DNA of 64,000 nucleotides. Source: Nocardia arthritidis. GTDB lineage: Bacteria; Actinomycetota; Actinomycetes; Mycobacteriales; Mycobacteriaceae. Position numbers and translations under genes: made by a program. Under the pieces are notes generated by a model. That model made no database searches, was not told the origin of the DNA, and saw nothing but the letters and a program-made list of their open reading frames with translations. Within the stretch, counting starts at the first letter, position 1, and each line of letters opens with the position of its first letter. Below are positions 1 through 64,000 of the stretch, piece after piece. Location: NCBI RefSeq assembly GCF_011801145.1, contig NZ_CP046172.1, positions 7,316,001 through 7,380,000 of the forward strand, written 5' to 3'.

Positions 1-2
1 TC

Positions 3-866
3 TTCGAAACCTACGATCTGGCAAGACAATACAAGGTGATGGCCGGGGTCGCCGAGGCCTGCGACGTGCCGATGCCGGAACTGTGCTGGCTGGAGACCGA
101 CGAAAACCCGCTCGGCACACCGTTTCTGGTGATGCGACGGGTGGACGGCCGAGTGCCCGCCGACAATCCGCCCTACGTCTTCTTCGGCTGGCTGTTCGAC
201 GCGACACCCGAGGAACGGGCCCGGCTCACCGCCGAGACCGTCGCGGTGCTCGCGAAGATCCACGCGATACCCGATCCGGCGGCCCGCTTCCCGATGCTCG
301 CGGGCCCCGGCCAGGCGCTGCGCAAACATGTCGAGGCGCAGCGCGCCTGGTACCGGTGGGCGCTGGCCGCCGACGGCTATCGAATCCCGTTGATAGAGCG
401 GACATTCGACTGGCTGGACGCGCACTGGCCCGCCGATCCGGGGCCGGACGTGCTGAGCTGGGGCGATTCCCGGCCCGGCAATATCATCTACCGTGAATTC
501 GAGCCCGCCGCGATCCTGGACTGGGAGATGGCCGCGCTCGGCCCGCGCGAACTCGATATCGCCTGGCTCATCTTCATTCACCGCTTCTTCCAGGACATCG
601 CGACCCGCTTCGACCAGCCGGGCCTGCCCGACTTCCTGCGCCGCGCCGATGTCGTCGCGAAATACGAAGAGCTGACCGGATATACGGTGCGCGACCTGGA
701 CTGGTACCTGGTCTACGCGGCGCTGCGGCACGCCATCGTGATGGCCAGGGTCAAGCGCAGGATGATCCATTTCGGCGAGGACACCGACGTACCCGACCGC
801 GACGACTATGTGATGCACCGGGCGAGCCTGGAGGCACTGCTCGACGGAACCTACGAATGGGACTGA
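3..866 (+). CDS. Phosphotransferase family protein (APH/ACAD10-like), 5' truncated
   Basis: The reading frame is open from base 3, so the gene begins outside the window; about 287 C-terminal residues are present. The kinase-like signature is visible: WGDSRPGN replaces the Brenner HGD.HxxN motif (Trp in place of His, as in the ACAD10/FadE36-associated branch), followed by the metal-binding DWEMA motif and the GPRELDIAW segment. Family members phosphorylate small hydroxylated substrates, and this branch usually sits with fatty-acid or sterol oxidation genes. The substrate cannot be read from the sequence. The stop nearly touches the start of the next gene, so the two are probably co-transcribed. 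Confidence 0.85.
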   Translation, partial: FETYDLARQYKVMAGVAEACDVPMPELCWLETDENPLGTPFLVMRRVDGRVPADNPPYVFFGWLFDATPEERARLTAETVAVLAKIHAIPDPAARFPMLAGPGQALRKHVEAQRAWYRWALAADGYRIPLIERTFDWLDAHWPADPGPDVLSWGDSRPGNIIYREFEPAAILDWEMAALGPRELDIAWLIFIHRFFQDIATRFDQPGLPDFLRRADVVAKYEELTGYTVRDLDWYLVYAALRHAIVMARVKRRMIHFGEDTDVPDRDDYVMHRASLEALLDGTYEWD

Positions 867-868
867 AT

Positions 869-1966
869 ATGCCTGCGCCACTTGACGAATACCCGATCCA
901 CCAGACCCCGCTGACCATGGCCCGGGTGGCCTCCAGCGACCGGAACTTCTACGACCGCAGCTATTTCAACGCACACGACCGCGACGGCGGCACTTTCCTC
1001 ATCACCGGGCTCGGGGTGTATCCGAATCTCGGCGTCACCGATGCGTACGCGACCGTTCGGCGCGGCGACGTCCAGCGTTCGGTGCGGTTCTCCGACGCGC
1101 TCGGCGACCGCTCGCTCGAACAGCGGGTGGGCGGGTACCGGATCGAGGTCATCGAGGCGCTGCAACGGATTCGGGTGATCTGCGAACACGAGGATCTGTC
1201 CTTCGACCTCACCTGGACCGGGGCCTTCCCCGCCGTTCAGGAGCAGCCGCATCTCATCCTGGCGGGCAACCGGCCCATCATCGATGCCAGCCGCTTCGCC
1301 CAAGTCGGTTCCTGGGCGGGAACTTTGACCGTGGATGGTGCGGATTTCACCGTCGACCCCGCGGTGTGGACCGGAACCCGGGACCGATCGTGGGGCATCC
1401 GCCCGGTCGGCGAGGGCGAACCGGCGGGCCGCGCGGCGAGCGAGGGGTCCGGCGGCTTCTGGTGGCTCTATACCCCGCTGCGCTTCGAGGAATTCGCGAT
1501 CATCGTCATCGTGCAGGAGGAGCCGGACGGCAGGCGCACGCTCAACGACGCGACCAGGATCTGGCCCGACGGCCGCACCGAACAGCTCGGCTGGCCCCGC
1601 GTGCACATCAAATATCGTTCCGGCACAAGGATTCCCACCGGCGCGCGGCTGGAACTCAGCACCCCCGACGGCAAACCGCTCGAGGTGGAGATCACCGCGG
1701 GCACCGGCGTCCCGCTGCACATCGGCTGCGGCTACGGCGGCGATCCGGACTGGCTGCACGGCCAATGGAAGGGCCGCGACTGGACCTCCAGCACCCGCTA
1801 CGACCTCACCGACCCGGCCATCGCCGCCCGAATCCCCTACGGCGTCATCGATCACGTCGCCAGCGCCCGGTGCGGCTCGGCCGAGGGCTGGGGCCTCTTC
1901 GAACACGCCAGCCTCGGCCGCCACGACCCCACCGGCTTCGCCGACTGGGGTTCGGTCGCACCCTGA
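869..1966 (+). CDS. Conserved hypothetical protein, cotranscribed with phosphotransferase
   Basis: A protein of about 365 residues, rich in predicted beta strands, with no signal peptide or membrane segment. I do not recognise a named family with certainty. Trp-rich segments and many beta-type runs suggest a lipocalin/AttH-like or similar beta-barrel fold, which is inference only. ATG codons lie at 857 and 869 in the same frame; 869 is chosen because it falls just after the upstream TGA (864-866), but 857 would overlap by 10 bases and is possible. The tight link to a phosphotransferase suggests a shared catabolic role. Confidence 0.75.
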   Translation: MPAPLDEYPIHQTPLTMARVASSDRNFYDRSYFNAHDRDGGTFLITGLGVYPNLGVTDAYATVRRGDVQRSVRFSDALGDRSLEQRVGGYRIEVIEALQRIRVICEHEDLSFDLTWTGAFPAVQEQPHLILAGNRPIIDASRFAQVGSWAGTLTVDGADFTVDPAVWTGTRDRSWGIRPVGEGEPAGRAASEGSGGFWWLYTPLRFEEFAIIVIVQEEPDGRRTLNDATRIWPDGRTEQLGWPRVHIKYRSGTRIPTGARLELSTPDGKPLEVEITAGTGVPLHIGCGYGGDPDWLHGQWKGRDWTSSTRYDLTDPAIAARIPYGVIDHVASARCGSAEGWGLFEHASLGRHDPTGFADWGSVAP

Positions 1967-1970
1967 TTCC

Positions 1971-2001
1971 GGTGGCCCGGCGCGGATCTCGCCGGGCCAC
2001 C
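1971..2001 (+). terminator. Strong hairpin after the phosphotransferase pair
   Basis: Perfect 12-base arms GGTGGCCCGGCG and CGCCGGGCCACC flank a 7-base loop, starting five bases after the stop of the preceding gene. There is no T run, so it may act as a GC-rich actinobacterial terminator or stabilise the 3' end. Confidence 0.6.
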
Positions 2002-2081
2002 CCGGACCTCTTGGTTATGGTCAATACGACCAATAACTGATAGGCTGCGCCGAACACGAAGCGACCAAGGGGGAGGTTCAT

Positions 2082-2924
2082 ATGCTGGTCGAGTTGGCGG
2101 TCGGCGACGCGTACGGTGCCGGTTTCGAGTACGCCGACCCGGAATTCGTTGCGCGGCATAACAATCTGACGCATTACGTACAACACCCGACCCACCTGAC
2201 CGTGCTGCCCGGTTCATATACCGACGACACCCAGATGACTCTCGCAGTCGCGGAACTGCTCGCTTCGGGCGAGCCATGGACCGAGGAGCGGCTGGCGGAC
2301 CACTTCGTACGGGTCTACCACCGCGATCGGCGCGACGGATACGCCAGCGGCTTCCAACGCTTCCTCGACACGGTGCACAGCGGCGCGGAGTTCCTGCGGC
2401 GGATCCGGCCGGACAGCGACAAAAGCGGCGCCGCAATGCGATCCGCGCCGATCGGGCTGCTGCCGACCGTAGCCGACGTCCTGCATCACGCGCGCGTCCA
2501 AGCCCGGATCACGCACGACACACCCGACGGAATAGCCGCGGCCCAGGCGGCCGCGCTGGCCGTGCACTACTGCCATCGGCAGCTCGGTCCGGTCGCCGGG
2601 GTCGCGGACTGGGTGGGCGCGCAGCTCGGCGAGCGCTGGACGCAACCGTGGCGCGGTAAGGTCGGGTCGAAGGGGTGGATGAGTGTCCGGGCCGCGCTCA
2701 CGGCCCTCACCAAAGGCGGTGATCTGAGCGAAATCCTGCGCACCAGTGTTGCTTTCACCGGCGATGTGGACACGGTTGCGACCATCGCGCTCGGCGCCGC
2801 GGCGCGCTCGCCCGAGATCGCCCAGAATCTACCGGAGGGGTTGGTCGCCGGTTTGGAGAACGGGACGTACGGCCGGGATTACCTGCGTGAGTTGGAAACC
2901 CGGTTGCTCGCGGCACTCGGTTGA
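2082..2924 (+). CDS. ADP-ribosylglycohydrolase family protein
   Basis: 280 residues. It shows the DraG/ARH layout: an N-terminal VGDAYGAGFE segment, the metal-binding TDDTQM motif near residue 48, and a C-terminal GDVDTVATIALGAAA segment supplying the second Asp cluster. Characterised members bind two Mg or Mn ions and remove ADP-ribose from modified proteins or from O-acetyl-ADP-ribose. The start is supported by a GGGGGAGG ribosome-binding site at 2069-2076. No partner ADP-ribosyltransferase is visible nearby, so the target is unknown. Confidence 0.9.
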   Translation: MLVELAVGDAYGAGFEYADPEFVARHNNLTHYVQHPTHLTVLPGSYTDDTQMTLAVAELLASGEPWTEERLADHFVRVYHRDRRDGYASGFQRFLDTVHSGAEFLRRIRPDSDKSGAAMRSAPIGLLPTVADVLHHARVQARITHDTPDGIAAAQAAALAVHYCHRQLGPVAGVADWVGAQLGERWTQPWRGKVGSKGWMSVRAALTALTKGGDLSEILRTSVAFTGDVDTVATIALGAAARSPEIAQNLPEGLVAGLENGTYGRDYLRELETRLLAALG

Positions 2925-2967
2925 GCCCCGGCACGGGATCGTCGGCCCGGTGCTCTAGGTTCGGGGT

Positions 2968-3999
2968 ATGTCCAAGCTCCGGCGGCGGGTGGCCGAGGCC
3001 GCGGAAGCGGCGCTGGCTCAACGGAAGTATGTTTGCGCGATCGATGTGTTCACCGGGATCCGGTGGCTGCACTCCAGCGATGTCGACCGATGGCGGCAGG
3101 GGCGGGTGGATTCGCTGGAGCGGGTGGCCGCGGTGGACGGGCGCAAACTGCGCGACGCCGCCGACCTACTCGGCGACTGGGCGCGCGAACAAGGACTGAC
3201 GCCGAGCGAAACGGCCTACCTGTCCGGCGGGCGCGATCGGCTGGCACTCAAATTCCTTGATGATCAGGACGATTCGGTATTCCGGATCCACTGGCTGTCA
3301 CCCGAGCTGAGCCCGGCCCGGCGCAAGCAGTTGATCGAGCGGCAGAACAAGGCGCCCGATCTGGTCGTCATCGCCGCGGTCGAGCCGTGGACCTGCACCG
3401 AATGCTCCGAAACCGGCGCGTACCTGATCACCTCGACCGCCGGGCCGCTCTGCCTGACCTGCGCCGACCTGGACCACCTCGAATTCCTGCCCGCCGGCGA
3501 CGCGGCGCTGAGCCGCCGGGCCAAGAAGGAAAGCACCCTCGCGGCGATCGTCGTCCAATTCAACCGGCGGCGGCGCAGGCACGAGCGGCTCGGCATCCTC
3601 GTCGAGGAACAGGCGCTGGCCAGGGCCGAGGAACTGTGCCTCGCCGATGAGGAGGCGCGGCTGCGCCGCCGGGAACGCGACCGGGTGCGCCGCGCCGAAC
3701 AGGATGTCGAATTCGCCGGGCAGATGGCGGCCGAGATCCGGCGGCTGTTCCCGCGCTGTCCCGCCGACCGCGCCACCCGGATCGCCGAACACGCGGCGCT
3801 GCGCGGCAGTGGGCGGGTCGGCCGCAGCGCCGCCGCCAAAGTACTTGCGGCAGAGGCGGTTACCCTCGCGGTTATCGCCTCGGTGCGCCATCTCGACACC
3901 GAATACGACCGGCTGCTGATGCAGGGCGTACCGCGGATGGAGGCGCGCGCCGCCATCCGCGCCGACCTCGATCGCGTACTCGACTCGTGGCGCGCCTGA
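2968..3999 (+). CDS. DUF2293 domain protein
   Basis: 343 residues, soluble. The C-terminal third (FPRCPADRATRIAEH, then RGSGRVGRSAAAK and RHLDTEYDRLLM) matches my memory of the actinobacterial DUF2293 domain. The middle contains a CTECSETG...CLTC four-cysteine set, likely a zinc knuckle, followed by a long Arg/Glu-rich helical stretch that may be a coiled coil. Zinc site plus basic helices would fit nucleic-acid binding, but that is inference; the function of DUF2293 is unknown. It follows the glycohydrolase gene by 43 bases. Confidence 0.85.
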   Translation: MSKLRRRVAEAAEAALAQRKYVCAIDVFTGIRWLHSSDVDRWRQGRVDSLERVAAVDGRKLRDAADLLGDWAREQGLTPSETAYLSGGRDRLALKFLDDQDDSVFRIHWLSPELSPARRKQLIERQNKAPDLVVIAAVEPWTCTECSETGAYLITSTAGPLCLTCADLDHLEFLPAGDAALSRRAKKESTLAAIVVQFNRRRRRHERLGILVEEQALARAEELCLADEEARLRRRERDRVRRAEQDVEFAGQMAAEIRRLFPRCPADRATRIAEHAALRGSGRVGRSAAAKVLAAEAVTLAVIASVRHLDTEYDRLLMQGVPRMEARAAIRADLDRVLDSWRA

Positions 4000-4031
4000 T
4001 CGGTACCGCGTCGACAAACGATCGAATCCGC

Positions 4032-4523
4032 TTACGCCGGTGTGAATTCGAGATAGGCGAGCGGCATGTCGAGCTGTTCGCTCGCCCGTTCCAGACCGCG
4101 CTCCACCATCCGCATCGGCGCACTCCAATTCGCCGCGATCACCGCGTCGGCCGCCGCGGCCTCGGCTTCGGACAGCAGGCGGCCGAGGGCTGCGACGGCC
4201 GCACCTTTCGGCTTGCCGCGAAAGTCGCACGGCACCAACACCACCCGCGGATCGGCGCGCAGGCGACGGACCTTCGCCGAACCCAGCTCGGTCCGCATGT
4301 AGATCTTTCCGTCGGCGATACCGAAATTCATCGGCGATGGCATCGCCGCACCCGACCGCCGGAAGGTGATCAACAGGCACTGCCGCGTCGATCCGAACCC
4401 GGCGAAATCCCGGCCGGTGGGCGGATAATCCGCGACATCGAAAGCCCGGCGATCCCGGATCAGATCGGTCAAACGGTATGTCGCCCTGGCGATTCGCACG
4501 CTCCGGCGTTCCTGTTGCGCCAT
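4032..4523 (-). CDS. PPOX-class (F420/FMN) oxidoreductase-like protein
   Basis: 163 residues from the ATG at 4523 (reading MAQQERRS). The split-barrel pattern is visible: LLITFRRSG, then MNFGIADGKIYMRTELGSAKVRRLRADPRVVLV and DFRGKPKG (quoted in part), typical of the Rv-type PPOX family that binds F420 or flavin. An upstream in-frame start would add 29 residues that look non-coding. Members reduce small substrates or sequester the cofactor; the substrate here is unknown. Confidence 0.85.
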   Translation of the reverse strand: MAQQERRSVRIARATYRLTDLIRDRRAFDVADYPPTGRDFAGFGSTRQCLLITFRRSGAAMPSPMNFGIADGKIYMRTELGSAKVRRLRADPRVVLVPCDFRGKPKGAAVAALGRLLSEAEAAAADAVIAANWSAPMRMVERGLERASEQLDMPLAYLEFTPA

Positions 4524-4678
4524 CAACCCCTCCCGATCCGGCGGACAGCCTACGACGACCGTAACGACGCTCGACCGGCCCGCGCATCCGCCCGGGGTAG
4601 GAATCATCACCGGTTACAGCTCGAGCTCGACATCGCTGACGGGTAGGCGACGCGGGAATGTGTATGGCCGAATCTCGT

Positions 4679-5065
4679 TCACCCGCGAGCCGCCTCGGCT
4701 TTGATCCGCTCGAACTGCTCCCCCATCCGCTCGGCCAGCGCCTGTGCGGCCGACAGCGGACGGACCATGACCATGAAGTCGTCGATCCTGCCGTCCGCGT
4801 CGAAGTGCAGGAAGTCGCAGCCGGTCAACTGCTTGCCATCGACCGTCGCCTCGAATACGAAGGCGTGGTCGCGCCCGTCGGCGATCTCCCGTACGTAGCG
4901 GAAGTCCTCGAACACGTCGATGACGGCACGCAGTATGGCCGCGGTGATCGCCTTGCCCGGGTACGGCTTGAACGCGACGGGACTGGTGAACACCACCTCA
5001 TCGGCCAGCAACGCTTCGATCGCGGCATGGTCGCGGGCCTCGACGGCCGCTCGGAAGGGATGCAT
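4679..5065 (-). CDS. SnoaL-like / NTF2-like nuclear transport factor 2 family protein
   Basis: 128 residues, matching the usual size of single-domain NTF2-fold proteins. An N-terminal helix (PFRAAVEARDHAAIEALLADEVVF) leads to a cone-shaped beta sheet ending in DFMVMVRPLSAAQAL. Such proteins act as isomerases, hydrolases or ligand-binding pockets; no catalytic assignment is possible. It is divergent from the membrane protein at 5192. Confidence 0.85.
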   Translation of the reverse strand: MHPFRAAVEARDHAAIEALLADEVVFTSPVAFKPYPGKAITAAILRAVIDVFEDFRYVREIADGRDHAFVFEATVDGKQLTGCDFLHFDADGRIDDFMVMVRPLSAAQALAERMGEQFERIKAEAARG

Positions 5066-5191
5066 ATCCGGCCTTTCATACCCAATTTGTCGACTGCTGT
5101 TCGATCAACATATCCGCACACCAACGTGTTACCCGCCCAGGGAATTGCTGGGAGCGGGTGGTGGCGTTTCGTGATTACAGTCCAGATCGTG

Positions 5192-5743
5192 GTGCATAGC
5201 AAGGAAAAGCCGACGTCGTTTCGAGCGTCGTCCCGCATCCATGTGTTCATGGTTGTCGCGGGTGTGGTGGCGGTCATCGCGCTCGTTCTGCTCCAGGTGA
5301 GCATGCCCGGTCCGCCGGTACCGGTGTCCGGCATCGCCGTGGGTGTGTTCGTGGCGCTGGTCGGCTCGTCCTATCTGCTCGACCGTTCGCCCGATGTGCT
5401 GGTCGATGACAACGCCGTGACGGTTCGGCCGTTCGGTCGAATTCCCTGGGAAGCGATATCGCGGGTGCATCTGGTCAGGGTGGGGGTACCCGCCGACCGG
5501 ACGCGGTATCTGGCGATCGAGTTGGCCGGACGCACGCCGAAGCTCGACGAAAGGCGTTGGCCCCGAATGATTTATGGCCCGATCAACAGATTGACGACGG
5601 GTCATCGCATCTGCGTGTCGGAACGCTTGGTGCGTCCGGTGTCGCTGGACGACATCGTGTCCGAACTGCAGCGCCGACGCCCGGATCTGGTCGTCATCAG
5701 ATCCGAACGGGGCTGGCTTCGCTGGATCCTGTGGTTCCTCTAG
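5192..5743 (+). CDS. Small two-TM membrane protein, PH-like (STM3941-type)
   Basis: 183 residues if the GTG at 5192 is used; in-frame GTG codons at 5171 and 5189 are alternatives and no clear ribosome-binding site decides. Two hydrophobic helices (FMVVAGVVAVIALVLLQV and VSGIAVGVFVALVGSSYLL) are followed by a cytosolic domain with an IPWEAISRVHLV segment, which resembles bacterial PH-like domains of the STM3941 group. Role unknown. Confidence 0.7.
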   Translation: MHSKEKPTSFRASSRIHVFMVVAGVVAVIALVLLQVSMPGPPVPVSGIAVGVFVALVGSSYLLDRSPDVLVDDNAVTVRPFGRIPWEAISRVHLVRVGVPADRTRYLAIELAGRTPKLDERRWPRMIYGPINRLTTGHRICVSERLVRPVSLDDIVSELQRRRPDLVVIRSERGWLRWILWFL

Positions 5744-5888
5744 CTCGTCGATCATCCGCGCGCCGTCTGGCGTGTCGGTCGGCCGCACCCGCGCGGCGTC
5801 CCCGGTGTGACCTGGGTCTCGGGTAGCCTGCCCTGGATCGAAGCCGGGCCGTCGGCGGTCCGGTCGGCACAGCGAAAGGCGGGCACTT

Positions 5889-6329
5889 TTGAGCGGATTC
5901 ACGTTTTCGCGCGGCGCGGCCGGTGCCGTGCTGGCGGCGGCATGTCTGGGAGCTCCGATCGCATCGGCGCCGCAGGCCGCGGCGGCGACCGCACCGCGGA
6001 TCACCGTCGCCATGGCCGGTTCGGCGCTCGGCGCGGCCGGTACCGCGTCGGTCGGCTGCGCGCAGACCGTTGTCGCGACATTGCAGCGGCCCGACGGTTC
6101 CCCCGTCAACAACGGCAAGATCGACTTCTTCAGCCACCTCGCCGGGATCAGCGGCAATTTCGTCGGCACCGCGCCGGTGTCGGGCGGCACCGCGCATATG
6201 GTGTGGGCGCCCGATATCGCGGGCAGCCACGTCATCAGCGCCATCTACTACGACGGTGACCCGGATATGCAGCAGGCCGTCGGGTCCGTCGTCGTCAACG
6301 CGCTGAACCTCGGCGGTATTTGCCTGTAG
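5889..6329 (+). CDS. Secreted Ig-like domain protein
   Basis: 146 residues starting at TTG, 10 bases after GAAAGG. An N-terminal signal peptide with an AQAAAA-type cleavage region ends near residue 33. The mature part is one beta-sandwich repeat of the bacterial Ig-like type (TVVATLQRPDGSPVNNGKI, then HMVWAPDIAGSHVISAIYY). One Cys near the domain start and one at the C terminus could form a disulfide. Similar small exported proteins are frequent in Nocardia and have no assigned function. Confidence 0.75.
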   Translation: MSGFTFSRGAAGAVLAAACLGAPIASAPQAAAATAPRITVAMAGSALGAAGTASVGCAQTVVATLQRPDGSPVNNGKIDFFSHLAGISGNFVGTAPVSGGTAHMVWAPDIAGSHVISAIYYDGDPDMQQAVGSVVVNALNLGGICL

Positions 6330-6341
6330 CGCAACGTTATC

Positions 6342-6381
6342 CGGCGGGCCGGGTCGCGTTTTCCAGCGACCCGGCCCGCCG
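6342..6381. terminator. Bidirectional terminator between convergent genes
   Basis: A perfect 16-base stem, CGGCGGGCCGGGTCGC paired with GCGACCCGGCCCGCCG, has an 8-base loop that includes TTTT. It fills the 56-base gap between the converging Ig-like gene and the cobalamin cluster, so it can serve both strands. Confidence 0.8.
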
Positions 6382-6385
6382 ACGC

Positions 6386-6838
6386 TCAATCGCCGGGATC
6401 GAGCCGGACGCAGCGCGCCGTCGCCACCGTGACACCGTCGACGACACGTTTGGCGGTCAGCAGCGGACCACCGCCCGCCAGTAGCGCGGCCGCTTCCGCG
6501 ACACTTCCGGTGCCGACGGCCGAACCTACCCGCTCGGACGGATTGGGCACCGGGACAGCTGCCATTTCCGCCGCGCTGTATCGCAGCACCGGAACACCGA
6601 AATACGCTGCCGCGTCGCATATTCCGGGCTCCTCCGCCCGCCGGTCGATCGTCGCGATGACAGCGACCACGCCATCACCCGCTACCTCTCGAATCGCACC
6701 GATGATGCGATCTGCCGAGACTCCCGCACGCAGCCCCAGCCCTACCGCGAGCTCGATTCGCCTTGGCGGCAAGGAGTCCGGGTCAGACACCGCCCCGACC
6801 CGGGGAGACCGGCCCGATCCGCGTTCAACGCCCGTCAT
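6386..6838 (-). CDS. cobE: CobE/CbiG C-terminal-like cobalamin biosynthesis protein
   Basis: 150 residues from the ATG at 6838 (an upstream GTG at 6913 would add 25 residues). The ELAVGLGLRAGVSADRI opening and the ATIDRRAEEPGICDAAAYFG segment match the CobE / CbiG C-terminal domain, a small protein of the aerobic corrin ring pathway. It is last in the row chelatase, cobO, cobB, cobE, all on the minus strand, which supports the assignment. The exact reaction of CobE is not firmly known. Confidence 0.75.
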   Translation of the reverse strand: MTGVERGSGRSPRVGAVSDPDSLPPRRIELAVGLGLRAGVSADRIIGAIREVAGDGVVAVIATIDRRAEEPGICDAAAYFGVPVLRYSAAEMAAVPVPNPSERVGSAVGTGSVAEAAALLAGGGPLLTAKRVVDGVTVATARCVRLDPGD

Positions 6839-6985
6839 CTCACGATCGAATCGTCTCGGGCCATCGATCCGCGGATCGTCGAGTTCACGACGGGCTCGCT
6901 CGATGGTCGGCACTGTGCGATGGTGAGACGGAACGATTGTCGGTGAGGTCCGGACCGTTCGGCGGCCGAACCGGCGAGGATCGGA

Positions 6986-8617
6986 TCAGGCATCAGCGCG
7001 GGCGGCGTCGTAGGTGGCAGCCGCGGCGACGAAACGCATTGTCGCCTCCGGATTTCCGGCTGGGTGTGTGTGCAGGTAAGAGGCGTGCACCCGATGCACG
7101 AGCGCGCCCTCGCGGATGCGTTCGGAGCCCGAATGCCAGCCCCAAGCCTGGGCATCCGCGCCGGAGTCGATCAGCCGCGTGCGATGGAATTCGTGGCCAC
7201 GCACCCGTTCACCAGCCCGCCACAGCGGAGAATCGGCCAGAGCGACGGCCTCTCGGTAACCGAGGGTGAGCCTGGGACCGAATTCTGCTGCGGCATCGAC
7301 GATTCCGGCCATCGGATGGCTGTCCAGGGTGCGGGTCAGATAGAGCAGCCCCGCACACTCGGCATGGACGGGCATACCGCGCCGGGCCTGCTCCGCCACC
7401 TGGGTGAGCAGGCGCGTGTTCGCGGAGAGCTCGGCCGCGTGTTCCTCGGGGAATCCACCGGGCAGCACCAAACCCGCCGTATCACTGGGCAATTCATCGT
7501 GCAGCGGATCGAAGACAACAACCCGCGCGCCCGCCGCGACCAGCAGTTCGCGATGCTCCGCATAGCCGAAGGTGAAGGCGCGCCCGCCTGCCATCGCAAT
7601 AGTCGGCGCGAAATCCGCTGCGGGTCCCGCCCCGGTCAGCGCCCGATCACCGTGGCCGGATTCGCCGCTACCGCGCCGCATAGCGGTCAGGTCGGCAACG
7701 CCGGATCCACGCGCACCGCACCATACTGCGACCGGATCGGTCGGACCATGGCCGCCACCACGCCGTTCAGCGTTCAGGTCGGTCGTGTCGAATTCCGCAC
7801 CATCGCGCCGAATTACAGCCGAGCCGGATCCGGCCGAATAGCCATGCCGCGTGCCCGTGCGATCTCCGAGGGCGTGCAGCTCAGACTCCGGATCCCAGCT
7901 CTGCCCTTCGGCGGCAGATTCGGCCAAGGTCGCGACTGTGGCCAGATCCACATGCGCCGCAACGAGTTCCGTCATCGCATCGACCGCGGCGGTCGCGGCG
8001 GTACCGTGTTCCACGGCCGGGATGAGTCCGAGATGCCTTGACGGAACCTCCAATTCGCTCATTCGCGGCAGCGAGCCGAGCACCGGCAGTCCGACGCGGT
8101 CGCAGGCGGCACGCAACACCTGTTCGTGTCGCTCGCTGCCTACCCGGTTCAGGATCACCCCGCCGAGCCGGACGGAACTGTCGAAGGTCACGAACCCGTG
8201 CAGCAGCGCCGCCAGGCTCTGGCTGTGCCCGCGCGCGTCGACCACCAACACGACGGGCGCGCCGAGCAGCCCGGCGACCTGCGCCGTCGACCCCTCGGCC
8301 ACCGGACCAGCGACATTTTCGTCGATGCGCCCGTCGAACAGACCCATCACGCCCTCGACGACGGCGATATCGCAGCCGTGCGCCCCGTGCCGGTACAGCG
8401 GAACCACCCGTTCGGCGCCGACCAGCACCGGATCGAGATTGCGTCCGGGACGCCCGGCCGCGAGACCGTGGTAGCCGGGATCGATGTAGTCCGGCCCCAC
8501 CTTGAACGGCGCGACCCGGTGCCCGGCCCGCCGCAGCGCCCCGATCAACCCGGTCGCCACCGTGGTCTTCCCGCTGCCGGACGCGGGCGCGGCGATCACG
8601 ACCGCCGGAACCGTCAC
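6986..8617 (-). CDS. cobB: Cobyrinic acid a,c-diamide synthase
   Basis: 543 residues from the GTG at 8617. It amidates the a and c carboxylates of (hydrogeno)cobyrinate using glutamine and ATP. The N-terminal ATPase domain has the APASGSGKTTVATGL P-loop. The C-terminal glutamine amidotransferase domain has the nucleophile in ECAGLLYL and the late histidine in HTHPAG. The usual length is about 450 residues; the extra material is an Arg/Gly-rich insert of roughly 95 residues between the two domains (about 7620-7890). The gene lies 114 bases after cobO. Confidence 0.93.
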   Translation of the reverse strand: MTVPAVVIAAPASGSGKTTVATGLIGALRRAGHRVAPFKVGPDYIDPGYHGLAAGRPGRNLDPVLVGAERVVPLYRHGAHGCDIAVVEGVMGLFDGRIDENVAGPVAEGSTAQVAGLLGAPVVLVVDARGHSQSLAALLHGFVTFDSSVRLGGVILNRVGSERHEQVLRAACDRVGLPVLGSLPRMSELEVPSRHLGLIPAVEHGTAATAAVDAMTELVAAHVDLATVATLAESAAEGQSWDPESELHALGDRTGTRHGYSAGSGSAVIRRDGAEFDTTDLNAERRGGGHGPTDPVAVWCGARGSGVADLTAMRRGSGESGHGDRALTGAGPAADFAPTIAMAGGRAFTFGYAEHRELLVAAGARVVVFDPLHDELPSDTAGLVLPGGFPEEHAAELSANTRLLTQVAEQARRGMPVHAECAGLLYLTRTLDSHPMAGIVDAAAEFGPRLTLGYREAVALADSPLWRAGERVRGHEFHRTRLIDSGADAQAWGWHSGSERIREGALVHRVHASYLHTHPAGNPEATMRFVAAAATYDAARADA

Positions 8618-8731
8618 GGCCGCAACCCCGTTGGCGTATCGCCACCCGGTGAGCGGGTCACCACTCGGTGCCCTGTCGGCGCGCACACGACCGTCCGCTT
8701 TCCGCCGCCGGAACCCGACCGCATGCGCGGG

Positions 8732-9346
8732 TCACCACTCGATACCCCGCTGCCCCTTGCGCCCGGCATCCATCGGGTGTTTGACCTTGGTCATCTCGGT
8801 GACCAGATCGGCCACATCCAAAAGTGCCTGTGGCGCATCGCGTCCCGTGATGACGACGTGCTGGTTACCCGGCCGGTCGCGCAGTGTCTCGACGACCTCG
8901 GCCACCTCGACCCAGCCCCATTTCAACGGGTAGGTGAACTCGTCGAGCACATAGAAGCGGTGCTGTTCGGCGGCGAGCCTGCGGGAGATCTCGCGCCATC
9001 CGGCGAGTGCGGCGGCGGCATGGTCCTCGTCGGTGCCCTGCTTACGCGTCCACGACCAACCCTCGCCCATCTTGTGCCACTCCACCGGGCCGCCCGCGCC
9101 GGTTTCCGCGTGCAGCCGCCCGAGGGTGCGAAATGCCGCCTCCTCCCCCACCTTCCATTTCGCGCTCTTCACGAATTGGAAGACCGCGACATCGAAGCCC
9201 TGGTTCCAGGCGCGCAGCGCCATCCCGAACGCGGCCGTCGACTTGCCCTTGCCCGGCCCGGTATGCACGGCGAGCACCGGCTGATTGCGCCGCTGCCGCG
9301 TGGTCAACCCGTCGTCCGGGACCGTCTCCGGCACTCCTTTAGGCAT
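8732..9346 (-). CDS. cobO: Cob(I)yrinic acid a,c-diamide adenosyltransferase
   Basis: 204 residues from the ATG at 9346, which has an AAGGAG site six bases upstream. It transfers the adenosyl group of ATP to cob(I)alamin precursors (EC 2.5.1.17). The sequence shows the CobA/CobO P-loop TGPGKGKSTAAFGMALRA, the VLDEFTYPLKWGW Walker-B-like stretch and the VVITGRDAP segment. It is between the chelatase and cobB genes, as in mycobacteria. Confidence 0.95.
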   Translation of the reverse strand: MPKGVPETVPDDGLTTRQRRNQPVLAVHTGPGKGKSTAAFGMALRAWNQGFDVAVFQFVKSAKWKVGEEAAFRTLGRLHAETGAGGPVEWHKMGEGWSWTRKQGTDEDHAAAALAGWREISRRLAAEQHRFYVLDEFTYPLKWGWVEVAEVVETLRDRPGNQHVVITGRDAPQALLDVADLVTEMTKVKHPMDAGRKGQRGIEW

Positions 9347-9475
9347 CGAAACTCCTTGTCCCCGCGCACCATTGCGCTGCATCTTCCCCGTCGACGAACC
9401 CCGCCGTCCCTGGTGCGACCCCGAGCCGACCGACTGAGTTCACAACCAGCCGGATCGAGTAACCACCCAATAGAC

Positions 9476-11626
9476 TCACGCGGCCCGGTCCGCGAAAAGC
9501 GTTGCCTGCCCGGCGGATCCGGTGCGGACCAGATCGGCGACGGTATCGCCGGTCAACTCCGTCAGGCGCAGGTAGTCGCCGCGCAGGTCGCGGGCGAGGT
9601 CGGCGGCGAGACCGAGGCGGATCATGCCGCGTTCGCAGTCGACCACGATGGAGGTGACGCCGTCACGCGCGAGCAAACCCGCCGCGGCCCGAGCGCGCGG
9701 CACCGGATCGGCTCCTCCGGTAGCGCGACCGTCGGTGAGCAGCACCAGCATCGGGCGTCGGCGCGGATCGCGCACCCGCTCGCGGTGCACCACCTCACGC
9801 GCCTTCAGCAGTCCGGCGGCCAACGGCGTCTTGCCGCCGGTGCGCATACCCGACAGCCTGCGCACCGCGATATCCACCGAAGACGTCGGCGGCAGCGCCA
9901 ATTCGGCCGTCGCGCCGCGCACCGTGATGACGGCGACCTTGTCTCGGCGCTGGTAGGCGTCGCGCAGCAGCGCGACCACCGCGCCGGTCACCGCCGAGAG
10001 CCGGTCGCGGGCCGCCATCGAACCCGAGGCGTCGACCACGAAGACGATCAGATTCCCTTCGCGCCCTTCGCGATACGCGCCGCGCAGATCCTCGGCGGTC
10101 AGTTCGAGCGGCCCGCCGAGCCTGCCGCGTGCCCGCTGATGCGGCGCGGCGGCGAATACGGTGCCGAGCAGATGCAGACCGGAACCGGCGTCGGTACTGG
10201 AGCGTACGACCCGGCCGTTGCGTGTCTGCGCCCGCGACCGACGGCCCGGTGCGCCTTCGCCGACACCGGGCACCTGCCAGCGGGGCGCGGCCACCGGCGC
10301 GGATTTCGCTGCCCCAGTACGACTTTCGCGAGAACGCCCACGCGGGCCGTCGGGTCCGCGATCGTCCGGGCCATCGTCATCGGGGCCGTCGGGCGGAGTA
10401 CCGGGCCCACGGTCGTCCGGGCCATTGCCCTCGGGACCATCGGGCGGAGAATCGGGTCCGCGATCATCGGGGCCATTTCGCTCGGGACCATCGGGCGGCG
10501 AATCGGGTCCGCGATTATCCGGGCCATCGGACCCGTCGGATCCCAGGTCGTCGGGCGCGTCGGCCCCGTCGTCAGCATGAGGTCTCGAATCATCTCGAGG
10601 CTCAGCGGAATCCGGCGTGGAAGCCCGCTCCGCCTCGGCCGCCGCATCGCGCATCGCCTCGTCGAGCTGTTCCTCACTGATGCCCGGCTCGTCGAACGGA
10701 TCGCGCCTGCGCCGGTGCGGCAGCGCCAATTCCGCCGCCACCCGCACATCGTCCTCGGTGACCCGGTCGCCGCCGCGCCATGCGGCATGCGCGGTCGCCG
10801 CCCGAGCCACCACCAGGTCGGCCCGCATGCCGTCGACGTCGAAGGACGCGCACAGCGCCGCGATCCTGCGTAGCTCCACATCGTCGAGCAGCACACCGGC
10901 CAACCGGGCTCGCGCGATCAGAATGCGTTCGGCGACTTCGTGATCCGCGGCGGCATAGCGTTCGGCGAAGCCGAACGGATCGGCCTCGTAGTCCAGTCGC
11001 GCGCGCACCACCGCGACGCGCACGTCGACATCGCGCGACGCGGCGACGTCGACGGTGAGCCCGAATCGGTCCAGCAGCTGCGGCCGCAGTTCGCCCTCTT
11101 CCGGATTCATGGTGCCCACCAGCACGAATCGCGCCGGATGCGAATGCGAGACACCATCGCGTTCGACGTGCACCCGGCCCATCGCGGCCGCGTCGAGCAG
11201 CACGTCCACCAGATGGTCGTGCAGCAGATTCACCTCGTCGACGTACAGCACGCCGTGATGTGCGGCCGCCAGCAATCCGGGCCGGAACGCCTGCTCCCCG
11301 TCGCGCAGCACCCGCTCGAGATCCAGCGAGCCGACCACCCGGTCCTCGGTGGCGCCGACCGGCAGTTCGACCAGCCGCGCGGGCCGCGCCCCCGCCTCGT
11401 CCACCACCGGCGGCAGCAGCTGGGCCAGCGCCCGCACCACCGTCGACTTGGCCGTCCCCTTCTCCCCGCGCACCAGCACCCCGCCGATCCCGGGATGCAC
11501 CGCGCACAAAATCAGCGCCAGCTGCAACCGCTCCTGCCCGACCACCGCCGAGAACGGGAATCCGGGTTCACCGTCGGCGCGCATGCGGGCCGAATCCGAT
11601 TGCGTCAGGTCGATAGAAGCGGACAC
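9476..11626 (-). CDS. Fused AAA+/VWA cobaltochelatase subunit (ChlID/BchID type)
   Basis: 716 residues. The N-terminal AAA+ ATPase of BchI/ChlI type carries Walker A in [16 protein letters not shown] and Walker B in [12 protein letters not shown] low-complexity acidic Pro/Gly/Asp linker follows, and the C-terminal von Willebrand A domain has the MIDAS motif VDASGSMAA. In actinobacteria without chlorophyll this fused I/D protein (Rv2850c-like) is thought to power cobalt insertion together with CobN. CobN is not in the window. Its place directly upstream of cobO supports the cobalamin role. Confidence 0.88.
10349..10535 (-). repeat. 51-bp tandem repeat coding for a 17-residue Pro/Asp/Gly unit
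   Basis: Within the chelatase linker the unit [17 protein letters not shown] is repeated about three times plus partial copies, with a DNA period of 51 bases. Copies differ at a few positions. Such in-frame minisatellites expand and contract, so linker length is likely strain-variable. Confidence 0.8.
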
Positions 11627-11775
11627 GCCCCAACTCTATGCGTGCGCCGACGGCGGAGCCCACAGCGCCCCGTCACCAGGCGACCATCGCGTTCGATTCA
11701 AGCGACGGTGACAGCGTCGAAGCGGCTCGCCGCCGCCCGACTTGTCATCCGGCCCGACTCGAATACGCTGTGCCC

Positions 11776-12543
11776 GTGCGCGATCTGGGGTTGGGGTTCG
11801 GCTATTTGGTACGCGGCCAGCGGTGGGTGGCGAACCACGGCCGCTGGTTCGGGTTCGGGCTGCTGCCCGGTTTGCTCGCGCTGGTGCTCTATATCGCCGC
11901 GCTGGTCGGATTGGCTTACGGCGCGGACGATTTCGTCACCTGGGCGACGCCCTTCGCGAATCACTGGTCCGCCAGTGGGCTGTTCCGCGGCTTCCTGGCC
12001 GTACTGCTGTGGATTCTGGCCCTGTTCCTGGCGATCATCACCTTCACCGCGGTGACGCTGGTGCTCGGCCAGCCGTTCTACGAGGCCCTTTCCGAACACG
12101 TCGACAAATCCCTCGACGGCGCGGCGCCCGAATCGGGCCTGTCGGTCTGGCGGGAATTGTGGATCGGGATCCGCGACGGCATCCGCGTCGTCGTCCGTGC
12201 GGCCGTCTGGGGTGTGCTGCTCTTCGTCGCCGGCTTCCTGCCGGTCGTCGGTCAGACGGTGGTCCCGCTGCTCGGCCTCGGCGTCACCGGATTCTTCCTC
12301 ACCCAGGAACTCACCGCGGTGGCGATGCTGCGCAGGCGCGTCGAATTGCGCGAACAGCTGACCCTGCTGCGATCACGACGAATGCTGGTGTGGGGCTTCG
12401 GGATTCCGCTCGCCGCGGTATTCCTGGTGCCGTTCGTCGCGGTACTGCTGATGCCCGGCGCCGTCGCCGGGGCCACCATGCTGGCCCGCGAGCTGACCGG
12501 CGGGCGCGAATATGTCCCCACGCACCCCGCATCGGGTGCGTGA
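11776..12543 (+). CDS. EI24 / CysZ-like membrane protein
   Basis: 255 residues from the GTG at 11776 (another GTG at 11770). Four or more hydrophobic helices are evident, including FGLLPGLLALVLYIAALVG, AVLLWILALFLAIITFTAV and ATVFLVPFVAVLLMPGAVA-like stretches, with the TLVLGQPFYEALSEHVD signature typical of the EI24 domain. Bacterial relatives include CysZ, a sulfate permease; transport of sulfate by this protein is plausible but not shown. Confidence 0.85.
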   Translation: MRDLGLGFGYLVRGQRWVANHGRWFGFGLLPGLLALVLYIAALVGLAYGADDFVTWATPFANHWSASGLFRGFLAVLLWILALFLAIITFTAVTLVLGQPFYEALSEHVDKSLDGAAPESGLSVWRELWIGIRDGIRVVVRAAVWGVLLFVAGFLPVVGQTVVPLLGLGVTGFFLTQELTAVAMLRRRVELREQLTLLRSRRMLVWGFGIPLAAVFLVPFVAVLLMPGAVAGATMLARELTGGREYVPTHPASGA

Positions 12544-12552
12544 GGAGTCGGC

Positions 12553-12999
12553 TCAGCCCTTGCGCATCGGCGTGTGCATGATGCCGTCGTCGTCGAATTC
12601 CTCGCCGTCGACCTTGAACCCGTGCTTGGCGTACATATCCGTCAGGTAGGACTGCGCGCTCAAACGCACTGTGGCCGAACCGACTTCGGCCAGCGCCGCC
12701 TTCACCAGCCGGGTGGTGTACCCGTGCCCGCGATACGGGGCCGCGGTGCACAGCCGACCGATCCGGTAGGTCTTCACACCGTTTTCGCGCTCCTCCAGCA
12801 ACCGGAGGGTCGCGACGACCTCACCCTCGTCGTCGAGCCAGAAGTGCCTGGTCCGCGGCAGTAGGTCGAATCCGTCCAACTCCGGATACGCACACTTCTG
12901 CTCGACGACGAACACCTCGACGCGAAGTTTCAACAGCTGGTAGAGGGTGGCGGTATCGAGATCCTCGGCCCACGACCGTTTGAGAGCAACCGTTGACAT
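12553..12999 (-). CDS. GNAT N-acetyltransferase, ElaA family
   Basis: 148 residues from the ATG at 12999. ElaA features are present: LLKLRVEVFVVEQKCAYPELD near the N terminus, the acetyl-CoA loop in RIGRLCTAAPYRGHGYTTRL, and a C-terminal HGFKVDGEEFDDDGI HTPMRKG-like end. It probably acetylates an amine of a small molecule or protein. It starts 21 bases after the mqo stop and is likely co-transcribed; the pair mirrors Rv2851c and Rv2852c. Confidence 0.9.
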   Translation of the reverse strand: MSTVALKRSWAEDLDTATLYQLLKLRVEVFVVEQKCAYPELDGFDLLPRTRHFWLDDEGEVVATLRLLEERENGVKTYRIGRLCTAAPYRGHGYTTRLVKAALAEVGSATVRLSAQSYLTDMYAKHGFKVDGEEFDDDGIMHTPMRKG

Positions 13000-13020
13000 C
13001 ATCGCGTCTTGGTACCACAC

Positions 13021-14550
13021 CTACGCGTTTGCCGCGACCCCCGCAGGTCCTGGCGTGTTGACCTTCACATCGGTCAGATTCAGCGCCTTGGAGGTCCACT
13101 CCCAGACCTCGTGGAACAGCGGCTGATTCTCCGAGAGCTTCACGCCGAGCGAGGGCACCATCTCCTTCAGCTTCGGCGTCCACTGCGCGTACTCGCGCGG
13201 GAAGCAGCGCTGCAGCACATCCATCATCGCGCTGACGCAGGTGGAGGCGCCCGGGGAGGCCCCGAGCAGTCCGGCGATGGTGCCGTCCTCGGCCGCGATC
13301 ACGGCCGTACCGAGCTCGAGCACGCCGCCGATGCCCTTGCGGCGGATGATCTGCACCCGCTGGCCCGCGGTGATCAGCTCCCAGTCGTGGCCGTCGGCCC
13401 GCGGCACGAATTCGCCCATCGAGTAGACCTTGCCCGACTCCGACTTGAGCAGCTCGCTCACCAGGTACTTGACCAGGCTCATCTCGGTGAGGCCGACGCC
13501 GAGCATCGGCGAAACATTGCCCGGCCGAACCGATTTGAACAGATCGGAGTTCTTGCCGTCCTTGAGGAACTTCGGCGTCCAGCCCGCGTACGGGCCGAAC
13601 AGCAGACCGGGACGGCCGTTGATGACACGAGTATCGAGGTGCGGCACCGACATCGGGGGCGCACCCACCGCGGCCTTGCCGTAGACCTTCGCGTTGTGCT
13701 GGGTGGTCAGCTCCGGGTTCGTGCAGCGCAGGAACTGGCCGCTCACCGGGAAGCCGCCGAACCCGGCGATCTCCTTGATACCGGACTTCTGCAGCAGCGG
13801 CAGCGCGCCGCCGCCCGCGCCGACGAAGACGAATTTGCTTCGGAGCGTACGGATTTGACGGGTGCGGGTGTTGCGCACCTTGACCAGCCAGCTGCCGTCG
13901 GACTGCTTGGTCAGGTTGCGCACCTCGTTGCCGAAGGCCAGCTCGGCGCCGCTGGCGCCGAGGTAGGCGAGCAGTTCCTTGGTGAGCGAACCGAAGTCGA
14001 TATCGGTGCCGTAGTCGGTCCAGTTCAGCGCGACCGGATCGGAGAAGTCGCGACCGCGCGCCATCAGCGGTAGTCGCCGCGTGAACTCGGCCGGGTCGTC
14101 GATGTACTCCATACCCTCGAACAGCGGATGCCGCGACAGCGCCTCGTAACGCTTGCGCAGATACTGCACGTCGTCGGCGCCGTGCACGAAGCTGACGTGC
14201 GGAATCGGGTTGATGAACCCGGACGGGTCGCCGAGCACGCCGTTCTGCACCGCGTAGGCCCAGAACTGCCGGGACACCTGGAACCGCTCGTTGATATCGA
14301 TCGCCTTGGACACATCGACCGAGCCGTCCGGCTTCTGCGGGCTGTAGTTCAGCTCGCAGAGCGCGGAGTGCCCGGTGCCCGCGTTGTTCCACGGGTCGCT
14401 GCTCTCCGGCGCGGCGGCGTCGAGCCGCTCGAACAGCGTGATCGACCAATCCGGCTGCAGCTGACGCAGCAGCGCGCCGAGTGTGGCACTCATGATGCCT
14501 GCACCGATGAGTACTACGTCGGTCTTTTCAGTCTGGGCAGCGTTCGGCAC
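13021..14550 (-). CDS. mqo: Malate:quinone oxidoreductase
   Basis: 509 residues from the GTG at 14550 (an earlier in-frame GTG at 14583 would add 11). This membrane-associated FAD enzyme oxidises malate to oxaloacetate and passes electrons to quinone (EC 1.1.5.4). Seen: the dinucleotide fold [19 protein letters not shown], the [28 protein letters not shown] family motif (quoted in parts) and the late [13 protein letters not shown] segment. Length matches the family (about 490-500). No malate dehydrogenase gene is visible here. Confidence 0.95.
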
Positions 14551-14798
14551 GGGTAGATCGACTTCCTTGTCTCCGCGCACCACCGGCGGGTGGCGCGCAT
14601 GGCACGGGCGCTATGTGGTTGTGGGCTGTTTCCGCGACGCGGCGGGAGTAGGTTACCCACCGTTCACCTAAGGCCAATTGTGCACCTCACCGCTTGCAAC
14701 CCCCGCAACGAACCGGCCGAATGTGACATAGATACCTTCGGCAACGAGTGAGACGCACAACCTTCAAACCCCTCCGTACGTCGCCTAGATTGGTGCTT

Positions 14799-15842
14799 GT
14801 GACGAACGAAACCGCGCTCGGCGTGTCGGATATCACGGGCGCACAGTGGCAACCCGATGTCCTCGGCACGGAGTACCAGCAGCGCACGATTCCGCTCGGC
14901 CCGGATCCGGACGGCGAGGGCGAGGCGGTAGCCACCCTCGTTCGCTATACCCCGCCGCAGCGGGTGGAAACCGAGGCGAGCGCCGTGCTGTACCTGCACG
15001 GTTTCACCGATTACTTCTTCCAGCAGCATCTGGCCGAACATTTCGCAGCGCGCGGGCACCGGTTCTACGCGCTGGATCTGCGCAAATGCGGCCGCTCCCG
15101 GCGGGAGGGCCAGACCCCGCACTATGTCAGCGATCTGGCGCTGTACGACGTCGAGCTGAATGCGGCACTGGATATCGTCCGGGCGGAGACCGGCGGCGAG
15201 GTGCTGGTGGTCGCGCATTCCACCGGTGGACTGGTGGCCGCGCTGTGGCTGGACCGGCTGAACCGGGCGCGCGGGACCGTGGCCGCGGGCGTCACCGGCC
15301 TGGTGCTGAACAGTCCCTGGTTCGATCTGCAGGGGCCCGCGTACTACCGATCCGTCGGCACGCCGATCATCAAGGCGCTCGGGCGTTTTCGCGCGAGGTT
15401 CGCGCTACCGGGCGCCGAGATCACCAGTTACGGCGACAGCCTGCACAACAGCGTCGCGGGTGAATGGGACTACAACCTGGATTGGAAACCGCTACAAGGG
15501 TTTCCGGTGCGCTTCGGCTGGCTGCGGGCGATCCGCAACGGGCACGCGCAACTGCACCGGGGGCTCGATATCGGTGTGCCCGCACTCATTCTGCGTTCGC
15601 GGATAACGACTTTCGCGCGCAAGTACGGTCCGGCCGTCGACGTCGCCGACGCGGTGCTCGATGTCCGGCAGATCCAGCGCTGGTCGGGCTGCCTCGGCGA
15701 CCGCACGAATATCGTGCCGATCGACGGCGCCCGCCACGACGTGTTCCTATCCGCGGCCGCGCCGCTGGCGCAGGCCTTCACCGAGCTGGACAACTGGCTC
15801 GACTGGCTGGCCGGATACCGCTCACCAGAGGCTGGTGCGTAA
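14799..15842 (+). CDS. Alpha/beta hydrolase (Rv2854-like)
   Basis: 347 residues from the GTG at 14799. The hydrolase fold is clear: oxyanion region YLHGFTDYFFQ, nucleophile elbow VAHSTGGLVAA (Ser), and a final histidine in IDGARHDVFL. No signal peptide. Position next to mqo resembles Rv2854 in M. tuberculosis. Lipase or esterase activity is likely; the substrate is unknown. The 3' end overlaps the convergent hydrolase-like gene by 21 bases. Confidence 0.88.
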   Translation: MTNETALGVSDITGAQWQPDVLGTEYQQRTIPLGPDPDGEGEAVATLVRYTPPQRVETEASAVLYLHGFTDYFFQQHLAEHFAARGHRFYALDLRKCGRSRREGQTPHYVSDLALYDVELNAALDIVRAETGGEVLVVAHSTGGLVAALWLDRLNRARGTVAAGVTGLVLNSPWFDLQGPAYYRSVGTPIIKALGRFRARFALPGAEITSYGDSLHNSVAGEWDYNLDWKPLQGFPVRFGWLRAIRNGHAQLHRGLDIGVPALILRSRITTFARKYGPAVDVADAVLDVRQIQRWSGCLGDRTNIVPIDGARHDVFLSAAAPLAQAFTELDNWLDWLAGYRSPEAGA

Positions 15843-16385
15843 CACGATCTCGGTGGCCAGTTCGTGGTCGGCCTCGGTGGCCACATTGTCGACGTCGACC
15901 TGCACCACCCGGAATTCGCCGTAGACATTGCGCCCCGAGGCGTCCGCGATCGCCCGCGACAAACCCTTGGTGACCAGCATCGTCGTCGGCAACTCGACCG
16001 GACGGCAGGTCGGGTCCAGCACGATCCCGTCGGCGCCGGGCAGGGCCGGATGGCCGCGATCGGCCACGACCAGGCTCACGAAGCGACCCATCCCGCCCGC
16101 GGCCACCTGCCAGGCCAGCGTCGCGCCCGCGCCGCGCCCCGCGACGTTCACCCACGGCACCTTCAGCTCGTCCAGGATGGCGTGCACTCCGGCCTGGTCC
16201 AGGCCGTCCAGCGATTCGACCGCGATGGTGCGCAGGTCGGAATTGTGCAGTCGGGCGCAGACCCGGTCGTAGACGTCCACCGGATCCCCCGCGCCGGGCA
16301 GCAGCAGGACGGTATGCCGGGACTCCGGCCCATCGACCCGCACGGTCCAGGTCCGGTCACCGACCGTGATCCGCCGAGAATTCAT
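15822..16385 (-). CDS. Alpha/beta-hydrolase-like protein with altered nucleophile elbow
   Basis: 187 residues from the ATG at 16385 (MNSRRITV). It shows HTVLLLPGAGDPVDVYDRV at the oxyanion strand and WVNVAGRGAGATLAWQVAAGG where a nucleophile elbow should be; the elbow reads GRGAG, so the catalytic Ser is replaced by Arg. Length is short for the family. It may be a non-catalytic or degenerate hydrolase. Longer upstream starts exist but give a basic, non-conserved-looking leader. Confidence 0.65.
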   Translation of the reverse strand: MNSRRITVGDRTWTVRVDGPESRHTVLLLPGAGDPVDVYDRVCARLHNSDLRTIAVESLDGLDQAGVHAILDELKVPWVNVAGRGAGATLAWQVAAGGMGRFVSLVVADRGHPALPGADGIVLDPTCRPVELPTTMLVTKGLSRAIADASGRNVYGEFRVVQVDVDNVATEADHELATEIVLRTSLW

Positions 16386-16518
16386 GCCGTAGAACGCTAC
16401 ACGCCGGAGCTGAATCCGGCGTTTGGAACCGATGCACGTGTACGACCGACGGCGAAGACCCGAATAGTGAGCCCGACGCGTGGCGACATCCGTCACGAGG
16501 TTCGAATCACGGTGCCGG

Positions 16519-16839
16519 TCAGTGGATTCCGAGATATCGGCCGAGCGCGTCATCGAGTTCGGCCATGCAGTCGCGAGTGAGGTTGCCCACCTGCTCTTTC
16601 AGATAGTCGGTATCAATGGTGCGGATCTGATCGACCAGCAACCGTGTCTCCCGGCCGTCGATCTCGACCAACGGCCGATACACCGAGCCGCCCGCAGAAG
16701 TGGAAGTGGGGACGATCGTCACCGTCGATCCGAGCCAGTCCGACGGGCTGACCAGCACACCGAGGCGTCGGCCACGCTGTTCGTGCCCACGCTTGGCCTC
16801 CCCCAAGTCGACCTTGTAGACCGCGCCACGGACCAACAT
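16519..16839 (-). CDS. mazF: MazF/PemK-type mRNA interferase toxin
   Basis: 106 residues. The PemK/MazF pattern is visible: RGAVYKVDLGEAKRGHEQ at the start, RRLGVLVSP, TIVPTSTSAGG and RLLVDQIRTID. MazF enzymes cut mRNA or tRNA at short motifs and are held inactive by their antitoxin. The ATG (16839) follows the antitoxin TAG (16840-16842) without a gap, so translation is coupled. Confidence 0.88.
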   Translation of the reverse strand: MLVRGAVYKVDLGEAKRGHEQRGRRLGVLVSPSDWLGSTVTIVPTSTSAGGSVYRPLVEIDGRETRLLVDQIRTIDTDYLKEQVGNLTRDCMAELDDALGRYLGIH

Positions 16840-17040
16840 CTACCACGCCTCCGGCTCGTCGTTGAGGTCCTCGTCCCGCAGGCGGTCGGCGTCGGCCTGC
16901 GCCTGCTGTAGCCATTCCTGCCGGTCCAATAGGCGCAGGGCGCGACGAATCACGTCGGTGGTGTTCTCGTCGCCGCGACGGGCGCGGTCGATGATGCGCT
17001 CGTCGTCGGCACTGGGACGGAAGGTGATCGTTGCGGCCAT
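16840..17040 (-). CDS. mazE: Ribbon-helix-helix antitoxin (MazE-like)
   Basis: 66 residues from the ATG at 17040. The N terminus ITFRPSADDERIIDRARRGDENTTDVIRRALRLLDRQ has a strand followed by two helices, the RHH arrangement that binds operator DNA. The C-terminal acidic, probably disordered tail would wrap the toxin. It lies directly upstream of mazF. Autoregulation is expected from the family; no operator repeat was pinned down. Confidence 0.82.
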   Translation of the reverse strand: MAATITFRPSADDERIIDRARRGDENTTDVIRRALRLLDRQEWLQQAQADADRLRDEDLNDEPEAW

Positions 17041-17123
17041 ACGACAAGTGTATGACACATGTAAGACATCTGCTAGGCGCTGAGCAGCGCCCGTGCAACG
17101 TCCACCCGGACGGCTTCGGCTCG

Positions 17124-18647
17124 TCAGAACCGGCTGGTCGATAGGCCGGGCAGGTCGGGGGTTGGGCCGTCGGTGATCAGGCGTTCCACCTGGGCGAGGT
17201 CCAGGTGTTGTTCGAGGAGGTCGGCCAGCAGGTCCAGTTGGGCGGTGCGGATGGCGGCGACCGAGATGTCGGCGGCGATGGTGAAGCCGGTGCGGCCCGC
17301 GCGGGCCGCTACCTCGCGCAGCCAGGCGCGGCGGAAATCGTCGGATTCCAGTAGGCCGTGTAGGTGGGTGCCCCAGATGGCGGCGCGCACACTGCCTTCC
17401 GGGGCGCCGTCGACGGTCAGCCAGGCGGGGTCGGCGTTGCGCGAGACTCGGCCGTGGTGGATTTCGTAGCCGTGCAAGGGGATTCCGGATGCGGCATGGT
17501 GTCCGGCGCTGCGCCGCAACACCTTCGGCTCGGCGAATTCGATATCCAGGTCGAGCAGGCCCAATCCGGGCACCGCGCCCGCACCGGATTCGACCGGGTC
17601 GACGATGTGTGTGCCGAGCATCTGATAGCCGCCGCAGATGCCGAGTATCGGCCCGCCCGCGGCGGCGCGTGCGGCGAGCGCGTCGGCTATTCCGTTGCGG
17701 CGCAACCATTCCAGATCCGACACGGTGGCCTTGCTGCCCGGCAGCACCACCAGGTCGGCGTCGGCGAGACGGGACGGCTCGGCCACCCAGCGGACGGCGA
17801 CACCCGGCTCACAGGCCAGCGCCTCGACATCGGTCGAGTTGGAGATGCGGGGCAGCCGGACGGCGGCGACGGTGAGCCACTCGGTTCCGGCGGGTGGCCG
17901 GGGACGGCCGACCGGGGCGTCCGCGTCGACGCCGAGCGAATCCTCGGCATCGAGCCACAGCTCGTCCGCGTACGGGAGCACACCGAGCGTCGGACGGCCG
18001 GTGAGCTCGGCGAGCCGGTCCAGCCCGGGCCGCAGCAGCTCGGGATCGCCCCGGAACTTGTTCACGATGAAGCCGCAAATCAATTGCTGGTCTTCGGGTT
18101 CCAGGATCGCGAGGGTGCCGAACAGGTGGGCGAGCACCCCGCCGCGATCGATATCGCCGACGACGAGCACCGGGAGCCCGGCCGAGCGCGCCAACCCCAT
18201 ATTCGCCAGATCGGTTGCGCGCAGGTTGATTTCGGCGGGTGAACCGGCGCCCTCGCAGATCACCACATCGAATTCGGCGCGCAGCGCGGCCAATTCGGCA
18301 TCGACGAGAGCGCGCAGCTCGCGCCGGTGCCGGAAATAGTCACGCGCGCCGACCGTGTCGACCGCCCGGCCGCGCACCACCAGTTGCGAGCGCCGGTCGC
18401 TGCCCGGCTTGAGCAGCACCGGATTGAACCGCACGCTCGGCTCCAGCCCGCACGCCCGCGCCTGCAACGCCTGCGCCCGGCCGATCTCGCCGCCGTCGAG
18501 GGTGACCACCGAATTGTTGGACATATTCTGCGCCTTGAACGGCGCCACCCGAATACCCTTGCGCGCCAACAGACGACAGAGCCCGGCCACCACCACGCTT
18601 TTCCCGGCGTCGGAGGTGGTCCCGGCGACCAGCAGCGCACCCCTCAC
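17124..18647 (-). CDS. cobQ: Cobyric acid synthase
   Basis: 507 residues from the GTG at 18647. It amidates the b, d, e and g side chains of adenosyl-cobyrinate a,c-diamide (EC 6.3.5.10). Seen: [19 protein letters not shown] (ATPase loop), [22 protein letters not shown], and the amidotransferase nucleophile in [10 protein letters not shown] with the late [10 protein letters not shown] histidine. The GTG start overlaps the map stop (GTGA), so the two are translationally coupled. It is separated from the other cob genes by about 6 kb. Confidence 0.95.
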
Positions 18648-19507
18648 GGAAGCGTGAGGATCTCGGCCCCCGTTTCGGTGACAACGAGTGTGTGCTCGAA
18701 CTGAGCCGTCCACTTGCGATCCTTGGTGACCACGGTCCAGCCGTCGTCCCAGATCTCGTAGTCGATGCCGCCGAGGTTGATCATCGGCTCGATGGTGAAG
18801 GTCATGCCGGGTTCGATGATCGATTCGATCGCGGGCTGGTCGTAGTGCAGGATGACCAGGCCGCTGTGGAAGGTCGGCCCGACACCGTGCCCGGTGAAGT
18901 CGCGCACGACGCCGTAACCGAACCGGTTCGCGTACGACTCGATCACCCGGCCGATGACGTTCAGCGCCCGGCCCGGCCGCACCGCCTTGATGGCCCGCAT
19001 CGTGGCCTCCTCGGTGCGCTCGATGAGCAGCCGCACCTCCTCGTCGACCTCGCCGGCCAGGAAGGTCTTGTTGGTGTCGCCGTGCACGCCGTTTATATAG
19101 GCGGTGACGTCGATATTGACGATGTCACCGTCCTCGATCACGGTGGAGTCCGGAATGCCGTGGCAGATCACCTCGTTCAGCGAGGTGCAGCAGGATTTCG
19201 GGAAACCCTTGTAGCCGAGCGTCGAGGGGTAGGCGCCGTGGTCGCACATGAACTCGTGCGCGATGCGGTCGAGTTCGTCGGTGGTGACGCCCGGCGCGAC
19301 GGCCTTGCCCGCCTCTTCCAGCGCCTGCGCGGCGATCTTGCCCGCGATGCGCATCTTCTCGATGGTCTCCGGCGTCTGGACCCAGGGTTCGTGGCCCTCG
19401 TTGACGGTCTTCTTCCAGGCGTACTCCGGGCGCTCGATCGCGCGCGGGACCTCACGGGTTGGCGAGAGTGTGCCGGGAACGAGCGGCTTGCGGGTGCGCA
19501 CAGACAT
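18644..19507 (-). CDS. map: Type I methionine aminopeptidase
   Basis: 287 residues from the ATG at 19507 (MSVRTRKP). It removes the initiator methionine (EC 3.4.11.18). Metal ligands are visible: the Asp pair in [18 protein letters not shown], the His in [13 protein letters not shown], and Glu in [11 protein letters not shown] and AQFEHTLVV. The N-terminal extension with a PxxP-like segment ([11 protein letters not shown]) is typical of the mycobacterial MapB type. It is the first gene of a two-gene unit with cobQ. Confidence 0.95.
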
Positions 19508-19719
19508 GTTCCACAGCGTAATCGGACGCCGGTCCGAGTCGTCACCGCTACCGCCGGTTCGGTTCCGAACGCCCGATCCCGGCCGTACCGCCACGCCGCG
19601 CACCCGGCGGCTCACAGCTCGCCGAACCACCGGAATTCCGCTGTGCCACGGACCTTTTCACGGCTGGCAAGGGCCGCGCGAGGCCGCCGCGCTCACACTT
19701 GTCGGTGGGAAGGATGGCA

Positions 19720-21177
19720 ATGTACGAATACGAGTCTTTGAACAAGCAATTCATCGATGGCGAATGGGTTTCCGGGACGGGTACCACCGTCCTCGTGGAC
19801 ACCAACCCGTACGACGACACGGTGCTCACCAAATTGCAGGGCGCGACGACGGCCGATGTCGACCGGGCATACGCAGCCGCCGCGGCGGCCCAAACGGCCT
19901 GGGCGGCAACGAATCCCTTCGAGCGGCGGCTGGTGCTGGAGAACGTGGTGCGCGAGGTCGAGACGCACCGGGCCGATATCGCGCGGCTGATCACCGAGGA
20001 GACCGGCGGCACCGTCATCAAGACCGCGGTGGAGATCGACCTGGCGCTGCAGATGTTGCGGGAGGCGGTGACGCTTCCGGTCCGGATGGAGGGCCGCATC
20101 ATGCCGTCACCGCTGCCGGACCGGGAGAACCTGGTGTACCGGGAGCCGGTCGGCGTCGTTTCGGTGATCGGGCCGTTCAACTTCCCGTTCCTGCTGGCGC
20201 TGAAGTCGGTCGCGCCCGCGCTGGCCGTCGGTAACGCGGTCGTGGTCAAACCGCACGAGCAGACCCCGATCCTGGGCGGGACCATCCTGGCGGAGATCTT
20301 CCGGCGGGCCGGTCTGCCCGACGGCGTGCTCAACGTGATCGTTGCCGATATCGCCGAACTGGGCGATTCGTTCATCACCCACCCCATCCCCCGGGTCATC
20401 TCCTTCACCGGTTCGACGACGGTGGGCGCGCACATCGGCGAGGTCGCCGCCCGGCACTTCAAGCGTTCGGTGCTCGAACTGGGCGGCAACAGCGCATTGA
20501 TCGTGCTCGAGGACGCCGATCTGGAATTGGCCGTCGACGCGGCGGTGTTCAGCAGGTTCACCCACCAGGGTCAGATCTGTCTGTCGGCAAATCGGCTGGT
20601 GGTCGCCAGGCCGGTATACGACCGGTTCGTCGAGGGTTATCTCCGCAAGGTCGAATCGCTGCCGGTCGGGGATCCAAGGGATCCGGCCACCATCGTCGGA
20701 CCGCTCATCAGCGACCGCCAGGCCGATACCGTCGAATCGCTCATCGAACAGGCCATCGCCGGTAACGCGACCGCCCTGGTGCGCGGCGTCCGCAGCGGCC
20801 GCGTGCTCGCACCGACGGTCCTGGCCGAGGTGACCACCGATATGCCGATCTCCCGCGAGGAACTGTTCGGCCCGGTGGCCCTCGTCATGGCTGCCGGCGA
20901 CGAGGACGACGCGATCCGCATCGCGAACGCGACCCCCTTCGGCTTGAGCGGCGCCGTGCATTCCCGCGATATCGACCGCGCCATCAGGGTGGCTCGCCGG
21001 ATCGACAGCGGGATGGTCCATGTCAACGACGGCACCATCCACGACGAACCGAATGTGCCCTTCGGCGGCGAGAAGTCCTCCGGGGTCGGCAGGCTCAACG
21101 GCGAGTCGTCGCTGGCGGAATTCACCACCCTCAAATGGATCTCGGTCAACCGCGGTCGTCGTCAATTCCCTTACTGA
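19720..21177 (+). CDS. Aldehyde dehydrogenase family protein
   Basis: 485 residues from the ATG at 19720, preceded by GGGAAGG. Motifs seen: GPFNFPFLLALKSVAPALA (substrate/cofactor Asn), FTGSTTVG (cofactor loop), LELGGNSALIVL (general base Glu) and HQGQICLSANR (catalytic Cys). NAD(P)-dependent oxidation of an aldehyde is expected. The closest impression is benzaldehyde/vanillin-type dehydrogenases, but the substrate is uncertain. A canonical terminator follows 16 bases after the stop. Confidence 0.92.
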   Translation: MYEYESLNKQFIDGEWVSGTGTTVLVDTNPYDDTVLTKLQGATTADVDRAYAAAAAAQTAWAATNPFERRLVLENVVREVETHRADIARLITEETGGTVIKTAVEIDLALQMLREAVTLPVRMEGRIMPSPLPDRENLVYREPVGVVSVIGPFNFPFLLALKSVAPALAVGNAVVVKPHEQTPILGGTILAEIFRRAGLPDGVLNVIVADIAELGDSFITHPIPRVISFTGSTTVGAHIGEVAARHFKRSVLELGGNSALIVLEDADLELAVDAAVFSRFTHQGQICLSANRLVVARPVYDRFVEGYLRKVESLPVGDPRDPATIVGPLISDRQADTVESLIEQAIAGNATALVRGVRSGRVLAPTVLAEVTTDMPISREELFGPVALVMAAGDEDDAIRIANATPFGLSGAVHSRDIDRAIRVARRIDSGMVHVNDGTIHDEPNVPFGGEKSSGVGRLNGESSLAEFTTLKWISVNRGRRQFPY

Positions 21178-21192
21178 TAACGCATTTTCACG

Positions 21193-21236
21193 GCCGAGAG
21201 CGCGGCACCGTCATGGTGTCGCGCTCTCGGCTTTTT
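21193..21236 (+). terminator. Intrinsic terminator after aldehyde dehydrogenase gene
   Basis: Arms GCCGAGAGCGCGGCACC and GGTGTCGCGCTCTCGGC (one G-T pair) with a short loop are followed by TTTTT. A near-identical hairpin occurs at 24783, so the two bracket the cassette at 21435-24779. Confidence 0.9.
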
Positions 21237-21434
21237 GAATTAGCCAACTGGATGCTTTTGGGACATCCGAGTAGTCGAGTCGCGTGTCCATATCACTCAC
21301 CGGACCGGTCGGTTCATCCAGCGGACCAGCACCAAACGATGCGTATACGGCTACGCGTGTCACTGCTGATATCCACGGCGACCGTTGTGGATCGGGTTTG
21401 CCAGAAGGGGCGACCCGACGTCGAAGGAGGAAAT

Positions 21435-23039
21435 ATGGCCGACATCGCAGGACTGGGCGCGCTGCAAAAAGCGCTCCTGTCCGCAATTGATCAAGTGGGA
21501 GCGGTGATTTCGGATTCACTGCAGAACAATCCGGGAACGGTGTTCGTCTACCAGAAGCCGGGGCTCGCCGTGGATCCCAAGCGGTACCTGAACCCGTGGC
21601 TGCCGGAAGGGGATGTCTACGCGCTGATGGACAGTACCGGCCACACCGTGCCGGGCGCCGGATCGACGCCGGGTAAGCCGGGCACACCCGATCCGAATCT
21701 GCAGGCGTCCATTGCCGCCGCGGCGGCGACGGCGGATCTGGTCGACGACCATCTCGCGCTCGCTTCCCCCTTCGCGGCGAAGTCACTCGGCAGCGCGTCC
21801 ACGGCCTGGGGGGTCGTGCAGCAGGCGATCAGCGGCGATCCGCCGACGGCGCCGTCGAAGGATGTGCAGGACAAGATCAATATGGCCAGGAACCTGCTGT
21901 ATGTGAACGGCAGGGTCGGCAGGCCCACCCAGGGATACCAGGACTATCAATTCGCGGTGGACGCGCTGGCGAAGGCACGGAAGGCGAAGTCCGACGCCTT
22001 CTACAAGGCGATGGCCGATCCGGCGCTGGGGCAGGCGTGGCCGATGGACAGCGCGTCCTACGACAACGACATCCACCGGGCCGAAACCGATATGGCGGCC
22101 GCCGACCACGCCGATTCGAGCATGGCGTACTCGGAGGCAGCCGATTTCCTGTACTCGCAGGGCACCAGCATCATCGATGCCGCGGTTCGCGGGGTCAAGG
22201 ATCGCTGGTCCACCTACGGCGAGCTCGGGACCGCACGCGGCACCTTTCCGTTGACCATTCTCGATCCGCCGTCCTGGTGTGATGTGACCGATGACAGCTT
22301 CGGCGCGATGCAGCTCTCGGTCAGCAATTTCAGTTATGAGAGCGCCTCGGCGAACGGGTTCAGCGACAACTCGACGTCGTATTACAATGACTCCGGATCC
22401 AGCAACGGCGGTGGCGTCGGCATCGTCTGGGGACCGTTCAGTGCGACCGCCGGTCTCGACACCACCAGCGCCGACTACTACAACTCACAGTCGGCATCGC
22501 AGTCATCGGGCGGCGTGAACTGGGATCGTTCCCAGAGCGCATCGATCACCGGCGAGTACTTCGTGGTGAATGTCAAGCGGCCGTGGCTGTTCGAGGAGAT
22601 CTTCCGGATCAACAGCGGCTGGTACGTCAAGGACCAGCCGAAGAACTACATCAGCGATGGCACCAATAGCGCTGCCAACAACGGTAATTGGATGCCATCG
22701 CTGATCGTGCAGCTGCTCGTGGCCCGCAACCTGACCATCACCTGCGATGACTGGGGCGATGTCGGCACGCACTTCGCCAACGCGGCACAGTCGTCGAGCA
22801 GCAGCAGCCATACGGATTCGACGAGCTTCGCCGGTTCGGTCGGCATCTTCGGACTCGGCGGCACCTACAACCACAACGATTGGAACGCCAACGGCCAGTA
22901 TTTCCAGCACGACGATGGACAGCAGAGCTGGAGCTATCAGCAGTCGGGCAGCGGCGGCACGCTCGTCGTGCACGGCACCCAGATCGTCGGCTGGTTGGTG
23001 CGCGTCGTGCCCGCCTCCCCGCCGAAGGCGAGCAACTGA
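21435..23039 (+). CDS. Unrecognised beta-rich protein A of a three-gene cassette
   Basis: 534 residues; the ATG at 21435 has a perfect AAGGAGG site at 21424-21430. No signal peptide or membrane helix. Residues 1-280 are mainly helical with Ala-rich segments. From about residue 300 the protein becomes Ser/Asn/Tyr-rich with alternating polar and hydrophobic residues (around 311-370 and 445-510), flanking a core with VVNVKRPWLFEEIF (near 375) and PSLIVQLLVARNLTI (near 420), and ending in TQIVGWLVRVVP. The same core order occurs in the next gene, so they look like paralogous folds. The alternating strands could form amphipathic hairpins, but pore formation is inference. I do not recognise the family. 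Confidence 0.8.
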   Translation: MADIAGLGALQKALLSAIDQVGAVISDSLQNNPGTVFVYQKPGLAVDPKRYLNPWLPEGDVYALMDSTGHTVPGAGSTPGKPGTPDPNLQASIAAAAATADLVDDHLALASPFAAKSLGSASTAWGVVQQAISGDPPTAPSKDVQDKINMARNLLYVNGRVGRPTQGYQDYQFAVDALAKARKAKSDAFYKAMADPALGQAWPMDSASYDNDIHRAETDMAAADHADSSMAYSEAADFLYSQGTSIIDAAVRGVKDRWSTYGELGTARGTFPLTILDPPSWCDVTDDSFGAMQLSVSNFSYESASANGFSDNSTSYYNDSGSSNGGGVGIVWGPFSATAGLDTTSADYYNSQSASQSSGGVNWDRSQSASITGEYFVVNVKRPWLFEEIFRINSGWYVKDQPKNYISDGTNSAANNGNWMPSLIVQLLVARNLTITCDDWGDVGTHFANAAQSSSSSSHTDSTSFAGSVGIFGLGGTYNHNDWNANGQYFQHDDGQQSWSYQQSGSGGTLVVHGTQIVGWLVRVVPASPPKASN

Positions 23040-24115
23040 TGGCCCACAGCATCAACGAAATCGGCCAGCTGCTGGTGTCGGATCTGGCCACGGCGTACGG
23101 CATCGCCAATGCCCCCGACAAGGCCATGGCCTTCTTCCAGGGCGTTCCGGTGGACGACAAGATCGTCCAGAGCGGCAGGATCAACCCACTGCGGTTGGGG
23201 CAGTGGCTGGCTCTTTTCGACACCACGCCGATCCTGACCCCGGCGACGGCGGCCATCACGCCGCCTCCGGGCGGGGAGAGCGCGACGAGCTGGTATTCGG
23301 CGATCATCACCGGCGCACAGCCGCTCAATGCGACAAATCTTGCGGGACAGCAGTTCTCGACTCGATTGAATCACGACAAATCGCTGTTCGGACAGGTCAG
23401 CGTCGATGAGCCGCTGACCTGCGAGCCACCGGATTGGCCGATGCCGGGTACGCCGTATTGGCAGACCTGGAATTCGGCATCGCACACCACCACGACGACC
23501 GCACCGGGCAAAAATCTTGTGGCGGGTAGTGATTGGGCGATTCGCACCACGGAACCGGCCGCGACCGGCGGTGGTGGCGGCAGCAGCGGCGGTAGCGGTG
23601 AAATGCTGATGTCGGTCGCAGGCGGACCGCCGATCATCTGGAATCCCGGTCCTGGACACAACTTCGTCAACGACGACGGGCTGCTGCACGACGTCGGCCA
23701 GCCAACGACCGGCACCACGACGGACACCACAACGACGACGACCTCGGATATCACCATCCAGTTCGACTACATGCTGGTGAGTCTCACGCGGCAGGTCGCG
23801 GGCACGACCTGGTGGGATGACGTGCTGCTGAACGATCCCGCGTGGTATCTGCCCGGCTATCAGGCGGGCAAGTTGCTCGGGAGAGGGTCGGGCGGCGCGG
23901 TGCCCGTCCTGCCGTACGCACTGGTGCTCGCCAGGAACGCCGTCGTCACCGGCACCTGGGACAACCAGCAGAACACGACCCGCGTTGGCCCGCTTCGGGT
24001 TTCGGTCACCACCAGCGGCGACTCGGTCGCGGTCGGCTGGGCGGGCATGCAGGCCATCGCGCTGCTCGCCGATGTCCTGCCCGATCTGCCGCCCGAGGAC
24101 GATCCGGCCTCATGA
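23039..24115 (+). CDS. Unrecognised beta-rich protein B, related to protein A
   Basis: 358 residues; its ATG overlaps the previous stop (TGATG), so translation is coupled. It has no signal peptide. Thr-rich and Gly/Ser-rich low-complexity segments (near residues 150, 177-187 and 225-237) precede a core with ITIQFDYMLVSLTRQ (238), WWDDVLLNDPAWYLPG, VPVLPYALVLARNAVVTG (289) and a C-terminal GWAGMQAIALLADVLPDLPP. This matches the order of core segments in protein A (basic VKRPW or LTRQ strand, Trp-rich turn, LxxARNxxxT strand, hydrophobic strand ending VxPxxPP). The function is unknown; a hetero-oligomer of A and B is a reasonable guess. Confidence 0.78.
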   Translation: MAHSINEIGQLLVSDLATAYGIANAPDKAMAFFQGVPVDDKIVQSGRINPLRLGQWLALFDTTPILTPATAAITPPPGGESATSWYSAIITGAQPLNATNLAGQQFSTRLNHDKSLFGQVSVDEPLTCEPPDWPMPGTPYWQTWNSASHTTTTTAPGKNLVAGSDWAIRTTEPAATGGGGGSSGGSGEMLMSVAGGPPIIWNPGPGHNFVNDDGLLHDVGQPTTGTTTDTTTTTTSDITIQFDYMLVSLTRQVAGTTWWDDVLLNDPAWYLPGYQAGKLLGRGSGGAVPVLPYALVLARNAVVTGTWDNQQNTTRVGPLRVSVTTSGDSVAVGWAGMQAIALLADVLPDLPPEDDPAS

Positions 24116-24155
24116 ACGAAATCGACTGCTACACAATAAGAAGGAGGTGCCGGTG

Positions 24156-24779
24156 ATGACCGTCGAATTCGGCGACCACGCCTGGTACTGGAACGGCAAT
24201 GTCTCGTCCACCAAGAACATCCCACGCGCGCAATGGTTTCCGGGTAGCAATCCGAGCGACCCGACCGACTATCAGGGCCACGGCGTGGAGATCTACAACT
24301 ACGTGTTCTACGACAACAACGTGATCCTGCGGGGGCAGCCGCATCTGCGCCACGGCACCGGCAGCTACGCCTGGCTGAACAACAATCCGGGCAATCTCAC
24401 CGGCGTCGCGGGCGGCCCCGACTACGGCCAATATCCGGGAAAGTTCAACTGGCACAACTTCTTGATCTTCCCGGACTACGACACCGGATTTCTGGCCATC
24501 GGGTTGTTCCTGCAGAGCCCGGCCTATATCGACCTGTCCATCCAGGCGGCCTTCCGGAAATATGCCCCCGCCTCGGACGGTAACGATCCGGACACCTACG
24601 CCGCCGATGTCGCCGCGGCGGCGGGCGTCGACGTGTCCACCCCGATCAGCGACCTCACCGCCGAACAGATGTCGCTGCTGCAGAACAAGATCGCCCAGAT
24701 CGAGGGCGCCGTGCCCGGCGACACCCTCGCCTACGATTCGGACGACCTGCCGCAGGCGATCAAGGACCTGATCGCCTGA
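24156..24779 (+). CDS. Protein with phage-lysozyme-like NNPGN domain
   Basis: 207 residues; ATG at 24156 with AAGGAGG at 24141-24147. The central part carries WLNNNPGNLTG (near residue 74), FLIFPDYDTGFLAI (near 104), a helix, KYAPASDGNDPDTYAADV and a final SDLTAEQMSLLQNKIAQIEG. That layout matches the structural-protein/lysozyme-like domain of phage baseplates (NNPGN, then G-x-A, then WAPP-x-DN-x-Y). Those domains bind or cut peptidoglycan or glycans. There is no signal peptide. It is third in the cassette with proteins A and B and is followed by a terminator. Confidence 0.75.
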   Translation: MTVEFGDHAWYWNGNVSSTKNIPRAQWFPGSNPSDPTDYQGHGVEIYNYVFYDNNVILRGQPHLRHGTGSYAWLNNNPGNLTGVAGGPDYGQYPGKFNWHNFLIFPDYDTGFLAIGLFLQSPAYIDLSIQAAFRKYAPASDGNDPDTYAADVAAAAGVDVSTPISDLTAEQMSLLQNKIAQIEGAVPGDTLAYDSDDLPQAIKDLIA

Positions 24780-24782
24780 ACA

Positions 24783-24826
24783 GCCGAGAGCGCGACACCG
24801 CTGTGGTGTCGCGCTCTCGACCTTTG
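24783..24826 (+). terminator. Terminator after the three-gene cassette
   Basis: Arms GCCGAGAGCGCGACACC and GGTGTCGCGCTCTCGA, then CCTTTGTT. It is almost the same sequence as the hairpin at 21193-21236. It also lies at the 3' end of the convergent membrane gene and may serve both. Confidence 0.8.
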
Positions 24827-24827
24827 T

Positions 24828-25421
24828 TCACCTGCCCAGGCGACGACCTTCCAGGACCGCGGCGACGGCGTAGGCGGTGCCGCCCGCGATGGCCAGGACC
24901 CAGTAGAGCCCTGGGGTGCCGAAGAAGATCGCGGCGCCCCCGATGAGGGCGAGGCAGCTGCCGAGACCGTAGTGCAGCGTATTGCGGCGGGCCGCGCCCT
25001 CGGCGAGGTAGATCAGGCCGACGACGAGGGTGGCGCCGGTCGGCCAGAGCATGCCCTGCAGCGCGGGCGCGTCGACGGCGGCGCTCAGGCCGGTGATCAT
25101 CGCGAACAGGGCGGTGAAGCCGACGATCCAGGACAGTCCGAGCAGGTTGGCGCCGAGCCGCTCGGGCTTGCTCGCGCCGCGCTGAGCGCGACCCGCCGCG
25201 ATCATGGTCCGCACGGTGCCGACCGCGAGTCCGATGGCGAGCAGCGCGGTGGGCAGCCAACCGGGTAGGGCGAGCAATGGGTCGGCGCCTTTGGCGAGTG
25301 CGGCCGCACCGTGCCCGAAAAGGTAGGCGAAGGCGAAACCGATGTAGGCGGAACGGTTGTCGATCCGGCCCGATGGGCGGGCGGGTGCGGTGATCGGAGT
25401 GCTGAGGGCGGTGGCGTGCAT
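24828..25421 (-). CDS. Multi-pass integral membrane protein, unknown
   Basis: 197 residues from the ATG at 25421. Five or six hydrophobic helices are visible (for example AYIGFAFAYLFGHGAAAL, WLPTALLAIGLAVGTV, WIVGFTALFAMITGLSAA, GATLVVGLIYLAEGAA and VLAIAGGTAYAVAAVL). There are no recognisable transport or catalytic motifs. It is 92 bases downstream of the quinone-oxidoreductase-like gene on the same strand, so it may belong to the same TetR-controlled unit. Confidence 0.75.
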   Translation of the reverse strand: MHATALSTPITAPARPSGRIDNRSAYIGFAFAYLFGHGAAALAKGADPLLALPGWLPTALLAIGLAVGTVRTMIAAGRAQRGASKPERLGANLLGLSWIVGFTALFAMITGLSAAVDAPALQGMLWPTGATLVVGLIYLAEGAARRNTLHYGLGSCLALIGGAAIFFGTPGLYWVLAIAGGTAYAVAAVLEGRRLGR

Positions 25422-25513
25422 GGCGGAATCTCCGGGTGAGAGGTGGTTGGGCTCGAGGCGGCTGGCTAATCGCGGCATTGAGCAGGCACTGCCGGGCATT
25501 TCGTGCTGGTGAC

Positions 25514-26560
25514 TCAGGCCTCGGGGACGATGACGACCTTGCCGAGGACGGTCCGCGACTCGGCCAGCGCCAGCGCGGCGGCGGTCTCGGCCAGCGGGAA
25601 CCGTGCGGCGATCTGCGGGATCAGTGCGCCTTCCGCCACCAGCCGCAGCACCTGGGTGAGGTCGTCTGCGAGGCGGCGGCGGAAGGCGGCCGGGTTGGTG
25701 CGCTTGCCCGCCCAGAAGTTGTAGAAGTGCGCGCTCTTGCCGTTGGGCAGGTAGTTCCAGGCCAGCAGCCGGCCGAAAAGGGCCAGGATCGGCAGTTTCG
25801 CCGCACCCGCGTCATCCTTGGTCGACGCGGACCCGTAGTTGACCAGGGTGCCGCCCCGGCGCAGCAGCCGCCACGATTCCGTCAGGCCCGCGCCGCCGAC
25901 GTGGTCGAAGACGGCGTCGACGCCATCGGGGGCGATCTCCCGAATCCGCTGGTACATATTCGGGTCTCGGTAGTCGACCGGGATCGCGCCCAGCTCGCGC
26001 ACGGTGTGGTGATGACGGGCCGACGCCGTGCCGATCACGGTGATCCCGGCATGACGGGCCAGCTGAACCAGGGTGGAGCCGACGCCGCCGTTCGCCCCGA
26101 GCACCACGATGGTCGAACCGGCTCGGACACCGGCCGTGCGGTGCAGCATCTGCCAGGCGGTGACGCCGTTGACGACGACCGTCTCGGCGGCGGCCGCGTC
26201 CACCTCGTCCGGCACCGGCACCAGGTCCGCCGCGTCGATCAGCAGATGGCTGGCCCAGCCGCCGACCTTGGTGACCGCGGCGAAACGACGGCCCACCAGC
26301 GCGGTCGCCACACCCGGCCCGGTGGCGACGACCGTGCCGACCACGTCGTAGCCCGGCACGAACGGGAACGGCGGCTGATCGAAGTACTTGCCGAGCCGCA
26401 TCTGCTGTTCGGCGAACGACACTCCGGTGGCGTCCATCCGCAGCACCACCTGCCCATCGGCCGGGGCCGGGAGCTCACGTGTCCGAACCCGCAGGCCGTC
26501 CGGCTCGACCTTGCCGGGCAGGACGATCTCGGTGACGCGGGTGGCGGTGGTGCTGTTCAT
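25514..26560 (-). CDS. Zinc-free MDR family NADPH:quinone-type oxidoreductase
   Basis: 348 residues. The medium-chain reductase fold shows GVSFAEQQMRLGKY and PFVPGYDVVGTV in the GroES-like part and the nucleotide-binding stretch VVLGANGGVGSTLVQLARHAG. Typical catalytic zinc ligands are not evident, as in QOR-type enzymes. It probably reduces quinones or enones with NADPH. It is divergent from a TetR regulator with two palindromes in between, so control by that regulator and induction by a reactive small molecule are likely. Confidence 0.9.
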   Translation of the reverse strand: MNSTTATRVTEIVLPGKVEPDGLRVRTRELPAPADGQVVLRMDATGVSFAEQQMRLGKYFDQPPFPFVPGYDVVGTVVATGPGVATALVGRRFAAVTKVGGWASHLLIDAADLVPVPDEVDAAAAETVVVNGVTAWQMLHRTAGVRAGSTIVVLGANGGVGSTLVQLARHAGITVIGTASARHHHTVRELGAIPVDYRDPNMYQRIREIAPDGVDAVFDHVGGAGLTESWRLLRRGGTLVNYGSASTKDDAGAAKLPILALFGRLLAWNYLPNGKSAHFYNFWAGKRTNPAAFRRRLADDLTQVLRLVAEGALIPQIAARFPLAETAAALALAESRTVLGKVVIVPEA

Positions 26561-26588
26561 CGGGTTCCCCTAAGGATTCATCCGTTTG

Positions 26589-26602
26589 CTTACAGTCGTA
26601 AG
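26589..26602. promoter_or_regulatory. Probable TetR operator 1
   Basis: Palindrome CTTACAGTCGTAAG (five-base perfect arms) lies 29 bases upstream of the oxidoreductase start in the divergent intergenic region. It shares the CTTACAG half with operator 2. Confidence 0.6.
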
Positions 26603-26633
26603 GTAACTGATGTAAGCCAACTCACGCAAGGAC

Positions 26634-26645
26634 TTACAGCTGTAA
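26634..26645. promoter_or_regulatory. Probable TetR operator 2
   Basis: Perfect 12-base palindrome TTACAGCTGTAA, 23 bases before the regulator start. Its centre is 44 bases, about four helical turns, from operator 1. Confidence 0.65.
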
Positions 26646-26668
26646 ACTTCACGATGTATGGTTACGGC

Positions 26669-27316
26669 ATGAAGAAGACGGAGTCCGCCGTATCGACGCC
26701 CACCCGCGTCCGCAACCGCCGGGGCGAGGGGGCCAAGCTGCGCGACGAGATCATCGCCGCCGCCGCCGAAATACTCGATGAGGAAGGCGACGAGCGCGCG
26801 GTCACGCTGCGCTCGGTCGCCCGCAGGATCGGGATCGCCGCCCCATCGATCTATCCGCATTTCCCGGACCAGCCGGCCATCATGCTCGCGGTGGTCCGCC
26901 AGGAGTTCGACCGGCTCGCGGTCACCCTGCGCACGGCCGCGGACACCGGCGGCCGCGACCCCCGGCGACGACTTCTGGCCGCGTGCCACGCCTACTTGGA
27001 GCTGGCCCGAACCCACCCCGAGCGCTATCGCACCATGTTCGGCGGACTGTGGGTGCCGACCATCGGCGACAGCTCGATCAACGAGGAGGACCTGACCACC
27101 CTGGGTTCGGAAACACTGCAAATCATCGCCAACGAGCTCGGCGCCTGCGTCGCCGCCGGTCAGGCCACCAGCGATGATCTTTTCGCCGACGCGGTCGCGC
27201 TATGGCTCGGCCTGCACGGCCTGGCCCACCAGCGCGCCGTCACCGCCAGCTTTCCCTGGCCGGACGATATCGCCGAACGCATCATCGGCGCGCTGGCCCA
27301 CCTCGAGACCGCCTGA
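26669..27316 (+). CDS. TetR/AcrR family transcriptional regulator
   Basis: 215 residues from the ATG at 26669 (ATG 26654 is in frame too). The HTH is clear at residues 25-70: RDEIIAAAAEILDEEGDE and TLRSVARRIGIAAPSIYPHF. The C-terminal ligand domain matches the TetR_C_13/WHG-like group (LARTHPERYRTMFGG). It is divergent from the MDR oxidoreductase and almost certainly represses both promoters through the two palindromes. The ligand is unknown. Confidence 0.92.
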   Translation: MKKTESAVSTPTRVRNRRGEGAKLRDEIIAAAAEILDEEGDERAVTLRSVARRIGIAAPSIYPHFPDQPAIMLAVVRQEFDRLAVTLRTAADTGGRDPRRRLLAACHAYLELARTHPERYRTMFGGLWVPTIGDSSINEEDLTTLGSETLQIIANELGACVAAGQATSDDLFADAVALWLGLHGLAHQRAVTASFPWPDDIAERIIGALAHLETA

Positions 27317-27380
27317 ACGCGCGCCGATCCCAAGCCCCGCAGCAGGATTCGATGCCTGTACAACCTTCCGGGAATACGAT

Positions 27381-27394
27381 CGGACCACGGTCCG
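27381..27394. promoter_or_regulatory. Palindrome upstream of the flavin-dependent oxidoreductase gene
   Basis: CGGACCACGGTCCG is a perfect inverted repeat 51 bases before the GTG start at 27445. A TTGACA hexamer follows at 27408. It looks like a TetR- or MarR-type operator, but no regulator gene for it is obvious. Confidence 0.45.
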
Positions 27395-27444
27395 TTTAGT
27401 CGAGAGGTTGACATAGAAACTTCTTCCAGGGAAGGGCTCGAACA

Positions 27445-28455
27445 GTGGAACTGGGACTCACGACGTTCGCCGAGCGGTATCCCGCAGGCGACCGGCCCGC
27501 GCCGACCGCGGCCGAGCGGCTGCGTCAGGTGGTTGCGGAGGCGGAGGCCACCGAACGGGCCGGGCTCGATGTCTACGGCGTCGGCGAACATCACCGGAAG
27601 GATTTCGCCGCGTCCGCGCCCGCGGTGGTGCTCGCGACGATCGCCGGACGCACCGAACGCATCCGGCTCACCAGCGCGGTGAGCGTGCTCAGCTCGGACG
27701 ACCCGGTCCGGGTGTATCAGGAGTTCGCCACGCTCGACGGTCTGTCCAACGGCCGCGCGGAGCTGATGGCCGGACGCGGAAGCTTCACCGAAAGCTTTCC
27801 GCTCTTCGGCTACAACCTCGCCGACTACGACGAGCTGTTCGAGGAAAAACTGGCTCTGCTCTTGCACATTCGAGACGAGGGCCCGGTGACCTGGTCCGGC
27901 AAATTCCGCGCGCCGCTGCGCGACGCCATCGTCTATCCGCGCACCGACGACCGTCCGCTGCCGGTGTGGATCGCGGTGGGCGGCAGCCCCGAATCCGTCA
28001 TCCGCGCAGGGCTTCTCGGCCTGCCACTGGCCATCGCGATCATCGGCGGCGAACCGGCCCGCTTCAAACCGCTTGTCGATCTCTATCACCGCGCGCTGGC
28101 GGAAGGCGGGCACAAGCGGCAGCCGGTCGCGGTGCACGCGCACGGTTATATCGCCGATACCGAGGAACAGGCGATCGCGGACTTCTACGAGCCATATGCG
28201 TTGGCGATGAGCACAATTGGTCGCGAACGCGGCTGGGGCCCGATGACCCGCGCCCAGTTCGACGGATTGCGTTCGCCGCAGGGCTCGCTGTTCCTCGGCA
28301 CCCCGGATTATGTCGCCGAGAAGATCGCCGATATCCGCGACACCCTCGGACTGGATCGGTTCATGCTGCACAGCAGCGTCGGAACCATTCCCCACGAGAA
28401 GGTCCTCCGCAATATCGAACTTCTCGGTCAGAAGGTTGCGCCGCAAGTTCGTTGA
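27445..28455 (+). CDS. LLM-class flavin-dependent oxidoreductase
   Basis: 336 residues from GTG, with a CAGGGAAGG site upstream. A luciferase-like TIM barrel: MELGLTTFAERYP, GVGEHHRKDF (flavin-pocket His pair), RIRLTSAVSVLSSDDPVRVYQEFATLD and the RAELMAGRGSF stretch. It resembles the CE1758/Atu2307 subgroup. It probably uses reduced FMN and oxygen on an unknown substrate. A short in-frame echo of its C terminus is found 0.7 kb downstream. Confidence 0.9.
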   Translation: MELGLTTFAERYPAGDRPAPTAAERLRQVVAEAEATERAGLDVYGVGEHHRKDFAASAPAVVLATIAGRTERIRLTSAVSVLSSDDPVRVYQEFATLDGLSNGRAELMAGRGSFTESFPLFGYNLADYDELFEEKLALLLHIRDEGPVTWSGKFRAPLRDAIVYPRTDDRPLPVWIAVGGSPESVIRAGLLGLPLAIAIIGGEPARFKPLVDLYHRALAEGGHKRQPVAVHAHGYIADTEEQAIADFYEPYALAMSTIGRERGWGPMTRAQFDGLRSPQGSLFLGTPDYVAEKIADIRDTLGLDRFMLHSSVGTIPHEKVLRNIELLGQKVAPQVR

Positions 28456-28708
28456 CGCCAGCCGTCCCCCGTGTCGGGTGTCGAACCGTCTGGGGACTCG
28501 GCGGAGACCGATCGAGTGTGATTGGCGGACAGCACAATCAATCATTCCGGGCGGGTATTCGCTTGGTGCAGAACATAACTGGGGATTAAACGCCCCCGTG
28601 GCGCGGATAAAGTTACAGAGCGCCCGGGGACGGCTCCGGTGCCCGGCGTGATGAGGACGACCCGCCGAGTGGTCTGAATCCCTTTCCGACACAAGAGGGA
28701 GTTGTGTG

Positions 28709-29170
28709 ATGGCCGAGTATCTCCGGACCGCCGAACAGCGGGCCACCATGCCCAAGAACCGGTTCATGAACCTGGCCGTCGCTTCGGCGTCGGCGCTCGC
28801 CGGCACGATCATGCTGGCGGGTCCTGCCACGGCGGACCCCACCCTCACCCTCACGGTCGACAGCAACCAGCATCTCAACGCCGACGGCACTGAAAAAATC
28901 ACAGGCACCTATACCTGCACCGCTGTCGGCCGGGTCAACAGCACCAGGAACAGCTACCTGAGACAAGGTGAGGTCCAGCCGATCGTGCCCGCGAGTAAGG
29001 CGATGGTTACCTGCGACGGCGCCGCGCACCCCTACACCACCGACATCCCGGCGCCGGAGACTTACCCATTCCAGCCCGGCCCCGCCACATTCAATATCAC
29101 CTGGGATTTGTACAGCGCGGATGGGAGCACCGAGGTCAGACTCACCGATCTCCCCGTCACCCTGCAATAG
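28709..29170 (+). CDS. Small secreted protein of unknown function
   Basis: 153 residues from the ATG at 28709 after AGAGGGAG; the signal peptide itself begins at an internal ATG (28748, MPKNRFMNLAVASASALAG) and ends at GPATADP. The mature domain is about 110 residues of beta-type sequence with two Cys (YTCTAVG and MVTCDG) likely forming a disulfide, and resembles Ig-like exported proteins of Nocardia. No function assigned. Confidence 0.75.
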   Translation: MAEYLRTAEQRATMPKNRFMNLAVASASALAGTIMLAGPATADPTLTLTVDSNQHLNADGTEKITGTYTCTAVGRVNSTRNSYLRQGEVQPIVPASKAMVTCDGAAHPYTTDIPAPETYPFQPGPATFNITWDLYSADGSTEVRLTDLPVTLQ

Positions 29171-29190
29171 AACAGACATCGTGCCGCTGG

Positions 29191-29250
29191 ATGATCAAAT
29201 CACTGACGGAGCGCAATATCGAATTGCTCGGCGAAAGGTTGCCCGCAGGT
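29191..29250 (+). pseudogene. Remnant of a luciferase-like oxidoreductase C terminus
   Basis: In the frame reading SLTERNIELLGERLPAG, this stretch matches the last residues of the intact gene ending at 28455 (LRNIELLGQKVAPQVR), including near-identical DNA (CGCAATATCGAA). No start or upstream body remains, so it appears to be the tail of a lost paralogue. Confidence 0.45.
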
Positions 29251-29431
29251 CCGCTGAAATCCAAGCCGCCGCACGCCTTTCGGCGCGCGGCGACCCGCTC
29301 CCTGCAATCGATTACTGTTCTTCATCCAAATCGGCGGTCAGCCACTGACGCGCGGTATCGATGTCATTGTGCTGCAACGGGAATCGCCCCGCGAGCCGGT
29401 CGCCGATCGCGGCGGCACATCCTGTGTGTCG

Positions 29432-29890
29432 CTAGTCCTCGCCTAGATCGCGCACGAATTCCAACGTCCACGCCTCCTGGAATGCAGCCTGGACTGCCGA
29501 CTGAGGTGGATGCAACTCGATCTGTGCGCCGCGGTGGCCGGCACGCCAGACCAGTCCCTTCTCCGAGAGGATTTTGACCCCGCCGATGACCCGCTCGAAG
29601 GTGAACTTCGCCCACTGCTCACGCGGCACGTTGTTGACCCAGAGCCTGTCCTGATCGACCAGCAGACCTCCGGTTTCGTGGAAGGCGAGGTGCATCACGT
29701 AGGGTGCGCCAGGCATGGGTTCGACCGGCACGATGGCCCATTCTTGCTCGAGCGGCATCGGATTGAGGTGGTCGGTGATGACGGGAGCGCCTTTTTCTAT
29801 TGCGTGTTCGGTGGCCGTCACCAGGGACGTTGCGCCGATTAGATGGGCGTGGATCTTGTAGATGCCGGGCCGAATCGGAACTGGTGGCAT
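29432..29890 (-). CDS. Beta-trefoil-like protein, possibly I66-type protease inhibitor
   Basis: 152 residues from ATG, with AAGGAGAT upstream. There is no signal peptide. Repeated blocks GIYKIHAHLIGA, EWAIVPVEPMPGAPYVMHLAF, DRLWVNNVPREQWAKFTFERV and ILSEKGLVWRAGHRGAQIELHP followed by WTLEFVRD look like the three-fold Trp-marked pattern of beta-trefoils, closest in my memory to the fungal/bacterial I66 serine-protease-inhibitor family. That is a pattern judgement, not a search result. The frame stays open for 39 codons past its TAG. Confidence 0.6.
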   Translation of the reverse strand: MPPVPIRPGIYKIHAHLIGATSLVTATEHAIEKGAPVITDHLNPMPLEQEWAIVPVEPMPGAPYVMHLAFHETGGLLVDQDRLWVNNVPREQWAKFTFERVIGGVKILSEKGLVWRAGHRGAQIELHPPQSAVQAAFQEAWTLEFVRDLGED

Positions 29891-30254
29891 GGCCGATCTC
29901 CTTCTTCTTCACGCGATTCACCCACCGCGGCCGGAGCCGACATCGCGGATACTCCGATGTGCCGCAATGCGCACGATACGACGAGAAATATGAGCAACGC
30001 CCAATTCCGGCGCGGCCGGGATGGAATTCGATAAACGAACCCCATTCAAGGCAATGCATTGATTGCCGATCCCGATGAACCGCTCGGTTTTTCGGATGAC
30101 ATGTAATATTGTCCGCCGAAAGCCGTTGTGCCGTCAACCCTTTCACCCCACCATACATAGGGGTTTCATTAATCCTGTCGTCATAACAACCGGTTTCGTT
30201 CTTTCGCGTACGGATACGCTTGGCGCACAACCGAATTAGTGCAGAATTCAACCG
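29891..30254. other. Gene-free stretch
   Basis: 364 bases with lower GC than the surroundings. It contains the ribosome-binding site and promoter region of the trefoil-like gene at its left end and the 3' side of the GntR gene at its right end. I see no credible coding frame, tRNA or repeat. Several TA-rich spots (near 30105 and 30160) could be promoter elements but do not fit a consensus well. Confidence 0.6.
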
Positions 30255-30977
30255 CTATTCGACGAGCCGGGCCTCGAAGGCGATCCGATCGCCGCGGTAC
30301 AGCGAGCGCACCCGCTCTATCGGCCGCCCCTCGGTGTCGACGCTGCGCCGGTGCAGCAGCAAAAGCGGTAGGGCCGTGGAGCATTCGAGCAACCCCGCCT
30401 CACGGGGGGAGGCGAGGACGGTTTCGATGCGCTCGATCGCATGATCGAAGACCACGCCCAGCTCGCGCATCGCGCGATAGAGGGAGGTGGTCGGGTCGTA
30501 GGTTTCGCGCAGCGCACCGAACCGGTCCAGGCGCATGAAAGTGCTTTCCAGGCCGATGCGTTCGCCGTCGGCGAGCAGCACCCGCTCCAGGTGCATCACC
30601 GAAACGCCAACGGGCACTTCGAGATCGCGCGCGGTGTCGGCGTCGGCGGGCACATCCTCCCAATTCACCAGGATGCGTCCCGGCACCCGACCGTACGCGA
30701 GCGCGCCCTCGGTGTACGAGCGCAGCTGCATCGGCTGCACCATCTTCGGCCGGGATACCACCGTGCCGCGGCCTTGGCGGCGAATTCGCCCCTCCACCAG
30801 TAAATCTCGCAAAGCCTGTCGCACGGTCTCGCGGGCCACCTCGAAGCGGACGGCCAGATCCCGTTCGGAGGGAACGGGATCGCCCTCGGTGAGTTGATCG
30901 AGGATCCGCTCCAATTCGGTGCGCACCAGGTACGACTTCGGCAGCCTTCCCACCCCAGCGACATCCGTGGCCTCCAT
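30255..30977 (-). CDS. GntR/HutC-family regulator with UTRA domain
   Basis: 240 residues. Winged helix at residues 15-80 (DQLTEGDPVPSERDLAVRFEVARETVRQALRDLLVEG, seen in part) and a UTRA ligand domain over residues 95-235. It is divergent from the phosphonate catabolism operon, and two GntR-type palindromes lie between them. It probably represses the operon and itself until a phosphonate or an intermediate is bound; the ligand is inferred from context. Confidence 0.92.
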   Translation of the reverse strand: MEATDVAGVGRLPKSYLVRTELERILDQLTEGDPVPSERDLAVRFEVARETVRQALRDLLVEGRIRRQGRGTVVSRPKMVQPMQLRSYTEGALAYGRVPGRILVNWEDVPADADTARDLEVPVGVSVMHLERVLLADGERIGLESTFMRLDRFGALRETYDPTTSLYRAMRELGVVFDHAIERIETVLASPREAGLLECSTALPLLLLHRRSVDTEGRPIERVRSLYRGDRIAFEARLVE

Positions 30978-30997
30978 GCCAACAGCGTACCGGCCAG

Positions 30998-31009
30998 TGG
31001 TCTATACCA
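30998..31009. promoter_or_regulatory. GntR operator 1 (regulator-proximal)
   Basis: TGGTCTATACCA is a perfect palindrome matching the HutC-subfamily site TGGTCTANACCA. It is 20 bases from the regulator ATG, suited to autoregulation. Confidence 0.75.
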
Positions 31010-31044
31010 AATGTTCACCAGCCGTTTACAGCCCCAACACACGT

Positions 31045-31056
31045 TGGTCTAGACCA
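31045..31056. promoter_or_regulatory. GntR operator 2 (operon-proximal)
   Basis: Perfect palindrome TGGTCTAGACCA, the core of the DasR/NagR-type dre site, nine bases before the ATG at 31066. Bound repressor would block transcription or initiation of the operon. Centres of the two operators are 47 bases apart. Confidence 0.8.
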
Positions 31057-31065
31057 TTCGTCAGC

Positions 31066-32202
31066 ATGGCTGCCATGCGTTTGGTCGTCATCGGCGGTGG
31101 CATTCTCGGCACCGCACACGCCCTGGCCGCGATCGACCGGGGTCACGAGGTGGTGCAGCTGGAACGGGAGCCCGAGGCGCGCGGCGCGACGGTGCGCAAC
31201 TTCGGGCTGGTGTGGGTATCCGGGCGGTCGGCAGCCGAACTCGAGCTGACGCTGCGTTCGCGACAGCTGTGGGAGGAGATCGGCGGCCGCATACCGGGCG
31301 TCGGATTCCGCCCCGCCGGTTCGATCACGCTGATCCGCACACACGCCGAACTCGCGGTCGCCGAGGCCGCCGCGGCGGGCCCGACCGCAGGCGCCCGCGG
31401 CTTCGAATTGCTGGAACCGGAGCGGGTCAGCGCCATCAACCCGGCACTGCGCGGCAAATACCTTGCCGGACTGCACTGTTCGACCGATGCCGCGGTCGAG
31501 TCGCGCCAGGCGCTGCCCGCCGTCCGCGCGTATTTGGCCGCCACCGGCCGCTACACCTTCCATCCGAGCACCGAGGCGCGCAGCGTCACCGACACCGGTT
31601 CGGGAGCCGTCGTCGTCGACGATCTGGGCCGCCGTCACGAGGCCGACCTGGTATTGCACTGCCCGGGCGCCGCGCATACCGGCCTGACCCGCGAACTCGT
31701 CGGCGCCATCCCGGTGCGCCGGGTCCGGCTGCAGATGATGCAGACCGCACCGCTCGGCGAACCGCTCACCACCGCCATCGCCGACGGCGACAGCTTCCGC
31801 TACTACCCGGGCTTCGCGGGCGCCGAACTCGACGCGCTGAATCGCGAACAGTCCCAATCGGCTACGGCCGCGGAGCACAAGATGCAGCTGCTGTGCGTGC
31901 AGCGGTTGCACGGCGGGCTCACCATCGGCGATACCCATGAATACGCCGAACCGTTCGCCTTCGATGTCGACGAGGCGCCGTACGAACACCTCACCGCGGT
32001 GACCGAGGAATTGCTGGGACGTGAACTGCCGCAGGTGATCCGGCGCTGGGCCGGGGTGTACAGCCAGAGCGTCGACCCGGACACCATCGTCACCAGGGCG
32101 AAGGCCGATGAGCACGTGTGGGTGGTGACCGGCCCCGGCGGGCGCGGCATGACCCTCGGACCCGCGATCGGCGCCGAAACCGCCGATCTGCTGAACCTGT
32201 GA
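31066..32202 (+). CDS. FAD-dependent oxidoreductase of phosphonate clusters (TIGR03364-type)
   Basis: 378 residues (ATG 31066; ATG 31075 also possible). A DadA-like fold: MRLVVIGGGILGTAHALAA dinucleotide motif, EREPEARGATVRNFGLVWVSG and a C-terminal TGPGGRGMTLGPAIG loop. This family is recurrently found beside PhnX-like hydrolases and AEP transporters, and is thought to oxidise 2-aminoethylphosphonate or its N-methyl form to phosphonoacetaldehyde. No PhnW aminotransferase gene is present, which fits an oxidative route. Confidence 0.88.
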   Translation: MAAMRLVVIGGGILGTAHALAAIDRGHEVVQLEREPEARGATVRNFGLVWVSGRSAAELELTLRSRQLWEEIGGRIPGVGFRPAGSITLIRTHAELAVAEAAAAGPTAGARGFELLEPERVSAINPALRGKYLAGLHCSTDAAVESRQALPAVRAYLAATGRYTFHPSTEARSVTDTGSGAVVVDDLGRRHEADLVLHCPGAAHTGLTRELVGAIPVRRVRLQMMQTAPLGEPLTTAIADGDSFRYYPGFAGAELDALNREQSQSATAAEHKMQLLCVQRLHGGLTIGDTHEYAEPFAFDVDEAPYEHLTAVTEELLGRELPQVIRRWAGVYSQSVDPDTIVTRAKADEHVWVVTGPGGRGMTLGPAIGAETADLLNL

Positions 32203-32210
32203 GGAATCCG

Positions 32211-32900
32211 TTGAGCGACAACACGATCGACCTGGCCGTGCTGGACATGGCGGGCACCACGGTGTCCGACGGCGGGCTGGTGCAGCGCGCCTTCGACGCG
32301 GCGGCCACCGCGGCGGGCATGGAAACCGAAGGCCCGCGGCGCGATTCGGCGCGGCAGTACGTGCTCGACACCATGGGCCAATCCAAGATCACCGTATTCC
32401 GCGCCCTGTTCGACACCGAGGACCAAGCCCAGCTCGCCAATCGGGCCTTCGAATCCGCGTACGACGAGCTGATCGACGAGGTCGGCGTCGCGCCGGTGCC
32501 CGGTGCGGCCGATGCCATCGAAGCGCTGCGCACCGCGGGCGTAAAGGTGGCGCTCACCACCGGTTTCAGCCGAGCCACCCAGGACCGGTTGCTGAATGCG
32601 CTGGGCTGGAACGAAATCGCCGATCTCACCCTGGCGCCCGCCGACGCCGGACGCGGCAGGCCCTACCCGGACCTGATCCTCACCGCACTGTTGCGGCTGC
32701 GCGTCGACGCGGTGGATCGCGTTGCGGTGCTCGGCGATACCACCAGCGATATCGCCAGCGGACTCGCCGCGGGCGCGCGCATCGTCGCGGGCACGCTCAC
32801 CGGCGCGCACGACGAACCGCGGCTGCGCGCGGCGGGTGCGACCCACGTCGTCGCCTCGGTCACCGAATTCGCCCGGCTCGTACTCGCGACCCGCGCATGA
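32211..32900 (+). CDS. PhnX-like phosphonatase, HAD family (TIGR03351-type)
   Basis: 229 residues from TTG at 32211, GAGGAA four bases upstream. HAD motifs: nucleophile in LDMAGTTVSD (Asp12), ALTTGFSR, GRGRPYPDL and GDTTSDIASGLAAGA. A lysine in TMGQSK (about residue 59) is placed like the Schiff-base Lys of true phosphonoacetaldehyde hydrolase (MGLLK). The expected reaction is cleavage of phosphonoacetaldehyde to acetaldehyde and phosphate. Eight bases separate it from the oxidoreductase gene. Confidence 0.88.
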   Translation: MSDNTIDLAVLDMAGTTVSDGGLVQRAFDAAATAAGMETEGPRRDSARQYVLDTMGQSKITVFRALFDTEDQAQLANRAFESAYDELIDEVGVAPVPGAADAIEALRTAGVKVALTTGFSRATQDRLLNALGWNEIADLTLAPADAGRGRPYPDLILTALLRLRVDAVDRVAVLGDTTSDIASGLAAGARIVAGTLTGAHDEPRLRAAGATHVVASVTEFARLVLATRA

Positions 32901-32981
32901 CGCGGCCATCGACCGCCCGGCAGCGCCGGGACCTGTCCCTACGATCCACCATCGCAGTACCAACCCGAAAGTTGTTGTAAC

Positions 32982-34034
32982 GTGCGCACTTCCACCACGC
33001 GCCTGTCCCGTACCCTCACCAAATCGGCACTGCTCCTCGCGGCCACCGCGACCGCGGCGACATTCACCGCGGCCTGCGGCGGCACCGGGAACTCCGGCTC
33101 CGGCGACAAAACCGTCACCGTCTACTCCGCCGACGGCATGGAGGACTGGTACAAGGGCCAGTTCGACAAGTTCAAGGCCAAGACCGGCATCTCGGTCAAC
33201 GTGGTCACCGCCGGCTCCGGCGAGGTGGTCAACCGGGTGGAGAAGGAGCAGTCCAACCCGCAGGCCGACCTCGTGGTCACGCTGCCGCCGTTCATCCAGA
33301 AGGCCGACGCGGCAGGGCTTCTCCAGCCGAGCGGGGTCGACACCTCGGCCTATCCGGCCACCGCGAAGGATCCGAACGGCAAGTACGTCACGCTGGCCGA
33401 CAACTACCTGAACTTCATCGCCAACACCTCGGTGGACGCGGGCAAGCTCACCTGGGACGACCTGCTGAAGCCGGAATACAAAGGCAAACTCCAGTATTCG
33501 ACCCCGGGCCAGGCCGGTGACGGCACCGCGGTACTGGTGCTGCTGCAACAGCTGCGCGGCAAGCAGGGCGCGCTGGACTACCTGAAACAGTTGCAGGCCA
33601 ACAATGTCGGCCCGTCCTCCTCCACCGGCAAGCTGCAACCGAAGGTGGACAAGGGTGAGCTGCTGATCGCCAACGGCGATGTGCAGATGAACTCCGATTC
33701 GGTCAAGTCCGGTTCGAAGTTCACCATCTTCTTCCCGGCCGGCGCCGACGGTAAGCGCTCGACCATCCCGGTTCCGTATGTGCTGGGCCTGGCCAAGGGT
33801 GCGCCGCACACCGACGCGGCCAAGAAACTGATGGATTACCTGCTGTCCAAGGAGGTTCAGGCCACCCTGGGCCCGGACGCGACCGCCGTCTCGGACCGCA
33901 CCGACCTGCGGGATGCGGCAGGCGGCCCGGCCGCGGTGATCAAGGGCGTCGAGGTGTTGCACCCGGACTGGAACGAGGTGCTCGCCGACCTGACCGCCGA
34001 TATCGACGCATACAACAGGGCAATCGGAGGCTGA
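32982..34034 (+). CDS. 2-aminoethylphosphonate-type ABC substrate-binding lipoprotein
   Basis: 350 residues from GTG. A lipoprotein signal with lipobox FTAAC (Cys near residue 30) is followed by an extracellular solute-binding protein of the Fe/AEP class: VTVYSADGMEDWYKGQFDKF, SGEVVNRVEKE, LVVTLPPFIQKADAAG. It should present 2-aminoethylphosphonate to the permeases below. A PhnS-like role is inferred from similarity and from neighbours. Confidence 0.88.
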   Translation: MRTSTTRLSRTLTKSALLLAATATAATFTAACGGTGNSGSGDKTVTVYSADGMEDWYKGQFDKFKAKTGISVNVVTAGSGEVVNRVEKEQSNPQADLVVTLPPFIQKADAAGLLQPSGVDTSAYPATAKDPNGKYVTLADNYLNFIANTSVDAGKLTWDDLLKPEYKGKLQYSTPGQAGDGTAVLVLLQQLRGKQGALDYLKQLQANNVGPSSSTGKLQPKVDKGELLIANGDVQMNSDSVKSGSKFTIFFPAGADGKRSTIPVPYVLGLAKGAPHTDAAKKLMDYLLSKEVQATLGPDATAVSDRTDLRDAAGGPAAVIKGVEVLHPDWNEVLADLTADIDAYNRAIGG

Positions 34035-34035
34035 T

Positions 34036-35253
34036 ATGTCACCCGGCGACACGCTCATCGAATCGGCAACGGCCGCAGCCACTTCCGGTGCCGACGAACC
34101 CGCCATCGTCTTCGACAGGGTCGGCGTCCGATATGGGACGGGCCGCAAAACCACCGTCGCCCTAGCCGATTTCACGCTGCGCGTCGCCGCGGGCGAAACC
34201 GTCGCGCTGCTCGGACCGAGCGGCTCCGGCAAGTCGACCGCGCTCAAGGCGCTGGCCGGATTCGTCCGGCCGACCTCGGGTGCGGTCCGGCTGGCCGGAC
34301 GCGACGTCACCAACCTCTCCCCCGCCAAGCGCGGCATCGGCGTCGTCGTGCAGTCCTATGCGCTGTTCCCGCATATGACCGTGCACGGCAATGTCGCGTT
34401 CGGGCTGAAATCCCATCGGGTGCCGCGCCGGGAGATCGACGGCCGGGTACGCGCCGCGCTCGATATGGTCGGGATGGCCGACTATGCGAAGCGCCTGCCG
34501 CGCGAGCTGTCCGGTGGACAGCAGCAGCGGGTGGCCATCGCCAGGGCGCTGGCCATCCGGCCCAGGGTGCTGCTGCTGGACGAGCCGCTGGCCGCGCTCG
34601 ACGCCCAGCTGCGGCAGTCGATGCTGGGCGAACTACAGCAATTGCGGAAAGCGCTGCCGGACACCGCGATGCTGTACGTCACCCATGATCAGTCCGAGGC
34701 GCTGGCGCTGGCCGATCGCATCGCGGTGATGCGCGATGCCCGGCTCGTCGATATCGACACCGCCGAAAATCTGTGGCAGCGGCCGCCGACCGGATTCACC
34801 GCCGCCTTCCTCGGCGGCGCGAATCTGTTGCCGTGCACCGTGAACCGGGTATCCGGCGGGACCGGCCTGGTCACCGCGGGAACGCGGACGCTGCGCGCGC
34901 AGGCGCCCGACCCGGGTGTCGGACAGCTGGATTGGACGCCGGATTCGCCCGCACTGCTCTGCGTGCGCCCGCATACGGTGCGGATCGGCGCGGTCGGCGA
35001 GCGGGATGCGCTGCGCGGCAGGGTGGTTGCCAGCGTGTGGCGTGGGGCCTCGACCCGGCTGAGCATCGCGGTGGACGGACTGCCCGGCGAACTCGCGGTG
35101 GACGTGCCGGGGCATGCGGCCGCCGCGGTGGACGCGGTGGTCGGGGTGCTGTTCCCCGATCCGGCGGGTGTACTCATCCCGCAGGCGGTCGGCGCCGAAT
35201 CACTGGCTGGCGCCGCCGATTCCGCCGTCGGTGCATCGGAAGCGCGGGCATGA
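34036..35253 (+). CDS. ABC transporter ATP-binding protein (PhnT-like)
   Basis: 405 residues. Walker A LLGPSGSGKSTALKAL, Q-loop QSYALFPHMTV, signature LSGGQQQRVAIARAL, Walker B VLLLDEPLAALD and a switch His in YVTHDQSEALAL; a C-terminal TOBE domain follows from about residue 270. It energises phosphonate import. The ATG is one base after the binding-protein stop codon. Confidence 0.93.
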   Translation: MSPGDTLIESATAAATSGADEPAIVFDRVGVRYGTGRKTTVALADFTLRVAAGETVALLGPSGSGKSTALKALAGFVRPTSGAVRLAGRDVTNLSPAKRGIGVVVQSYALFPHMTVHGNVAFGLKSHRVPRREIDGRVRAALDMVGMADYAKRLPRELSGGQQQRVAIARALAIRPRVLLLDEPLAALDAQLRQSMLGELQQLRKALPDTAMLYVTHDQSEALALADRIAVMRDARLVDIDTAENLWQRPPTGFTAAFLGGANLLPCTVNRVSGGTGLVTAGTRTLRAQAPDPGVGQLDWTPDSPALLCVRPHTVRIGAVGERDALRGRVVASVWRGASTRLSIAVDGLPGELAVDVPGHAAAAVDAVVGVLFPDPAGVLIPQAVGAESLAGAADSAVGASEARA

Positions 35254-35326
35254 GGGGCCCGCGGTTCCGCGCCGCACCGCGAAAGGCGCCGGGCCACATC
35301 GCGACCCGTCGGTCCGAGGTGGGCAG

Positions 35327-36211
35327 ATGAGCACGGTGCTCGAAGTATCCCAGGCCGCGGCCGCTCCCCCTGCCCCGGAACGACATTGGCGTCCAGTGGT
35401 GTGGACGCTGCCGCCGCTGCTCGTGGTGCTCGCCATCGCGGTCTATCCGATTGCCAGGGTGCTCGCCGAATCCACCGTCACGCCGAGCGGGCGGGGCACC
35501 GGAGTGTGGGCCGACACGCTGACCTCGGCCGCCTTCCGTAATGCGCTGTGGCGCACCGTATCCATCGCCGTCGCATCCACCGCGGGCTGCCTGCTGCTCG
35601 GCACCTTCCTCGCCGTCGTACTCGCCTTCGTACCGTTTCCGGGCTCGGCGCTGGTCGGCAGGCTGATCGATACCGTGCTCACGCTACCGTCGTTCCTGGT
35701 GACGCTGGCCTTCACCTTCCTGTACGGCACGGCGGGCGCCGTGAACGCGCTGATCACCGAAATCACCGGCCGCACAACGCCGGTGCTGGATTTCCTCGGA
35801 ACACCGTTGGGCGTGATCGCTGCGGAGACCACCTTCTTCACCCCGTTCGTGGTCCGGCCGCTGCTGGCCGCATTCGCCCAGCTGCCGCGCGAACAGCTCG
35901 ATGTGGCCGCGAGTCTCGGCGCATCGCCGTGGCGGGTGCTGCGGCAGGTGGTGCTGCCGGAGGCCTGGCCCGCGCTGGCCGCGGGCGGCAGTCTGGTACT
36001 GCTGTTGACGCTCAACGAATTCGGCATCGTGCTGTTCACCGGCGCGAAGGGCGTGCTGACGCTGCCCGCGCTGATCTACACCCGCGGCATCGTCACCTTC
36101 GACCTGCCGGGTGCGGCCGTGCTCGCCTCGGTGCAGGTGGCGCTTTCGCTCACGCTCTACACCGCCTACCGGGTGGTCTTCGCCCGCTTCACCGCCGCGA
36201 GGGGACGCTGA
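35327..36211 (+). CDS. ABC transporter permease (PhnU-like)
   Basis: 294 residues from the ATG at 35327. Six or so membrane helices with the BPD-type EAA loop near LDVAASLGASPWRVLRQVVLPEAWPAL (seen in part), which contacts the ATPase. One of two permease subunits of the importer. It is 73 bases from the ATPase gene, the widest gap in the operon. Confidence 0.92.
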   Translation: MSTVLEVSQAAAAPPAPERHWRPVVWTLPPLLVVLAIAVYPIARVLAESTVTPSGRGTGVWADTLTSAAFRNALWRTVSIAVASTAGCLLLGTFLAVVLAFVPFPGSALVGRLIDTVLTLPSFLVTLAFTFLYGTAGAVNALITEITGRTTPVLDFLGTPLGVIAAETTFFTPFVVRPLLAAFAQLPREQLDVAASLGASPWRVLRQVVLPEAWPALAAGGSLVLLLTLNEFGIVLFTGAKGVLTLPALIYTRGIVTFDLPGAAVLASVQVALSLTLYTAYRVVFARFTAARGR

Positions 36212-36212
36212 C

Positions 36213-37010
36213 GTGCTGGTTTGGACGCGCACCGGAAAAGCGGTGCTGCTCACGGTATTCGGTCTGGTGGTGACGGTCGTGTTCGTCGCGCCGATCGCCA
36301 CCGTGGTCGCCGCGGGCCTCGCGGGCCGATGGACCGGACCGCTGCCATCGCGGTTGGGGCTGGCGAACTTTCGGCAGACGCTGTCCGGCGAGGATGCGGC
36401 GAGCCTTTCGGTGAGCCTGCAAACCGCCTTGCTGGCAGGCGCTTTCGCGTTGGTGCTCGGAACATGGGCGGCACTCGCCGCGCGGGAGGCGCCGGGCTGG
36501 TGCCGACGGATCACCGATGCGGTGTTCCATCTGCCGGTCGCGGTGCCATCGGTGGCCATCGGCCTCGGCGTGCTGATCGCGTTCAACGAGCGGCCGCTGC
36601 TGCTCGGCGGCACCAAATGGATTGTCGTCCTGGCACATTCGGTGCTGGTGCTGGCCTACGCGTTCAGTGCGGTGTCGGCGGCGCTGGACCGGCTCGATCC
36701 GACCTTCCGCCAGGCCGCGGAATCGCTTGGCGCGGGGCCGATTCGGGTGCTGTGCCAGGTGACGCTGCCGCTGCTGTTGCCGGCGCTGGGCGCGGCGGCC
36801 GGGCTGTCGGTCGCGTTGTCCATGGGTGAGCTGGGCGCGACGATCATGATCTATCCGGCGACGTGGCGCACACTGCCCGTTACCATTTTCGGCGAGACCG
36901 ATCGCGGCGCGGTTTTCCTCGCCGCGGCCAATACCACGCTGCTGGTGTCGGTGACGTTGTTCGCGCTGGTCCTGCTCGGCCGGTTGAAAGGCCGGGCGGC
37001 GTTGCGCTGA
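36213..37010 (+). CDS. ABC transporter permease (PhnV-like)
   Basis: 265 residues from the GTG at 36213, one base after the previous stop. The EAA loop reads QAAESLGAGPIRVLCQVTLPLLLPAL (in part); six helices. It completes the importer. The extra upstream in-frame codons overlap the previous gene and look non-coding. Confidence 0.92.
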   Translation: MLVWTRTGKAVLLTVFGLVVTVVFVAPIATVVAAGLAGRWTGPLPSRLGLANFRQTLSGEDAASLSVSLQTALLAGAFALVLGTWAALAAREAPGWCRRITDAVFHLPVAVPSVAIGLGVLIAFNERPLLLGGTKWIVVLAHSVLVLAYAFSAVSAALDRLDPTFRQAAESLGAGPIRVLCQVTLPLLLPALGAAAGLSVALSMGELGATIMIYPATWRTLPVTIFGETDRGAVFLAAANTTLLVSVTLFALVLLGRLKGRAALR

Positions 37011-37449
37011 AACAATTAGCCGGAGATCGATCCGGCAAAAATATTCGGAAGCCGGTGCGGCAATTGATATTTGATGCCAATGTGGCGGAAACCGACCGGG
37101 CGAGGGAATTTGCGGGACCGCGAATTGGATATCGACGAGTCAGGCGCAGACTCCGGCAAATCGGGCATCGAAAATGGTGGCGGCGCGGGCGTTAACCGCC
37201 CGAGACGACACCGTTTCGTGATTCTTGATCTTGTGGCACCGCCGCGCGGAGCGAATAGGGGTGTTGCCTGTTCCTTGCCCCGCACCGGAATTCAGGGGCG
37301 GGCGTGCCGCGCCAGTCGACCACGCGGCACGCCGGGCGGGGCGCCCCGTTGCGCCCGCCGTCACTGTGGTGGCGACGAATGCATTCGGGCGAAGTCACTG
37401 GTCGGATGACTCAGCGCCCGGAACGTCGTCCATCGGCAATGCCAGCGAG
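37011..37449. other. Gene-free stretch after the phosphonate operon
   Basis: 439 bases. A small hairpin (GCCGGA paired with TCCGGC, 37019-37036) just past the last permease could end the operon. The rest, including short frames on both strands, has no start with a ribosome-binding site and no recognisable protein sequence. I see nothing else that I can support. Confidence 0.55.
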
Positions 37450-37893
37450 TCATTGCTCGGGCAAACGACGGCGGCCACCGGCCACATCGGTTACGAGATC
37501 AGTGTACCCGTCGACGAGTTCGGCCAGGTGATACCAGTGTTTATGGGTGTTGTCGCTGCTGACGCCGTCACTGTCTATAGCCTTGTTCGCGTCGACCCAA
37601 CTGCGCGCCATTCGGTCGACAACGGCGCCGAGACTTTCGGTGTGCAGCGAGGCCCCGTTGCGATGCTGCGGGATCTCCTGCGCGATCCAATCGTTGATAT
37701 CGTCGACGAGTTCGCCGCGCCGGCAATCTATTTCGGCGACCAGCGCGGCGTCGCGGACCTGCGCGCGGCGCGCGTGCAATTCGGCGAGGGCGTGGGCGGA
37801 TCGCAGCATTTCCCGGTCCTGGAAACGGCGACCCTGGAAGGCGCACAACAATTGCGGCGCAGTTGGCAAAATCCCCACGGTCGGCGCGCTCAT
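37450..37893 (-). CDS. DUF4254 domain protein
   Basis: 147 residues. The layout matches Nocardia DUF4254 proteins as I remember them: an N-terminal LLCAFQG region, AHALAELHARRAQ, EIDCRRGELVDDINDWIAQEIP, then TESLGAVVDRMARSWVDANKA and ELVDGYTDLVTDVAGGRRRLP. All-helical and soluble; function unknown. Nocardia genomes often carry many copies, some near secondary-metabolism or mobile regions. Confidence 0.8.
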   Translation of the reverse strand: MSAPTVGILPTAPQLLCAFQGRRFQDREMLRSAHALAELHARRAQVRDAALVAEIDCRRGELVDDINDWIAQEIPQHRNGASLHTESLGAVVDRMARSWVDANKAIDSDGVSSDNTHKHWYHLAELVDGYTDLVTDVAGGRRRLPEQ

Positions 37894-38176
37894 CGCAACT
37901 CCCCGAGTTCACCCGACACCAACGCTCTTTGTACCAACATGATTGGCTCTCGATTCGGTTATCCCGGTCATCGGATCGGTTGTTCAAAACTAGGCTAGGT
38001 GGATTCTGCGCTTACAGATGCAAGAACGCAAGATTGCATCCGCAATGCGGGCGTCAAGGTCTGGCGACAGCTCGGCGGCGGCAAAGCTAATCTGCCGCAA
38101 CGGTTTCACATCACCCCGATAGCGAATCCGCCGCTACATTTTCGCACCCGCTACGGCGCGTCGCCAACAACTATCG

Positions 38177-38659
38177 CTACAGTTTGTAGCCGATTTGTCG
38201 CAGCAATTGTTTGCGCGCCGCCTGGTCTTCGGCGGTTTCCACGCCGAGCGGGCCGGATCCGTCGATCACGCCGACGATGCCACGGCCCTGTTCGGTCTCG
38301 GCGAGCAGCACCTCGACCGGATTCGCTGTGGCGCAGAAGATTCCGCAGACCTCGGGGACATTGCGGATCGCATTGAGCACATTCACCGGATAGCCCTCGC
38401 GCAGGAACACGATGAACGTATGTCCGGCCCCGATGGCCAGCGCGTTCTTCGTGGCGAGTTCGACAAGGTCGGCGTCGTTACCGGAATGCCGGACCAGCCG
38501 CGGTCCGGACGCCTCACAGAACGCCAGCCCGAAGCGCAGATGTGGGCTGACCCCGGCCAGCGCCTCGTGCAGATCCTCGACCGTCTTGATGAAGTGGGCC
38601 TGTCCGATGATGACGTTCAGGTCCTCGGGCTTCTCGATGCGCGCCGCCGTCAGCTCCAT
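38177..38659 (-). CDS. Adenosine-specific kinase family protein (DUF355)
   Basis: 160 residues, the full usual length. Characteristic segments: NVIIGQAHFIKTVEDLHEAL, FGLAFCEASGPRLVRHSGND, GHTFIVFLREGYPVNVLNAIRNVPEVCGIFCATANPVEVL (in parts) and GRGIVGVIDGSGPLGVE. The family is conserved from archaea to bacteria and named from an adenosine-binding archaeal structure; its biological role is unclear. Confidence 0.88.
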   Translation of the reverse strand: MELTAARIEKPEDLNVIIGQAHFIKTVEDLHEALAGVSPHLRFGLAFCEASGPRLVRHSGNDADLVELATKNALAIGAGHTFIVFLREGYPVNVLNAIRNVPEVCGIFCATANPVEVLLAETEQGRGIVGVIDGSGPLGVETAEDQAARKQLLRQIGYKL

Positions 38660-38708
38660 TGATACATAGTGCGCCGCATCGCGATGCAGCCGCCGGGAAT
38701 CGCGGGGA

Positions 38709-39032
38709 TCACCCGATCACCGACGCGATCCAGTCGCGCACTGCGTGCTGATAGTCGACGGTGTTCGGGGCGACGTTGAGCGCGTGGCCCGAACCGGGCA
38801 GCACGAACGTGCGCAGCCGGGCCGCGGGCGCGCAGTACGGCGCCTCCGCCGCGTACAGGGTTTCGGTGGTCGCGCAGACCAGGCATAGCCGGTCCAGGCT
38901 GCCGTCGACGACGAGCACCGGCGCGGTGATGGATGTGCTCAGCGCGGTGACGGTCGAGGTGAGGCCGTCGGCCAGCGCGGATATCCGCCCGCGGGCCGGA
39001 GCGCCGACGCCGCGACGCCAGCGAGAGATGTT
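38709..39032 (-). pseudogene. 5'-truncated alpha/beta hydrolase
   Basis: An open frame of about 108 codons on the minus strand ends with the C-terminal third of a hydrolase: SITAPVLVVDGSLDRLCL (acid Asp) and FVLPGSGHALN (catalytic His), then AVRDWIASVIG. It is closed upstream by a TGA at 39033-39035, and no oxyanion or nucleophile-elbow part exists. A GTG at 38918 would give only 69 residues lacking the catalytic Ser, so this is a remnant. Confidence 0.7.
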
Positions 39033-39366
39033 TCAGCGCAATAGGTTTCAACGTGGAACCACCGTCACCGGGTTTGCTGGAATCACGAATTATTATCTGT
39101 GCCAGCGGATTACGCGAAGTTGTTGCGGCACAGCGCATTTCGATACATCGCCCGCGATGCCACACCCTCGTCCGACGCCAACCGCTCATTCTCGATATTG
39201 CGATCGCCATACGGAGTCATTGCCGTACGCGGTCCGGAATGAGATATTTGCCACGTCGCGATCGAGTGGCCCGTCCGGCCTCTTCGAATTCATTCGATAT
39301 CTACTGGCCGCTCCCGCGCACCGGGGCCAAAGCCCCATTCGATTCAATAAATGGCTAGGAGCAGTG
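39033..39366. other. Non-coding stretch before the papain-like gene
   Basis: 334 bases, noticeably richer in A and T than the neighbours. It lies between the truncation point of the hydrolase remnant and the start of the protease gene, and must hold the protease promoter. No gene, repeat or RNA was recognised. Confidence 0.55.
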
Positions 39367-40239
39367 ATGCGTTATACAGCCTTGCCCGCCGCGATGGCAT
39401 TCGCGTGCGGTGTCGCGATTGTTTCGGCCGGGTTCGCGACCGCGGATCCGCAGCCGCAGCAGGCACCGGATCCGGAAATCTCGCAGTTCGTCTTCGGTCT
39501 CGACAACCAGACGGCCAAGCAGAATTTGGACAGGGATACCAGCGACGGCGACGCGTTACCCGTCCGGGTCGGCGATCTCGGCGCGCCGCCCGCGACGTAT
39601 TCGCTGAAGCAGTACGCGAATCCGGCCGGGAACCAGGGCCGCGTCGGTTCGTGCGTCACCTGGGCGACCGGCTACACCGGCTACGGGATCCTGATGAACG
39701 AGCAGGGCATCTCCGGCGGGCCGATGGCGCCGATGTTCATCTACTCGCAGATCGCCAAGGGCCACGACCGCGGCACCTGGGCGGGCGTCGCGCTGCCGAT
39801 GGAGCGCGACCAGGGCATCGACACCAAATCCGATTACTGGCAGGGCGATTTCGACTACACCACCCAGCCCGACGCCAACGAGCGGGCCAATGCCGCCCAC
39901 TACAAGCTGTCCGGCGCGAAGGATCTCTCCTCGGGTGATCGGATCCTCAATATAAAGAAGGCGATTTCCTCCGGCCTGCCCGTACCCATCGGCTTCGATG
40001 TGCGGGAGAGTTTCCGAAACCTGAACCGCAATAATTCCTACTATGACCCGGATCCGAGCGAGCGTGTCCTCGGCGGACATGAGGTGACGATCGTGGCGTA
40101 CGGCGAGGACGGCGTCACCATCGAGAATTCCTGGGGAAGCAAGTGGGGAGACAACGGATTCTTCACCGCGCCCTGGTCCTTCATAACCGGCGATGATATC
40201 GATGAAATCCATTCGATGGGCCGGTTGGTCACCGAATAA
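39367..40239 (+). CDS. Secreted papain-like (C1) cysteine protease
   Basis: 290 residues; the ATG at 39367 has AGGAG upstream. A signal peptide ends near ATADP (residue 27). Catalytic layout is complete: oxyanion Gln and nucleophile Cys in NQGRVGSCVTWATGY, His in LGGHEVTIVAYGEDG and Asn in IENSWGSKWGDNGFF. There is a short propeptide-like region of about 50 residues, less than the usual 100. Bacterial C1 proteases of this group degrade proteins outside the cell; a role against hosts or competitors is conceivable. A hairpin terminator follows. Confidence 0.9.
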   Translation: MRYTALPAAMAFACGVAIVSAGFATADPQPQQAPDPEISQFVFGLDNQTAKQNLDRDTSDGDALPVRVGDLGAPPATYSLKQYANPAGNQGRVGSCVTWATGYTGYGILMNEQGISGGPMAPMFIYSQIAKGHDRGTWAGVALPMERDQGIDTKSDYWQGDFDYTTQPDANERANAAHYKLSGAKDLSSGDRILNIKKAISSGLPVPIGFDVRESFRNLNRNNSYYDPDPSERVLGGHEVTIVAYGEDGVTIENSWGSKWGDNGFFTAPWSFITGDDIDEIHSMGRLVTE

Positions 40240-40247
40240 TCGGATGT

Positions 40248-40276
40248 GCCCGTCTGGGGACGTACCCCAGACGGGC
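40248..40276. terminator. Bidirectional terminator
   Basis: Perfect 12-base arms GCCCGTCTGGGG and CCCCAGACGGGC with a 5-base loop, between the converging protease gene and the small gene at 40284. Confidence 0.8.
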
Positions 40277-40283
40277 GCCTGAA

Positions 40284-40451
40284 TCAGGGTCGCCGCACGC
40301 GGTCCGCGGTGTATTCGTCGTCGTCCGCGGGCGGTTCCGGATCCTTCCACTCCTCGGCCCGGCTCGATCTGTTGCCGCGCAGCGTGCCCTCCAGTTCGTG
40401 CGCGAGCTCTTCATCATGCACCGGGCCGTGTTTGGTGTTTCCGCGTTCCAT
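40284..40451 (-). CDS. Small conserved acidic protein, 55 residues
   Basis: A short gene beginning MERGNTKHGPVHDEELAHEL and containing SRAEEWKDPEPPADDDEY. The ATG at 40451 has AAGGGA close upstream. I recall highly similar small proteins beside Rv2629-type genes in other actinobacteria, which supports it as real. It follows the Rv2629-like gene by 30 bases on the same strand. Function unknown. Confidence 0.75.
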   Translation of the reverse strand: MERGNTKHGPVHDEELAHELEGTLRGNRSSRAEEWKDPEPPADDDEYTADRVRRP

Positions 40452-40481
40452 ATCCCTTGACTCCCTTGTTCGTTCGTCGGG

Positions 40482-41600
40482 CTACTGATGTCTCAGCAAT
40501 GCTCCGACGCCATCGGCGGGCGCCTGCTGTTCGTCGACCGGCGTGATATCCGCGCCGATGGACAGCGCGGCGACCGGCACCGCCTCGTCGGCCCGGCGCA
40601 GATCCGATGCGTCGCCGAGATTTTCGACATCCTCCAGGGCCTGCAAGGCCGGACCCGCCAGTTGCGTCGGCCCGTCGCCGACCCGGACGATGCGGTCGCC
40701 CAGCGCGGGGCCGCTGATCAGCAGTCGGTGCACATTCGCCGTGCGCAGTGCGAAAGTCGTTGCGGGCAGGCCCTCGACGGCCATACCGTGCCCCAGCTCG
40801 ACGGCGAACCGCTCCAACGCGGCGCGCCCGCGCTCGTTCGCGGTGCGGCGCAACACCTCCGCCACCTGCTCGGCGAACGCGGACCGGTCACCACCGGCCG
40901 CCCTGGCGCCGGAGGTGATCTCCACGATGCCGCCATCGCGGTCGAATCGCCGGTCCCGCGACGCCAATTCGGCCCGCAGCGCGGCCCGCGCCTCCACTTC
41001 GCCCGCGACGATCACCACTGCGGCCCGGACCGTATCGGCCAGCCGGGCGACCTCGCGCGCGATCTCGATCATGTTGCGCCGCACCGTTTCATCGGTCCGG
41101 TGCCGGATCGACCAGTGCGCGAGCCCACCCTGGCGCACCTGGTGCACCGGATGTTCCCGGCCGTGCATCGTAAAGCTCGTCTCGGCGCCGTCGGCATCGA
41201 CAGCGCGCAGGTCGGCGCCGATCCGATCCACCACGGCAAGCACATGCGGCACCCGCCGCGCGGCCCGCTCGGCCAGCGGCAGCAGGTACGGCAGCGCCGA
41301 CACCCGGATCGTCTCGCGGTCGGGCGGCCGCGGCAAGGTCTCGTCCACCAGCAGCTCGGTCCGATCCGCGATCAGCAATCGGCCCGACCGGCCCTGTGCC
41401 GGTGGACCTTCGATGATCGCCTCGTCCAACGCCCGCATCGACCGCGCGGGCGCGGCGCGGGCCAGCAGCTGGTCGCGGATCGAACGCCAGCGCAATTCCT
41501 GCTGCCGGGCCGCGTCCTCGGTGTCGTGCGAATCGTCGAAACATACCGAGACGAACGGCCCCTCGTGTTCGGCCACCCGGCGGATATCCACGGCCGTCAC
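40482..41600 (-). CDS. Rv2629-like / Vms1-type release-factor-fold protein
   Basis: 372 residues from the GTG at 41600, equal to the length I recall for Rv2629. The fold is that of baeRF/eRF1-like proteins: FVSVCFDDSHDTEDAARQQELRW, VDETLPRPPDRETIRVSALPYLLPL, a middle RNase-H-like domain (VPHVLAVVDRIGADLRAVD) and a C-terminal ALGDRIVRVGD part. Relatives are proposed to hydrolyse peptidyl-tRNA or act on stalled or hibernating ribosomes. The GTG overlaps the stop of a 19-residue ORF, so translation is coupled to it. It is third in the operon that starts with the proline-rich gene. Confidence 0.85.
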   Translation of the reverse strand: MTAVDIRRVAEHEGPFVSVCFDDSHDTEDAARQQELRWRSIRDQLLARAAPARSMRALDEAIIEGPPAQGRSGRLLIADRTELLVDETLPRPPDRETIRVSALPYLLPLAERAARRVPHVLAVVDRIGADLRAVDADGAETSFTMHGREHPVHQVRQGGLAHWSIRHRTDETVRRNMIEIAREVARLADTVRAAVVIVAGEVEARAALRAELASRDRRFDRDGGIVEITSGARAAGGDRSAFAEQVAEVLRRTANERGRAALERFAVELGHGMAVEGLPATTFALRTANVHRLLISGPALGDRIVRVGDGPTQLAGPALQALEDVENLGDASDLRRADEAVPVAALSIGADITPVDEQQAPADGVGALLRHQ

Positions 41601-41656
41601 CGGAATCGCCCGGCCGACTCGGCCCGCGCCTGTCCGATGAACTCGTAATACCGCAT
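41597..41656 (-). CDS. 19-residue ORF translationally coupled to the Rv2629-like gene
   Basis: ATG at 41656 with AAAGGAG seven bases upstream; encodes MRYYEFIGQARAE and six more residues, and its TGA (41597-41599) overlaps the GTG start of the next gene (GTGA). The good ribosome-binding site and the overlap suggest a real leader peptide or a coupling device; the large gene itself lacks a separate strong site. Confidence 0.65.
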   Translation of the reverse strand: MRYYEFIGQARAESAGRFR

Positions 41657-41676
41657 GCTGTTTCTCCTTTCGCGAC

Positions 41677-42081
41677 TCACCCCGCGGTCTGAGCGAATAC
41701 GGGGTTGTGGTGCCGCCGGTGTCCAACCATCCAGCGCAACACCGGATCGGGCCCGAGCGGCGGTAGCGGCGGTTCCACCGGATCCGGGCCCGGCTCACGC
41801 GGCACCGGATCCCGGCCCGGCGGACGCAGCGGCCGCGGATCGGGTCCCGGTGGTTTCGGCAACCGCGGCACCGGATCGGGTCCGGGTGGGTGCGGCAGCG
41901 GATCGGGTACCGGACCGGGATGGGGTGGGAACGGCGGAGTCGGCGGCCGGTCCGGGTCCGGCGGCGCCGGTTCCGGGTCGGGATGCGGCGGTTCGGGAGT
42001 CGGCGGGGCCGGATCGGGCACCGGGATGGGCGGCACCGTCATCGCCGGTTCCGGTCCGAACATCTTGTGTGCATGGATCAT
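41677..42081 (-). CDS. Proline-rich protein (P/D/P repeats)
   Basis: 134 residues from the ATG at 42081, preceded by GGGAGGTGAG. After MIHAHKMFGPEPA the sequence is a long run of short PxPDP and PPHPGP units, then ends LRWMVGHRRHHNP. Low complexity, probably extended and disordered; no membrane segment. The opposite strand reads as a Gly-rich PGRS-like frame but lacks a start signal. It heads the operon containing the coupled ORF and the Rv2629-like gene, below a SigF-type promoter. Confidence 0.7.
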   Translation of the reverse strand: MIHAHKMFGPEPAMTVPPIPVPDPAPPTPEPPHPDPEPAPPDPDRPPTPPFPPHPGPVPDPLPHPPGPDPVPRLPKPPGPDPRPLRPPGRDPVPREPGPDPVEPPLPPLGPDPVLRWMVGHRRHHNPVFAQTAG

Positions 42082-42159
42082 TCGCTTCTCACCTCCCGGC
42101 GTGACCGGAATGCCCCTACACAGCACGGCGCACGGCCTCGATCACGCCACGCTGTGCGG

Positions 42160-42184
42160 ATACCCCTTGATCGATGGCCGAATC
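42160..42184 (-). promoter_or_regulatory. SigF/SigB-type promoter for the proline-rich/Rv2629-like operon
   Basis: On the minus strand GATT (42184-42181), 15 bases, GGGTAT (42165-42160). The predicted start of transcription is about 70 bases before the ATG at 42081. Confidence 0.65.
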
Positions 42185-42219
42185 GTGATCTGATCCGCGG
42201 TTACATCACCGCCCGATTC

Positions 42220-42244
42220 GATTGATCCGCCGGTGGCCGGGTAG
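42220..42244 (+). promoter_or_regulatory. SigF/SigB-type promoter for the SPW gene
   Basis: GATT (42220-42223), 15 bases, GGGTAG (42239-42244), facing away from the promoter at 42160. The SPW gene starts 57 bases downstream. Confidence 0.6.
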
Positions 42245-42301
42245 CCGCAGAATGCTCGGCCGACAGGGCCGGGCACCGAAGAATGCAGGGAAGGAGACAG
42301 C

Positions 42302-42775
42302 ATGGTCGACTATCCGCAACACGCTGCGGCAGGCACACCGCGGACCTCGACTGTTGGCGAACTCGACGGCAGCAGGCTGGGTGGGCCGCCCGCCATCACC
42401 GTCGACGGCCTGGTGCTGCTCGCCGGGCTCTTCACGGCGATAACCCCGTGGGTCGTCGACAGATTCACGGGCGAACAACGGCTCACGATCCAGAATCTGG
42501 TGCTGGGCCTGGCAGTCGCGACAGTGGGACTGGTCCTGACCGTGTTCCCGACGCGCGGCTACGCGCTCAGCTGGGTGCTGATCCCGATCGGTGTCTGGGA
42601 GTTGATCACCCCGTGGGTGATCGGCCCGCGGCCCGACGCCATCATCTGGACGAATGTCGTCATGGGCATCGTGATCGGCGTCCTCGGCCTGGCGGCCACC
42701 GGCCTGCTGGTGTCCGCCGCGACCAACCTGCGGAAGGCCGGCCCGGCTCCGCAGGCCAGAACCGCGCCGAGCTGA
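42302..42775 (+). CDS. SPW-repeat membrane protein
   Basis: 157 residues; AAGGAG before the ATG. Two copies of the SPW-type unit (helix pair with ITPWVVD near residue 41 and ITPWVIG near 102) give four membrane helices, preceded by a soluble 30-residue leader. The family is widespread in actinobacteria and proteobacteria and has no known function; it is often stress-associated. Confidence 0.88.
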   Translation: MVDYPQHAAAGTPRTSTVGELDGSRLGGPPAITVDGLVLLAGLFTAITPWVVDRFTGEQRLTIQNLVLGLAVATVGLVLTVFPTRGYALSWVLIPIGVWELITPWVIGPRPDAIIWTNVVMGIVIGVLGLAATGLLVSAATNLRKAGPAPQARTAPS

Positions 42776-42799
42776 TCCGCCACGAGTGATCTGTCAATC

Positions 42800-42837
42800 G
42801 AAACCCCCTGCGGTGCACAAACATCGCCGGGGGTTTC
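42800..42837 (+). terminator. Hairpin terminator after the SPW gene
   Basis: Arms GAAACCCCC and GGGGGTTTC, extended by partly paired bases, 24 bases after the stop codon. Confidence 0.65.
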
Positions 42838-42849
42838 CCGAACCATCGG

Positions 42850-42874
42850 GTTTCGATCGAGACAACCCGGGCAT
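42850..42874 (+). promoter_or_regulatory. SigF/SigB-type promoter for the glycosyltransferase gene
   Basis: GTTT (42850-42853), 15 bases, GGGCAT (42869-42874). The ATG at 42884 lies only nine bases past the -10, so the transcript would be leaderless or nearly so. Confidence 0.65.
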
Positions 42875-42883
42875 GCCGAGCCC

Positions 42884-44071
42884 ATGAGAGTCGCGATGGT
42901 GTCCGAACAGGCCAGCCCGCTCACCGCGTCGAGCGGGCAGCATCGGCACGTCGCGGCGCTGTCCGGTGCGCTGGCCGGGCGCGGGCACGACGTGACGGTA
43001 TATACCCGGCGCGAGGATCCGCGCGTACCCGATGAGGTGGATTCCGCCGACGGCTACCGGGTGGTGCACGTGCCGGCCGGGCCGCCGCGACACCTGCCCG
43101 AGGACAAGCGGCTGCCGTTCCTCGGCGAATTCGGCTCCTATCTCCGGCGGCGCTGGTCGCTCCGGCCGCCGGATGTGGCGCATGCCCACTTCTGGCTGTC
43201 CGGGCTGGTGACCGAGCTGGCCGCCCGCGATCTGAAAGTGCCTGTGGTGCAGACCTTTCACACCTTGGGCAGTGTGCGGCAACGGCACCGGATCGCCGAG
43301 CCGACACCGCGTCCGCGCATCCGGTTCGAGCGGTTGATCGCGCTGCGCGCCTCCCGCGTGCTCGCGGGCAGCGGTGACGAGCTGCTCGAGCTGACCCGAA
43401 TGGGCGTGCCGCGCAATCGGATATCGGTGGTGCCGTGCGGGGTCGATTTGAATATCTTCACCCCCTACGGCCGCGCCGCCGATCGCACCGCTGCGCTGCA
43501 CCGGCTGGTTTCCGTCGGTGATCTGGTGCGGCACAAGGGATTCGATACCGCCATCGAGGCGCTCGCGCACCTTCCGGTCACCGAGCTGCTGATCGCGTGC
43601 GCCGCGGCGCCCGAACCCGACGAGGAGCGAAGGCTGTATCGGCTGGCCACCGAAACCGGTGTCGCGGAACGGGTTCGGATCGTCGACCGGTTGTCGCGGC
43701 CGCGGATCGCCGAACTGCTGCGCTCGGCCGATGTGGTGGTGTGCACCCCGAGGTACGAAAGTTTCGGCATGGCGCCGCTGGAGGCGATGGCCTGTCGCCG
43801 CCCCGTGGTGGCGACAGCGGTCGGTGGAATGACCGATACCGTCGTCGACGGCGTCACCGGCCGCCTCATCCCGGCGCTCGATCCGTCCGCGCTGGCCAGA
43901 GCGGTGCGGCCGCTGCTGGAGGATGCCACGCTGCGCGAGGTCTGGGGCGCCGCGGGCCACGCGCGGGCGCGCACCCGCTACTGCTGGCCGCGCATCGCGG
44001 GCGAAACCCTCGGCGCCTACCGCCGCGCGGCGCCACTGACCGTCGGCGAGCCGGCATCGTCGGCGCACTGA
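42884..44071 (+). CDS. GT4-family glycosyltransferase
   Basis: 395 residues, GT-B fold. N-terminal SGQHRHVAALSGALAGRGHDVTVYTRR, the hinge CGVDLNIFTPYGRA, and the donor-site EX7E-type segment EAMACRRPVVATAVGGMTDTVVDG. It transfers a sugar from a nucleotide donor to an unknown acceptor, perhaps an envelope glycolipid or a compatible solute. No ribosome-binding site is visible, which fits the leaderless promoter. A decarboxylase remnant follows. Confidence 0.9.
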   Translation: MRVAMVSEQASPLTASSGQHRHVAALSGALAGRGHDVTVYTRREDPRVPDEVDSADGYRVVHVPAGPPRHLPEDKRLPFLGEFGSYLRRRWSLRPPDVAHAHFWLSGLVTELAARDLKVPVVQTFHTLGSVRQRHRIAEPTPRPRIRFERLIALRASRVLAGSGDELLELTRMGVPRNRISVVPCGVDLNIFTPYGRAADRTAALHRLVSVGDLVRHKGFDTAIEALAHLPVTELLIACAAAPEPDEERRLYRLATETGVAERVRIVDRLSRPRIAELLRSADVVVCTPRYESFGMAPLEAMACRRPVVATAVGGMTDTVVDGVTGRLIPALDPSALARAVRPLLEDATLREVWGAAGHARARTRYCWPRIAGETLGAYRRAAPLTVGEPASSAH

Positions 44072-44090
44072 CCGAGACAGGAAGGGCCGA

Positions 44091-44337
44091 TGGATCCTCG
44101 GCCGCGACAGCCATAAATCCATCGTGGCCGGTCTGGTGTTCTCCGGGCTGCGGCCGTACTGGATCGCGCCGAGATGGGATGCGGCCCGGCATTTTTCGTA
44201 TCCGCCGTCACCGGAGCAGGTCGGCGCGGCGCTGACCGGTGGTCGACTGTCTGCGATCCGGGGTGGCCGCCGGGATGAACGTGCCGGATCCCGCCGATCC
44301 GGAGCTGAGGACCCTGCGCGTGGTGGCCAGAACCTGA
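44091..44337 (+). pseudogene. Internally deleted Orn/Lys/Arg decarboxylase-type pseudogene
   Basis: Two fragments in different frames. From 44091, frame one reads GRDSHKSIVAGLVFSGLRPY, then WIAPRWDAARHFSYPPSPEQV, the PLP-enzyme region of aspartate aminotransferase-fold decarboxylases. From 44251, frame two reads LRSGVAAGMNVPDPADPELR TLRVV (in parts), the family's C-terminal region, and stops at 44337. Several hundred central residues and the N terminus are missing. It abuts the UdgX gene. Confidence 0.72.
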
Positions 44338-44339
44338 GC

Positions 44340-44948
44340 TCAGAGTTCGGCGCACACCCTGCGCAGATCGGCGAGGAAGGCCGCGTACGCCTGCTCGTAG
44401 TCGGGGGCGCGCAGCACCGCGGACGGGTGCACCGTCGCCATCACCCGGTATTCCGCGAGCGACACCACTTCGCCGCGCCGCTCGCTGACCTTGAAATCGG
44501 GGCCCAGCAACGCTTTCGCCGCGATAGCGCCCAGGCAGACCACGAGTTTCGGTGTCACCAGCCGCAATTCGGCGGCCAGCCACGGCGAGCACGCGTAGAT
44601 CTCGGTGCGGCCCGGCTGCTTGTGGATTCGTCGCTTACCCCGTTCGACAAATTTGAAATGTTTGACCGCGTTCGTCAAATAGACCGTGTCCCTGTCGATT
44701 CCAGCCTCGGCGAGTGCGCGATCGAGCAGTCGGCCTGCCGGGCCGACGAACGGCCGCCCCTGCCGGTCCTCCTGGTCGCCGGGCTGCTCGCCGACCAGGA
44801 CGAGCGTCGCATCGGGCGGCCCAGCGCCGAAAACGGTCTGGGAGGCGCCGATATACAGCGCACAGCCATGGCATCCGGCGGCCGCCGCGCGCAGCTGCGG
44901 CAGATCGGCGTCCGCGGGCACGAATTCGGCGGCACCCGGTGCTTTCAC
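44340..44948 (-). CDS. udgX: UdgX-type uracil-DNA glycosylase
   Basis: 202 residues from GTG, with GGAGG upstream. It has the UdgX hallmark R-loop KRRIH with the histidine at residue 109, the GEQPGDQED active-site motif at 53, four cysteines for an iron-sulfur cluster (CHGC near 26, others near 120 and 138) and the HPSAVLR loop. M. smegmatis UdgX binds uracil-DNA covalently through the same His109. So a role in recognition or repair of uracil in DNA, possibly under stress, is expected. A SigF-type promoter lies upstream. Confidence 0.93.
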   Translation of the reverse strand: MKAPGAAEFVPADADLPQLRAAAAGCHGCALYIGASQTVFGAGPPDATLVLVGEQPGDQEDRQGRPFVGPAGRLLDRALAEAGIDRDTVYLTNAVKHFKFVERGKRRIHKQPGRTEIYACSPWLAAELRLVTPKLVVCLGAIAAKALLGPDFKVSERRGEVVSLAEYRVMATVHPSAVLRAPDYEQAYAAFLADLRRVCAEL

Positions 44949-44979
44949 AGTCCACCTCCGGCGTCTGGGTACGGTCCGG

Positions 44980-45005
44980 ATAGCCCGCGACGACCGTCGC
45001 GAAAC
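44980..45005 (-). promoter_or_regulatory. SigF/SigB-type promoter for udgX
   Basis: Minus-strand GTTT (45005-45002), 16 bases, GGCTAT (44985-44980), 32 bases before the udgX start. Confidence 0.6.
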
Positions 45006-45009
45006 CGAT

Positions 45010-45034
45010 CTTTACTCCCGTTCCTTCGGGGTAG
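45010..45034 (+). promoter_or_regulatory. SigF/SigB-type promoter for the diiron/CDGSH pair
   Basis: CTTT (45010-45013), 15 bases, GGGTAG (45029-45034). The ATG at 45044 is nine bases past the -10, again near-leaderless. It is back to back with the udgX promoter. Confidence 0.55.
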
Positions 45035-45043
45035 CCGGGGAAT

Positions 45044-46048
45044 ATGACGATCTCGACGGATATGACGGCCCCCGCGCTGCCCGCACCGCGCGGCGAACTG
45101 TCGGCGGCGCTGATCGAGCGCCTGCGGGACAGCCCGGGCCGCCCGCTGTGCCGGGTCGGCGATACCGACCCGTACGGCGAAGACCTGCACTGCGCCCTGC
45201 ACACCTGCTACGAACTGCACTATCACGGCTTCTCGACGGTGGATCCGGATTGGGAATGGGATCCGGAGCTGCTGCGATTCCGCGCCGCGCTGGAGACCCG
45301 ATTCGGTGCCGCGCTGCGCGCCGATGTCGCGGGCGGCGACGATCTCGCGACCGAGCTGGACCGGATGCTCACCGAACCGGCGGAACCGGGCGGCCTCAGC
45401 GAATATCTGCGCGCGGAGGGCGAATTGTGGCAATTGCGCGAGTATTTCGTGCACCGGTCCATCTACCACCACAAGGAGGCCGATCCGTATATCTGGGTGG
45501 TGCCGCGGCTGACCGGTCAGCCGAAGGCCGCGCTGGTCGCGGTGGAATTCGACGAATTCGGCGGCGGGCGGGGCGACCGGGTACACGCCAGACTGTTCGC
45601 GGATCTGTTGGCGGGCACCGGATTACACGACGGCTACCTGCACTACCTCGATGCCGTACCGGCGCCGATGCTCGCGGTGGTGAACATGATGTCGCTGTTC
45701 GGTCTGCATCGCGGCCTGCGCGGCGCGCTGATCGGGCATTTCGCCACGGTGGAGATCACCTCGCCGCCCGGTGCGCGGCGCATGGTCGCGGCGCTGGAGC
45801 GGCTCCATCCGGATCCGGCGTGCCTGCGGTTCTATCGGGAGCACGTGACGGCCGACGCCGTGCACGAACAGGTGATGCGCCACGATGTGCTCGGCAATTT
45901 GATTGCCCAACAACCGGATTCGATCACCGATCTGGTATTCGGGATACAGGCGACCAACCTGCTCGAGGACCGCTTCGCCGCCCGGGTGCTCGACAGTTGG
46001 CGGGCGGGCCGCAGCTCGCTGCGCGAACCGGTCCGGGGTGCGGTATGA
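45044..46048 (+). CDS. Iron-containing redox enzyme, haem-oxygenase-like fold
   Basis: 334 residues (an internal ATG at 45059 is possible). The helical fold shows LREYFVHRSIYHHKEADPYIW and EFDEFGGGRGDRVHARLFADLL with ligand-type Glu and His residues, and HVTADAVHEQVMRHDVLGNL near the end. These are the features of the HDO group (haem-oxygenase-like diiron oxidase). Members oxidise amino acids or fatty acids; the substrate is unknown. The stop overlaps the CDGSH start (ATGA). Confidence 0.87.
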   Translation: MTISTDMTAPALPAPRGELSAALIERLRDSPGRPLCRVGDTDPYGEDLHCALHTCYELHYHGFSTVDPDWEWDPELLRFRAALETRFGAALRADVAGGDDLATELDRMLTEPAEPGGLSEYLRAEGELWQLREYFVHRSIYHHKEADPYIWVVPRLTGQPKAALVAVEFDEFGGGRGDRVHARLFADLLAGTGLHDGYLHYLDAVPAPMLAVVNMMSLFGLHRGLRGALIGHFATVEITSPPGARRMVAALERLHPDPACLRFYREHVTADAVHEQVMRHDVLGNLIAQQPDSITDLVFGIQATNLLEDRFAARVLDSWRAGRSSLREPVRGAV

Positions 46049-46251
46049 CCGCGCCCGACCGAGACCGCAGGCGGGTGCTGTTCACCCCCGACGGACCCGC
46101 GCTGATCCAGGGTCCGGTGGAACTGGTGCTGCCGGACGGCAAAACGATCTGCTCCGATCGCTTCATGGTCGCGATCTGCCTGTGCAAGCGGTCGCGGAAC
46201 TACCCGCTGTGCGATACCAGTCATCGCAAGCGGCGCAGAGGCGACTCGTAA
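46045..46251 (+). CDS. CDGSH iron-sulfur domain protein
   Basis: 68 residues; ATG overlaps the previous stop. The CDGSH-type 2Fe-2S motif reads ICLCKRSRNYPLCDTSHRK, with three Cys and one His ligand. It has a Tyr-Pro insertion of normal size and no membrane anchor. It probably feeds electrons to, or stores iron-sulfur for, the diiron enzyme encoded by the coupled gene. Confidence 0.9.
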   Translation: MTAPDRDRRRVLFTPDGPALIQGPVELVLPDGKTICSDRFMVAICLCKRSRNYPLCDTSHRKRRRGDS

Positions 46252-46291
46252 CAGGCCGCGCCGCACCACGATCGCCGACGCGACAACCGAA

Positions 46292-46957
46292 TCACCCGCG
46301 CTGCCGAGTGATTCGATCGGCCCGCACCACCACCAGCTCCTCCGTCCGCTGTCCCGGTGCGATACGGCCCGTCGCCTCCAGCCAACGGGCGCGCCTGCGC
46401 AGCACCGGACCGAACGGAACCGTCCGGCGGGCCACCACGGCGGTCTTCAACCCACCGGCCCGCAGCAGCGCGATGGTGCGGTCGCAGTCGCACAGCGCCG
46501 ACTGCACCAGCAGCGCGATCCCGTCCGCGGCGAGCAGGGTCGGCAATTTCAGGCACAGCCGGTCGAGTACCGCCCGGCCGTCGGAGCCCGCGTCCCAGGC
46601 GACGGCGCGGCCGAGCGCGGGCGGTTCGGCGGCCGACGGCACATACGGCGGGTTGGCGACCACCACGTCGAAGCGCCGTCCCGCCACCGCCTCCGCGAAA
46701 TCGCCGCGCAATAGCTCGAGGCGCACACCGTGCAGCCTGCCGTTGAGCCGGGTAGCGGCGATGGCCGCGCGCGAGAGATCGACGGCGGTGACCGACCCGG
46801 CGCCGAGCCGTGCCGCGTGGATGGCCAAAACGCCACTGCCGGTACAGATGTCGAGCACGCTGCCGCCCGGTGGCAGCGCGGCGCCGCACATCGCGGCGGC
46901 GAGCAACCAGGTATCGGCCTGCGGGCGGTAAACGGTGGGTGGTCGGATGAGGCGCAC
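46292..46957 (-). CDS. HemK2/PrmC-like SAM-dependent methyltransferase
   Basis: 221 residues. Motif I DICTGSGVLAIHAA, acidic VTAVDLSRAAI and the catalytic NPPYVPS motif characteristic of N5-glutamine and N6-adenine methyltransferases. The short length, without an N-terminal helical domain, resembles the HemK2/MTQ2 group. The substrate could be a release factor or another protein; it is not determined by sequence alone. Confidence 0.85.
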   Translation of the reverse strand: MRLIRPPTVYRPQADTWLLAAAMCGAALPPGGSVLDICTGSGVLAIHAARLGAGSVTAVDLSRAAIAATRLNGRLHGVRLELLRGDFAEAVAGRRFDVVVANPPYVPSAAEPPALGRAVAWDAGSDGRAVLDRLCLKLPTLLAADGIALLVQSALCDCDRTIALLRAGGLKTAVVARRTVPFGPVLRRRARWLEATGRIAPGQRTEELVVVRADRITRQRG

Positions 46958-47070
46958 GCCTCCGGAATAACTCGGAATCGCCCGGCTAATCCTCGGCGCG
47001 CCGGACGAGTCGGCGTTTACCGCCGCGCTTGCGCGGTACTGCGGTGCGGAAACACCCGACCCGAGGAGGC

Positions 47071-47265
47071 ATGATGAGCAAGGTCAACCCGATCGAACTG
47101 CAGAAATCGCTGCACGGCGTCGACTACCCGTGCGACCGCGACGGCCTGGTCAAGGCGGCCGAGAAGAACAAGGCGCAGCGGGAGATCATCGACTTCCTGC
47201 GCGGCATCCCGGACCGCACCTACGAGAGTCCGAGCACGGTCAGCCAGCAGGTATCGGGATCGTAA
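47071..47265 (+). CDS. DUF2795 domain protein
   Basis: 64 residues; GAGGAGG upstream of the double ATG (47071/47074). The core LQKSLHGVDYPCDRDGLVKAAE and IIDFLRGIPDRTYESPSTVSQQV matches DUF2795, a small helical domain common in actinobacterial stress loci. A weak SigF-like element (GTTT, 15 bases, CGGTAC) lies at 47015-47039. Confidence 0.85.
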   Translation: MMSKVNPIELQKSLHGVDYPCDRDGLVKAAEKNKAQREIIDFLRGIPDRTYESPSTVSQQVSGS

Positions 47266-47440
47266 TCCCGTGAGCGGGCCGCACTGGATACCGAACCCGC
47301 AAGGGCGGCAAACGAATTGACCCGCACCGACTGGGATCCGGTCTCGAAGCAGCTGTTCGAATCCGGGGCGGCGCGCCTGCGCCCGTCACGTGCGTAGCCG
47401 TGCCGAGACAGGGTAAGCGCGAGGCAGGAGGTACAACACA

Positions 47441-47611
47441 ATGATTGCACTGCTACTCGTTTTACTGCTCGCGCTGATCCTCTTCGGTGCGGGCTTCGCA
47501 CTCAAGGCACTGTGGTGGGTCGCCATCGCCGTCCTGGTGATCTGGGCGCTCGGCTTCGTCTTCCGCAGCGCGGGTGCGAACGGCGGCGGCGGCCGCTGGT
47601 ACCGGTGGTAG
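47441..47611 (+). CDS. Small hydrophobic membrane protein, 56 residues
   Basis: ATG at 47441 with AGGAGG at 47426-47431. Two hydrophobic segments (MIALLLVLLLALILFGAGFA and WWVAIAVLVIWALGFVF) and a short Gly/Arg/Trp tail. It resembles the hydrophobic stress peptides near ANTAR genes in Nocardia and Mycobacterium. Function unknown. Confidence 0.8.
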   Translation: MIALLLVLLLALILFGAGFALKALWWVAIAVLVIWALGFVFRSAGANGGGGRWYRW

Positions 47612-47615
47612 ACCG

Positions 47616-48323
47616 CTAATTCCGCCTGTCTCGACCATCTGCCGTGCTGCCCGGCACCCTTTCGTGCGCGGTCAGCAGCAGATGGTCGAACTGGCTCTGG
47701 ATATCGGGTGGCACCGGATCGATCGTGTCGAGTTCGTCGATGATCTGCGCGGCGAGCACCCGCAACTTGGTGTTGGTCTCCTGGGATCGCCAGGACAGCA
47801 CCCGGAAGGCCTGTTCGGCATTGATCCGGTAGATCCGCATCAGCACGCCTTTCGCCTGTTCGATCACCGCGCGCGCCGCCACCAGCTCCGGCAGCGTCTG
47901 CTGCAGCATCTCGTTCTTGGCATCGGCCAGCGTTCCGGTCAGATCCACGTAGTATCCGTGCGTGCCGACCAGGGCGTCCGATTCATCGAACATGCGGTCC
48001 GCGACCACGAGCATGTGGTGCACGTTGCCCGCGGTGTCGACGATGCGGTGCCGGCTGGAGAAGGGCGCGCCGGTCCGCAGGGCCAGATCCAGTACCTCGG
48101 TCACCGCCGCGCGGTCCTCCGGATGTTTGTGTGACAGTACGAGTTCCGTCGTCACTCTCACGCTTCCCGGCTGGTAGCCGTGCATCCGAGCGACCTCGTC
48201 GGACCACTCCCACCGCTGATCCGAGAACCGAAAACTGAACGTGCCCATGGTCTGCGGCGGAACCCCGTCATCGGATACGCAACGATCGTCGTGCCGTGTG
48301 CGCTCAGGTGGAATCGTCACCAC
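47616..48323 (-). CDS. PAS-ANTAR regulator 1
   Basis: 235 residues from the GTG at 48323 with AGGGGAG upstream. A PAS_3-type domain over residues 25-130 (FSFRFSDQRWEWSDEVARMHG) is followed by an ANTAR domain over 145-205 (ELVAARAVIEQAKGVLMRIYRINAEQAFRVLSWRSQ, in part). ANTAR proteins bind paired hairpins in nascent RNA to prevent termination. It is a close paralogue of the protein at 52301. There is no kinase or receiver domain, so the PAS must sense directly. Confidence 0.92.
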   Translation of the reverse strand: MVTIPPERTRHDDRCVSDDGVPPQTMGTFSFRFSDQRWEWSDEVARMHGYQPGSVRVTTELVLSHKHPEDRAAVTEVLDLALRTGAPFSSRHRIVDTAGNVHHMLVVADRMFDESDALVGTHGYYVDLTGTLADAKNEMLQQTLPELVAARAVIEQAKGVLMRIYRINAEQAFRVLSWRSQETNTKLRVLAAQIIDELDTIDPVPPDIQSQFDHLLLTAHERVPGSTADGRDRRN

Positions 48324-48510
48324 TGCCGCCACTCCCCTGCCTTGTCGGAATGGATTTAGAGGATCCACCGGGGTCTGGGGCGGACGGGACGGCCGAATGA
48401 ACGTCGCTACCGCGACACACACCCGACCTGCCTAGAGCATACCGACGATAAGCGATGCAGCGGCCATCGGCAATGAAGATGCCCAGCCGCACCGGATCCA
48501 CGCGGCACGC

Positions 48511-49215
48511 TCAGATCCGCAGCCCGACCTCGACGATGGCAAATGATACCGCGTGCAGCGAAGTCTGCTGTGCGCGTGCGTATTTGCGAATCAGGGCGAA
48601 GGCGTCGTCGAGGCCGACGCCGTGCCGGTTGGCGATAATGCCCTTCGCCTGTTCGATGACGATCCGGGAATCCAGCGCGTGCCGCAGTTGCTCGGTGAGC
48701 TGCTGTTGCTGGTTGCGCAGGTTCGCGTTGACCACATATCCGGTGGCCATATCCGCGAGCAGTTGGGCGGCCTCCAGATCGCTTTCCGGCCATCCTCGGG
48801 GCTCGTGCTGATACAGGTTCACCGCGCCGATCTTGTTGCCGCCCAGATGCATTGGGATTCCGGCCACCGCACAGATCCGATTCTGCAGCGCGACGGCGGT
48901 GTACTGCGGCCACCGTGCGAGCTCGGCCTCCAGGTCCGGTGCCGCGATCACCTGCCCCGACCTGTGCGCTTCGACGCACGGGCCCTCCTGCGTGAGCTCC
49001 TGACAGCGCTCCAATTCGGCGACGGCCTCGCTGGCCGCCGTCACGAACCGCAGTTTGCCATCGGATTCGAGCGTGACGCCCGCGCCGATCAAGCCGAGCA
49101 CCGAGGTCACGCTGCCGACCAGTTCGTCCAGAGCGGTACTTACTTCGTAGGAGGTCGGCAGCAGCCGGGCGAACCGGGACAGGGCCGCCATCAATGCCTC
49201 ACTGTCGTATGCCAT
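48511..49215 (-). CDS. GAF-ANTAR regulator
   Basis: 234 residues from the ATG at 49215. GAF domain at residues 20-165 (VSTALDELVGSVTSVLGLIGAGVTL through GAVNLYQHEPRGW) and a C-terminal ANTAR domain (HALDSRIVIEQAKGIIANRHGVGLDDAF, in part). Resembles Rv1626-neighbour and MSMEG GAF-ANTAR antiterminators. It starts 55 bases after the RsbR-like gene on the same strand, so they are probably co-transcribed. Confidence 0.92.
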   Translation of the reverse strand: MAYDSEALMAALSRFARLLPTSYEVSTALDELVGSVTSVLGLIGAGVTLESDGKLRFVTAASEAVAELERCQELTQEGPCVEAHRSGQVIAAPDLEAELARWPQYTAVALQNRICAVAGIPMHLGGNKIGAVNLYQHEPRGWPESDLEAAQLLADMATGYVVNANLRNQQQQLTEQLRHALDSRIVIEQAKGIIANRHGVGLDDAFALIRKYARAQQTSLHAVSFAIVEVGLRI

Positions 49216-49270
49216 TTCCGCACCTCGCTCTCGCGAAGCGCTTACCCCGCCGACGGACAGGAAAACGTGT

Positions 49271-50173
49271 TCACGCCCGTTCACCCGCGCGGCGCACCGC
49301 GTAGCCGAGCAGTCGCTCGGCCTGTTCGATGCCGCCCTGCAGATCGCCGACGGCGTCCATCTTCGACAGATCCAACCCGAGCGTGACCAGCGTCAACGGG
49401 ATCTCCGACGACAGGCCGGTGATGATCACGCTCGCGCCCATCAGCCCACACGCGTCGACGGTCTGCACCAGGTGGTTCGCCACCGTCGTATCGATCGTCG
49501 GCACACCCGTGATGTCGATCACGACGACCTTCGCCCGATTGAGCCGGATGGCCCGCAGCAGCTGTTCGGTGAGCTGTTTGGCGCGTTGACTGTCCAGTAC
49601 GCCGATTATCGGCAGGATCAGCAGTTGCTCGCGCACCTGCAACACCGGGGTGGACAGCTCGCGGATCGCCTCCTGCTGCTGGCGGATGATGCGCTCGCGC
49701 TCCTCGACGAACGAGACGCCGACGGTGTTCGCGATCCGGTTGGCGGCGGGCTCATACGCGTCCAGGATCCGGTACAGCAGGCCGAGATCGAGCTGGTACT
49801 TCTCGAACAGCGAGCGGGCCAGCACATCGCGCAGCAGCAGGACGATGCCGAGCACCTCCTCGGTCTGCACCCCGCGCGGGACGATGCGTTCGGACAGGTC
49901 GCGGGCGTAATCCTGCAGCGCCTCGACCGAACCGGTCTCCAGCACCGCGACATAGTTGTCGTAGACGCGGGTGGCCTCGGAGAACATCTGCTCCGGAGTC
50001 ATCGCGGTGAGCAATTGGGCGGCGGTGATCCGGCGCGCCCACTCCTCCCGCAAGACGGTGCGGTTCTGCCGCAGGTGCCGGACGAGCTGGGACAGCAAAT
50101 CCTTGCTGAGGCGGTCCGACTCGATCTCGAAGGGCTCGCTGACGAGCGACAAGGCGATGACCTTCCGGTACAC
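49271..50173 (-). CDS. RsbR-like STAS domain protein
   Basis: 300 residues. The N-terminal RsbRD-type helical domain (about residues 25-165, LVRHLRQNRTVLREEWARRI) precedes a STAS domain (about 180-290, STPVLQVREQLLILPIIGVLDSQRAKQL and VVIDITGVPTIDTTVANHL, in parts). RsbR proteins form stressosomes that control the SigB pathway in Bacillus; the TIDT segment holds the phosphorylatable Thr equivalent. No RsbS or RsbT gene is present here. Confidence 0.9.
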   Translation of the reverse strand: MYRKVIALSLVSEPFEIESDRLSKDLLSQLVRHLRQNRTVLREEWARRITAAQLLTAMTPEQMFSEATRVYDNYVAVLETGSVEALQDYARDLSERIVPRGVQTEEVLGIVLLLRDVLARSLFEKYQLDLGLLYRILDAYEPAANRIANTVGVSFVEERERIIRQQQEAIRELSTPVLQVREQLLILPIIGVLDSQRAKQLTEQLLRAIRLNRAKVVVIDITGVPTIDTTVANHLVQTVDACGLMGASVIITGLSSEIPLTLVTLGLDLSKMDAVGDLQGGIEQAERLLGYAVRRAGERA

Positions 50174-50331
50174 CGGGACTCGGCGTTGTCGGCAGCAACC
50201 AGCCGCTTTCTTGACCGGGCACTGCCGTGCGTGAATCGTATACCCCCACGGAGTGTTTACGGTTCAAACGCCGTCACGAGTCGGCGACGCGGTTGCTGCG
50301 GTTGCGTCGCGAATCCGGCAAACCCGGACGG

Positions 50332-50574
50332 TCAGTCCGGTTGCCCGGGTTCGATATCGGGTTCCTCCTCGGCCAACCGGTCGCCGAGGCTCGGCCCGGC
50401 CCGCAGGTCGGCGGGCGGCACGGCGTAGCGGTCGGCGCCGGACCATTCGTCCGGCGGGTCCATACCCTCCTCCAGCGGGTCGACGCCGAGTTCGTCCTCG
50501 TCCAATTGCTCTGTGGCCGAGATGGTTTCGTCGGACCAGAGTTCCTGATCCGGTTGTTCGCCCCGCGCCGTCAC
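50332..50574 (-). CDS. DUF5709 domain protein
   Basis: 80 residues from the GTG at 50574, which overlaps the cold-shock gene stop (GTGA). Acidic, with the DUF5709 signature (ISATEQLDEDELGVDPLEEG MDPPDEW and SLGDRLAEEEPDIEP). Function unknown; in actinobacteria it is often linked with stress loci. An open frame extends further upstream through the cold-shock gene but is not expected to be used. Confidence 0.82.
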   Translation of the reverse strand: MTARGEQPDQELWSDETISATEQLDEDELGVDPLEEGMDPPDEWSGADRYAVPPADLRAGPSLGDRLAEEEPDIEPGQPD

Positions 50575-50837
50575 AGCGGCTCCGGCCACTGCGGCGCGTC
50601 CACCGGGCGCACGACGGCCGCGGCCCGGCCGTGCGGGCCGAACTCGCGGCGGAACAGCACCTGCTGTCCCTCGGTCAGCGTGCGATAGCCAGGTAGATCG
50701 ATATGGTCGAATTCCACGAAGACCGGGGCCTGCCGGACACCGTCCGGCGCGATGAATCCGAACCCCTTCTGCGCGTCGAACCAGGCGACCGAACCGGTCA
50801 GCCAGTCGGTGGTTTGCGGCGTCAACGAAGTGGTCAT
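50571..50837 (-). CDS. Cold-shock domain protein
   Basis: 88 residues; GGAGGAGA upstream of the ATG. RNP1-like KGFGFIAPD and RNP2-like VFVEFDHI identify an OB-fold nucleic-acid chaperone. It is longer than classical CspA (67-70 residues) with an extra TTSLTPQTTDW leader. It is coupled to the DUF5709 gene, and a SigF-type promoter sits 190 bases upstream. Confidence 0.9.
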   Translation of the reverse strand: MTTSLTPQTTDWLTGSVAWFDAQKGFGFIAPDGVRQAPVFVEFDHIDLPGYRTLTEGQQVLFRREFGPHGRAAAVVRPVDAPQWPEPL

Positions 50838-51027
50838 GGAGTCTCCTCCGTGCTCGTCCGGGATTGGCCGGAGCCGTTATGTAGGGTTCCCGCCCCGATC
50901 GGCGGGAAACTAGACCACCGCGACCAGAATCGCCGGGCCGGTTGGCCCGGGCGGCCGAACGGATTTCGTCGCTGAAGTGCTTCACCTGCTCGGCAGGCAT
51001 GGTCGACGGCAGGTCGTCGTTGCCGCT

Positions 51028-51052
51028 CTACCCGCGAAAGTGAGTGGTAAAC
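51028..51052 (-). promoter_or_regulatory. SigF/SigB-type promoter upstream of the cold-shock gene
   Basis: Minus-strand GTTT (51052-51049), 15 bases, GGGTAG (51033-51028). It would give a 5' leader of about 185 bases before the cold-shock ATG. A second weaker element (GTTT, 15 bases, GGGAAC) lies closer, near 50885-50911. Confidence 0.6.
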
Positions 51053-51066
51053 AATCGTTTTCGGAT

Positions 51067-52260
51067 TCACGCCGGTCCGCGATCCAATGCGGGAAGCACC
51101 GTTTCCCGCAGGATCAGCAGCAGCGCGGCGGCCACCGGTATGGCCAGCAGTGCACCGACGATGCCGAGCAGCGCGCCGCCGAGCAGCACCGCGACCACGG
51201 TGACCACCGCGGGCACCTGCACGGTGCGCCCGATGATCGGCGGCACCAGCAGATAGTCCTCGACCAGGCGCAGCGCGATGAAGAAGGCGACCGTCGCGAT
51301 GGTCACCGGCACCGAAACCGTCAGCGCCACCAGCGCGACGACGATGCCCGCGGCGGTCGACCCCACCACCGGGATCAGATCGAGCACGGCCACCAGCACC
51401 GCGAGCACCAGGGCGTACGGCACATCGAAGATCAGCAGCCAGATGAAGGTCAGCGTGCCGGTGATCAGCGAGATCAGCAGGTTGCCGAGGATATAGCCGC
51501 CGACCTTCGCGAAGATCTGGTCGCCGATGAGGATGGCCCTGGGCCTGCGCGCCCGGGGGAACAGGCGGTAGATGACGGCGCGCACCCGGCGGAAATTCGC
51601 CATGAAGTAAACGGTGAGCACCAGCACGATCACCGTCGAGGTGACCGCGCTGAACAGCGCCCGCCCGACATCGAGCACCCCGCCCGTGAGCCCCGACGAT
51701 TCCGAAAGCCAGTGCTGCACTTTGTCTTCCAGATGGAAGCGGGAATCCAGATCGTGGATCACCGGATACCGCTGCGCCAGATGGCTGACATAGTCGGGCG
51801 CCTTGTGCGCCAAGGCCGTTCCCTGTTCGACCAGCGGCGGTATCAGGATCGCGAGGAATCCGGCGAACAACCCGAGCGCGACCAGGCAGACCAGCGTCAC
51901 CGCGGCCCAGCGCGGGAACCAGGGCCGGACCAGCCAGGAGATGGCCGGTTCCATGCCGATCGCCAGAAACAGCGCGACCAGGATCAGCGTCAGCACCTGC
52001 CCGGCGGCGAGCACCGCCTGGATCAGCGCGTAGGTGGTGGCGACGCCCGCGGCGCCGGTCAGCCCGATCATGAACGGGGAGCGCCGGTCGAACGGGCGGC
52101 CGGGACGGCCGAGCGGATGCGTCGGCGTGCTGTCCTGTGCCGCCTGCGCCTCGGCCTCCAGCAGCGGACCACCCTCGGCGGCGGTATGCGGCTGACCGAC
52201 GACATCATCGTGCCCGGCTTCGGCACCGCCGTCCGCCGCCGCGCGGGTTGAACGTTTCAT
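51067..52260 (-). CDS. AI-2E family transporter
   Basis: 397 residues from the ATG at 52260. A polar 60-residue leader is followed by about eight helices with the family's pattern (VLALFLAIGMEPAISWLVRPWFP, LLISLITGTLTFIWLLIFDVPYALVLAVLVAVLDLIPVVGSTAAG, in parts). Members export AI-2 or transport Na+ and other solutes; which applies here is unknown. It starts 40 bases after the PAS-ANTAR gene on the same strand. Confidence 0.9.
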   Translation of the reverse strand: MKRSTRAAADGGAEAGHDDVVGQPHTAAEGGPLLEAEAQAAQDSTPTHPLGRPGRPFDRRSPFMIGLTGAAGVATTYALIQAVLAAGQVLTLILVALFLAIGMEPAISWLVRPWFPRWAAVTLVCLVALGLFAGFLAILIPPLVEQGTALAHKAPDYVSHLAQRYPVIHDLDSRFHLEDKVQHWLSESSGLTGGVLDVGRALFSAVTSTVIVLVLTVYFMANFRRVRAVIYRLFPRARRPRAILIGDQIFAKVGGYILGNLLISLITGTLTFIWLLIFDVPYALVLAVLVAVLDLIPVVGSTAAGIVVALVALTVSVPVTIATVAFFIALRLVEDYLLVPPIIGRTVQVPAVVTVVAVLLGGALLGIVGALLAIPVAAALLLILRETVLPALDRGPA

Positions 52261-52300
52261 GACCGGGCTATAGCCGAGCGGCGGTTTCCGAAACAGCCGT

Positions 52301-52987
52301 TTACCGGTCACAGTGGGGGTCGACGCGTTCGTGCAGGGTGAGCAGCATGTGGTCGAACGCGGTCTGCTCCTCCGCGGTCGACGGCGGCATCGTGGTGAGT
52401 TCGGCGATCAACTGAGCCGCAAGCGCACGCAGTTTGACGTTGGTTTCCTGGGAACGCCAGCGCAGCACCCGGAAAGCCTGCTCGGCATTGATCCGGTAGA
52501 CGCGCATGAGCACGCCCTTGGCCTGCTCGATCACCGCTCGGGCGCTGACGACGTCGGCGATGGTTTCGTCGAGGGATTCCTGGATGCGCTCGTCGACGGT
52601 GTCGGTCAGGTCGACGTAGTAGCCCTCCAAGCCTATGACCTTGCCGTCCGCGTCCAACATGCTGCTGCTGAGAACCAGCACCTGATGCACCCGGCCCGCG
52701 GTATCGATGATCCGGTGACTGCTGCTGAACGGCCTGCCGTTCGTGACGGCCTCGGTGATGGCGTCGGCCACCTGTTCGCGGTCGTCCGGATGCTTGTGCT
52801 TCAGCATCAATTCGGTGGTCGGCGTGACGCTTCCCGGGCTGTAGCCGTGGATGGCCATCACCTCGTCCGACCATTCCCAGCGATGGTCGGTGAACCAGAA
52901 ACGGAAGGTACCGGTGGTGCGCATCCCATCGGGACCGACCACCGCCGCCAACACCCGGGCCGACTCATCGGCCGTACTGTCCGTCAC
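52301..52987 (-). CDS. PAS-ANTAR regulator 2
   Basis: 228 residues from GTG. PAS (FRFWFTDHRWEWSDEVMAIHGYSPGSV, in part) and ANTAR (VSARAVIEQAKGVLMRVYRINAEQAFRVLRW, in part) domains; by eye over half of the residues match PAS-ANTAR regulator 1. Together with the flavodoxin-type and AI-2E genes it forms a minus-strand row below the SigF-type promoter at 53679. Confidence 0.92.
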   Translation of the reverse strand: MTDSTADESARVLAAVVGPDGMRTTGTFRFWFTDHRWEWSDEVMAIHGYSPGSVTPTTELMLKHKHPDDREQVADAITEAVTNGRPFSSSHRIIDTAGRVHQVLVLSSSMLDADGKVIGLEGYYVDLTDTVDERIQESLDETIADVVSARAVIEQAKGVLMRVYRINAEQAFRVLRWRSQETNVKLRALAAQLIAELTTMPPSTAEEQTAFDHMLLTLHERVDPHCDR

Positions 52988-53037
52988 CTTCTAAGTATGA
53001 GGCGTATCAGTCGATTTCGATGGGTCCAGGGGATCGA

Positions 53038-53646
53038 TCAGGGGGCCGGATAGTTGTCGGCGGCCAGCAGCCGAGCCAGGTGCGCCGCGTTGCGCGCCAC
53101 CGTGGCGTTGGTTTTCCCGACGGCCTCCGGCACCTCGTCGAGGTCGCGGTAATCCGTGCTGCCCATGGCGTGATCGTTCCAATAGGTGCAGCCTTGCGCG
53201 GGAATGGAGAACCCCAGGTCGTTCAGGGCCTGGAACACATCGGCGACGATCTTGTGCGCGCCGTCCTCGTTGCCGACCACCGCGACGACGCCGACCTTCC
53301 CGGTCAGCGCGGGGCGGCCCGCCTCATCGGTCCGGGACAGCTCCGCGTCGAGCCGCTCCAGCACCCGCTGCGCGACCGACGACATATGGCCGAGCCAGGT
53401 GGGTGTGGCGAGTAACACGATTCGCGCCGACCGGATCTGCTCCAGCAGCACTGGCCATTGGTCGCGCGGGCCCTCATTGTCCGTGACGCCGGGATGGACG
53501 TCGTAGTCGACTACCCGGAGCACCTCACCTTTCACGCCGTAACCGACCAGTTCGTCGAGCACCTGACGCGCGATCAGATCGGAACTCGAATCCGCCGGCG
53601 ACTGCTTCAGCGTGCACACCAATGCGACGGCGGTCAGCTCGTTCAT
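53038..53646 (-). CDS. NAD(P)H-dependent FMN reductase / flavodoxin-fold protein
   Basis: 202 residues from the ATG at 53646. Flavodoxin fold: VALVCTLKQSPADSSSD (FMN phosphate loop), RIVLLATPTWLGHMSSVAQRVLERLD and GVVAVVGNEDGAHKIVADVFQAL. It probably reduces FMN or a quinone, as WrbA-like enzymes do. The start is ten bases from the -10 of a SigF-type promoter, so the mRNA is nearly leaderless. Confidence 0.88.
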   Translation of the reverse strand: MNELTAVALVCTLKQSPADSSSDLIARQVLDELVGYGVKGEVLRVVDYDVHPGVTDNEGPRDQWPVLLEQIRSARIVLLATPTWLGHMSSVAQRVLERLDAELSRTDEAGRPALTGKVGVVAVVGNEDGAHKIVADVFQALNDLGFSIPAQGCTYWNDHAMGSTDYRDLDEVPEAVGKTNATVARNAAHLARLLAADNYPAP

Positions 53647-53655
53647 GCGTCGCGA

Positions 53656-53679
53656 ATACCCGCGCACCACAAAAGAAAC
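53656..53679 (-). promoter_or_regulatory. SigF/SigB consensus promoter for the flavodoxin-type gene
   Basis: Minus-strand GTTT (53679-53676), 14 bases, GGGTAT (53661-53656): an exact consensus match. The start codon at 53646 is nine bases downstream. Confidence 0.75.
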
Positions 53680-53695
53680 CGATCGGCAACCCCCT

Positions 53696-53720
53696 GATTG
53701 ACAACCGGCTCCGGGGGTAG
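53696..53720 (+). promoter_or_regulatory. SigF/SigB-type promoter for the KGG gene
   Basis: GATT (53696-53699), 15 bases, GGGTAG (53715-53720), back to back with the consensus promoter at 53656. Confidence 0.6.
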
Positions 53721-53783
53721 TGCGGACATGTGGTCCGAACCGGGGCCGCAGCTAGTTTCAACTACCGAAGAGGAGAGGGCACC

Positions 53784-53990
53784 ATGCCAGATCCGAAGAA
53801 CCCCGGTCAGTTCGGAAACCGTCCGGATACTCAGGAGCAGGCCAGCAAGGGTGGCAAGGCGAGCAGCGGCAGCTTCGGCTCGGAAAACGCCGCCGACCCG
53901 CACGAGGCGGGCCGCAAGGGCGCCGAGGCGCAGCCTACCGAGGCCAAGCAGAAGGGTGGCCAGCACAGCCACAGCGGCAGCCAGAGCTGA
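53784..53990 (+). CDS. KGG-motif stress protein (GsiB-like)
   Basis: 68 residues from the ATG at 53784 with AGGAGAGGG upstream. Contains EQASKGGKASSGSFG and HEAGRKGAEAQPTEAKQKGG, the glycine/lysine-rich hydrophilic KGG repeats of general stress proteins similar to plant LEA and B. subtilis GsiB. Probably intrinsically disordered and protective in desiccation or osmotic stress. Confidence 0.88.
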   Translation: MPDPKNPGQFGNRPDTQEQASKGGKASSGSFGSENAADPHEAGRKGAEAQPTEAKQKGGQHSHSGSQS

Positions 53991-54040
53991 CCTCTTCGAT
54001 CGGAGCGGGCCCGTGCGGTGACGCCCGGGCCTTCTTCGAA

Positions 54041-54985
54041 TTATGCTGTAGCACTACCGGTTTCGGGGAGGTCGCGTGGCGGGAGCACCGGCTTGTGATC
54101 CGGCGGCCGCCCCTCCTCGATACCGCGTCCGCGCACCAGCTCCGCATCGAATTTGGCGCCGAGCAGCACCGCGAGATTGGTGAGCCACAGCCAGACGAGG
54201 AAGATGACGGCGGCCGCCAGCGAACCGTACACCCGGTTATAGGAGCCGAAATTCGCTACATAGACCGCGAATCCGGCCGAGGCCGCGATCCAGACCAGCA
54301 CCGCGAGCACGCTTCCCGGTGTCAGCCAACGGAATCCGGGCTGACGCACATTCGGCGCCACCCAATACAGCACCGCGCAGACGACACTCACCAGCAGCGC
54401 GAGCACCGGCCACTTGAGCACCTCCCACAGCCACACGCCCGCCGATCCGATACCGAGCCAGCGCCCGACGCCGCGCGCCAGATCACCGGTGACGACGACG
54501 CCGATCGCACAGGCGGCGACCAGCACGACCATCGCGGCGGTCAGGCCGAATCGCAGCGGCAGCGTCTTCCAGATCGAACGCCCCTCGCACACCTCGTAGA
54601 GTGAATTCGCGGCACGGATGAACGCGCCGACATATCCGGAGGAGGTCCACACCGCGGTACCGAAGCCGGCGATCGCCAGTGGGCCGGAAAGCGAACGGGC
54701 GCCGTGCAATTCGTTGATGGCGTCCACCATCAACGCGGTGCCGCTACCGGGGCCGAGCCGATGGACGGTGTCGATCAGCGAATCGGTCGCGCCGTGGCCG
54801 AGCAGACCCAGCAGCGAGGTGAGCAGCAGCAGTCCTGGAAACAGTGACAGCACACTGTAATACGTCAGCGCGGCGGCCCAGTCGGTGAGTTCGTCCGACC
54901 ACACCGCCATCAGCGTGCGCCCTAGTACCCCACGCCAAGTGCGCCAACGCAATTGGACCGGATTCGATATCCGACGGCGTGCCAT
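54041..54985 (-). CDS. YihY/BrkB family membrane protein
   Basis: 314 residues. Six membrane helices with the family's signatures DWAAALTYYSVLSLFPGLLLL, FGTAVWTSSGYVGAFIRAAN and YGSLAAAVIFLVWLWLTNLAVLLGAKFDAEL (in parts). Once called RNase BN, it is now regarded as a membrane protein of unknown function. A polar C-terminal tail of about 35 residues follows. Confidence 0.93.
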   Translation of the reverse strand: MARRRISNPVQLRWRTWRGVLGRTLMAVWSDELTDWAAALTYYSVLSLFPGLLLLTSLLGLLGHGATDSLIDTVHRLGPGSGTALMVDAINELHGARSLSGPLAIAGFGTAVWTSSGYVGAFIRAANSLYEVCEGRSIWKTLPLRFGLTAAMVVLVAACAIGVVVTGDLARGVGRWLGIGSAGVWLWEVLKWPVLALLVSVVCAVLYWVAPNVRQPGFRWLTPGSVLAVLVWIAASAGFAVYVANFGSYNRVYGSLAAAVIFLVWLWLTNLAVLLGAKFDAELVRGRGIEEGRPPDHKPVLPPRDLPETGSATA

Positions 54986-55009
54986 CTTTCGACCCCTCGG
55001 CCGGAGAGA

Positions 55010-55048
55010 CCGTGCGGGTCCCGGTGATGATCACCGAGACCCGCACGG
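55010..55048. terminator. Long hairpin between csbD-like and brkB-like genes
   Basis: Arms CCGTGCGGGTC and GACCCGCACGG flank a further paired CGGTGAT/ATCACCG core. There is no U tract. It would end csbD transcription on the minus strand. Confidence 0.6.
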
Positions 55049-55092
55049 CCGCAACCACTCTCGCCCCTTCCGGGCGGTTGCTGTATTCAGCG

Positions 55093-55335
55093 TCAGCGAC
55101 CCTGACGAGCCCGCTCGCGCTGCTCGTCGATATCGGCCTGCGTGCGCGCCTTCTCGGCGGCGGCCTCCTTGGCGGCGGCCGCGCGCTGCGACGCCGCCTT
55201 GTCCTGCTGGGCGCGGCCCTCACCCTCGAGACCCTCGTCGCCGGTGACGATGCCAGCAGCCTCCTTGGCCTTGCCCTTGACGTCCTCCACGACGCCTTCG
55301 ATACCTTCGCGAGGCCCGCTGCGGTGTTCGGACAT
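55093..55335 (-). CDS. CsbD-like / MBP1-type stress protein
   Basis: 80 residues, highly charged: an N-terminal CsbD-type unit (GIEGVVEDVKGKAKEAAGIVTGDEGLEGEGRAQQDKA, in part) followed by an Ala/Lys/Glu/Arg helix. The ATG has GAGGAGA upstream. CsbD belongs to the SigB regulon in Bacillus; the SigF-type promoter found here fits that. Function unknown, probably protective. Confidence 0.88.
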   Translation of the reverse strand: MSEHRSGPREGIEGVVEDVKGKAKEAAGIVTGDEGLEGEGRAQQDKAASQRAAAAKEAAAEKARTQADIDEQRERARQGR

Positions 55336-55377
55336 GTCCGATCTCCTCGAAATCGATTGTCGGCTGACATAGGCCGC

Positions 55378-55401
55378 ATACCCGCCGTACCGTGCCTCAA
55401 C
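55378..55401 (-). promoter_or_regulatory. SigF/SigB-type promoter for the csbD-like gene
   Basis: Minus-strand GTTG (55401-55398), 14 bases, GGGTAT (55383-55378), 43 bases before the ATG. Confidence 0.65.
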
Positions 55402-55416
55402 CGGATACGGCGGCAG

Positions 55417-55441
55417 GTTTTGCCCGGGTCACAGCGGCTAT
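55417..55441 (+). promoter_or_regulatory. SigF/SigB-type promoter for the Rieske-FAD gene
   Basis: GTTT (55417-55420), 15 bases, GGCTAT (55436-55441). The ATG at 55451 lies nine bases past the -10. It is divergent from the csbD promoter. Confidence 0.65.
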
Positions 55442-55450
55442 GCCCGGAGC

Positions 55451-56962
55451 ATGACACCACTGTGGTTGACCGACGTATCGACACCGGCCCGGCTGCGGGT
55501 CACGCCGGGGCTGCGCTTCGACACCGTCGTCATCGGCGGTGGGCTCACCGGGCTGGTGACCGCGCTGCTGCTGGCGGAGAACGGCATCGAGGTCGCGGTG
55601 GTGGAGGCACGGCGCATCGGGGCGGGCACGACCGGTGCGAGCACCGCGAAAGTGAGTCTGCTGCAAGGTATTCGAGCTCAGCAGATCCGGCGGCATCGGT
55701 CCGGCGACACACTGCGCGCCTACCTGGACGCCAATCTGGCCGCGCAGCGCTGGATCGTCGACTACTGCGACACCCGCGGCGTGCCGTTCCAGCGGGCCGA
55801 CGCGTTCACCTATGCCCAGTCCGAATCCGAAATCGACTCGGCCCGCGCCGAATACGAGGTGCTGCGCGCGGCAGGCGTGCCCGTCGAATTCGTCGAACGC
55901 CTCGATGTGCCGTTCCCGGCGCACGGTGCGGTGCGGCTGGCCGATCAGGTGCAGCTCGATCCGATGACCCTGCTCGCGGCCCTGGCCGCGGATATCGAGG
56001 CGCACGCCGCGCCGATCTACGAATCCAGCCCCGTGCGCTCGGTGCGCAACGGTGCCGACGGCGACTTCGTCATCGGCACCGAACATGCCGAGCTGCGCGC
56101 GGGCGCCATCGTATTGGCCACCGGCACACCGATTCTCGACCGCGGCGGCTTCTTCGCCCGGCTGGTGCCGCAGCGGTCGTATCTGACCGCGTTCCGGGTG
56201 GCCGAGCCGATTCCGCACGGCATGTACATCAGCGCGGGCGAACCGACCCGCTCACTGCGCTACACCCCGGCCGCGGACGGTGCGATCCTGCTCGTCGGCG
56301 GTAACGGTCACGTGGTGGGCCGCGCGACGAATACCGCGGAACTCATGGACGATCTCGTCGCGTGGACCCGGCGGTGGTTCCCCACCGCCGAACCCGTAAC
56401 CGCCTGGTCCGCACAGGATTACGCGCCAGCCGACGAGCTGCCCTATATCGGGCCGCTGCTGCCCGGCAACGACGGCATACGCCTGGGCACCGGCTACGCG
56501 AAGTGGGGTATGACCAACGGGGTGGCGGCGGCGCTCGCGCTGGCCGGCCACAGCATCGGCAAGACACCGGAGTGGGCGGGTGCGCTGGCGAGTTGGCGCC
56601 CCGCGGAGGTCAAGGCACTGCCCGCCGTGATCTCCGCCAATGCCTCGGTGGCTCAACAGTTTTCGAAAGGCTGGCTGTGCGCGGGCCGGGCCGATGCCCA
56701 GCCGCCCGCCGAGGGCTGTGGCCGGATCGAGCGGCACCTCCCGCATCCCACCGCCGTAGCCACGGTCGACGGGACCGCCACCGAGGTGTCCGCGGTCTGC
56801 CCACACCTGTACGGCATTGTGCGCTGGAATTCGGCCGAAAAGTCCTGGGACTGCCCGCTGCACGGCTCCCGCTTCGCCGCCGACGGCACGCTGCTGGAGG
56901 GTCCGGCGACGCGATCGCTGCCGCAGGTCTGCCCGCCCATACCGGTTCTCGAACATCGCTGA
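55451..56962 (+). CDS. FAD-dependent oxidoreductase with C-terminal Rieske domain
   Basis: 503 residues. DadA-like part: VVIGGGLTGLVTALLLAENG dinucleotide motif, GTTGASTAKVSLLQG and IGPLLPGNDGIRLGTGYAKWGMTNG (in part) near residue 345. Rieske [2Fe-2S] part from about 420: CPHLYG (Cys and His near 450) and CPLHGSRF. YhfW-type proteins of this architecture are known, probably moving electrons from an amine or amino acid. Its stop codon adjoins that of the convergent antiporter gene. Confidence 0.92.
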   Translation: MTPLWLTDVSTPARLRVTPGLRFDTVVIGGGLTGLVTALLLAENGIEVAVVEARRIGAGTTGASTAKVSLLQGIRAQQIRRHRSGDTLRAYLDANLAAQRWIVDYCDTRGVPFQRADAFTYAQSESEIDSARAEYEVLRAAGVPVEFVERLDVPFPAHGAVRLADQVQLDPMTLLAALAADIEAHAAPIYESSPVRSVRNGADGDFVIGTEHAELRAGAIVLATGTPILDRGGFFARLVPQRSYLTAFRVAEPIPHGMYISAGEPTRSLRYTPAADGAILLVGGNGHVVGRATNTAELMDDLVAWTRRWFPTAEPVTAWSAQDYAPADELPYIGPLLPGNDGIRLGTGYAKWGMTNGVAAALALAGHSIGKTPEWAGALASWRPAEVKALPAVISANASVAQQFSKGWLCAGRADAQPPAEGCGRIERHLPHPTAVATVDGTATEVSAVCPHLYGIVRWNSAEKSWDCPLHGSRFAADGTLLEGPATRSLPQVCPPIPVLEHR

Positions 56963-58765
56963 TCAACCCGTCATCAGCAGGCCGGTGACAGCGGCGGCGC
57001 CGAACAGCAGCCAGGCCGCGTAGTCACCGAGGTGTCCGCTGTGCGCCCGGTGCAGCGCGCCGATCACCGCCGAAAGGCGAGCCGGTGTGTCGGGCAACAG
57101 TTTTCGCCCGTAGAGCGCGAGCGCCGCCACCAGGACCGCGAGCACGGTCGACAGTCCGCCGAGCAGGACTCCCCCGGTGCTCCATTCGATATGCGTTCCG
57201 GCCGCCGTGGCGGGTGTCGTCCCGAGCAGCGCCGCGGCGCGGTAGCCGGTCGGCTCGGTGAACTCCGTTGCGGCGGAGCCGATCGCCGTGGTGAGCGCGG
57301 ACGGAAACCCGAGCGCGAGCGCGACGAGCAGCAGCGCGCAGATCGAGGCGAACATGGTGGCCGGGACCCGGCCGCGCGGGGTCTCGGTGTCGGGGTGTTC
57401 GTGCGCACCGGTCGTCTCATCGGCCGCCGACTGCGCGGAAGGCTTTGCGCCGGAACCGAAGTAGATCCGCAGCCCGGCCCGGAGCACCGCGCCGCCAGTG
57501 AGCGCGGAGACCAGGACGACCAGCGCGATCGACCACATCGAGCCCGCCGACTCCTCCAGCAGCGCCTTGCCGAGCCCGGCCCCGGAGATCGGCAACCCGG
57601 CCAGCAGCAGCGCGGCGAGTACGAACAGCGCGCCGAGCACGCGATGCCGGGAGCCGCGATGGTACAACCGGTGCTCGTCGAGGGAGCTGTAGTGCGACAA
57701 CAGGATTCCGGCCAGCAGGAACAGCGCGCCCTTCACCGCCGCGTGCCCGGCGAGGTACAGCGTCGCGGACGCGACGCCCGCGGCGGACAACGAGCCGACG
57801 CCGAGCAGGAACAACCCGATGTGCGCGATGGTGGAATACGCGAGCAACCGCTTGATATGCCGCTGTAGCAGACACATCACCGTGCCGAGCAGTGCCGTCG
57901 CCACCGCGAGCACCATGATCATCCGGTGCACGCCGGGCCGCGGCAGCACCACATCGAAGGCGCTCCAATAGATCCGGGCCAGCCCGTAGACGCCGAGCGG
58001 GGCCATCACCCCGGAGAAGAGCACGCACACCGGCGCGGGCGCGACGGCGTGCGCGTCGGCCAGCCAGAAATGGAACGGCGCCGCGGCGGCCTTCACCAGC
58101 CAGCCGGTGGCGATCAATCCGAAGGCGATGAGCGCGAGTAGATCCCGGTGTTGCCCGGCGAGCGCGACACCCAGCTGCGGCAGGCCCAGCTGTCCGGTAT
58201 GCGCGTAGAGCAGCCCGATCCCGAACAGGCACAGGTACGCGCCGAGCGAGTTGATGACGCCGAAATTCAGCCCGCCCTGCACGGATTCGGGATCCTCGAC
58301 CTCCATGCCGGTGAGCGCGTACGCGGCGACGCTCATCAACTCGAAGAAGACGAACATGTCGAAAAGGTCGCCGGTGAGCGCGAATCCGGTCATGCCCGCG
58401 GTGAACAGCAGCACCAGTGCCGGATAGTGGGCGCGCAGGTTGTCGAAGTAGTGCCAGCCGAACAGCAGCGCGACGGTGGTGAGCCCGGTGATGAGCAGGA
58501 CGAGTACCGCGCTGAGCCGGTCGGCCACCAGCACGATGCCGACGGTCGCACCCGGGGCGGGCCGCCAACCGCCGGCCCAGGTGACCACCGCACCGCCGCC
58601 GGTGGCGCGCACCAGCAGCACGGCCAGCGCCGTGACGGCCACCGCGGCCGCGAGCGCGATGCTGTCGATCGCCGCGCGGGGCAGCAGCCTGCCGAGCGCC
58701 AGCAGTGCGCACGCACCACCGATCGGCAGGGTAATGATCAGCGGCGCAAGCGAATCCGCTGACAT
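56963..58765 (-). CDS. mnhD: Cation/proton antiporter large subunit, MnhD/MbhH type
   Basis: 600 residues with about 14 membrane helices, related to NuoL/M/N. Key segments: FFELMSVAAYALTGMEVEDPESVQ (proton-path Glu), WLVKAAAAPFHFWLADAHAVAPAPVC (Lys) and RLLAYSTIAHIGLFLLG (all in part). It is the only NuoL/M-like subunit in the operon, so it must form the antiport channel. Its ATG overlaps the mnhC stop (TGATG). Confidence 0.92.
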   Translation of the reverse strand: MSADSLAPLIITLPIGGACALLALGRLLPRAAIDSIALAAAVAVTALAVLLVRATGGGAVVTWAGGWRPAPGATVGIVLVADRLSAVLVLLITGLTTVALLFGWHYFDNLRAHYPALVLLFTAGMTGFALTGDLFDMFVFFELMSVAAYALTGMEVEDPESVQGGLNFGVINSLGAYLCLFGIGLLYAHTGQLGLPQLGVALAGQHRDLLALIAFGLIATGWLVKAAAAPFHFWLADAHAVAPAPVCVLFSGVMAPLGVYGLARIYWSAFDVVLPRPGVHRMIMVLAVATALLGTVMCLLQRHIKRLLAYSTIAHIGLFLLGVGSLSAAGVASATLYLAGHAAVKGALFLLAGILLSHYSSLDEHRLYHRGSRHRVLGALFVLAALLLAGLPISGAGLGKALLEESAGSMWSIALVVLVSALTGGAVLRAGLRIYFGSGAKPSAQSAADETTGAHEHPDTETPRGRVPATMFASICALLLVALALGFPSALTTAIGSAATEFTEPTGYRAAALLGTTPATAAGTHIEWSTGGVLLGGLSTVLAVLVAALALYGRKLLPDTPARLSAVIGALHRAHSGHLGDYAAWLLFGAAAVTGLLMTG

Positions 58766-59112
58766 CAGCCGCGCAGCGCGTGCAGTTCGTCCGGCACGAC
58801 GGTGCCGTGCCGCTTGGCAGTCTGGATCACCAGCGCCAGCAGCAGCGCGGTCACCGTCGCCGAGACGACGATGTCGGTGAGCGCCATCGCCTGTACCACC
58901 GGATCCACCACGGGCGAGCCGGGCGGGTTCGCGGAGCCGAAAATCGGTGCGGTGGCGCCGCGTTGGTAGCCGATGGCCAGCAGCAGCACATAGGTGCTCG
59001 ACTGCGCGATCGAGACGCAGACCACGGTGTGCACCAGGTGCCTGCTGCGCACCACGCCGAGGATGCCGAAAAGCAACAGCCAGACCGCGACGACGTATGG
59101 GAAGACGGTCAT
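58765..59112 (-). CDS. mnhC: Antiporter subunit MnhC / MbhG (NuoK-like)
   Basis: 115 residues, three helices typical of NuoK/MrpC: YVVAVWLLLFGILGVVRSRHLVH, VCVSIAQSSTYVLLLAIGY and VVDPVVQAMALTDIVVSATVTALLLAL (in parts), with the conserved Gln-Ala-Leu-x-Leu-Thr-Asp-Ile-Val run. Coupled on both sides by overlapping start and stop codons. Confidence 0.92.
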   Translation of the reverse strand: MTVFPYVVAVWLLLFGILGVVRSRHLVHTVVCVSIAQSSTYVLLLAIGYQRGATAPIFGSANPPGSPVVDPVVQAMALTDIVVSATVTALLLALVIQTAKRHGTVVPDELHALRG

Positions 59113-59852
59113 CGCGATTCCCCTGTCGCCGAAAGGTATTGGCGGAAGAACTGGGCCAGCAGCACGATCATGCCGCTGCCCACCGCGAGCCCGACCGCGA
59201 TGCTGAAGACCGGCACGGTGCCCGCCGAAGCGAGCTGACCCGTCGAGCCCAGCGGCAGGACGTTGGCCAGGAATCCGGCCCCGCTCAGCACACCGGCGAT
59301 CCCGAGCAGCACCACCGCGCCCATACCCCCGGATTCGCCGAATTCGTACCACGGCAGCGGTCGCATCCGCCGCAGGGCGGGGTAGTCGCCCGCCACGTAC
59401 AGCAGATGAATTCCGGTGGCGAGTACAACACCGCCCTGGAATCCGCCGCCGGGTGTCAGATGCCCGTGCACCACGACATCCGCGCCGACCAGCAGGGTCA
59501 CCGGCAGCAGCAGGTATCCGGACAGCTTGGTCGCCGCCAGCAGCCGCGGCTTTTCCGTCGCGCGGCTCACCTCTTCGCTTTCATCGCGATCCAGCCGCAG
59601 CAGCGTGGCGGCGCCGACCACCGCGGCGACGAGTATGGCCTCCTCGCCGACCGTGTCGAAGCCGCGCTGATCGAAATTGATGGAGGACACCACATTCGGT
59701 GCATGCTGCCGCTGCGCGACCGCGACGGTGGCGTCCCGGTAGGGGTGTTCCCGCGCACCGAATTCGGGCAGCCGGACCACCGCGAGCCCGAGCAGCACCG
59801 CGATACCCGCCGCCCCGGCGAGGAATACGATCAACCGCACCGACCACCTCAT
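59109..59852 (-). CDS. mnhB: Fused MbhE-MnhB antiporter subunit
   Basis: 247 residues from the ATG at 59852 (ATGA overlap with the DUF4040 gene). The N-terminal 85 residues (REHPYRDATVAVAQRQHAPNVVSSINFDQRGFDTVGEEAIL, in part) match the MbhE/MrpA C-terminal segment; the rest is the MnhB domain with VVHGHLTPGGGFQGGVVLATG. In Mbh-type modules E and F are usually two genes; here one polypeptide carries both. Confidence 0.88.
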   Translation of the reverse strand: MRWSVRLIVFLAGAAGIAVLLGLAVVRLPEFGAREHPYRDATVAVAQRQHAPNVVSSINFDQRGFDTVGEEAILVAAVVGAATLLRLDRDESEEVSRATEKPRLLAATKLSGYLLLPVTLLVGADVVVHGHLTPGGGFQGGVVLATGIHLLYVAGDYPALRRMRPLPWYEFGESGGMGAVVLLGIAGVLSGAGFLANVLPLGSTGQLASAGTVPVFSIAVGLAVGSGMIVLLAQFFRQYLSATGESR

Positions 59853-60091
59853 GGCCGCTGCCATTTCCGGATGGCGCGCACGGTGAGCAGCACCATGAGC
59901 GGCACGATGGCGGTGCCGACCGCGATCTGCGAGAGCGCGACATCGGGCGCGCCGAGCAGGACGAACGCGGGGGCCAGCAGCGCACCGTACACCGCGAGCG
60001 AAACCGCCTGCCGCTGTGGACGATCCGTGAAGACGATCACCGTCCCGGCGACGGCGACCAGCAGCAGCGCCAGCACGATGAGTACGCTCAC
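59849..60091 (-). CDS. DUF4040 / MbhD-like antiporter subunit
   Basis: 80 residues from GTG, two or three helices ending LGAPDVALSQIAVGTAIVPLMVLLTVRAI, the DUF4040 signature found in the MrpA C terminus and as stand-alone MbhD. The start is coupled upstream to a duplicate of the mnhG end. Confidence 0.85.
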   Translation of the reverse strand: MSVLIVLALLLVAVAGTVIVFTDRPQRQAVSLAVYGALLAPAFVLLGAPDVALSQIAVGTAIVPLMVLLTVRAIRKWQRP

Positions 60092-60187
60092 GACTGCGCC
60101 TCGCTGACGCTCGGCTCCGTCGCGAGCGAGGCTGCTGTGCCTATGGTTCGCTCGCTACGCTCGCTCACGACTGCGCCTCGCCGACGC
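60088..60187 (-). repeat. 77-bp repeat insertion with 23-base imperfect direct repeats
   Basis: The 23-base string TCACGACTGCGCCTCG[T/C]-type sequence at 60088-60110 recurs with one mismatch at 60165-60187. Both copies contain the junction of a stop and a GTG start. Between them is a small hairpin-forming element with arms GCGAGCGA (60122-60129) and TCGCTCGC (60148-60155). It separates mnhG from the DUF4040 gene, which otherwise would overlap by GTGA like the rest of the operon. Confidence 0.75.
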
Positions 60188-60482
60188 CTGTCCGCGCTGA
60201 AACACGCTCCGCGGTGTGCGCATTACGCTTGCCGATCGCCGCGGCGAGCACCGGATTGGTCACGGCCAGCAGCAGCACGATCGCCGCCACCGTCGCCGCG
60301 GTGAGACCCGGTCCGTACCAGAGCAATACGGCCAGCGCGAGCAGCGGACCGGTCACCGAGGTGACAATGCTCGGATAGTGCAGCCGGGCGTATACGCCGC
60401 GCGGGCGCAGTGCGGCCAGCGACGCCGCGACGGCGAGCAGCGCACCGACCGCGAGCAGCGCACCGGCTATTGCGTCAGTCAT
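60165..60482 (-). CDS. mnhG: Antiporter subunit MnhG / MbhC
   Basis: 105 residues, three helices with the RPRGVYARLHYPSIVTSVTGPLLAL region (in part) of the MnhG family. It overlaps the end of mnhF by eight bases. The tail EAQS is duplicated downstream by the repeat at 60088. Confidence 0.9.
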   Translation of the reverse strand: MTDAIAGALLAVGALLAVAASLAALRPRGVYARLHYPSIVTSVTGPLLALAVLLWYGPGLTAATVAAIVLLLAVTNPVLAAAIGKRNAHTAERVSARTGVGEAQS

Positions 60483-60732
60483 CGGATTCTCCTGCGAGCC
60501 TGGTGAATACGAGGGTGCCCGCGAAGCCGAGCAGCACGAGCACCAGTGGGACGATCAGGTAGTCGGGCCTGCCGACCCCGAGGCTCGCGGTCACCAGCAC
60601 GATCACCACCACCGAACTCACCAGCTGTAGGCCGACCAGCCGATGTTCGGCCGGGCCGCGCGCCGAGAGCGCGAGTCCGGGCGGCAGTGCGCCCGCGAGC
60701 AGTGCGCCGGTGACGAGCAACCAGACCGGCAT
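60475..60732 (-). CDS. mnhF: Antiporter subunit MnhF / MbhB
   Basis: 85 residues, three helices; GPAEHRLVGLQLVSSVVVIVLV and YLIVPLVLVLLGFAGTLVFTR follow the MnhF pattern. The ATG overlaps the mnhE stop by one base. Confidence 0.9.
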   Translation of the reverse strand: MPVWLLVTGALLAGALPPGLALSARGPAEHRLVGLQLVSSVVVIVLVTASLGVGRPDYLIVPLVLVLLGFAGTLVFTRLAGESDD

Positions 60733-61217
60733 CAGTCCGCCTCCGCTCGGCGCAGCGAACGCGCCAAACGCGTCTCGGGCAGTGGAAATGCGTGTGCCAC
60801 AAGCTTTTTCCCATCCTCCACGGAATCGACGACGATGGTTCCCGGCGTCGCCGAGAACAGCATGGTCGCCGCGGCCTCCCGGCCCGACCGGCGCGCACCT
60901 GAATCCGTTTCCGCCAGGGGTATTTCGGTGCGCTCACCGAATTCCCGCCCGGTGCGCACCGCCAGGCGCAGCGCACCGGCGCTGTCCGCGGCGACCGCCG
61001 CCACCAGCGCGGGCAGCAGCCGCGGCAACTCCGGGGGCGGGCGCCAACTCCCGCGTACCGCGAGCCGCGCCCGCTGCGCGACCAATGCGCACGGCACCCC
61101 GAATACGCAGGCGGCCAACAGCTCCTGCACCGTGAACACCGTGACGGTGGCCAGCCAGATGAGCACGCAGACCACCCACCACGCCCCCGCCTCCACCGCG
61201 CTTGCGATGCGGCTCAT
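60732..61217 (-). CDS. mnhE: Antiporter subunit MnhE / MbhA
   Basis: 161 residues: two N-terminal helices and a cytosolic domain with ATMLFSATPGTIVVDSVEDGKKLVAHAF (in part), the TPGT motif of MnhE. Its ATG overlaps the stop of the upstream TPP-hemerythrin gene (ATGA), so it is coupled to that enzyme. Confidence 0.92.
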   Translation of the reverse strand: MSRIASAVEAGAWWVVCVLIWLATVTVFTVQELLAACVFGVPCALVAQRARLAVRGSWRPPPELPRLLPALVAAVAADSAGALRLAVRTGREFGERTEIPLAETDSGARRSGREAAATMLFSATPGTIVVDSVEDGKKLVAHAFPLPETRLARSLRRAEAD

Positions 61218-63595
61218 TCACCCTGCGACTGCCGCCAGTCGCGCACGGCGTCGCGCGCCCGGTCGAACAGTGCGAGTGGCGGTCCCACAACGAGATTCGC
61301 CATCCTCGATTCGCCCGCGTGCGGATGCGGACGGGTCGGGGCCACCGCCTCGGCGGCCCGCAGCGATCCGGCCATCCGCTCCAATTGCGTCGCCGAGTAC
61401 TGCTTGCGCAGCAGCGTGAACTCCTCCCGCTCCTCATGCGCGGCGTGCCTGTCCACCGCATCGGCGAATTCGGCCAGCCTGGCGTCGAATTCGGGATGGT
61501 CGACGCCGAGGTCGTACAGTTCGGAGAGCGCGCGCTTGGCTTCGCTCTCCTCCTCCAGCCGCGGCTGCACCACCTCTTCGGCGCCGAATACGGCGCGCTT
61601 GGCCACCGGATGCACCACGCCCTCCTCGGCGCTCTCGTGCACCGCGAGCAGCCGCACCAGCTCGCTGAACAGCTCCTGTTTGTCCTCGTGCCCGCTGCGC
61701 AGCCGGCGCAGCAGCGTGCGGATCTCCTCGTGCTGCGCGGTCAGCAGATCGACCACGTCTTGTTCGGGTTTGGTTGCCATTGTCTGCTCCGCATCGGTCG
61801 ATTCCGAGCGGGTGCCCGGAATGAGCTCCTGTGCCTTGGTTTTCGCGCCCTGGGTGATCAGATGCCAGGCGTTGGGGTCGCCGCGCAGTACGGCCTCGGC
61901 CATATCCCGCATCTGCTCCCAAGTAGCGTGCGGCGGGATCGGCGGGACCTCCGGATCGGTGCGGACATCGATCAGCGCGGGCCCGTCGGCGTGCAGCGCA
62001 CCGTCCCAGGCCGCGCCGAGATCGGCCGGATTGTCCACCGCGAACGCCGCGAATCCGGCGCTGCGCGCGAAATCGGCGTAGGAGAAGTCCGGAAGCGTCT
62101 GGGATTCCTCGAATTTCGGCGCGCCGCCCATCGCACGCAGCTCCCAGGTGACCTGGTTGAGGTCGTTGTTGTGGAAGACGCACACGATCAGGCGCGGATC
62201 GGCCCACTGCCGGTGATACCGCGCGATGGTGAGCATTTCGGCCATGCCGTTCATCTGCATCGAGCCGTCGCCGACCAGCGCGATGGCCGGACGGCCCGGT
62301 TCGGCGAATTTCGCGCCGATCGCGTACGGCACGCCCGGGCCCATGGTGGCCAGGGTGCCCGACAGCGACCCGCGCATCTGCCCGCGCATCCGCAGACAGC
62401 GGGCGTACCAGTTGGTCGACGAACCGGAATCCGCTGTCACGATTGCGTTTTCGGGTATGCGCTGGGACAGCTCCCAGATCACCCGCATCGGGTTCACCGG
62501 CTTCGCGTCCAGCATGGATTGCCGCTCGACGGTCTGCCACCAGCGGGCGACATTGTCCTCGATGGTGGCCCGCCACGACCGGTGCTGCTTGCGTTCCAGC
62601 AACGGAATCAGTTCGGCCAGCGTCGCTTTCGCATCACCGATCAGGTTGACCTCGGTCGGGTAACGCATCCCGATCATGGTGGGGTCGATATCGATCTGGA
62701 TCGCCCTGGCCTGCCCGGGCTCCGGAAGGAATTGCGAATAGGGGAAATTCGATCCGACGATGAGCAACGTGTCGCAGTCGCGCATCATTTCGTAGCTGGG
62801 TCTGCTGCCGAGCAGGCCGATCGGGCCGGTCACGAACGGCAGATCGTCGGACAATACGTCCTTGCCCAGCAAGGCTTTCGCGACACCGGCCCCGGTGAGC
62901 TCGGCCACCTCGGTGACCTCCCCGGCGGCGCCGCGCGCACCCTGGCCGACCAGGATCGCCACCCGCGAACCCGCCTGCAGGATATCCGCGGCGCGCATGA
63001 TCTCGTCCGGCTCCGGGCGGGCCCTGGTCACCGGGGTCGCGGGCGGGCTGGACGGCACCTCCTTGAACGCGTGCCCCGGCGGGGTGTACTTCTCCTCCTG
63101 CAGATCCGAGGGAATGATCACCGCGGTGGGCGCGCGCCGGGCCAGCGCGGTGCGGATGGCCCGATCGAGCGCATTGGGCAGCTGACTCGATACGTTGACC
63201 TCGACGAGGTAATCGGAGGCCACATCCTTGTACAGGGTTTGCAGATCCACTTCCTGCTGGTAGCTGCCGCCCATGGCGCTGCGCGCCGTCTGCCCGACGA
63301 TCGCGACCACCGGCACATGATCGAGTTTCGCGTCGTACAGCCCGTTCAGCAGATGGATCGCCCCCGGGCCCGAGGTGGCCGTGCACACGCCGACCCGGCC
63401 GCTGAATTTCGCGTAGCCGGTAGCCTGGAATGCCGCCATCTCCTCGTGCCTGGCCTGGATGAAGGCGGGCTCGTTGTCCGCGCGGCCGAAGGCGGCGATG
63501 AGCCCGTTGATCCCGTCGCCCGGGTAGCCGAATACGTACTCGACGCCCCACTCCCGCAGCCGCTGCACGACGTAGTCACCAACCTGTTGCGTCAT
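61214..63595 (-). CDS. TPP-dependent (pyruvate-oxidase-like) enzyme fused to hemerythrin domain
   Basis: 793 residues from the ATG at 63595 with AGGAGA upstream. Residues 1-560 are a TPP enzyme of the acetolactate-synthase/pyruvate-oxidase family: YVFGYPGDGINGL, RHEEMAAFQATGYAKFSG (cofactor-activating Glu), ATSGPGAIHLLNGLYDAK and VGDGSMQMNGMAEM with NN for Mg-TPP. After a linker, residues 606-750 form an HHE hemerythrin four-helix bundle with ligand-type AQHEEI, HESAEEGVVHP and RHAAHEEREEF. It probably decarboxylates pyruvate or a similar acid; the hemerythrin could sense or bring oxygen or bind iron. First gene of the antiporter operon. Confidence 0.92.
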   Translation of the reverse strand: MTQQVGDYVVQRLREWGVEYVFGYPGDGINGLIAAFGRADNEPAFIQARHEEMAAFQATGYAKFSGRVGVCTATSGPGAIHLLNGLYDAKLDHVPVVAIVGQTARSAMGGSYQQEVDLQTLYKDVASDYLVEVNVSSQLPNALDRAIRTALARRAPTAVIIPSDLQEEKYTPPGHAFKEVPSSPPATPVTRARPEPDEIMRAADILQAGSRVAILVGQGARGAAGEVTEVAELTGAGVAKALLGKDVLSDDLPFVTGPIGLLGSRPSYEMMRDCDTLLIVGSNFPYSQFLPEPGQARAIQIDIDPTMIGMRYPTEVNLIGDAKATLAELIPLLERKQHRSWRATIEDNVARWWQTVERQSMLDAKPVNPMRVIWELSQRIPENAIVTADSGSSTNWYARCLRMRGQMRGSLSGTLATMGPGVPYAIGAKFAEPGRPAIALVGDGSMQMNGMAEMLTIARYHRQWADPRLIVCVFHNNDLNQVTWELRAMGGAPKFEESQTLPDFSYADFARSAGFAAFAVDNPADLGAAWDGALHADGPALIDVRTDPEVPPIPPHATWEQMRDMAEAVLRGDPNAWHLITQGAKTKAQELIPGTRSESTDAEQTMATKPEQDVVDLLTAQHEEIRTLLRRLRSGHEDKQELFSELVRLLAVHESAEEGVVHPVAKRAVFGAEEVVQPRLEEESEAKRALSELYDLGVDHPEFDARLAEFADAVDRHAAHEEREEFTLLRKQYSATQLERMAGSLRAAEAVAPTRPHPHAGESRMANLVVGPPLALFDRARDAVRDWRQSQGE

Positions 63596-63636
63596 CGTCT
63601 CTCCTGTCGTGTCTGGCGGTGGCTGACGCGGCGCGA

Positions 63637-63661
63637 GTACCCGGAGTGGCCGAACCCAATC
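63637..63661 (-). promoter_or_regulatory. SigF/SigB-type promoter for the TPP-antiporter operon
   Basis: Minus-strand GATT (63661-63658), 15 bases, GGGTAC (63642-63637), 41 bases upstream of the ATG at 63595. Confidence 0.6.
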
Positions 63662-63670
63662 AGATGCCGG

Positions 63671-63695
63671 GTGTGCCGCCGAAACAGCCGGGTAT
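63671..63695 (+). promoter_or_regulatory. SigF/SigB-type promoter for the FAD-linked oxidase gene
   Basis: GTGT (63671-63674), 15 bases, GGGTAT (63690-63695), ahead of the gene at 63736 and back to back with the promoter at 63637. Confidence 0.55.
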
Positions 63696-63735
63696 CCGCG
63701 CTCCGACGCATCGAACGGACGGCGAAGGAGCGCTG

Positions 63736-64000
63736 ATGGCCGCAGGATCTGGCCGCGAGAAATTTCCGATGGACGCCCTCGCGCAGGAATTGACCCGCCG
63801 GTGCGCCGGCGAGGTGCGATTCGACCCCGGATCGCGGGCGACATATTCGACCGACGCGTCGAATTATCGTGCCGTGCCGCTCGGTGTCGTGGTGCCGCAC
63901 ACCCCTGACGACGCGGTCGCGGCGATCGCGGTGTGCCGGGAGCACGATGTGCCGGTGCTGTCCCGCGGCGGCGGCACCAGCCTGGCCGGCCAGTGCTGCA
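63736..64000 (+). CDS. FAD-linked oxidase (GlcD/D-lactate dehydrogenase-like), 3' truncated
   Basis: The first 88 residues of a gene running past the window end; ATG at 63736 with GAAGGAG upstream. GEVRFDPGSRATYSTDASNY and VVVPHTPDDAVAAIAVCREH and the FAD pyrophosphate loop PVLSRGGGTSLAGQ identify the PCMH-type FAD domain. In full-length relatives a cap domain and often an iron-sulfur region follow; those cannot be seen. Confidence 0.88.
   Translation, partial: MAAGSGREKFPMDALAQELTRRCAGEVRFDPGSRATYSTDASNYRAVPLGVVVPHTPDDAVAAIAVCREHDVPVLSRGGGTSLAGQCC

Follow-up and report, generated by a model that had tools for sequence, protein, structure and literature searches.

A paired candidate pore former encoded beside a lysozyme-like protein in Nocardia

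Overview

We describe a three-gene cassette that encodes two related proteins, A and B, followed by a lysozyme-like protein, C. It lies in the window, a stretch of 64,000 bases at positions 7316001-7380000 in a genome that consists of a single contig of 10.0 Mb. We treat A and B as a candidate pore-forming pair that is joined here to a putative wall enzyme. We tentatively regard it as a lysis device, most likely self-killing, that would combine a pore with wall cutting, a reading to which we give slightly less than an even chance.

Cassette and borders

The features of the cassette are as follows.

21192-21232, + strand: hairpin terminator of the upstream gene and left cassette border; 19-pair stem, then a T run
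21424-21431, + strand: ribosome-binding site of A (AAGGAGGA), read from the sequence
21435-23039, + strand: protein A, 534 aa, candidate pore former
22335-22523, + strand: insert 1 of A, core residues 36-98, between b1 and b2; pLDDT <50 in the core model
22797-22922, + strand: insert 2 of A, core residues 190-231, between b3 and b4; pLDDT <50 in the core model
23039-24115, + strand: protein B, 358 aa, candidate partner or adaptor; its start overlaps the stop of A
24141-24149, + strand: ribosome-binding site of C (AAGGAGGTG), read from the sequence
24156-24779, + strand: protein C, 207 aa, NNPGN lysozyme-like; PHROG matches
24784-24820, + strand: hairpin terminator and right cassette border; 16-pair stem at 24785-24819

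All three genes have + orientation. One base is common to A and B (TGATG), and AAGGAGG sites precede both A, which follows AAGGAGGAAAT, and C, which follows AAGGAGGTGCCGGTG. The first-pass annotation had described three genes with AAGGAGG sites or overlapping codons between two terminators, and the sequence, the translations and the stems confirm this arrangement. The two border terminators, which frame 3.6 kb, are near-identical and share one 37-base pattern, at 21194-21230 and 24784-24820, that is absent elsewhere in the window (0.00 expected); they may be the ends of a moved segment. The upstream gene (19699-21177) looks by eye like an aldehyde dehydrogenase gene. Also by eye, the open reading frames at 15-32 kb of the window include no recognisable phage gene, and no protease was recognised near the window's own cassette. 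At 28706-29170 (+ strand) a small protein is encoded that seems to have a signal peptide and resembles, by eye, a secreted protease inhibitor.

Proteins A, B and C

Protein A consists of a helical N-terminal part (residues ~1-265) and a beta core (~266-534) with two Ser/Gly-rich inserts. The AlphaFold model of the core has the strand order b1-insert-b2-b3-insert-b4, with both inserts predicted to be disordered and the C-terminus about 10 residues past the last predicted strand. The first Cys in A is residue 282. Searches of A against Pfam and NCBIfam gave nothing at E<=1, and neither A nor B matched PADLOC. Neither protein reaches a curated Pfam or NCBIfam cut-off, in agreement with their earlier description as members of an unrecognised family; their relatives pass curated Pfam cut-offs solely via inserted or fused domains. 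A scan by hydropathy revealed neither a signal peptide nor a membrane helix in A, B or C (maximum Kyte-Doolittle values over 19 residues of 1.25, 1.57 and 1.35, respectively), and this agrees with the initial view that none of them has a signal peptide. Alternating amphipathic strands had also been proposed. On the family average, with nine segments tested, alternation was found in the insert-1 region (p 0.007) but not in the insert-2 region (p 0.59), and in single sequences it was not above that of shuffles. The proposal is borne out only in part.

Window B is a paralogue of A's beta core that lacks A's two long inserts. Plain BLASTP of A against B gave no match (best E 0.25), whereas hhalign scored the two at 94% (1.3e-7) with shallow alignments, at 98.2% (2.7e-14) with alignments of 106 rows for A and 10 for B, and at 99.3% (7.7e-21) when divergent rows were added. 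Among the aligned blocks are the basic strand with 'R-PW', the one with 'VARN' and the final strand, which ends in VxPxxPP, in agreement with the first-pass annotation. In distant pairs the similarity extends into the N-terminal half: A of genome G362 (locus L042) is 28.8% identical to its own B across A residues 1-431, and A of G435 is 22.6% identical to G435 B (L013) across residues 5-407 and 23.8% identical to G585 B (L030) across residues 4-407. Judged from these profiles and alignments, A and B belong to one family.

Many B relatives, mostly of the Streptomyces type, carry a biotin/lipoyl-type domain near A's insert-1 position, and PF00364 was found in 13 of 18 B members. By eye, the attachment lysine is apparently retained in some of the Streptomyces-type B proteins P0033-P0045 and lost in others. 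B is fused to LysM in L029 (7.1e-9) and to PG_binding_1 in L027 (2.3e-15); a weak Phage_tail_X match (E 0.03) coincides in position with LysM. In G435 (L013:5849-7564, - strand) B and the LysM part are encoded by separate genes, in G689 (L029) by a single one; the G435 B may be split.

Protein C contains the NNPGN motif and matches the PHROG tape-measure family phrog_2276 (7.2e-9), the endolysin family phrog_873 (1.5e-7) and an unnamed family (0.0076), which bears out the NNPGN domain assigned to it earlier. A phage endolysin matches it in part at 28.6% identity (E 1e-4), and one relative in a viral contig is 33% identical across residues 65-168. No Pfam family matched C at E<=1. By profile, C is of the NNPGN phage-lysozyme type and is predicted to cut peptidoglycan. 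In PADLOC, residues 146-177 of C weakly match PDC-M02A (E 0.0072).

Fold searches of the PDB with both models placed a bacterial gasdermin, 7n52, at a weak rank 1. For the A core, ranks 1-3 were gasdermin chains and rank 4 was a perforin-like protein, none of them significant. The viral-structure fold search returned nothing below E 2.5. By sequence profile, gasdermin chains gave no match to A, and MACPF or CDC models matched 0 of 20 A-family members at E<=1.

Neighbourhoods of A-B pairs

We compared 14 loci, a small share of the known A relatives: the window, L002-L005 from a scan of genome contigs, the plasmid locus L011, and L012, L013, L026, L027, L029, L030, L031 and L042 from whole genomes. 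In 13 of them B comes immediately after A, in the same orientation (the B of L003 was read separately). The exception, L031, has a single 959-aa protein, unmatched by A and B queries, whose C-terminal part resembles A's core. Thus, of the A-B-lysozyme trio expected to be conserved, the A-B pair is kept and the third protein is not itself conserved; in other loci C is replaced by wall enzymes or wall-binding domains that are unrelated to it.

A wall-directed domain occurs in B or at most two genes away in seven of the 14 loci, which is a plain count and no statistical test. Besides the window, L027 and L029, where an upstream gene also matches PG-binding domains in its N-terminal part (2.9e-12), these are L003 (Muramidase, 1.1e-53, and PG_binding_1 in the second gene upstream), L012 (a neighbour with Hemopexin, 4.8e-34, and Amidase_2, 1.5e-5, at 25.7 bits against a curated cut-off of 26), L013 (LysM, 1.5e-8, in a gene of its own 69 bases beyond B) and L030 (GH25 downstream, 1e-8, and a hemopexin-repeat gene directly upstream). 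Beside two A-B pairs, hemopexin repeats are joined to an amidase (L012:13594-14778) or to a lysozyme-like domain that was recognised by eye only (L030:11136-12458). In L002, L004, L005 (at a contig edge), L011, L026 (a short contig), L031 and L042, where neighbours were covered in part by profile scan and in the remainder by eye, no wall-directed domain was recognised.

Proteases were recognised near the pair in two of the 14 loci: in L042 a Trypsin_2 gene (3.6e-6) immediately precedes A in the same orientation, and in L003 a Peptidase_C14 gene (6.2e-21), in the opposite orientation, is found three genes upstream. The Streptomyces pair has a MACPF gene (L002:5280-6839, - strand; 4.6e-6) two genes upstream, in the opposite orientation. 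Small genes of ~150-180 aa, alike by eye and without a Pfam family above cut-off, directly precede A in Streptomyces (L002:7350-7895) and Neorhizobium (L011:9305-9754). A 525-aa protein before the Neorhizobium cassette (L011:7652-9229) has weak Trans_reg_C, BTAD and TPR matches and is possibly a regulator.

Distribution

Among named relatives, those from Nocardia are closest to A and B, at 85-86% identity. A protein search found 26 A relatives, A itself included, and a search with a divergent alignment found 169, queries included. With its own genome counted, A was present in 2 of the 150 genomes from the genus, in 3 of 401 from the family and in 7 of 246 from the class. An even sample of the phylum gave 2 of 396 with one profile and 3 of 396 with another, and in the order of genome G641 the only carrier among 35 was G641 itself. 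These genome samples overlap, and the counts are lower bounds, since most searches scored few candidates per genome at first. Outside the host phylum, A was found in a Caulobacteraceae MAG, Collimonas, an Eremiobacterota MAG and a Neorhizobium plasmid, and further such organisms are among the relatives named in the protein searches. A pattern-based scan found no A in viral contigs, and a related A had no match in phage records. The rare and patchy occurrence of A suggests horizontal spread.

Proposed function and alternatives

A pore-forming role is nearly an even call. Its main support is that A-B loci have the same kinds of partners as bacterial gasdermin (bGSDM) operons and that a fold search blind to neighbours ranks gasdermins first. 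The predicted strand order and the weak top-ranked PDB matches fit a pore former, and to this extent they sustain the pore hypothesis of the first-pass annotation. A would be a cytoplasmic gasdermin-like or perforin-like protein, several copies of which might form a ring in the inner membrane, with the two Ser/Gly-rich inserts becoming membrane-crossing beta-hairpins. B, the paralogue without long inserts, would assemble with A and, in some relatives, bring a wall-binding module. C, without a signal peptide, would go through the pore or be released by it and then cut peptidoglycan. The net effect would equal that of a phage holin-endolysin pair, and the producing cell would most likely be killed upon a trigger. 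We prefer self-attack because A, B and C look cytoplasmic and proteases lie near two relatives. For a two-protein pore, fungal RCD-1 (PMC11760362, in excerpt) and the CDCL long/short pair (PMC11952106, in excerpt) are precedents.

It is unlikely that the cassette is instead an antibacterial weapon, in which a pore-plus-lysozyme complex is released by lysis or another route and B or an extra domain docks on exposed peptidoglycan. LysM or PG_binding_1 on B in two relatives and the hemopexin repeats beside two pairs would suit such a weapon, and bacterial bicomponent long/short pore toxins are called antibacterial in the excerpt of PMC11952106. However, A, B and C have no signal peptide by hydropathy, no immunity gene was recognised by eye, and the two protease neighbours better suit internal activation. 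The protease neighbours and the published bGSDM operons indicate regulated self-lysis at least as much as attack on competitors. Thus, of the envelope- or competitor-directed assembly proposed at first, the relatedness of A and B, their pairing and the recurrent wall component stand, while a competitor target has no direct support.

The disordered inserts and the weak alternation also agree with a complex that makes no pore, in which A and B bind or remodel glycans at the wall, the inserts are flexible linkers and C trims peptidoglycan. The lipoyl-like and PG-binding domains within or fused to B point the same way, but the three proteins look cytoplasmic by sequence, protease and MACPF neighbours occur in three loci, and pore formers top the fold matches, and we consider this quite unlikely. 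NNPGN, LysM and PG-binding domains are common in phage tails. C's best PHROG match, a tape-measure family, the Phage_tail_X match and the viral-contig relative of C would agree with a cassette that serves a phage-tail-like or contractile injection system, as its payload or as one of its components. This reading is nevertheless very unlikely, as the flanks read contain no sheath, tube or baseplate gene recognisable by eye, A is absent from the pattern-scanned viral contigs and a related A from phage records, and the viral structures gave no usable match.

Returning to self-lysis, we put forward, more doubtfully, a wider claim: that these proteins might be a new bacterial family of two-component gasdermin-like pore formers, with a hairpin paralogue and a wall adaptor that has lost its hairpins, combined repeatedly with activating proteases or with peptidoglycan hydrolases of unrelated families. 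They would then amount to a holin-endolysin device of cells, sporadic across at least three phyla. Among the best literature matches on gasdermin, MACPF and CDC-like topics, a set outside which preprints and most subscription papers fall, no title or abstract opening matched the A-B pair. Gasdermin and perforin pore formers have ties to the death of bacterial, fungal and animal cells. If our reading is true, a paired, wall-coupled branch is added to them, together with a testable case of a bacterium that breaches membrane and wall together. Read cautiously, A and B still form a conserved pair, below every curated Pfam cut-off, whose neighbourhood pattern is informative for experimenters.

Comparison with known systems

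Phage holin-endolysin cassettes place a membrane-breaching component beside a wall-cutting enzyme without a signal peptide. This arrangement of membrane breach and signal-less wall enzyme is also described in the excerpt of PMC9612521. Unlike phage holins, A and B are large and have no predicted membrane helices, and no phage genes were seen around them by eye.

The bGSDMs (7n50, 7n51, 7n52) are alike in size, with chains of 240-263 aa against the 269-aa A core, and their operons are reported, in the same excerpt, with protease, lysozyme and amidase neighbours (PMC9612521), as in A-B loci. They have an N-terminal cysteine, palmitoylated in the majority (PMC9612521, in excerpt), which A lacks; because of this absence and the weak fold match, we do not class A as a gasdermin. 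A also differs in its extra helical N-terminal half, its paralogous partner B and its long Ser/Gly-rich inserts. In bGSDMs a nearby protease, caspase-like, trypsin or of another type, removes a C-terminal autoinhibitory peptide of ~20 residues. A ends ~10 residues past its last predicted strand, and a protease was recognised in only two of the 14 A-B loci.

The CDCL long/short pair and MACPF/CDC proteins resemble A-B in having two related proteins, one of them longer, and in MACPF/CDC proteins two segments of the core sheet unfold to give membrane hairpins (PMC11952106, in excerpt), an arrangement with which A's predicted strand order is compatible. The shared domains of CDCL partners are very alike, whereas window B lacks the long inserts. 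Fungal RCD-1-1 and RCD-1-2 are, like A and B, a pair of related proteins, but they are allelic products of one locus; gasdermin-like themselves, they form heterodimers that assemble into one pore, according to the excerpt of PMC11760362.
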